Of a stretch of DNA of 22,109 bases, positions 1 through 22,109 are shown piece after piece; positions within the stretch are counted from its first letter, which is position 1; every line of letters begins with the position of its first letter. Under the pieces are notes generated by a model. The model did not search any database, had not been told where the DNA came from, and saw only the letters and a list, made by a program, of their open reading frames with translations. Position numbers and translations under genes: made by a program. Source of the DNA: a virus; IMG/VR virus record IMGVR_UViG_3300028025_000369, positions 1 to 22,109 of that record; one strand, 5' to 3'.

Positions 1-1
1 G

Positions 2-340
2 CAGATTTACAAAGAGAATGGCGAGCGTGAGTTGGTATATACGATGCCCGAATCAACTGGCCTGCAAGAAGTTGGATCGGTTGGCATGGGCGTGATGCTG
101 ATCAAGGCCAATGTCTTTGCGGCTTTGTCAGAGCCTTGGTTCGAGACTCCATGGCGGCATGACAAGCGTGGGTACATTGGAGAGGATGTTTTCTTCTGTA
201 AGAAAGCCAGAGATGCAGGCTTTAAGATATGGATTGATCATGATGTGAGCAAGGAAATAGGCCACATTGGGATGTTTGAATTCAAGCATGACCATACTTG
301 GGTGATGCGTGAAGTCCAAGAAACTGAAAAGGTTACCTGA
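2..340 (+). CDS. Glycosyltransferase-like protein, C-terminal part (5' end outside window)
   Basis: The reading frame is open from the window edge, so only about 112 C-terminal residues are seen; the TTG at 32 and ATG at 44 are internal codons, not starts. The segment GSVGMGVMLIKANVF, followed by PWF, GEDVFFCKKARDAGF and IDHDVSKEIGHIG, matches the end of family-2 (GT-A fold) glycosyltransferases. There the acidic pair in GED supplies the catalytic base region and the distal His helps metal/nucleotide binding. Such proteins occur in phages and may glycosylate a virion protein or modified DNA bases; the acceptor cannot be inferred here. It overlaps the adaptor gene by one base (TGATG), so it is probably co-translated with the head module. 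The N-terminal sugar-nucleotide site is not in the window, so activity is unproven. Confidence 0.7.
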   Translation, partial: QIYKENGERELVYTMPESTGLQEVGSVGMGVMLIKANVFAALSEPWFETPWRHDKRGYIGEDVFFCKKARDAGFKIWIDHDVSKEIGHIGMFEFKHDHTWVMREVQETEKVT

Positions 341-969
341 TGGCACTCACGACTTATGCAGAGCTGAAGACCTCGGTTGGCGACTGGCTCAACCGAACTG
401 ATTTGGCGACTGCCATTTCAGACTTTGTCAGCTTGGCAGAGGCTCAAATTGAGCGCCAGTTGCGTACACGCCAAATGATTGTGCGTGCCAATGCAACATT
501 TGCGGCTGCTGCTGAATATGGCACAGTGCCTGATGACTTCTTGGAAGTCAAAGCCATCAAGATCAACACAAACCCAATCACCAATTTGACATTCCAAACC
601 ATTGATGCAATGGATTCGCTGTCGAATACGACTTACTTGTCCAGCGGAAAGCCTTTGTATTTCAGCGTTGTCGGAAATCAATTCAGACTGTTACCAATTC
701 CTGATGGTGAATACACCGCAGAGCTGGTCTACTATGCAAAGTTGACTAAGTTATCAGACACAAATACCACCAACTGGCTGCTGACTCAAGCGCCTGATGT
801 GTATTTGTATGGTTCACTTTTACAGGCTGCGCCATACCTACAAGACGATGCGAGAATCTCTGTATGGTCATCGCTGTATCAGGCAGGATTGGATCAGTTG
901 CAGATTGCAGATGATCGTGGTTCTACATCAGGCGGCGTGATTATGTCGAGAGCAAGGACATTTGGATGA
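340..969 (+). CDS. Head-tail adaptor/connector-like protein
   Basis: A 209-aa protein beginning MALTTYAELKTSVGDWLNR, then a helical stretch with LAEAQIERQLRTRQM. It continues with a beta-rich middle (VPDDFLEVKAIKIN, FSVVGNQFRLLPIPDGEYTAELVYYAKL) and a C-terminal helix containing LLQAAPYLQDDARISVWSSLYQAGLDQL. This layout fits the phage adaptor proteins that bind below the portal ring (SU10-type adaptor, gp4/gp6-like function), which start the tail after DNA packaging. The length is normal for the family. It starts at the ATG overlapping the preceding stop and ends overlapping the next gene (ATGA). Assignment is from remembered family pattern; function in this phage is inferred. Confidence 0.75.
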   Translation: MALTTYAELKTSVGDWLNRTDLATAISDFVSLAEAQIERQLRTRQMIVRANATFAAAAEYGTVPDDFLEVKAIKINTNPITNLTFQTIDAMDSLSNTTYLSSGKPLYFSVVGNQFRLLPIPDGEYTAELVYYAKLTKLSDTNTTNWLLTQAPDVYLYGSLLQAAPYLQDDARISVWSSLYQAGLDQLQIADDRGSTSGGVIMSRARTFG

Positions 970-1154
970 TAGTAAACACCACCAAAGGCGAGATGGATGA
1001 CTCATTGCTTGAGAAGCGTGAGGGGTCTGTTGAGAACGATACCGAGACAACGAGTTGGGTAGAGTATTGGCTTGATGGTGAGATGGTGCATCGATCTGTC
1101 CACATGGCGCTTAAACGTGGCGTTTTTGCTGATGGCATCAGCCAACAAATTTAA
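966..1154 (+). CDS. Small phage protein of unknown function (62 aa)
   Basis: A 62-aa acidic protein containing DDSLLEKREGSVENDTETTSWVEYWLDGEMVHRSVHMALKRG. It has no membrane segment or signal peptide. Its ATG overlaps the adaptor stop codon (ATGA), and it lies between the adaptor and a virion protein, so it is probably translated by coupling. I do not recognise a named domain; similar short proteins with the Glu-Tyr-Trp-x-x-Gly pattern are common next to phage adaptor genes. A structural or assembly role is only a guess from position. Confidence 0.7.
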   Translation: MIVNTTKGEMDDSLLEKREGSVENDTETTSWVEYWLDGEMVHRSVHMALKRGVFADGISQQI

Positions 1155-1165
1155 GGAATAAAAGT

Positions 1166-1621
1166 ATGGCCAATACACAAGCAATGTGTACGAGTTTCAA
1201 GGGTGAGCTGCTTGTCGGACACCACAACTTTGGCACTGGCGTAGTACGCGCATCCACCACAGCCGACACTTTCAAGGCTGCCTTGTACTTGGCCTCTGCC
1301 ACTGTCAATGCGTCCACCACAGCCTACAGCTCCACAGGAGAGGTGACAGGCACAGGCTACTCCGCAGGCGGCGTTACAGTGACATTTGGCACAGCTCCAA
1401 GCACCAGTGGCACTACAGCCTTTGTGACGCCAAGCGCCAGCATCAGCTACTCTGCTGTCACTCTTTCTACAGCCTTTGACGCGGTCCTGATCTATAACTC
1501 GACTCAGTCAAACAAGGCAGTCAGCGTCCACACATTTGGCAGTCAGACAGTGACTGCTGGAACATTTACGCTGACTATGCCGACCAATGATGCAAGCACT
1601 GGCCTGATCAGGCTGGCTTAA
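1166..1621 (+). CDS. Virion structural protein, Thr/Ser-rich, beta-structured
   Basis: A 151-aa protein beginning MANTQAMCTSFKGELLVG. It is very rich in Thr, Ser, Ala and Gly and has the block TFKAALYLASATVNASTTAY early, then SASISYSAVTLSTAFDAVLI and FGSQTVTAGTFTLTMP near the end. Alternating hydrophobic and Thr residues suggest beta sandwich structure. I recall this family as a frequent protein in tailed-phage structural modules (sometimes called a tail or decoration protein), but its exact place in the particle is not known to me. The start is supported by AAGGAA eight bases upstream of the ATG. It sits between adaptor and fibre genes, consistent with a head or tail surface component. Confidence 0.75.
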   Translation: MANTQAMCTSFKGELLVGHHNFGTGVVRASTTADTFKAALYLASATVNASTTAYSSTGEVTGTGYSAGGVTVTFGTAPSTSGTTAFVTPSASISYSAVTLSTAFDAVLIYNSTQSNKAVSVHTFGSQTVTAGTFTLTMPTNDASTGLIRLA

Positions 1622-1634
1622 CTGGGGCAGCGGT

Positions 1635-2153
1635 ATGGCTGCTTATGGAACAGGCTATTACGGCCTTGGCGTCTACGGCATAGGGAATGTCGTTATCAGC
1701 GGCAATCAGGCTACTGGTGCTGTTGGCACGCTCCTTACTAACAGATCAATTCAAGAAGATGGAACGATTGCCACAGGCAATGTCGGCACTGTCGGATTAA
1801 CTGTATCCATTGCCATCACAGGCAATGCAGCAACTGGCGCTGTTAACTCGGTATTAGTCTCGCCAATCATCACAGGCAATGCGGCGACTGGTGCTGTTGG
1901 AACAGTATTGGCCGAGGTCATATCGTTCCAAGACATCACAGGCGTTGATGGTACAGGCGCTGTTGACAGTGTTTTGGCCGTCATTGAGGTTGCGATTACT
2001 GGCGTTGAATCTATTGGCGCTGTTGGATCGATGATTGGATATGGTTGGGGAGCTGTACCAAACACATCCGAGAGCTGGACACCAATTTCAGACACATCAG
2101 AAAGTTGGACTGATTTGTCGGACAATTCAGTCACTTGGCAAGAGGCCGCGTAG
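1635..2153 (+). CDS. Virion-associated repeat protein with ATGAVG motifs
   Basis: A 172-aa protein with a Gly/Tyr-rich N-terminus (YGTGYYGLGVYGIG). About six copies follow of a 14-16 residue beta-hairpin-like motif of the type ITGNAATGAVGTVL (residues 19-34, 45-58, 60-74, 79-92, 100-114 and 120-134). The C-terminus carries three tryptophans spaced exactly ten residues apart (W148, W158, W168) within Ser/Asp/Thr-rich sequence. Proteins with this TGxxATGxVG repeat are widespread in environmental phages, next to structural genes; their role is not established as far as I know, and a surface adhesin or fibre-associated role is inference. It precedes the HNH gene by seven bases. Confidence 0.7.
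   Translation: MAAYGTGYYGLGVYGIGNVVISGNQATGAVGTLLTNRSIQEDGTIATGNVGTVGLTVSIAITGNAATGAVNSVLVSPIITGNAATGAVGTVLAEVISFQDITGVDGTGAVDSVLAVIEVAITGVESIGAVGSMIGYGWGAVPNTSESWTPISDTSESWTDLSDNSVTWQEAA
1689..2036 (+). repeat. Degenerate in-frame tandem repeats encoding ATGAVG units
   Basis: The DNA repeats the phrase 'acaggcaatg' plus a variant of 'actggtgctgttgg' at irregular multiples of three bases. The clearest pair lies around 1816-1857 and 1870-1911. The copies differ mostly at third codon positions, which indicates an old expansion kept under protein-level selection and not a fresh slippage event. Confidence 0.7.
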
Positions 2154-2160
2154 GTTACAA

Positions 2161-2661
2161 ATGAAGAAAACAGAATTATTGACTCAGCAGCGATTAAAAG
2201 AAGTGTTGAACTATAACGCTGAGTCTGGTGTTTTTACATGGAAAACTGGGCGACCCAAAGCAGCCAAAGGAGAAGTTGCTGGTGGATTTAGTGATCGTGG
2301 ATATTTAACTATTTGCATTGATGGCGTAAAACATCGCGCTCACAGACTTGCTTGGCTATATGTTTATGGCGTTTACCCCGATCAAATAGATCATGAAAAC
2401 CATGTCAGACATGACAACAGAATAATAAATTTAATAGCATCGGACAGTTATGGAAATAGTAGAAATAAATCCAAACCATCGGACAATACATCTGGTGTTG
2501 TCGGAGTTTCTTTGAGTAATAGAATTAACCAAAAAAATGTCAAATGGGAAGTTAGAGTTTGTGGAAAGTTTCTAGGATATTTCGACAATTTTTTTGACGC
2601 TGTTTGCAAGAGAAAATCTGCTGAACGGCAATTTGACTTTCATCCTAATCACGGAATTTAA
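2161..2661 (+). CDS. HNH homing endonuclease with AP2-like DNA-binding domain
   Basis: From the ATG at 2161 the product is 166 aa; a longer frame starting at 2035 would run inside the upstream repeat gene and is unlikely. Residues 56-92 carry the HNH signature: HRLAWLYVYG, then IDHENHVRHDNRIINL, with His61, Asp77-His78, Asn80 and Asn86/Asn90. Residues 110-157 (NTSGVVGVS, KWEVRVCGKFLGYF, AERQFDF) match the AP2/integrase-type DNA-binding domain often fused to phage HNH nucleases. Such free-standing enzymes nick or cut a target in a related phage and spread by repair of the break. The gene is AT-richer than its flanks and lies between two structural genes, as expected for a selfish insertion. 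Activity is not shown by sequence alone. Confidence 0.9.
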   Translation: MKKTELLTQQRLKEVLNYNAESGVFTWKTGRPKAAKGEVAGGFSDRGYLTICIDGVKHRAHRLAWLYVYGVYPDQIDHENHVRHDNRIINLIASDSYGNSRNKSKPSDNTSGVVGVSLSNRINQKNVKWEVRVCGKFLGYFDNFFDAVCKRKSAERQFDFHPNHGI

Positions 2662-2673
2662 CGGAGATTTAAC

Positions 2674-4062
2674 ATGGCAGATTCCACGACCACAAACCTA
2701 TTACTTACAAAACCAGAAGTAGGTGCAAGTACTGACACTTGGGGAAGCAAAATTAACACCGACTTAGACAGCATTGACTCTGTCTTTGCGGCTGCTGGTA
2801 CTGGTACATCAGTTGGCTTGAACATTGGATCAGGCAAGAAGCTGAAGTTGGTTGGCGATGTCATCGACACCAACGGCAATGAGCTGTTGAAAGTGACTGC
2901 CACAGCCTCTGCTGTCAATGAGTTGACTTTGACTAATGCGGCTACTGGTGGCGTGCCAACATTGACTGCATCAGGCGATGATACAAACATTGGTTTTGAG
3001 TTGATCTCAAAAGGCACTGGCGAGATCACAGCCAATGTCAACGGCAAAGATGTATTCAACGCGTCAAGCAACTTTGGCTTCAAAAACCGCATCATCAATG
3101 GTGCAATGGTGATTGACCAAAGGAATGCGGGGGCGAGTGTTGCCTTTACTTCATCGGCATACACCCTAGACAGATGGGTTGGTGCTGTTGGTACTGCAAC
3201 AGGAACAACTATTCGAAGATCAACAACATCAACAGCAGGATTTTCAAACTCTGCCTTGATTACTATTGGAACTGGTGCATCCCCTGCGTCTGGTGCGGTA
3301 AACAGGATTTACCAAGTAATTGAGGGCTTTAATATTGCAGACCTTGCGTGGGGAACTGCATCTGCCGCAACAGTTACATTGTCTTTTTGGGTTCGATCAA
3401 GTGTTACTGGCACTTTCTCAGGCGCTTTGTATGGTGCAAGCACAATACAGTCATACCCATTTAACTACACAATAAATGCGGCAAATACGTTTGAGCAAAA
3501 GACAGTAACCATTGCTGGCCCAACTACTGGAACATGGGACTCTACAAATGGCGCAGGAATCTATGTCAATTTTGATTTAGGTAGCGGTACAACTTTTAAA
3601 GGTACAGCAAATGCTTGGGCTACAGGTACTTTTATTGGAGTAACTGGTGCAACAAACTTATGCGCTACCACAGGCGCTACTTTCTACATCACAGGCGTAC
3701 AGCTAGAAAAAGGCTCAACAGCTACTAGCTTTGATTACAGATCTTATGGGACTGAGTTGGCTTTGTGTCAGAGGTACTATCAATTTGTTGGTGGTAATAC
3801 TGGAGATTTAAACTCAATAGCGTTAAGAAGTTATACAACTTCTGGCTCATATGTAGGAAACCAATATATGTTTCCAGTTCAAATGAGAGCTTCTCCAACA
3901 ATGACTATTAGCGGAACATTTGTAGTCACAAATTGTGGTCAACCTGTTTCATTAGGGGCAGATGGAAAGACATGGTCATTCCAAACACAGGCTTCTGCTA
4001 CTGGCGCAATGGTTTTATATTCAAACAATTCTGGCTTAATGACTTTTTCAGCGGAGTTATAA
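2674..4062 (+). CDS. Tail fibre / receptor-binding protein
   Basis: A 462-aa protein. The N-terminal part (MADSTTTNLLLTKPEVGASTDTWG, INTDLDSIDSVF) is the attachment-type segment I know from many phage fibre proteins. Residues about 45-135 are beta-rich repeats ending in NGKDVFNASSNFG. From about residue 136 a distinct module begins (FKNRIINGAMVIDQRNAGAS, AYTLDRW), followed by a jelly-roll-like domain ending with FYITGVQLEKGSTATSFDYR, which resembles a carbohydrate-binding fold. A C-terminal tip of about 90 residues begins at ELALCQRYYQF. The shift to AT-richer DNA after about 3180 fits modular exchange of the host-recognition end. GGAG upstream of the ATG supports the start. It should bind the host surface; the receptor is unknown. 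Confidence 0.85.
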   Translation: MADSTTTNLLLTKPEVGASTDTWGSKINTDLDSIDSVFAAAGTGTSVGLNIGSGKKLKLVGDVIDTNGNELLKVTATASAVNELTLTNAATGGVPTLTASGDDTNIGFELISKGTGEITANVNGKDVFNASSNFGFKNRIINGAMVIDQRNAGASVAFTSSAYTLDRWVGAVGTATGTTIRRSTTSTAGFSNSALITIGTGASPASGAVNRIYQVIEGFNIADLAWGTASAATVTLSFWVRSSVTGTFSGALYGASTIQSYPFNYTINAANTFEQKTVTIAGPTTGTWDSTNGAGIYVNFDLGSGTTFKGTANAWATGTFIGVTGATNLCATTGATFYITGVQLEKGSTATSFDYRSYGTELALCQRYYQFVGGNTGDLNSIALRSYTTSGSYVGNQYMFPVQMRASPTMTISGTFVVTNCGQPVSLGADGKTWSFQTQASATGAMVLYSNNSGLMTFSAEL

Positions 4063-4206
4063 ATGTACAAATTAACACAGTATCAAAATGTATTGCGTTT
4101 AGCCGATAACGCTTGCATTCCCTTTGACCCCGCCAACACCGACTACCAAGAATATCTTGCATGGCTTGCAGATGGCAACACACCACTTCCCGCAGATGAA
4201 TCATGA
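4063..4206 (+). CDS. Small fibre-associated protein (47 aa)
   Basis: The ATG follows the fibre stop codon directly (TAAATG) and the TGA overlaps the next ATG (ATGA). The product contains [38 protein letters not shown] and ends TPLPADES. This pattern (IPxDPxNxDYxxYLxWLxxGNTPxPA) is one I know from short proteins, or protein N-termini, encoded just downstream of phage tail fibres; they may help fibre assembly. Tight coupling at both ends argues for a real gene despite its size. The chaperone-like role is inferred from position and length. Confidence 0.75.
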
Positions 4207-4400
4207 GCGAGTCCATAGAAAAGGAATTCGCCGTCCACCAGGCAATTTGCGAACAGCGGTATAAATCCATCGAAGACAAGCTGGAGAGTGGCAAGGGCAG
4301 GATGCAGAAGATTGAGATTCAGCTCTATATTGTCATTGCCGCCATCTTGTTTGGGCCTGGCGTTGCCGCCGACCTTGTGAAGAAGCTGTTGGGACTGTAA
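4203..4400 (+). CDS. XhlA-like small membrane protein, candidate lysis accessory
   Basis: A 65-aa protein with a charged, probably coiled-coil N-terminal half ([34 protein letters not shown]). A single hydrophobic segment follows near residues 40-58 ([20 protein letters not shown]) and the protein ends KKLLGL. Coiled coil plus one C-terminal membrane helix is the layout of XhlA/haemolysin-type lysis-associated proteins and some small holins. It opens the cluster of membrane proteins leading to the endolysin, which supports a lysis role. The start is the ATG overlapping the preceding stop. Membrane topology is a prediction from sequence. Confidence 0.7.
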
Positions 4401-4404
4401 CGAT

Positions 4405-5091
4405 GTGGACCCCATCTCCATCCTATTTGCAGCCAACGCCTGCGTTGCCGCAATCAAAGAGGGGTGCGAGCTGTACAAGCAAGCCAAGTCCTCATTCATG
4501 GAGGTCAAGTCCACTGTTGAAGAAGCTATTGGTGTCGCCAACGAGGTTAGAGGTTTCTGGTCAAAGCTATTCGGATCGAAGCCAAAGACCCAACAGCCTG
4601 TCCAACAGACGCGCAAAAAGGAAAAGTATGTAGCAGTCAATGAGACTCAGGTGATGATTGATGTGGTTGCACAGCTCACCGAGTTTTTCAAGTTGCAAGA
4701 GAAGCTGGCTGCACATATCAGGGAAGAGGAAGAGAAAAGCAAGAACGTCTATGACCCAGACGCCAACCTCATGGAGGCAGCACTCAAGAGAGTGATGGCG
4801 TTGGATCAGATGGCAGAGTTGGAGAAGACCATCAGGGAAACCATGGTCTATCAGTCCCCACCCGAAATGGGCGCAATCTATTCAAAAACCTTTGAGATGC
4901 GAGACATCATCAAGGCTGAACAGGAGAATGCTAGGCTTAAAGAGGAGGCGAAAGAGAGGGTTAAGCAATGGCAACGGCAGGAGGCAAAGCGAAACTTGCA
5001 CGCAAAGTCAGCATACCTAGTAGCGACTTTGATATTCCTCCTCTACCTTTGGGCGTGGCTGTTGTTCGTAAATCGATTGGGGAAGACATAG
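4405..5091 (+). CDS. Coiled-coil protein with C-terminal membrane anchor, unknown function
   Basis: A 228-aa protein starting at GTG 4405 (MDPISILFAANACVAAIKEG after initiation); the nearby ATG at 4403 opens a different frame that dies at 4633. The N-terminal 60 residues are amphipathic helices; the middle is strongly charged and helical (FKLQEKLAAHIREEEEKSK, then AELEKTIRETMVYQSPPEMG). A hydrophobic segment near residues 203-221 (SAYLVATLIFLLYLWAWLLF) anchors the end. I recall homologues in many podophages annotated only as hypothetical. It lies in the lysis cluster and overlaps the next gene by 124 bases, so a membrane or lysis-related job is possible but not shown. Confidence 0.75.
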   Translation: MDPISILFAANACVAAIKEGCELYKQAKSSFMEVKSTVEEAIGVANEVRGFWSKLFGSKPKTQQPVQQTRKKEKYVAVNETQVMIDVVAQLTEFFKLQEKLAAHIREEEEKSKNVYDPDANLMEAALKRVMALDQMAELEKTIRETMVYQSPPEMGAIYSKTFEMRDIIKAEQENARLKEEAKERVKQWQRQEAKRNLHAKSAYLVATLIFLLYLWAWLLFVNRLGKT

Positions 5092-5258
5092 TGGGATGGG
5101 TAGCAGCAGTCATTCTTGTCGCATTGTTGTTGCCCATGCTTGGTATGCTCTATCTTGATGTCTTGGAGGCCAAGCACGACACCAAGGTGCAATTGGAAAA
5201 AGTGGAAAAGTTAAGGCGGCAGATTGAAGCGCAACAGCGAAAGGATAAAGACAAATGA
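4968..5258 (+). CDS. Single-pass membrane protein with short coiled coil, possible inner spanin-like protein
   Basis: A 96-aa protein. Residues 1-40 are soluble, with FDIPPLPLGVAVVRKSIGED. Residues about 41-65 are hydrophobic (VGWVAAVILVALLLPMLGML). The remainder is a charged helix (KVQLEKVEKLRRQIEAQQRK) suited to a coiled coil. The first 124 bases overlap the preceding gene in another frame, an unusually long overlap, yet the encoded N-terminus looks like a conserved phage sequence, so I keep the ATG at 4968. Its stop overlaps the ATG of the lipoprotein gene. A membrane anchor plus periplasmic helix next to a lipoprotein mimics an i-spanin/o-spanin pair, but a real Rz/Rz1 pair is found 500 bases downstream, so this is tentative. 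Confidence 0.7.
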   Translation: MATAGGKAKLARKVSIPSSDFDIPPLPLGVAVVRKSIGEDIVGWVAAVILVALLLPMLGMLYLDVLEAKHDTKVQLEKVEKLRRQIEAQQRKDKDK

Positions 5259-5437
5259 ACGTGTATGAGATTTGGATTCTGTCGGTCTTGCTGGTGGTGC
5301 TGACTGGCTGTGAAGATAGATACCGCTATAAATGCCAAGATCCACTCAATTGGCAAAATGCCGAATGCAAGCCACCAATCTGCACTGCTGCTGGTACTTG
5401 TCCCGAAATGCTTGTTAAACCAGAGGAGAAGAAATAA
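5255..5437 (+). CDS. Small outer-membrane lipoprotein
   Basis: A 60-aa protein with a lipoprotein signal: hydrophobic residues 6-17 and lipobox LTGC with Cys19. The mature part begins CEDRYRYKCQDPLNWQNAEC and has four further cysteines (27, 38, 43, 49) that could form two disulfides in the periplasm. Asp at position +3, not +2, suggests outer-membrane sorting by the usual rule. Similar EDRYRYxCQDPxNW lipoproteins occur in other phages in my memory, always near lysis genes. It is coupled by ATGA to the upstream membrane protein and by a one-base overlap to the holin-like gene. It could serve as an o-spanin-like partner, or in blocking superinfection; neither is proven. Confidence 0.75.
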   Translation: MNVYEIWILSVLLVVLTGCEDRYRYKCQDPLNWQNAECKPPICTAAGTCPEMLVKPEEKK

Positions 5438-5760
5438 TGGCAACCATTGGATACAAACCGAATAATCGCCTCACTGCTGACGAGATTGAAGTCAGGGTAT
5501 GGGCATTCGTTATCGTGGTCTTGGTGACCATCCTGCTGGCTTCCATGGGGATGTTTCTCTATTCTGTCAGCTTTGTTCAACAGCCCATGAATGGCAGTAT
5601 GGCGGCGATTGATAAGGTGTACACCCAGCAGATCAGCACCATCATGGTCTTCATCACTGGTGTGCTTGGCGGTGTAGCTGGACGCTCTGGCGTCAAGGCG
5701 ATTGCCAATGCAAGCGCCAAGGCTGAAGCTACTGACAATGATGAGCCACCAGCACCATGA
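5437..5760 (+). CDS. Holin-like protein, two membrane segments
   Basis: A 107-aa protein with a short cytoplasmic N-terminus (MATIGYKPNNRLTADEIEVR). A first membrane helix lies near residues 20-47 (FVIVVLVTILLASMGMFLYS), an extracytoplasmic loop follows, and a second helix lies near residues 68-86 (ISTIMVFITGVLGGVAG). The tail is hydrophilic and acidic. Size, two hydrophobic helices and location just ahead of Rz/Rz1 and the endolysin make it the best holin candidate: such proteins form the inner-membrane lesion that times lysis. Two-helix phage proteins vary greatly in sequence, so this rests on topology and context. Confidence 0.65.
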   Translation: MATIGYKPNNRLTADEIEVRVWAFVIVVLVTILLASMGMFLYSVSFVQQPMNGSMAAIDKVYTQQISTIMVFITGVLGGVAGRSGVKAIANASAKAEATDNDEPPAP

Positions 5761-6230
5761 GTTTGTTTAACCCTTGGGTGATCCTTGGCATCGTCATGGC
5801 GGTGCTGTCATCATTTGGTGGTGGATACTTCAAGGGTAAGCATGACGAGCATACGCGCCAGCAAATTGAAATTGCCGCGCTAAACGCCAAGGCAAGGGAG
5901 ACTGAGCAGGCAATGGCGCAAGTGGCACAGACTTATGGTCAGACATTACGAAAGGCGAACAATGTTGCAAAGGCTAAAGAAGACAAGTTGCGTGCTGATA
6001 TTGCCACTGGCGAGCGCAGGCTGTTCATTCCTGTCAAAGCCCCCGAGTGCGCCGTATCAGCCACCAGTGATGCCGCCACTGCCAGCGGAGATCACAGCGG
6101 AACAGCATCAGCCGAACTTGACCGAAAGACTGCTGAAGATCTTGTCGCCATCACAGCCGAGGGAGACACCGCCATCCGCAAGCTCAACACCTGCATCCAA
6201 ACCTACGAAACCTTAAGGGGAATGAAATGA
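5757..6230 (+). CDS. Rz: Rz-like inner-membrane spanin
   Basis: A 157-aa protein with an N-terminal membrane anchor at about residues 6-24 (PWVILGIVMAVLSSFGGGYF). A long charged alpha-helix follows (KHDEHTRQQIEIAALNAKAR, AKAKEDKLRADIATGERRLF), and the C-terminus includes PECAVSATSDAA and the final helix LDRKTAEDLVAITAEGDTAI. This is the Rz i-spanin layout: anchored in the inner membrane, it spans the periplasm and contacts the Rz1 lipoprotein to fuse the two membranes at the end of lysis. An Rz1 reading frame is embedded within it in the +1 frame, which strongly supports the call. It starts by ATGA overlap with the holin-like gene and ends by ATGA overlap with the endolysin gene. Confidence 0.85.
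   Translation: MSLFNPWVILGIVMAVLSSFGGGYFKGKHDEHTRQQIEIAALNAKARETEQAMAQVAQTYGQTLRKANNVAKAKEDKLRADIATGERRLFIPVKAPECAVSATSDAATASGDHSGTASAELDRKTAEDLVAITAEGDTAIRKLNTCIQTYETLRGMK
5962..6216 (+). CDS. Rz1: Rz1-like outer-membrane spanin lipoprotein, embedded in Rz
   Basis: The gene lies entirely inside the Rz gene in another frame. From the ATG at 5962 the product (84 aa) begins MLQRLKKTSCVLILPLASAGC, a textbook short lipoprotein signal with basic start, hydrophobic core and acceptable lipobox ending in Ala-Gly-Cys. An in-frame ATG at 5935 would add nine residues and is less likely to give a clean signal. The mature part is proline-rich (SKPPSAPYQPPVMPPLPAE), as in Rz1 proteins, followed by a polar tail. 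Embedded Rz1 genes are well known from lambda-like phages. It should be lipidated, sorted to the outer membrane and pair with the Rz C-terminus. Confidence 0.85.
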   Translation: MLQRLKKTSCVLILPLASAGCSFLSKPPSAPYQPPVMPPLPAEITAEQHQPNLTERLLKILSPSQPRETPPSASSTPASKPTKP

Positions 6231-6694
6231 CTCAGTTAAGCGCCAACTTCAGCCTGCACGAGATGTGCAAATCCGAGACTGCCATGCGTATGGGATTTGA
6301 CAATACGCCTGATGAGACAGCTACAGAGAATCTGCGCCTGCTGTGCGAAAAGGTTCTTCAACCGGTACGCGACCATTACGGCAAAGGCGTGAAGGTGAAT
6401 TCTGCTTATCGCAGTCCTGAGTCCAATGCGGCTGTTGGCGGGTCTAAGACCAGCGACCACTGCAAAGGTATGGCGGCAGACATTGAGATCCCTGGCGTAC
6501 CCAACGCGGAGCTGGCTCAGTGGATCATGGATAACCTAGAGTACACCCAATTGATTTTGGAGTTCTACACATCAGGTATCCCCGACAGCGGTTGGGTTCA
6601 TGTCAGCTATGACCCAAACAACCTCAAGAAGCAAGAATTGACGGCCACCAAGGTGGCAGGCAAGACAACCTATTTGAATGGCTTGGTGGCTTAA
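6227..6694 (+). CDS. Endolysin, M15 family peptidase (L-alanyl-D-glutamate or D-Ala-D-Ala type)
   Basis: A 155-aa protein with the M15A peptidase pattern: NFSLHEM near the N-terminus, VNSAYRSPESNAAVGG at residues 57-72, SDHCKGMAADIE at 76-87 with zinc ligands His78 and Asp85, and GWVHVSY at 122-128 with the third ligand His125. These enzymes cut peptide bonds in peptidoglycan. No signal peptide is present, so export would depend on the holin. Length is normal for single-domain phage M15 endolysins. It closes the lysis cassette directly after Rz/Rz1, with which it overlaps by four bases. Precise bond specificity cannot be read from sequence. Confidence 0.9.
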   Translation: MTQLSANFSLHEMCKSETAMRMGFDNTPDETATENLRLLCEKVLQPVRDHYGKGVKVNSAYRSPESNAAVGGSKTSDHCKGMAADIEIPGVPNAELAQWIMDNLEYTQLILEFYTSGIPDSGWVHVSYDPNNLKKQELTATKVAGKTTYLNGLVA

Positions 6695-7360
6695 TTGGCG
6701 CTCAACCTTGGTCAGCAGATAAGCACACCAGCGCAGCCAAACCTTGGCACGCCTGCGCCTGCCTATGACCAAGGATTCTTTGGCACTTCATTTGGCAGCT
6801 TGAATGCTTATTTCATCAAGCTGACGGCCATCTTTGCGGCGCTGTTTGGTCAGCGTGGTGGCAAGTACATCAACAACCCATATGGCGCGTTTCAAGATGG
6901 CACAGATCAGACGGCTGCCAACACCACCACAGCCTACGCCATCACCTTTGACACCACCGACTTCAGCAATGGTGTGACATTGTCGAATTCATCAAGACTC
7001 AATGTGTCTCAGGCTGGTTTATATAACTTGCAATTCAGTATCCAATTCAAGAACACCACCAATGACACGCAAGATGTTGATGTGTGGTTTCGCAAGAACG
7101 GCACAAACATTGACAAGTCAAACAGCAGATTTGGACTTGCTACAAGAAAGTCTGCTGGCGACCCATCGCACATGATCGGTGCTTTGAACTTTTTTGTAAA
7201 TTTGACGGCCAATGACTATGTGGAGATCATGTGGCGGCCATCAGATGTTGGCGTCAGTATTGAGCATTACGCGGCTAGCAGCTCACCGACTAGGCCAGTA
7301 GTGCCATCAGTCATTGCCACACTTTCGTTTGTGTCCAATCTGTCAACAGAAACAGCATAA
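6695..7360 (+). CDS. Virion protein with C1q/TNF-like jelly-roll domain
   Basis: A 221-aa product whose TTG start directly follows the endolysin stop; no other plausible start lies upstream of the conserved part, and the first in-frame ATG is far inside. The first 60 residues are Gly/Pro/Ala-rich with a hydrophobic helix (LNAYFIKLTAIFAALFGQRG). From about residue 62 a beta-rich domain follows (AGLYNLQFSIQFKN, VDVWFRKNGTNIDKSNSRF, NDYVEIMWRPSDVGVSIEHY), whose spacing resembles the C1q/TNF-like jelly rolls common in phage surface proteins. It probably forms a trimeric tip or decoration on the particle. The exact position in the virion is unknown. Confidence 0.7.
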   Translation: MALNLGQQISTPAQPNLGTPAPAYDQGFFGTSFGSLNAYFIKLTAIFAALFGQRGGKYINNPYGAFQDGTDQTAANTTTAYAITFDTTDFSNGVTLSNSSRLNVSQAGLYNLQFSIQFKNTTNDTQDVDVWFRKNGTNIDKSNSRFGLATRKSAGDPSHMIGALNFFVNLTANDYVEIMWRPSDVGVSIEHYAASSSPTRPVVPSVIATLSFVSNLSTETA

Positions 7361-7367
7361 TTCAGCT

Positions 7368-8849
7368 ATGGCACTCATACCTCTCAAGATTCCACCAGGC
7401 GTGTACCGCAACGGCACTGAATACCAGTCTGCTGGGCGGTGGTTTGACGCCAACTTGGTACGTTGGTTTGAGAACACTCTCAGACCGATTGGCGGTTGGC
7501 GCAAGCGTTCCAGCAGCCAGATGACAGGCTCATGCCGAGCGTTGATTACTTGGCGTGACAACAGCGGAGATCGATGGATCGCTGCTGGTACGCACTCCAA
7601 GCTCTACGCCATGAACGAGGCAGGAACGCTCAAGGACATCACGCCATCAGGATTCACTGCTGGTGAGGCTGATTCTGTCATCAAGACTGGCTATGGATAC
7701 TCTACCTATGGAACATACGCCTATGGCATTGCGCGTCCTGATACTGGTACAGCGACACCGGCAACGACTTGGAGCTTAGACACTTGGGGCGAATATTTGA
7801 TTGGCTGCTCTAATGCTGATGGCAAGCTCTACGAGTGGCAGTTGGGATTCTCAACGCCAACGCTGGCAGCGGCCATCACCAACGCGCCAACAGGATGTCA
7901 GGCTGTGATGTCCACTGCCGAGCGTTTTGTCTTTGCCTTGGGCGCGTCAAGCAATCCTCGATTGGTGAAGTGGTGCGATCAGGAAAACAATACTGTATGG
8001 ACGGCAGCGGCCACCAATCAGGCTGGTGACTTTGAATTGCAGACAGTTGGCTCATTGAAAGCAGGCAAAAAGGTGCGCGGCATCAATTTGCTGTTTACCG
8101 ATGTTGATGTCCACACCGCCACATTCGTTGGTTTGCCATACGTCTACTCATTTGAAAAGGCTGGATCAGGCTGTGGATTGATCTCATCTCAAGCTGTAGC
8201 GGCCATCGATACTGCCGCCATGTGGATGTCTACATCAGGCTTTTGGTTATTTGACGGCTATGTCAAGCCTTTGCCTTGCGATGTGTCTGACTATGTGTTT
8301 CAGAACATGAATTACAACCAAGTCAGCAAGGTGTACGCTGTACATAACAGCAAGTATGGTGAAGTGTGGTGGTTCTACCCATCAAGCGCCAGCAATGAAG
8401 TTGATTCCTATGTCATCTATAACTACCGCGAAAGCCATTGGAACATTGGCTCATTGTCTCGCACAGCAGGCACAGACCGAGGTGTCTATTTGCAGCCACT
8501 GATGGTGTCATCTGACGGCTACATTTATGAGCATGAGGTTGGCTTTGACTATGACTCAGGATCTGTCTATGCCGAGTCAGGACCTTATGAGATTGGCGTT
8601 GGTGAGAACATCATGTCGGTGCGTCAGGTGATACCCGATGAGCAGACTTTGGGCGAGGTACAGATCAGCTTCAAGTCTAGGATGTACCCGACATCAACTG
8701 AGACAAGCCATGGTCCATATCCAGCGTCACAGCCAACCGATGTGCGGTTTGCTGGCCGTCAGGTAAAGATCAGGTATACAGGCGCAGTGTTGGAGGATTG
8801 GCGCGTTGGCGTCAACCGAGTTGACACTGTCGCAATGGGCAAGCGTTGA
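7368..8849 (+). CDS. Large virion structural protein, predicted beta-propeller type
   Basis: A 493-aa protein from the ATG at 7368; an in-frame codon at 7314 lies inside the upstream gene and is rejected. It begins MALIPLKIPPGVYRNGTEYQ, then SAGRWFDANLVRWFE, and includes WIAAGTHSKLYAMNEAGTLK, TTWSLDTWGEYLIGCSNADG, FVFALGASSNPRLVKWCDQE and GEVWWFYPSS. Regular blades of roughly 40-50 residues with Trp/Tyr-rich strands and short NADGKLYEW-type turns suggest a beta-propeller. I recall this family as a conserved structural protein in many environmental podophages; a tail-hub or minor tail role is likely by context. Its stop overlaps the TTG start of the next gene. Confidence 0.75.
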   Translation: MALIPLKIPPGVYRNGTEYQSAGRWFDANLVRWFENTLRPIGGWRKRSSSQMTGSCRALITWRDNSGDRWIAAGTHSKLYAMNEAGTLKDITPSGFTAGEADSVIKTGYGYSTYGTYAYGIARPDTGTATPATTWSLDTWGEYLIGCSNADGKLYEWQLGFSTPTLAAAITNAPTGCQAVMSTAERFVFALGASSNPRLVKWCDQENNTVWTAAATNQAGDFELQTVGSLKAGKKVRGINLLFTDVDVHTATFVGLPYVYSFEKAGSGCGLISSQAVAAIDTAAMWMSTSGFWLFDGYVKPLPCDVSDYVFQNMNYNQVSKVYAVHNSKYGEVWWFYPSSASNEVDSYVIYNYRESHWNIGSLSRTAGTDRGVYLQPLMVSSDGYIYEHEVGFDYDSGSVYAESGPYEIGVGENIMSVRQVIPDEQTLGEVQISFKSRMYPTSTETSHGPYPASQPTDVRFAGRQVKIRYTGAVLEDWRVGVNRVDTVAMGKR

Positions 8850-9214
8850 CAGACGAAGAGGATTTGGAGAGGCTGCGCCATCATGTGGAGGCGGCACTAG
8901 AATACTCTGGAGGGACTCATGGAATTGAGGACATTGCAGAGGGACTCAAAACAGGCAGATTTCAACTGTGGCCTGGCGAAACCTCTGTGATAGTGACTGA
9001 GATCATTGTCTACCCGCGACTCAAGAATTTGCACTTCTTTCTTGCTGGCGGCGACCTAGATGAAATCCGATTGATGCAACCTTTGGTGGAATCATGGGGT
9101 AAGAGCATGGGTTGCACGCGAGTGTCTTTGGCTGGCCGTAAGGGTTGGGAGAAGACATTCTTAAAGGACAGAGGTTACAAGCCAAAGTGGTTTGTACTTA
9201 GCAAGGATTTGTAA
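8846..9214 (+). CDS. GNAT-fold-like phage protein
   Basis: A 122-aa protein starting at TTG 8846, which overlaps the preceding TGA (TTGA). The core WPGETSVIVTEIIVYPRLKN, HFFLAGGDLDEI, then WGKSMGCTRVSLAGRKGWEK and RGYKPKWFVLSKDL has the strand-helix order of the C-terminal half of GNAT acetyltransferases. I know related short proteins from podophage structural modules. A complete acetyl-CoA pyrophosphate loop (Q/RxxGxG/A) is not evident, so it may be a structural adaptation or an inactive member. It could modify or cap another virion or host protein; the target is not known. Confidence 0.65.
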   Translation: MTDEEDLERLRHHVEAALEYSGGTHGIEDIAEGLKTGRFQLWPGETSVIVTEIIVYPRLKNLHFFLAGGDLDEIRLMQPLVESWGKSMGCTRVSLAGRKGWEKTFLKDRGYKPKWFVLSKDL

Positions 9215-10249
9215 ATGGCATACGAAGATTTTATTGCGGGTCAACAATGGACAAATCTGCCGCCACCTCAATTTGGTGGTGGTCTTCTTGACGCGCCTAC
9301 TAATCGCTATCAGCAGATCATGTCGCAGATGGATGCTGGTGCTGACAACTATGTCGTTCCTACCACTACTGGTGGATATATCCCATCAATTTACGATGTG
9401 GCTCCAGCTCAGAGTCAAGCGTTAATGAAGTTCAATTCTGCTTTAGAGCAAAGACTTGGCGGTGGTGGTAGTTCTAGCGTTGCTGCACAGCAAGCAGCAG
9501 CAAAAGCGGCGTTTGCTCAGTTGACGCCAGGCGAGCAAGCTGCTGTTGATGCTATGGCGATCCCCAATCTTGTCAATTTGTTGATGCCTTTACCACTTCA
9601 ATTACTCATGAATGTGATGGGTATTGATGCGCCTGGCACTACATCAAGTGGCGGCGTCAGCAAGAGCAGTGGCAGCCCAATGTCAGGCATAGCCAGCAAA
9701 GGTAATGTTGGTCAGGTTGCCAACGCGGTGACAACTACTGGTCTTGCAATTGGCAATGCTGTTGGCGCTGGTGTTGGCGGTATTGGCACATCGCCTGGCA
9801 CTACTGGCGGTGGCATAGCAGGCATGGGTAGCGGCGCTAAAGGCGTTGCCGCCACAGCAGCCGCCACAAACAGTGGTATGGGTGGCATTGGCGTTGGTGG
9901 CGTAGGAGGAGTCGGCGGTGTCGGAAATGGCAGTGGAGCATCATCTGCTGGCGGTAGCTCTGCTGGCTCTGCATACTCTGATATGCGGATGAAAGAGGAC
10001 ATCAAGCCAATTGGAAACGCCATCAGCAAAGTACGCAAACTTGATGGCGTCACATTCGACATGAATGGCAAGCGCGGTACAGGATTGGTGGCGCAACAAG
10101 TTGAAGATGTATTGCCAGAAGTGGTGCATAAAGACGCCAATGGTATGCGTATGGTGGACTACGGCAATATCGTTGGTTTATTGGTTGAGGCCATCAAAGA
10201 GATGGACGGCAAGAAAAACAAGAAGACCAAAGGTCTTTTGGAAGCATAA
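9215..10249 (+). CDS. Gly-rich virion protein with C-terminal S74 intramolecular chaperone domain
   Basis: A 344-aa protein. Residues 1-100 are mixed (MAYEDFIAGQQWTNLPPPQF, AALEQRLGGG-type sequence); residues about 100-145 hold a hydrophobic helix with NLVNLLMPLPLQLLMNVMGI. Residues about 150-253 are low-complexity Gly/Ala/Ser (GGIGVGGVGGVGGVGNGSGA). From Ser255 the endosialidase-type intramolecular chaperone (peptidase S74) begins: SDMRMKEDIKPIGNAISKVR, DGVTFDMNGKRGTGLVAQQV, EVLPEVV-type sequence and YGNIVGLLVEAIKEMD. In this family the domain drives trimerisation and then cleaves itself off just before the conserved Ser. The mature product would be a fibre or spike lacking the last 90 residues. 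ATG directly follows the preceding stop. Confidence 0.8.
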   Translation: MAYEDFIAGQQWTNLPPPQFGGGLLDAPTNRYQQIMSQMDAGADNYVVPTTTGGYIPSIYDVAPAQSQALMKFNSALEQRLGGGGSSSVAAQQAAAKAAFAQLTPGEQAAVDAMAIPNLVNLLMPLPLQLLMNVMGIDAPGTTSSGGVSKSSGSPMSGIASKGNVGQVANAVTTTGLAIGNAVGAGVGGIGTSPGTTGGGIAGMGSGAKGVAATAAATNSGMGGIGVGGVGGVGGVGNGSGASSAGGSSAGSAYSDMRMKEDIKPIGNAISKVRKLDGVTFDMNGKRGTGLVAQQVEDVLPEVVHKDANGMRMVDYGNIVGLLVEAIKEMDGKKNKKTKGLLEA

Positions 10250-10259
10250 GGGGTAAATC

Positions 10260-10994
10260 ATGAGCAAAGACAGCGGCGGCAGCCAAACAGTAATAACCAG
10301 CATTGATCCTCAGATCAAAGAGCAGTACCTCAAGAATCTTGAGCAGGCAAAGAGTGTTGCCGCTGGTCTTGGTGTACAGCAGTTTGCTGGTTTCAATCCT
10401 CTGTATCAGCAGGGTGAAGAGCAGCTTGTCAACCTTGGACTCAAGCCATTCACTGGCGCTGACATTCAAGAATTCATGAATCCCTATGAGCAACAAGTCA
10501 TCCAAGGCACATTGGGCGACATTGAGCAGTCACGCCAAATGGCTGCATTGCAAACTGCAAATCAGGCAAATGCGGCTAAAGCGTTTGGCGGCTCTCGCTA
10601 TGGCGTACAGCAGTCACTGACAGATCAGGCGGCATTGCAGCAGGCTGCCAAGACAGCGGCGCAGATGCGTCAGGCTGGCTATGGTGCAGCCACACAGACT
10701 GCTTTGAATGCTCGCAACTTAGGATTGACTGGAGCGCAGGCAGTCATGGGTGCTGGCGGTGCTCGCCAACAGTTGGAGCAGGCAAGGCTTGATGCAGCTC
10801 GAAATATTGGTTTGCAAAGACTTGGTGTTGTTCAAGGCGCATTAACTGGTCAGCCTGCCAATGTTGGCGGTACAACTACTCAGCCAACATATCGAAATCA
10901 AGCTGCTGGCGCTTTAGGTGGTGCGGCTGCTGGTTATCAATTAGGTGGGCCAGTTGGCGCTGCCATTGGTGCTGGTATTGGATTACTGGGGTAA
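10260..10994 (+). CDS. Ejection/internal virion protein candidate with glycine-zipper end
   Basis: A 244-aa protein rich in Gln, Ala and Gly. Residues 14-75 contain IDPQIKEQYLKNLEQAKSVA and FNPLYQQGEEQLV. Residues 80-175 are long helices with EFMNPYEQQVIQGTLGDIEQ and AKAFGGSRYGVQQSLTDQAA. The last 30 residues (AAGALGGAAAGYQLGGPVGA, IGAGIGLLG) form a glycine-zipper type membrane-interacting helix. Such Gln/Ala-rich proteins, encoded in series before the end of the late module, are typical of podophage internal proteins that leave the capsid with the DNA and form a channel across the envelope. Function is inferred from composition and position. GGGG seven bases upstream supports the ATG. Confidence 0.7.
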   Translation: MSKDSGGSQTVITSIDPQIKEQYLKNLEQAKSVAAGLGVQQFAGFNPLYQQGEEQLVNLGLKPFTGADIQEFMNPYEQQVIQGTLGDIEQSRQMAALQTANQANAAKAFGGSRYGVQQSLTDQAALQQAAKTAAQMRQAGYGAATQTALNARNLGLTGAQAVMGAGGARQQLEQARLDAARNIGLQRLGVVQGALTGQPANVGGTTTQPTYRNQAAGALGGAAAGYQLGGPVGAAIGAGIGLLG

Positions 10995-10997
10995 ACA

Positions 10998-12677
10998 ATG
11001 GCAACATTCTTAGATCAATTTAACGCAATTGGCGGTGCTGACTATGGCTCCAACATTCAGCCATCAACGCGCTCCCCAATGGACTTTGGTGGCCTACTCT
11101 TTGGCGGTGCTGATAGTGGCCTGAATGAGTATCTGACAGACGCACAGCGCCAAGCGATGCAACGCCAAGCGATGCTGTCAGCGGCTGCTGCACTGCTTAA
11201 ATCAAGCGGTAGAAGCACCACACCAGTTTCTCTTGGTCAAGCACTCGGACAAGGCTTGGAGGCTGGCGCCGCAGGCTACCAGCAGGCGCAGCAGGGTGCT
11301 ATTACTCAGTTGATGACTAAGCAGAAGCTGGATGAGTACAAACGTCAAATGGCTCTACAAGATGCAGCGCAAAAAATTATTACTGGTGATGGTGGTGCTG
11401 GCGTAGAAACTATAGTCACACCACAGCAAGCCATTGCAGCTCCAGTAACACCTGAGCTGCCTGTTGGTCCTACAGTGCAACGCGCTGAAATGATTGGTCA
11501 AAAGGTAGCAGGAGAAGCGCCAAGCCAAGCTGATGCCACATATAACAGATACATGAGGTTGTCTGAATTATTTGCTATATCTGCACCAGAAAAAGCAAAG
11601 GCATATCAGGAACTTGCAAAGACTATCAAGCCAACACCAGAGGTAGTTGGAGAGCCTTATCGTACTGCTGATGGTAAGACTTATCAGCGTACAAAGACTG
11701 GTGGAAGAATTGAAGTTCCATCAGCAGAAGCACCAGCAGTAGAGCCAATTGGCGAGATGAAAGAAGTTACAGACGCATCAGGTAAGCCTGTATTAGTTCA
11801 GCGATATAAGGATGGATCAATAAAGACTGTTGAGGGATTTGGTGTGCCGCGTGAATTGGTGCAAGTAAATCTAAACGGAAAAATTCAATTCGTTGATAAA
11901 AATAGTATTCCTGCAAATGCCACATATTTAGTAGGAATGTCACCAGGCGAAGAGGCGAGACTAAAAATTGACCAAGCAAATCTTCAAATTGCATTGAAGC
12001 GTTTGAATCTTAGCCAAGCAGAGTTTCAGCGTGGTCAATATGACAGAGTCGAAACTGCTGATGGCTTTGCCTATGTGCCTAAAGTGCCTGGTCTCCCAAT
12101 CATTCCAATCACAGGCGCTACCGGCGAACAGTTAACAGGCAAAGGCGCAGCCACAGAAGATCAGTCTAAATCTGCTGGATTTGCTTTGCGTATGGGTGAG
12201 GCTACTCAGTTATTCAATAACCCTGTACTTGATCCAATGACAAATAAGCCAATGGTTGACGCCAATGGCAAGACGATAACGCTTGAGCAGGCATTTGGTA
12301 CACCAAGCAGAACTCAAGCCATTTTGCGTGCGATTCCATCTGCTGGAGTAACAACAGGCTTTGCCAATTTGGTTGAAAGTTCTGGACGCCAGCAATATCG
12401 TCAGGCTCAAGAGAATTGGGTTACAGCCAACTTGCGTGCTGAATCAGGCGCTGTGATTGGCACTGATGAGATGGAAAAGGAAATTGCAAAGTATTTCCCA
12501 CAGACTAACGATAAGCCGCAAACCATTTCACAAAAAGCACAAGCTCGCAAATCTGCTGAGTTGGCAATGCAAGTGCGTGGCGGTCCTGCTTTGAAAATAA
12601 TCAAAAAAGCACAACAGCAAGCACAACCTAGTGGCGGTGGATTAACATGGAATCCAGTCACTCAACAATTTGAATGA
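10998..12677 (+). CDS. Ejection/internal virion protein candidate (559 aa)
   Basis: The N-terminus includes MATFLDQFNAIGGADYGSN and a short block, YLTDAQRQAMQRQAMLSAAA, followed by LGQALGQGLEAGAAGYQQAQ. This helical Ala/Gln/Gly signature recurs in phage internal proteins. The middle (residues about 130-370) is mixed, with several short beta stretches (VVGEPYRTADGKTYQRTKTG, DGFAYVPKVPGLPIIPITGA). The C-terminal part is helical (MGEATQLFNN, SGRQQYRQAQENWVTANLRA, ESGAVIGTDEMEKEIAKYFP) and resembles the region of internal proteins that holds the RxESGAxIxxxE motif. I recall that motif from many podophage DNA-ejection proteins. It starts three bases after the preceding stop and is probably delivered into the host with its neighbours. 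Confidence 0.7.
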   Translation: MATFLDQFNAIGGADYGSNIQPSTRSPMDFGGLLFGGADSGLNEYLTDAQRQAMQRQAMLSAAAALLKSSGRSTTPVSLGQALGQGLEAGAAGYQQAQQGAITQLMTKQKLDEYKRQMALQDAAQKIITGDGGAGVETIVTPQQAIAAPVTPELPVGPTVQRAEMIGQKVAGEAPSQADATYNRYMRLSELFAISAPEKAKAYQELAKTIKPTPEVVGEPYRTADGKTYQRTKTGGRIEVPSAEAPAVEPIGEMKEVTDASGKPVLVQRYKDGSIKTVEGFGVPRELVQVNLNGKIQFVDKNSIPANATYLVGMSPGEEARLKIDQANLQIALKRLNLSQAEFQRGQYDRVETADGFAYVPKVPGLPIIPITGATGEQLTGKGAATEDQSKSAGFALRMGEATQLFNNPVLDPMTNKPMVDANGKTITLEQAFGTPSRTQAILRAIPSAGVTTGFANLVESSGRQQYRQAQENWVTANLRAESGAVIGTDEMEKEIAKYFPQTNDKPQTISQKAQARKSAELAMQVRGGPALKIIKKAQQQAQPSGGGLTWNPVTQQFE

Positions 12678-12685
12678 GGTAGAAA

Positions 12686-14482
12686 ATGCCGCAAGTCGTC
12701 AATGTATTAGGTTATGGACCAATCACATTTCCTGATGGAATGTCAAAGGATGAGATTGCGGCTGCGTTAAGGAAGTTACCACCTCCAACGCAAGCAGCTC
12801 CTGTTGCACCAGTAGCGCCTAAAACAGTCAGCGAGCAGATCATGTCATCACCAGTTGGTGGTGCTTTGCGTGGCTTGCGTGATGTTGCAGAGGGTACTGT
12901 GCAATTAGCAGGAAGAGGTTTAGAGCAGTTGCCAGGCGTTGGACCACTCTTTGCGCCTGCACGCCGTCAATTTGAACAAAGCATGACTGCTGGAGAGCAG
13001 GCATATCGCCAGTCTCGCGCTGGTCAATTTATGCCTGATGAACTTGATGTTGGCCGTATGACAGGCAATGTGGCAGGCACATTGTTGCCAAGCACTGCCG
13101 CCGTCAGAGCATTGAAATTGGCACAAGCACCAGTCAAAGCTGGCGCTGTTGGTGGAGCTGTTGGTGGAGCTATGCAACCAGTTCAGACTGGTCAACAAGA
13201 TATGGGTGCTGGTGACTATTTCACCCAAAAAGCTGAACAGATAGGACTTGGTGGCGTACTTGGAGCTGGTGGTGGATATCTGTCTGACAAGATTTTAAAT
13301 ATCTTGCTTGGTAGAGGACCGACTGTCACGCAACCCGCAGGCGCAACAACAGCACAAGCTCAAACCGCAGCGACAGTGACGCCAACAGCTACTGTGACTG
13401 GTGGACAGATCACGCCTGGCGTTGTCGGCGCAGATACATCAGCCGCATTGACTGAGGCGCAAAAAGCTATCCTTGAGCGTGGCAAGGCGATGGGGTTCAA
13501 GACAACGCCAGGTCAGGAAACCGGCAGCCGTTCACTCCAACAGATGGAAGCTAGGTTGGAATCAAATCCAATGACATCAGGCGCATTCAATACTATCAAG
13601 GCTACCAATCAAAGCGTACTTAACAGAGCCGCAGCTCAAGCCATTGGCGTTGACGCAGCCGAACTAAGCAACCCTGTATTGGCGCAGGCACAGCGTCAGA
13701 TTAGTAGCGTTTACAACAAGGTGGCAAGTCCCAATGTGCAAAAGTTGGATCAGATGTATGTGATGAACGGCATTGATCTAATTGATTCGGCAGCCGAGGG
13801 TTTAACGACTCAGCCTCTAAAGACAAATATTTTTGTGAAGCAATTGCAAGAGTTAGCCAATAAAGGCGAAGCTACTGGCAATCAGTTGACAACCCTGTCA
13901 TCAAAGATTGGCAAGCGTGCCAAAAATGAGATGACAACCGCCAATGGTGATCGTGAGTTGGGTCAGGCTTTATTCCAAATCAAAGAGATCGTAGACGATC
14001 AATTGGCGGCTGGATTATCAGCAGCGGATCAGGCGGCATTCCAAGCGGCTCGCGCCAATTACCGCAACCTGATGACGCTGAGATCGAATCCTGGCGTTGT
14101 CAATCCATCATCAGGTAATGTCTCAGGTTTGAACTTGGCATCAGCCTTGACTCGCAAAGACCCTCGCGGATTCATGGAGGGAAGTAACACCACGCCAATG
14201 TATGAGGCTGCACGCTTTGCACAGGCATTTAGACCAATTGTTGGCGACTCAGGAACAGCGACTCGCACAATGGAGTACACACCATTGAATATGCTGTTGT
14301 CGATGCCTACAAATATTGCCGCCAGTGCATACACATCAGCACCAGTTACAGCCGCTGCACGCCGTCTACAGGCAGGCGTATTGCCTACTGGGACTGTAGA
14401 CTTAGCAACAGAGGAACTATTGCGGCGAACTATGCCATTGACGGCAGGCGCAGGATTAACAGCAGGACTATTAGGACAATAA
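12686..14482 (+). CDS. Ejection/internal virion protein candidate (598 aa)
   Basis: The N-terminus VVNVLGYGPITFPDGMSKDE followed by IAAALRKLPPP is a motif (xFPxGMSxxEIxxAL) found at the start of several phage internal proteins. Residues about 35-215 contain small Gly/Ala membrane-like segments (VKAGAVGGAVGGAMQPV, LGGVLGAGGGYLSDKILNIL). The remainder is largely helical, with EAQKAILERGKAMGFKTTPG, LQQMEARLESNPMTSGAFNT and QAAFQAARANYRNLMTLRSN. The protein ends in a hydrophobic Gly-rich tail (LTAGAGLTAGLLGQ). No enzymatic motif is recognised. Composition, size and position in the series suggest a part of the ejection apparatus. AGGTAGAAA before the ATG is an adequate ribosome-binding site. Confidence 0.7.
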   Translation: MPQVVNVLGYGPITFPDGMSKDEIAAALRKLPPPTQAAPVAPVAPKTVSEQIMSSPVGGALRGLRDVAEGTVQLAGRGLEQLPGVGPLFAPARRQFEQSMTAGEQAYRQSRAGQFMPDELDVGRMTGNVAGTLLPSTAAVRALKLAQAPVKAGAVGGAVGGAMQPVQTGQQDMGAGDYFTQKAEQIGLGGVLGAGGGYLSDKILNILLGRGPTVTQPAGATTAQAQTAATVTPTATVTGGQITPGVVGADTSAALTEAQKAILERGKAMGFKTTPGQETGSRSLQQMEARLESNPMTSGAFNTIKATNQSVLNRAAAQAIGVDAAELSNPVLAQAQRQISSVYNKVASPNVQKLDQMYVMNGIDLIDSAAEGLTTQPLKTNIFVKQLQELANKGEATGNQLTTLSSKIGKRAKNEMTTANGDRELGQALFQIKEIVDDQLAAGLSAADQAAFQAARANYRNLMTLRSNPGVVNPSSGNVSGLNLASALTRKDPRGFMEGSNTTPMYEAARFAQAFRPIVGDSGTATRTMEYTPLNMLLSMPTNIAASAYTSAPVTAAARRLQAGVLPTGTVDLATEELLRRTMPLTAGAGLTAGLLGQ

Positions 14483-14485
14483 ACC

Positions 14486-16111
14486 ATGGCAGACAACATA
14501 CGCGCCACACCACGCAACGAGCTTCTAGGCTTACTGGCTGACGCCATGTATGGTGGCTTGGAGTACATGAAAGACCCGCGCAGAACTCAGCAGATGCAGG
14601 GTTTGGCGGGTCTGCTTGAATCTACTGGCATCCCTAAGACTACTGAGCGTATGGCGTATGGTGAGCCACTCACCAATATTGGCGCTGCCAATGTGCCACT
14701 GCTCAAGCCTGAGACTGCTGAAGCGATGATGACTGTTGCGCCACTTGCACCAGCCGCAGGAAGATTGGCGAGTCGTGCTGTTCGTGCCACTGAGGGTATG
14801 CCTGTTGGGATGAGTATTAAGCCTATAGGTGATGTAACTGGCTTATTACAGCCTACACGCGAATCATTTGTTCCAGGCGTTGAGGCTGGCAAAGAGATGA
14901 TTGTGCATCACAATATCACGCCAGAAAAACTTGCAAGAGTTGAGAAGATTGGTGGAATGCCTGTTCCATCTTTGGCTGTTTCCAATGTAGAAAATCCAAT
15001 GATGAATTTTGGCGACATCTCATTGATTGGGTCAAAAGAAATGGCAATACCATCAGCGAAAAATCCAGTTTATGGGTTTGATGCTTATACAGCAAGAGCA
15101 CCAAAAGTTGATTTTCAAATCGACACAAAATCTCAAAAAAATCTGGCGAAATTATTTGATGATATTTACCCTAAATCATCTTATGAAATTGATAGATTGA
15201 CTCAAAATTGGGGAGATAGAGCGTACAACACTCTTTACAAAGAAAAGTTTTTAAAAGAGCAAGGAGCTTTGCCAAATCGTTCTGAGTTTAAAAGTGATTG
15301 GGAATATTCAAGTGCAATTGGTAATGCTATTGATAATCGAAAATCAGAATACAACAATTGGATGAATGAATTTGAAAAATCTTTACCTGATGCTGGCGTA
15401 AACATTAAAGAGCGAATCTTTAAAGGTTACACAAACATGGGAGATCGTAGATATGCGCCAGTAACACTTGAAAATCTTGTAAAAGAAATGAAAGGTGGTG
15501 CTGGTGAAGAGGGTTACTTCTATGGCGTAGGCAACATTCGAGCAGTAGCTACACCAAAGTTTAGGACACTCAACCAAGTAAAAGCAGCACGCGAAAATAT
15601 TGTCACTGCTGAGAAGTTTGAGCCAATCAAAAAGAAAATTGACAGCGCATTCAATGACTTGAATGAACGACTTGGAAAACTTGAAGGTCAATCTGGTTAT
15701 CGTTATGAAGCACCAGATGCCTTATATGAAATTGGTCAAACACGAAATGTGAATCTATTGGACAAAATCTATAAAGATGTGCCTCAGTCATTGAAGGCTG
15801 ATGTGCAAGTCTTTATGAACAAGTTGCGCGAAATGCCAACAGAGTATTTTGAGATTAAGCCTCAGAGAGCTGTTCAAGTTGGTGAATTTAAAGGTGCAAT
15901 CCTGCCATCATCCGCACCACAGAAATCTATTGACTATTTGAGAGGACAAGGCTTGCAAGACTTGTACTACTACTCAACACCAGAAGAGCGTAAAAACTTG
16001 TTTAAGAAATTTGGCAGTCAGATGTTTGCAGCAACGCCAGCAATTCCACTTGGCTCTGGATTATTTGGACAAGATGAAGATATTCCAGTCATGACTGGAT
16101 TGCTCAAGTAG
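14486..16111 (+). CDS. Ejection-series protein with polyvalent-protein-like domain
   Basis: A 541-aa protein. Residues 8-100 (NELLGLLADAMYGGLEYMKD, ERMAYGEPLTN, LKPETAEAMMTVAPLAP) match N-terminal regions I know from phage internal proteins. Residues 139-210 (IVHHNITPEKLARVEKIGGM, PVPSLAVS, NFGDISLIGSKEMAIP, NPVYGFDAYTARAP) resemble a domain that recurs in the very large 'polyvalent' proteins of phages and conjugative elements, thought to act in the recipient cell. The helical rest contains FGSQMF and ends DEDIPVMTGLLK. DNA from about 14980 to 15480 is clearly AT-richer than the gene's start, suggesting an acquired module. Last gene of the late operon; it meets the leftward operon tail to tail with an 8-base overlap. 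Catalytic activity, if any, is unknown. Confidence 0.65.
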   Translation: MADNIRATPRNELLGLLADAMYGGLEYMKDPRRTQQMQGLAGLLESTGIPKTTERMAYGEPLTNIGAANVPLLKPETAEAMMTVAPLAPAAGRLASRAVRATEGMPVGMSIKPIGDVTGLLQPTRESFVPGVEAGKEMIVHHNITPEKLARVEKIGGMPVPSLAVSNVENPMMNFGDISLIGSKEMAIPSAKNPVYGFDAYTARAPKVDFQIDTKSQKNLAKLFDDIYPKSSYEIDRLTQNWGDRAYNTLYKEKFLKEQGALPNRSEFKSDWEYSSAIGNAIDNRKSEYNNWMNEFEKSLPDAGVNIKERIFKGYTNMGDRRYAPVTLENLVKEMKGGAGEEGYFYGVGNIRAVATPKFRTLNQVKAARENIVTAEKFEPIKKKIDSAFNDLNERLGKLEGQSGYRYEAPDALYEIGQTRNVNLLDKIYKDVPQSLKADVQVFMNKLREMPTEYFEIKPQRAVQVGEFKGAILPSSAPQKSIDYLRGQGLQDLYYYSTPEERKNLFKKFGSQMFAATPAIPLGSGLFGQDEDIPVMTGLLK

Positions 16112-16475
16112 CATCTCCAAACAGCGCAGCCACCAGCGGATCGCGCTTGATCTTCCACTTCTTTGCTCTTTCCTTGGCCATGCGAAACGCATGATCGTCA
16201 AGGGACTCTTTGGCTCGCCAGCGTTTGAGCCTCTCTTGCGCCGTCAATGGTTTAGGCTTGACGGCATCAGAGCCTATCCCATGGCGGTACACGGCCACCA
16301 GCACATTACCTGATCTACGCCATTCCTGTATGTGGACATCACCATGCACGCGCAGTTTGTTGATGATGATCTGAGCTGACCTCTCTGTGCAATACACCTT
16401 GGAGGCTACCTCGGGTGCTGTGCAGCCGACACGCTGAAGCAGATCGATGATGCGTGGCAGCCTGACAGACTTCAT
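16104..16475 (-). CDS. Winged-helix DNA-binding protein, putative regulator
   Basis: A 123-aa protein from the ATG at 16475, chosen because it overlaps the preceding stop (ATGA); upstream in-frame codons lie within the zinc-finger gene. Residues 7-66 have a winged-helix pattern: LPRIIDLLQRVGCTAPEVAS, KVYCTERSAQIIINKLRVHG as the recognition unit, and a wing-like beta hairpin VHIQEWRRSGNVLVAVYRHG. The tail (residues 75-123) is very basic, with QERLKRWRAKES and KERAKKWKIKRDP, fitting nucleic-acid binding. Last gene of the leftward operon; its end overlaps the late operon by eight bases. It may control late or early phage transcription; the target is unknown. Confidence 0.75.
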   Translation of the reverse strand: MKSVRLPRIIDLLQRVGCTAPEVASKVYCTERSAQIIINKLRVHGDVHIQEWRRSGNVLVAVYRHGIGSDAVKPKPLTAQERLKRWRAKESLDDHAFRMAKERAKKWKIKRDPLVAALFGDAT

Positions 16476-16639
16476 TTGTTGAGATGCTCGCGTCTTGCGT
16501 GGCGCTCTGCTTCTTCTTTGTCGGTGAAGATCAGGCCGCAGCGTGTGCATCGGTAGCTCTTACCTTGGTAGACAGTGGTCTGCTTGTCGGGGTGCTGACC
16601 GCTGACTTTTCCAGTGAATGTGCGAATGGTTTCAATCAT
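16472..16639 (-). CDS. C2H2 zinc-finger micro-protein (55 aa)
   Basis: From the ATG at 16639 the product contains one classical zinc-finger pattern: Cys31-x2-Cys34-x12-His47-x4-His52 (YRCTRCGLIFTDKEEAERHA, then RREH). A basic and polar N-terminal arm of 30 residues precedes it. A longer in-frame opening to 16804 would run inside the upstream gene and is rejected. Single C2H2 fingers occur in small phage and Ros-type bacterial regulators; DNA binding is plausible, but a single finger usually needs extra contacts. It overlaps the upstream gene by eight bases and the winged-helix gene by four, so both putative nucleic-acid binders are co-translated. Confidence 0.75.
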   Translation of the reverse strand: MIETIRTFTGKVSGQHPDKQTTVYQGKSYRCTRCGLIFTDKEEAERHARREHLNK

Positions 16640-16820
16640 TTGGCTTGTCCAACCTTGCGCGTGAGTAGACAGTAATTTGCTGCTTTTCCTGTAAGCCAAT
16701 CTTAGCCTGCGCTGCCTGACCCCATGCTCTTCCCTGCGCCAGCATCTTGAGTTCTTTGTCTCTTGACCAGATTGATGGCGTGCCGTCATTCCAATCAAAT
16801 GCATTCTTCTTCTCAGTCAT
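16632..16820 (-). CDS. Small phage protein of unknown function (62 aa)
   Basis: A 62-aa soluble protein beginning MTEKKNAFDWNDGTPSIWSR and continuing DKELKMLAQGRAWGQAAQAK, with a polar end. Two tryptophans in the first 20 residues and an amphipathic helix (KMLAQGRAWGQAAQAKIG) are the only features. The ATG overlaps the previous stop (ATGA) and the end overlaps the zinc-finger gene by eight bases. I do not recognise a family. Confidence 0.65.
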   Translation of the reverse strand: MTEKKNAFDWNDGTPSIWSRDKELKMLAQGRAWGQAAQAKIGLQEKQQITVYSRARLDKPND

Positions 16821-17032
16821 TGCTCTTCATCCTCATGATGATTTAATCTTTCCTCTAATCGTTTAATGCGTTTTTCGTTGTACTGGACCACACTGACGGC
16901 GTACTCCACTGCTGACTCGGCATCAAGTTTACGCAACTGAGCTTCTTGCAGCTCTTTGAGAATCACCTCGCGTATGGTCCTTGGCTTGACCAAGTCCTTG
17001 ATGTACCTGACTGTCAATTCTTTCCAGTTCAT
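16817..17032 (-). CDS. Helical coiled-coil small protein (71 aa)
   Basis: The start at 17032 is preceded by GAGGAG four bases upstream and overlaps the previous TGA (ATGA); a frame extended to 17053 lacks such a site. The product MNWKELTVRYIKDLVKPRTI and following residues is nearly all helical, with heptad-like spacing in QLRKLDAESAVEYAVSVVQY and NEKRIKRLEERLNHHEDEEQ. This suggests a dimeric coiled coil. No membrane segment is present. Function is unknown to me; similar short helical proteins are common in phage early regions. Confidence 0.7.
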   Translation of the reverse strand: MNWKELTVRYIKDLVKPRTIREVILKELQEAQLRKLDAESAVEYAVSVVQYNEKRIKRLEERLNHHEDEEQ

Positions 17033-17178
17033 TGGACTCCTCGCATTTCCCAACCAAGCAGGAAATAGTTCCAGCGGGTTTGAATTCCACTGCTGGTGTA
17101 CCTACCCTTTACGGCGCTGAAGTCGGTATAGCCTTTGGCTCGCATCATTGCTTCAAATACTTGCTGTGCTTTGCTCAT
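17029..17178 (-). CDS. Micro-protein, unknown function (49 aa)
   Basis: An open frame from ATG 17178 to TGA 17029-17031, preceded by AAGGAA at a proper distance and ending in an ATGA overlap with the next gene. The product contains MSKAQQVFEAMMRAKGYTDF, then KGRYTSSGIQTRWNYFLLGW and ends EMRGVQ. The C-terminal block rich in Trp, Tyr and Phe looks like a small folded helix; the pattern YTDF-x6-Y-x7-RWNYFLLGWEMR is one I believe recurs in other phages. No DNA-binding or enzymatic motif is visible. Confidence 0.7.
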   Translation of the reverse strand: MSKAQQVFEAMMRAKGYTDFSAVKGRYTSSGIQTRWNYFLLGWEMRGVQ

Positions 17179-17190
17179 GTGTTGAGTTCC

Positions 17191-17256
17191 TTACTTTGCA
17201 AGCAATACACCGGCAATAAAGCACAGCGCTAAAAAAATAAGATAACTGTCGCTCAT
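17191..17256 (-). CDS. Single-pass membrane micro-protein (21 aa)
   Basis: A 22-codon frame from ATG 17256, preceded by a strong AAGGAG and overlapping the previous stop (ATGA), ends at TAA 17191-17193. The product MSDSYLIFLALCFIAGVLLA plus a final Lys is almost entirely one hydrophobic helix. Position, ribosome-binding site and coupling argue for translation even though it is tiny. Small hydrophobic phage peptides can act in lysis control, membrane depolarisation or superinfection exclusion, but nothing here picks one. Confidence 0.6.
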   Translation of the reverse strand: MSDSYLIFLALCFIAGVLLAK

Positions 17257-17270
17257 GTGTTCTTCTCCTT
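17253..17270 (-). repeat. Junction repeat copy A (AAGGAGAAGAACACATGA)
   Basis: On the minus strand these 18 bases encode Lys-Glu-Lys-Asn-Thr-stop of the upstream gene, contain the AAGGAG Shine-Dalgarno site, and hold the ATG of the 21-aa gene overlapping the stop. They are identical to copies at 17444 and 17698. Confidence 0.9.
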
Positions 17271-17447
17271 ACGCATTTCCATTTCATTTATGAGTTCTCC
17301 GCACAAGCAACGTGCTTCATCGTTACCTCCATTAACCGTGATGATCACAATGTCGCCATCAACACGGACACCGCGAATTAACTTTGACCAATGGTTGCGG
17401 TAAAACTTTTCAAGCATTTGATTTTCTTGCTCAGACGTGAGTGTCAT
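17253..17447 (-). CDS. Small protein of unknown function (64 aa)
   Basis: The product begins MTLTSEQENQMLEKFYRNHW and has a beta-rich centre (LIRGVRVDGDIVIITVNGGN) and a helical end (CLCGELINEMEMRKEKNT). The ATG overlaps the preceding stop. Its last codons (KEKNT-stop) are the shared junction sequence that also carries the ribosome-binding site and start of the next gene. Two cysteines (CLC) are present but no metal motif. No family is recognised. Confidence 0.7.
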   Translation of the reverse strand: MTLTSEQENQMLEKFYRNHWSKLIRGVRVDGDIVIITVNGGNDEARCLCGELINEMEMRKEKNT

Positions 17448-17473
17448 GTGTTCTTCTCCTTGAGTTTGGCTTC
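17444..17473 (-). repeat. Junction repeat copy B, 30-base form
   Basis: The same 18-base core, extended by twelve bases that encode the preceding Glu-Ala-Lys-Leu. It is identical over 30 bases to copy C. It joins the 85-aa gene to the 64-aa gene. Confidence 0.9.
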
Positions 17474-17701
17474 AATGGCTTGGGCAAACGCTTTTAGTTC
17501 ACCCATACTGAATTTGTCGAAATACAAATCTTCAATCTCCTCATCCGTCAGCCCTACCCATGTGCGCTTTTGAAAAGGTTGCATTTCGTAGAGCCGCCCA
17601 CCCTGAAAAGCCTCTGCTATCAACTTGAGAATTTCAGGGGATACACCGATTTGATACAGGTGGTTTTCACGCCACTGTTCAAACGGGGATTTTTGATTCA
17701 T
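17444..17701 (-). CDS. Phage protein with WxGLT motif, paralogue of its upstream neighbour (85 aa)
   Basis: The start at 17701 overlaps the preceding stop (ATGA) with AAGGAG upstream; the frame open to 17764 lies within the neighbour. The product contains MNQKSPFEQWRENHLYQIGV, FQGGRLYEMQPFQKRTWVGL, TDEEIEDLYFDKFSMGELKA and ends AIEAKLKEKNT. The segment (R)xWxGLTxEE followed by a helix and an identical AKLKEKNT tail is shared with the gene upstream, so the two look like diverged copies or recombinants. The WVGLTDEE motif is widespread in small proteins of proteobacterial phages; I do not know a proven function. Confidence 0.75.
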   Translation of the reverse strand: MNQKSPFEQWRENHLYQIGVSPEILKLIAEAFQGGRLYEMQPFQKRTWVGLTDEEIEDLYFDKFSMGELKAFAQAIEAKLKEKNT

Positions 17702-17727
17702 GTGTTCTTCTCCTTGAGTTTGGCTTC
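17698..17727 (-). repeat. Junction repeat copy C, 30-base form
   Basis: Identical over 30 bases to copy B. It encodes the Ala-Lys-Leu-Lys-Glu-Lys-Asn-Thr end of the 111-aa gene and the ribosome-binding site and ATG of the 85-aa gene. Confidence 0.9.
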
Positions 17728-18033
17728 TGCCCACAATGCGCCAGCACGAAAGTCTGATGACCAATCAGTGGTTGCCAATTGTTCTTTTGTCAGCCCTGCC
17801 CATATGCGCTGTGGTGGGTGGGTGAAAAGTTTTGTACCCATAGGCAATGCAGGTTCATGCCACCAAGACATTGTTATGTCTGCTCCTGTTTCACTTGTGA
17901 CTGTCGCCACAGGCTCTTGGCTTTCCAACTCTGCAATGGCTTGGCGCAAAATAACTTCAAGCTGGTTGCAAACTGTTGGCGCATGAGGCTCAGTCAACAA
18001 TAGTTGATACATCTGTTTCAATACTTCAATCAT
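17698..18033 (-). CDS. Phage protein with QEPVATV and WxGLT motifs (111 aa)
   Basis: The N-terminal helix region has IEVLKQMYQLLL and LEVILRQAIAELESQEPVAT. A beta-type centre follows (VTSETGADITMSWWHEPALP, MGTKLFTHPPQRIWAGLTKE), and the C-terminal helix ends WAEAKLKEKNT. The pattern AxxxxxxQEPVA ... LxTxPPQRxWxGLTxEE is one I know as very common in small proteins of betaproteobacterial phages; the role is unestablished. Its ATG overlaps the stop of the upstream gene (ATGA). It shares its end with the downstream gene, suggesting duplication within the operon. Confidence 0.8.
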   Translation of the reverse strand: MIEVLKQMYQLLLTEPHAPTVCNQLEVILRQAIAELESQEPVATVTSETGADITMSWWHEPALPMGTKLFTHPPQRIWAGLTKEQLATTDWSSDFRAGALWAEAKLKEKNT

Positions 18034-18293
18034 GCTTGTCCCATTGCTCTGATGCGTTCAGCAATCACATCGCCACCAATAAATCCATCAGCCACCTTTG
18101 CACAGGCTTCACGTTCAAACGCAACCATCTTTTCACACATCAATGTCCAAGAAGCATTGGCTCTTGCGTTGGATTTCTCTGTTGCTTTCTCTTCCACCAA
18201 TGCGGCAAATTCTTCTGCGGCTTTTTGCCATTCTGGGTGCTGGATTGGGAACCCAACACGCTTTGCCATCTCAATGATTTCATCTTGTGTCAC
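18030..18293 (-). CDS. Conserved phage hypothetical protein with EREACAK-type motif (87 aa)
   Basis: The start is GTG at 18293, which overlaps the previous TGA (GTGA) and has GGAG upstream. The product begins MTQDEIIEMAKRVGFPIQHP and continues KAAEEFAALVEEKATEKSNA, then FEREACAKVADGF and AERIRAMGQA. The EIIxMAxxxGF start and the (F)EREACAKVA ... IAxxIRAxG end are typical of a small protein found in many phages of Gram-negative hosts. The fold is mostly helical. Its role is unknown to me. Confidence 0.8.
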   Translation of the reverse strand: MTQDEIIEMAKRVGFPIQHPEWQKAAEEFAALVEEKATEKSNARANASWTLMCEKMVAFEREACAKVADGFIGGDVIAERIRAMGQA

Positions 18294-18448
18294 TTCTTCT
18301 TCTCCTTAATCTCTTTCTGAATGCCTGCGCTCATTTGCAAGAACATCCGCATCCACTTGACACCGCCCAAGCGAACATATTCTGCATATTCGGATTGGGT
18401 GAGGCGCAGCGTGATGGCGCGTCCCAACTCTGTCTTTTCCTTAACCAT
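18290..18448 (-). CDS. Small basic protein, possible ribbon-helix-helix type (52 aa)
   Basis: The frame runs from ATG 18448 (TGATG overlap with the upstream stop) to the TGA at 18290-18292, which overlaps the next GTG. The product contains MVKEKTELGRAITLRLTQSE, YAEYVRLGGVKWMRMFLQ and ends in a very basic tail EIKEKKK. The short beta strand AITLRLT followed by two helices suits a ribbon-helix-helix DNA-binding protein, where the strand pairs in a dimer and enters the major groove. This is pattern-level evidence only. The end carries a degenerate form of the junction repeat (GGAGAAGAAGAAGTGA). Confidence 0.65.
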   Translation of the reverse strand: MVKEKTELGRAITLRLTQSEYAEYVRLGGVKWMRMFLQMSAGIQKEIKEKKK

Positions 18449-18555
18449 CAATCAACCTCGCATTGCAACAAAAACCAAACAAAGCAGCACAGTGTGCCGA
18501 TCACCACAACAATGCTAAACAAGGCGATCAGGAAGAAAATGATGGCGGTTTGCAT
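18448..18555 (-). CDS. Single-pass membrane micro-protein (35 aa)
   Basis: The frame from ATG 18555 ends at TGA 18448-18450, overlapping the next ATG by one base. The product begins MQTAIIFFLIALFSIVVVIG and continues TLCCFVWFLLQCEVD: one long hydrophobic helix with three cysteines and a short acidic end. It overlaps the upstream gene by 28 bases. It has no ribosome-binding site of note, so coupling to the upstream gene is likely. The role is unknown; small membrane peptides occur repeatedly in this operon. Confidence 0.6.
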   Translation of the reverse strand: MQTAIIFFLIALFSIVVVIGTLCCFVWFLLQCEVD

Positions 18556-18698
18556 GACTTGGCCTCACTTGGTGGTATCCAGCCAAAGCGCCGCCAAGTG
18601 GCCTGCACATCGGTTGGGTTGGGATACTTCAGCTCTTTGGCGTAGACGCTTGGGAGCGTGATCTTTGTGCCTTGTGGCGGCCGCCAGTTGCCTCTCAT
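18528..18698 (-). CDS. Conserved small phage protein, WRRFGW motif (56 aa)
   Basis: The start at 18698 overlaps the previous stop (ATGA); a longer frame to 18752 is inside the neighbour. The product begins MRGNWRPPQGTKITLPSVYA and continues KELKYPNPTDVQATWRRFGW, then IPPSEAKSC. The block NWRPPxGTKxxLPSVYA ... DVQATWRRFGWxPPS looks like a conserved phage hypothetical family that I recognise from other genomes, without a known role. It is soluble and Pro/Trp-rich. Confidence 0.75.
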   Translation of the reverse strand: MRGNWRPPQGTKITLPSVYAKELKYPNPTDVQATWRRFGWIPPSEAKSCKPPSFSS

Positions 18699-18964
18699 TT
18701 CTGCACCGCCAGTAGTTCCATCTCGGCGTCCTTGAGGCGATCCTTGATGCACTTCATTTCGTACTCGAGCTGATCGAGCTGGCGCTGCATACGCTCGCGG
18801 GTGAATCTCTCAGCGTGCGCCCATCCAATGACAGCGCCACAGTGGACTGCCTTATTGATGAGCTGCACGATCTCGGCGCGAGTCATCACGCCAATGGCAG
18901 TCTCTTTTGGGGGTGAGAGGCGTAGCACCTCGGCGTCTATTTCGTCTTGCATCTTGGCGCTCAT
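18695..18964 (-). CDS. Helical coiled-coil protein of unknown function (89 aa)
   Basis: The ATG at 18964 overlaps the previous stop (ATGA), with AGGGA just upstream; a second Met at residue 5 is possible. The N-terminal half has EIDAEVLRLSPPKETAIGVM and TRAEIVQLINKAVHCGAVIG. The C-terminal half is a charged helix with heptad spacing (RMQRQLDQLEYEMKCIKDRL, KDAEMELL). No membrane segment or nuclease motif is present. No named family is recognised. Confidence 0.7.
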   Translation of the reverse strand: MSAKMQDEIDAEVLRLSPPKETAIGVMTRAEIVQLINKAVHCGAVIGWAHAERFTRERMQRQLDQLEYEMKCIKDRLKDAEMELLAVQK

Positions 18965-19158
18965 ACTTCCCTCGCTTTCAACATTGCGTCTGCCATTTCA
19001 TAGGCTTCTTTTGCTGTATCAAACATTATTCCTGTTGGAAAAGAACCATTTGCATACATACCTTGCATAGCCTTTGCCGCAAAGTAGTCCCGCAAGGTCA
19101 TGCCTTGTTCACCTCCGTGGGTTGGGTCGCCGTGTGGAAATGCTTGTGGGTTGCTCAT
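18961..19158 (-). CDS. Conserved phage protein with GMTLRDYFAAKAMQG motif (65 aa)
   Basis: The start at 19158 overlaps the stop of the upstream gene (ATGA); four extra upstream residues are possible but not needed. The product contains MSNPQAFPHG, GEQGMTLRDYFAAKAMQGMY and AYEMADAMLKAREV. The AFPxxxx ... GMTLRDYFAAKAMQG pattern with a final AYxxADAMLxxR helix is one of the most widespread small-protein families in phages and prophages of Gram-negative hosts; its function is not known to me. Length is normal. The family supports phage identity for this operon. Confidence 0.85.
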   Translation of the reverse strand: MSNPQAFPHGDPTHGGEQGMTLRDYFAAKAMQGMYANGSFPTGIMFDTAKEAYEMADAMLKAREV

Positions 19159-19292
19159 GATGACCACCATGCGGCGAGTAAGAGGGCAAAGCCAACGCCG
19201 ATGGCGATGGCGGTGAGGAAGTCAAGGGCAGAGTCAGCGCGGCGCTCTAAGCGCCTTGCCTGCTCCATGTAGAGGTGTTGGGTGTGGTTCAT
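19155..19292 (-). CDS. Single-pass membrane micro-protein (45 aa)
   Basis: The frame from ATG 19292 has a strong AAGGAG eight bases upstream and ends in an ATGA overlap with the next gene. The product has a charged helical arm (MNHTQHLYMEQARRLERRAD) and a membrane helix (FLTAIAIGVGFALLLAAWWS). Arg-rich flank inside and Trp at the outer face suggest N-in topology. It is the second gene of the leftward operon and begins after a hairpin, so its independent ribosome-binding site may allow separate control. Function unknown. Confidence 0.7.
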   Translation of the reverse strand: MNHTQHLYMEQARRLERRADSALDFLTAIAIGVGFALLLAAWWSS

Positions 19293-19312
19293 TTAGATGT
19301 CTCCTTAAAGGT

Positions 19313-19328
19313 GGGGGCAGAAGCCCCC
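19313..19328 (-). terminator. GC-rich hairpin between first and second leftward genes, possible attenuator
   Basis: A perfect 6-bp stem (GGGGGC / GCCCCC) with a four-base loop lies eight bases beyond the stop of the 90-aa gene. On the minus strand it is followed by ACCTTTAAGG, only a weak U-run, so partial termination or mRNA stabilisation is more likely than a full stop. It would make the first gene more abundant than the rest. Confidence 0.5.
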
Positions 19329-19335
19329 TGGTTAT

Positions 19336-19608
19336 TTACTTGCGTTCTACTGTGCCAACCAATTCGCCATCCATGATCAAAAACAAAATGTGTTTGGCAA
19401 TGTTGAGTGTTTGGCGGCTGCGATTTTGTGCGCCACCAGCAATCAATTCTTGAGCATCAGACATCAGGCCAGCCACAATCATGTTTGCGCCTGTGAATTG
19501 GTATGTGATGGATTCTTTGACCGATTCCACATAAGCATCAATATCAGCGACTCCATACATATTGATGTTGCGTTCTTCTTGGGCGGTTGTTTGTGTTGCG
19601 TTTGTCAT
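19336..19608 (-). CDS. First gene of leftward operon, unknown function (90 aa)
   Basis: The start at 19608 has AAGGAG ten bases upstream and lies about 30 bases after the predicted transcription start; the frame open to 19659 would begin at or above the promoter and is rejected. The product contains MTNATQTTAQEERNINMYGV, VESVKESITYQFTGANMIVA, MSDAQELIAGG and RQTLNIAKHILFLIMDGELV. It is soluble, mixed alpha/beta, and ends VGTVERK. I do not recognise a family. As the promoter-proximal gene, followed by a hairpin, it should be the most strongly expressed of the operon, a position often held by early host-directed proteins. Confidence 0.75.
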   Translation of the reverse strand: MTNATQTTAQEERNINMYGVADIDAYVESVKESITYQFTGANMIVAGLMSDAQELIAGGAQNRSRQTLNIAKHILFLIMDGELVGTVERK

Positions 19609-19645
19609 TTGAAAATCTCCTTGGGGTTGCGTTGTTGAGGACTTG

Positions 19646-19673
19646 ATAATATCACGCATGACGAAGTCGTCAA
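19646..19673 (-). promoter_or_regulatory. Sigma70-like promoter for the leftward operon
   Basis: On the minus strand the -35 element is TTGACG (19668-19673) and the -10 is TATTAT (19646-19651), separated by 16 bases; each differs from consensus at one position. Transcription would start near 19639, giving a leader of about 30 bases with AAGGAG before the ATG at 19608. Confidence 0.75.
19659..19672. promoter_or_regulatory. Inverted repeat over the leftward -35, candidate operator
   Basis: TGACGA-AG-TCGTCA is a perfect 6-bp inverted repeat with a two-base spacer that covers the -35 and upstream spacer of the leftward promoter. A TGACG half-site recurs at 19808-19812 in the rightward promoter candidate. 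The helix-turn-helix protein encoded at 19844 is the obvious candidate ligand; binding is inferred. Confidence 0.45.
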
Positions 19674-19730
19674 CAACTATTATTTAGACCCTACAAACTA
19701 GTCAAGTATTACTGTTGTAAACTCAGCATC

Positions 19731-19754
19731 GGCGGTGTTTTCAAGGTCACCGCC
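19731..19754 (+). other. Stem-loop upstream of the rightward terminator
   Basis: GGCGGTG (19731-19737) pairs perfectly with CACCGCC (19748-19754) around a ten-base loop. Together with the terminator hairpin 12 bases later it forms a two-hairpin structure that could be the body of a small RNA or a structured leader. No open reading frame covers it convincingly. Confidence 0.5.
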
Positions 19755-19766
19755 AGTTGCCTTTTA

Positions 19767-19797
19767 GGGGGTCAGCGTGAGTTGATCCCCTTTTTTT
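19767..19797 (+). terminator. Intrinsic terminator, rightward, without an upstream ORF
   Basis: GGGGGTCA (19767-19774) pairs with TGATCCCC (19783-19790) with one G-U pair around an eight-base loop, followed directly by seven T residues. This is a complete rho-independent terminator on the plus strand. Everything coding to its left is on the minus strand, so it either ends a short non-coding RNA or insulates the replication genes from stray transcription. Confidence 0.75.
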
Positions 19798-19806
19798 CTC
19801 TTAAAC

Positions 19807-19836
19807 TTGACGCTTTCCACAAAACATGGTTAACAT
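19807..19836 (+). promoter_or_regulatory. Candidate promoter for the rightward early/recombination genes
   Basis: TTGACG at 19807-19812 and TAACAT at 19831-19836 are separated by 18 bases; the -35 is good, the -10 moderate. It lies just after the terminator and ends seven bases before the ATG at 19844, so the mRNA may have almost no leader. Confidence 0.45.
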
Positions 19837-19843
19837 CTTACAC

Positions 19844-20083
19844 ATGAAAACGATTTCACAAGAAGCACTCCACGCCATAAGGCACAAAGTTGAATGCGCT
19901 GGCTACAAGATGTCTGATGTCTGCCGCGTTGCGGAGATAGATCAGGCGCAAGTATCCCGCTGGATGAGTGGGACCACAGAGCCACTATACGGCAGCGTAA
20001 TGCGTTTGGATCAGGCAGCCGATGCTTTGGTATCAGCTCGCCTCACAGTCCTCAACAAAGCCATGGAGGACGCCGTCAAATGA
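19844..20083 (+). CDS. Small helix-turn-helix DNA-binding protein, Cro/XRE-like
   Basis: From ATG 19844 the product is 79 aa: MKTISQEALHAIRHKVECAG, then a helix-turn-helix at about residues 21-43 (YKMSDVCRVAEIDQAQVSRW, MSG), followed by EPLYGSVMRLDQAADAL helices. QAQVSRWMSG fits the recognition helix of Cro/XRE-like regulators. An in-frame ATG at 19826 would add six residues; neither start has a Shine-Dalgarno site, and the predicted promoter favours 19844 with a leaderless message. It is divergent from the leftward operon and first in the rightward one, the usual place for a phage transcriptional switch protein. The operators remain to be identified. Confidence 0.75.
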   Translation: MKTISQEALHAIRHKVECAGYKMSDVCRVAEIDQAQVSRWMSGTTEPLYGSVMRLDQAADALVSARLTVLNKAMEDAVK

Positions 20084-20565
20084 GTACATTTAAACCGCGC
20101 CGCATCATTGGCATTGACGTTGGACTGAACGGCGCTATCGCCATGATGCAGGGCGAAACCCTGACCGGCATTTTCGATATGCCCACAGTCACTTTGGATC
20201 GCAACGGCAAAGCCAAGCGACAGATCAGCATCCCTGAGCTGATCACCATCCTCAACGACTTCAAGCCTGATGAGGCGTACATCGAAAAGGTCTTTGCAAT
20301 GTCAGGCCAGGGCGTCACCAGCGTATTCAGCTTTGGGCGCAGCCTTGGTGCGATTGAGGGTGTCATCGCCGCGAGATCCATCAAAGCCACTCTGATTACG
20401 CCACAGACATGGCAAAAGGCGATGGGCGTGACTGGTGGTAAGGACGGCGCAAGGGCGCGTGCCATGGAGCTGTTTCCATGGAATGTGGACTACTTCAAAC
20501 GTAAGAAAGATGATGGCCGAGCAGATGCGGCGCTGATTGCTTGTTGGGGACTGCGCCATGGCTGA
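20080..20565 (+). CDS. ruvC: RuvC-like Holliday junction resolvase
   Basis: A 161-aa protein with the RNase H-fold RuvC signature: IGIDVGLNGAIA with Asp13 in strand 1, DEAYIEKVFAM with Glu69, then FSFGRSLGAIEGVI, LITPQTWQKAMGV, and the final acidic pair in KKDDGRADAALIACWG (Asp145 and Asp149). These four acidic residues bind two metals and cut four-way DNA junctions. Phage RuvC-like enzymes resolve recombination or replication branches before packaging. Length is slightly shorter than bacterial RuvC, normal for phage forms. Its ATG overlaps the previous stop (ATGA). Its neighbours indicate a recombination/replication module. Confidence 0.9.
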   Translation: MSTFKPRRIIGIDVGLNGAIAMMQGETLTGIFDMPTVTLDRNGKAKRQISIPELITILNDFKPDEAYIEKVFAMSGQGVTSVFSFGRSLGAIEGVIAARSIKATLITPQTWQKAMGVTGGKDGARARAMELFPWNVDYFKRKKDDGRADAALIACWGLRHG

Positions 20566-20785
20566 TCAAGAACGAGCCACCATGCGCGAACACATCATCT
20601 ATTTAGCGAATCAGTTGGAGATCTCGCGCAAAGCAAATCAGCAGCAGATCGTCTTCATCAAGCGATTGCTTGACCCTGAAGACTTAGGTCACGCCGTCAG
20701 CAACGAAACCCGACAGATTGCATACACGCTGTTAATTAACAGTTCACACATAGAAAGAGACTCATGGCAACACAAAAACCCTTGA
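20558..20785 (+). CDS. Small helical protein of unknown function (75 aa)
   Basis: The start at 20558 lies eight bases inside the end of the resolvase gene; an in-frame codon at 20537 is less likely. The product contains MADQERATMREHIIYLANQL, EISRKANQQQIVFIKRLLDP and NETRQIAYTLLIN. It is helical, amphipathic and soluble, with no zinc or nuclease motif. Its end overlaps the nuclease gene by 22 bases. It sits between two DNA-processing genes and may serve as a cofactor, but I do not recognise a family. Confidence 0.65.
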   Translation: MADQERATMREHIIYLANQLEISRKANQQQIVFIKRLLDPEDLGHAVSNETRQIAYTLLINSSHIERDSWQHKNP

Positions 20786-21873
20786 AACTTAGACCATCAT
20801 CCGCATCGCGTTGGATCGCCTGCCCTGCCAGCGCCAGACTATCAACGCTTGTGCCTTACCAAGAATCAGGCGAGGCAGCAAAGATCGGTACTGCCATTCA
20901 CGCGCTGGCCGAGACTTGCTTTCAGCTCGACACCGACCCCATGAAGTTTGTCGGTCAAGTGGTGGAGGGCATCACCATGACTGAAGAGAATTGCGAGTTT
21001 GCCTTGGAGCATTTGCAGGCTATCTGGGCGATTCAAGATGAGCTTGGGTATGTCAAGGTGGAGCAGCTCTACAAGCTCTACCAAACGTCACAGTTTTCGC
21101 TACAAGGCACTGCTGATGTCATGGGCATATCGCAGGACAAACTGATCATTGCCGACCTTAAAACAGGCCGCGGCTATGTTGACGCTGACAGCGAACAGAT
21201 GAAGATCTACGCGCTGGGTGCGTTGATGGACCACAGCGAAAAGCCCAGAGAAGTCGAGTTTCAAATCATCCAGCCACATCATGGTGAGAAGCGCATACAC
21301 CGCATGAGCGTGGACGAGTTGGGCGTGTGGGAGACAGAGGTTCTGCTGCCGGCCATCAATGAGGCTGTGAGCGATGCACCGCGTTATGCGCCATCAGAGT
21401 CAGCCTGCCAGTGGTGTCCAGCAAAGCACATTTGCTCTGCACAGAAAGAGCAGTTCGACATTGTGGCGGCGCAACCTGACATCACCATCATGTCAAAAGA
21501 GGACATCAAAGAAGTGATGCTGACTCTCACGCCGGCACAGATCGGCGCCATATTGGATCGCGCACCGATGGTTGAGAAGTTCATTGAGGCAGTAAAGGAT
21601 CACGCCACCAAGCAGATGGAGGCTGGCGCCGTACTACCAGGCTGGCAGCTCCAACCCAAACGCGCCTCGCGCAAGTGGATTGACTCAACAGCCGCGCGTC
21701 AGGCTCTTACTGACGCAGGACTTACAGATTCTCAGATATTTGAGACAGAACTAATTTCTCCTACGGCGGCTGAAAAGCTACTGCCAAAGGAACAAAGAGT
21801 TATCTTGGACGATCTCACGGCCAAGGTATCAAGTGGCTTAACGCTTGCGAGAGATCGCAGCTTGAGTCAATAA
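20764..21873 (+). CDS. DUF2800-type PD-(D/E)XK nuclease with Cas4/AddB-like Fe-S cysteine set
   Basis: A 369-aa protein. SSASRWIACPASARLS (Cys20) and IGTAIHALAE (His46) open the domain. The catalytic core is GTADVMGIS (Asp118), KLIIADLKTGRG (Asp131 and Lys133) and EQMKIYALGAL (Gln145, Tyr149). Cys215-x2-Cys218-x5-Cys224 in ESACQWCPAKHICSAQ completes, with Cys20, the four-cysteine pattern that binds a 4Fe-4S cluster in Cas4 and AddB nucleases. DUF2800 proteins of phages are taken to be single-strand or end-processing exonucleases for recombination. The C-terminal third is a helical and beta tail (PGWQLQPKRASRKW, TAAEKLLPKE). The Fe-S cluster and activity are inferred from residues. Confidence 0.85.
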   Translation: MATQKPLKLRPSSASRWIACPASARLSTLVPYQESGEAAKIGTAIHALAETCFQLDTDPMKFVGQVVEGITMTEENCEFALEHLQAIWAIQDELGYVKVEQLYKLYQTSQFSLQGTADVMGISQDKLIIADLKTGRGYVDADSEQMKIYALGALMDHSEKPREVEFQIIQPHHGEKRIHRMSVDELGVWETEVLLPAINEAVSDAPRYAPSESACQWCPAKHICSAQKEQFDIVAAQPDITIMSKEDIKEVMLTLTPAQIGAILDRAPMVEKFIEAVKDHATKQMEAGAVLPGWQLQPKRASRKWIDSTAARQALTDAGLTDSQIFETELISPTAAEKLLPKEQRVILDDLTAKVSSGLTLARDRSLSQ

Positions 21874-21908
21874 TGCAAACCCTGTAACTTTTGAAAGCGA
21901 AACGCAAA

Positions 21909-22106
21909 ATGCTAAATCTCTCTTCTGGCGGCGGCAATGGAAACTACATCCGCTTCTCACCCCAAGCAAATGCTTGGACAAACAACCTTGGCGCTGAGAT
22001 CCAGCTCAAAAAGGTAGTCTTTGACATTGATGCTGTGCAAACAGGCTGGCTCCAACTTGGTGTCGGTGTGCGCGACTGGCAACCCGACTCTGAGCTGGGA
22101 CTGTGA
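21909..22106 (+). CDS. Unknown phage protein, N-terminal region, apparently short (65 aa)
   Basis: From ATG 21909 the product begins MLNLSSGGGNGNYIRFSPQA and continues NAWTNNLGAEIQLKKVVFDI, TGWLQLGVGVRDWQPDS and ends ELGL. A TTG at 21891 would add six basic residues; both have a weak ribosome-binding site. I recall phage proteins with this same opening that continue for a further 100 or more residues after the WQPDS block, in DNA-replication/recombination modules; if so the TGA at 22104-22106 truncates it. Only three bases follow, so a frameshift or a genuine short form cannot be told apart. An ssDNA-binding role would suit the neighbours but is not shown. Confidence 0.55.
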   Translation: MLNLSSGGGNGNYIRFSPQANAWTNNLGAEIQLKKVVFDIDAVQTGWLQLGVGVRDWQPDSELGL

Positions 22107-22109
22107 GGC

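Follow-up and report, generated by a model that had tools for sequence, protein, structure and literature searches.

The window, by which we mean the whole stretch analysed here, comprises 22,109 nt (positions 1 to 22,109) of the viral record IMGVR_UViG_3300028025_000369 from IMG/VR. On its minus strand, a series of small genes is joined by three exact copies of the 18-mer AAGGAGAAGAACACATGA, hereafter the linker, located at 17698-17715 (copy 1), 17444-17461 (copy 2), and 17253-17270 (copy 3). Copy 1 encodes the KEKNT-stop of P1 (111 aa, 17698-18033) and provides the ribosome-binding site (RBS) and ATG of P2 (85 aa, 17444-17701). Copy 2 does the same for the end of P2 and the start of P3 (64 aa, 17253-17447), and copy 3 ends P3 and starts a 21-aa ORF (17191-17256; MSDSYLIFLALCFIAGVLLAK) that is conserved in locus L001. 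In all three cases AAGGAG lies inside the upstream gene at a distance of 8 nt from the ATG, and ATGA combines the stop with the next start, leaving no intergenic gap. This is the anatomy of a coupled stop/start junction, in which an overlap is accompanied by a Shine-Dalgarno (SD) sequence at a suitable distance. The original prediction had described three exact minus-strand copies, each serving as KEKNT-stop, AAGGAG, and overlapping ATG, and had noted that two are alike over 30 bases; we recovered each of these features, with the 30-nt identity falling between 17444-17473 and 17698-17727. The copy at 17253 is 70% identical across the same length. When up to three mismatches are allowed, 0.06 matches to the linker are expected by chance, and four or more matches occurred in none of 100 shuffles.

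P1 ends in a C-terminal module of the form W-x-GLT...EAKLKEKNT. P2 has a module of the same type (42% over 53 aa) behind a different N-terminus. We rejected a recent tandem duplication of P1 and P2 since this module is all that they have in common, and we rejected the 30-nt identity as a sign of duplication because it is the commonest form of the EAKLKEKNT end everywhere. P3 is without the module, and the tails of its homologues read KEKNT, EEKNT, HGND, DG, and others. Family searches with P1 to P5 gave no significant family.

The linker-joined genes lie in a variable slot (17179-18289, minus strand) that was delimited by comparison with relatives and is flanked by P5 (18290-18451, minus) and g170 (17178-17029). 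This slot contains no genes in L226, one in L204, two in each of L224 and L225, and five in the window, and most slot genes end in KEKNT or in GQA, the latter belonging to a second linker. P4 (87 aa, 18030-18293, minus) ends in ...MGQA (ATGGGACAAGCATGA), with 18030-18044 representing a variant of the second linker GCAAGGGGACAAGCATGA. P5 is conserved and ends in AAGGAGAAGAAGAAGTGA, where 18290-18307 forms a fourth match to the 18-mer with three mismatches. It had been taken for a degenerate copy, and it does perform the same job at its junction, but the P5 tail varies from phage to phage (IKEAKK, IKEVKK, VNNK, and others) while the gene itself is kept in relatives. We therefore think it unlikely that the end of P5 is a linker copy.

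Several other features of the window were observed. Adjoining the slot, at 20080-21873 on the plus strand, are a RuvC-like resolvase gene and a PD-(D/E)XK/DUF2800 exonuclease gene, both conserved in most relatives; no annealase was identified in the window. A 541-aa protein (14486-16111, plus) has a PBECR5 domain (Barnase/EndoU/RelE-like nuclease; Pfam 8e-22) and is possibly a virion-delivered effector. A small phage protein (16472-16804, minus) has a C2H2-zinc-finger-like stretch (PF23447, above cut-off), and five imperfect 42-nt repeats with a spacing of 54-120 are found at 1694-2035 (plus), in a gene region that precedes the tail fibre gene on its upstream side.

The exact 18-mer is present in at least 120 IMG/VR contigs, with 143 copies among the matches listed and at most four per locus. 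A synonymous version of KEKNT was present in 77 contigs, and about half of its distinct copies end the W-x-GLT module. Requiring the preceding codon to start with A or G, and hence never to encode Leu, again gave at least 120 contigs. Since a non-Leu codon excludes the commonest type of upstream gene, the module alone does not account for the linker's abundance. Fourteen contigs were common to the non-Leu scan and the initial set of 120; provided that contigs are scanned in a fixed order, this overlap would put the total very roughly at 1,000 or more, and our rough estimate is that hundreds or more uncultivated phage contigs carry the 18-mer. In 257 Gb of contigs from bacteria and archaea it was found in 59, and most of these 59 matches are not phage-type KEKNT gene ends. 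We rejected a prophage reservoir, as the 18-mer occurred in 1 of 399 genomes from the order of its Rhodoferax carrier, that one being the carrier itself. Close relatives of the window, collected via its exonuclease, had the exact linker in 3 of 80 loci, many of them short and missing the region, indicating that the element is spread over different phages and is not characteristic of the window's lineage. Cultured phages with a match were two Dishui Lake phages and a few Manatee Spring records, with otherwise weak matches, and a few linker-bearing records are from freshwater. Near absence from cultured phage records may explain why we found no published description of the element.

Abundance of this kind could in principle arise by convergence, with AAGGAG, an 8-nt spacer, and ATGA constituting an optimal coupled start that selection on translation has reached many times. 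Among 72 AAGGAG-N(3-12)-ATGA sites in unselected relatives, N8 was indeed the commonest spacing (47 sites, with 23 different spacers), so selection on the SD sequence and its spacing is real. However, a control that kept the SD, spacing, and composition while permuting the spacer (a single permutation) matched 15 contigs in the whole IMG/VR collection, compared to at least 120 for the linker. Furthermore, whole linkers are swapped between near-identical gene bodies, and phages with different downstream genes stay identical upstream as far as the linker. We consider convergence very improbable.

To characterize what the linker joins, we collected 336 distinct copies and assigned the flanking genes to families by BLASTP clustering. 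The linker itself served in part to select the loci, the contigs are fragments, and the near-duplicate filter removed exact duplicates only. These copies join 63 upstream families to 156 downstream families. The tabulation of flanking genes that had been suggested as a check thus supported the prediction, with the same junction found between 181 different gene-family pairs. Upstream genes end in the W-x-GLT...EAKLKEKNT module at 190 of the 336 copies, in LKEKNT without the module at 32, and are other genes at 79. At the remaining copies (32-35, about 10%) no in-frame upstream gene exists and the linker is not translated as KEKNT; here, the upstream gene usually stops just before the linker or overlaps its first bases in another frame. 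With 190 copies coming from a single module family, ordinary homology explains part of the repeat, but not all of it.

The size of this family raises the possibility that the 18-mer hitch-hikes as the conserved 3' end of an abundant type of gene, spread by illegitimate recombination and by selection for intact genes and RBSs, in which case it would mark exchange rather than promote it. Consistent with this explanation, 69 of the 115 module ends sampled by peptide were KEKNT. The 79 copies that end unrelated genes and the approximately 35 without an in-frame gene argue against it, as do the 120 or more contigs in which a non-Leu codon precedes the 18-mer. The same gene body also carries different linkers in different phages. 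For example, a gene in L456 that is 99% identical to its versions in L347 and L364 continues out of frame into an IEAKL tail, where a TAA stop precedes an intact linker that still starts the next gene. Depending on the phage, this one gene body ends in KEKNT, KENT, or the out-of-frame IEAKL and TAA. Together with the roughly 10% of copies not translated as KEKNT, the L456 case implies that the linker works as DNA or RNA and not as a peptide.

Codon usage further distinguished the linker from its surroundings. Among EAKLKEKNT ends sampled blind to codon choice, 63-67 of 69 sequences used the linker's codon at each of K, E, K, N, T, and the stop, while the L just before KEKNT was encoded by five codons and the K ahead of that L by two. 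Near-invariance at synonymous sites, along with retention of the linker where it is untranslated, would be expected if a phage protein or RNA bound the 18-mer to control translation, and if the site had spread through the genes' need for such control. Weighing against a recognition site, the linker had no Rfam match, contained no palindrome, and showed no conserved fold, folding no better than shuffles (z of 1.0, -0.9, and 0.6); moreover, homologous downstream genes are preceded by other linkers. We regard a recognition site as improbable. A structured RNA or Rfam element was rejected on the same absence of an Rfam match and a conserved fold.

The second linker (encoding RARGQA-stop) likewise occurs in at least 120 IMG/VR contigs. 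At its loci (L549-L656), 12 upstream families, one of them dominant, precede 59 downstream families, and 12 downstream families follow both linkers. Additional recurring joints were observed at control ATGA junctions of viral loci, including AAAGCGAGGGAAGCATGA, GCAAGGGGTGAGCAATGA, and AAGGAGCGCAACACATGA, as well as GCAAGGGGGAACACATGA, which looks like a hybrid with the left part of the second linker and the right part of the first. The peptide ends of these further joints are KAREA, ARGEQ, KERNT, and the apparent hybrid ARGNT.

Comparison of related phages revealed what happens at the junctions. DNA identity between phages runs to the 18-mer and then drops to background, on its right or left side depending on the pair. 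Loci L285 and L384 are 94.5% identical over the 748 bp before the site and 99.9% identical over the 1,383 bp after it, and what separates them at the site is exactly one 435-bp unit, running from linker to linker and encoding a Dam methylase. This Dam-type adenine methyltransferase (PF05869) is a single linker-bounded gene, lying between two linkers in L384 and also present in L393. At the position of window copy 3, L001 has a 1,543-bp insert of seven genes, chained by ATGA or nearly so, that is bounded by a one-mismatch linker and an exact linker; a P3-like gene and the 21-aa ORF flank the insertion site and are shared with the window. Relative to L001, the window's joint matches the P3 side as far as CGT and, from AAGGAG onward, the second of the two copies that bound the insert, which is the pattern expected if a crossover took place within the linker or at its edge. 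Other insertions, deletions, or swaps of units were found, including at the second linker. In two respects the linker resembles a lambdoid-type boundary, being a sequence common to the joints of differing modules and having the joints of gain, loss, and swap inside it. Gene order in related genomes was also far from constant, and the linker, being widely spread in IMG/VR, is no local tandem duplication.

We compared these exchanges with those at other SD-ATGA junctions on the same contigs. At linker junctions, 48 pairs of loci were homologous on one flank only and 3 on both, versus 180 and 41 pairs, respectively, at the other junctions. Partner switching was thus 94% at the linker versus 81% at other ATGA junctions (Fisher p = 0.03 counted by pair, 0.17 by independent component). 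Among 298 cases in which the downstream gene was kept and the upstream gene changed, neither linker was present in 138 (46%). Switching at linker-free junctions and the 46% of replacements without a shared linker imply that exchange can proceed without the linker. In our reading, these operons generally exchange genes at gene starts, and a single linker is strongly over-represented at such sites. Frequent switching without a linker also fits the hitch-hiking explanation, whereas the joints of single-unit insertions and deletions fall within the 18-mer, and overall we judge hitch-hiking to be rather unlikely, though the most probable of the rival explanations. The proposal that the repeat is a recombination linker consequently held in part: whole genes are gained, lost, and swapped while the joint is kept, but the repeat is no more than a candidate cause, and switching at it is only modestly raised.

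Chains of small phage genes have precedents. The lambda nin region, as Kroeger and Hobom reportedly described in 1982, is a chain of interlinked small accessory genes with ATGA overlaps and RBSs inside the upstream gene. To our knowledge, the nin joints are not known as one sequence common to unrelated gene pairs of many phages. Boundary, or linker, sequences were proposed for lambdoid phages (Susskind & Botstein 1978; Clark et al. 2001, on HK620; both as cited in PMC3029335, with the same idea in PMC2327257). Such sequences are described as not seen at most mosaic joints, with illegitimate and homeologous recombination as competing models. The likeness lies in a short conserved joint between differing modules that is a proposed site of homologous recombination. 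The window's element differs in being itself stop, RBS, and start, in joining single small genes, and in occurring several times per genome and in many unrelated uncultivated phages.

Two other families of repeated elements are similar in placement. Start-Associated Sequences of Cluster K mycobacteriophages (PMC3203893), and a similar motif of Cluster EF Microbacterium phages (PMC7302621), are of unknown function and are likewise short, repeated, unusually conserved at the RBS of different gene families, and mostly in one orientation. Their sequences differ from the linker (GGGATAGGAGCCC and GGGAAAGGACCCC versus AAGGAGAAGAACACATGA). About half of the Cluster K sites have an extra inverted repeat (ESAS), and in Cluster EF phages the companion motif occupies non-coding gaps, whereas the linker overlaps the upstream stop, is inside coding sequence, has no conserved stem, and is a place where gene swaps are visible. 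The linker is thus not a member of this group. PeSLs of T4-type phages (Arbiol 2010; Comeau 2014; both as cited in PMC4503421) are mobile regulatory cassettes with reported modular shuffling, and resemble the linker as repeated regulatory elements between small accessory genes. Of the shuffling cassettes known so far, they come closest to it. By that account PeSLs are early promoters with stem-loops, in contrast to an 18-nt translational joint that has no intergenic gap and no conserved fold, which places the linker outside this class as well. It is a boundary-sequence-like element, set apart by combining stop, RBS, and start in one, between single small genes.

On balance, we think it probable that the 18-mer is a standard translational joint ending exchangeable small phage genes, and that the units are swapped, likeliest by recombination at the linker. 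A unit would consist of a small gene and its 3' linker, which ends the gene, carries the SD sequence, and overlaps the next ATG, an anatomy apparent at each copy in the window. Because the linker supplies stop, SD, and start overlap, any unit placed before any ORF would keep the operon translated, and the downstream gene is presumably translationally coupled to the upstream one. Comparison of phages shows gain, loss, and exchange of units among co-infecting phages or prophages, the joints falling within the linker. In the likeliest route, linker copies would undergo homologous recombination or strand annealing with one another, perhaps often helped by the preceding EAKL codons, to give about 30 nt in all, and by phage recombination functions. 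Counting against exchange driven by linker homology, 18 bp is short for homologous recombination. The linker itself probably originated as the C-terminal end of the W-x-GLT...EAKLKEKNT module and would then have been grafted onto other genes.

Judged from their sequences, these operons look to be built of gene-plus-3'-linker units that would keep their coupling when exchanged. More tentatively, a small set of standard linkers (KEKNT, RARGQA, and a few others), common to unrelated uncultivated phages, may have been selected both as joint and as recombination handle, making single accessory genes plug-in parts from a common pool. For decades it has been argued whether phage mosaicism results from recombination at short boundary sequences or from illegitimate joining. 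One exact 18-bp boundary, present in what we estimate to be hundreds or more contigs and accompanied by clean single-gene insertions between near-identical phages, makes this question directly testable. It also suggests how small accessory genes may join an operon and be expressed at once.
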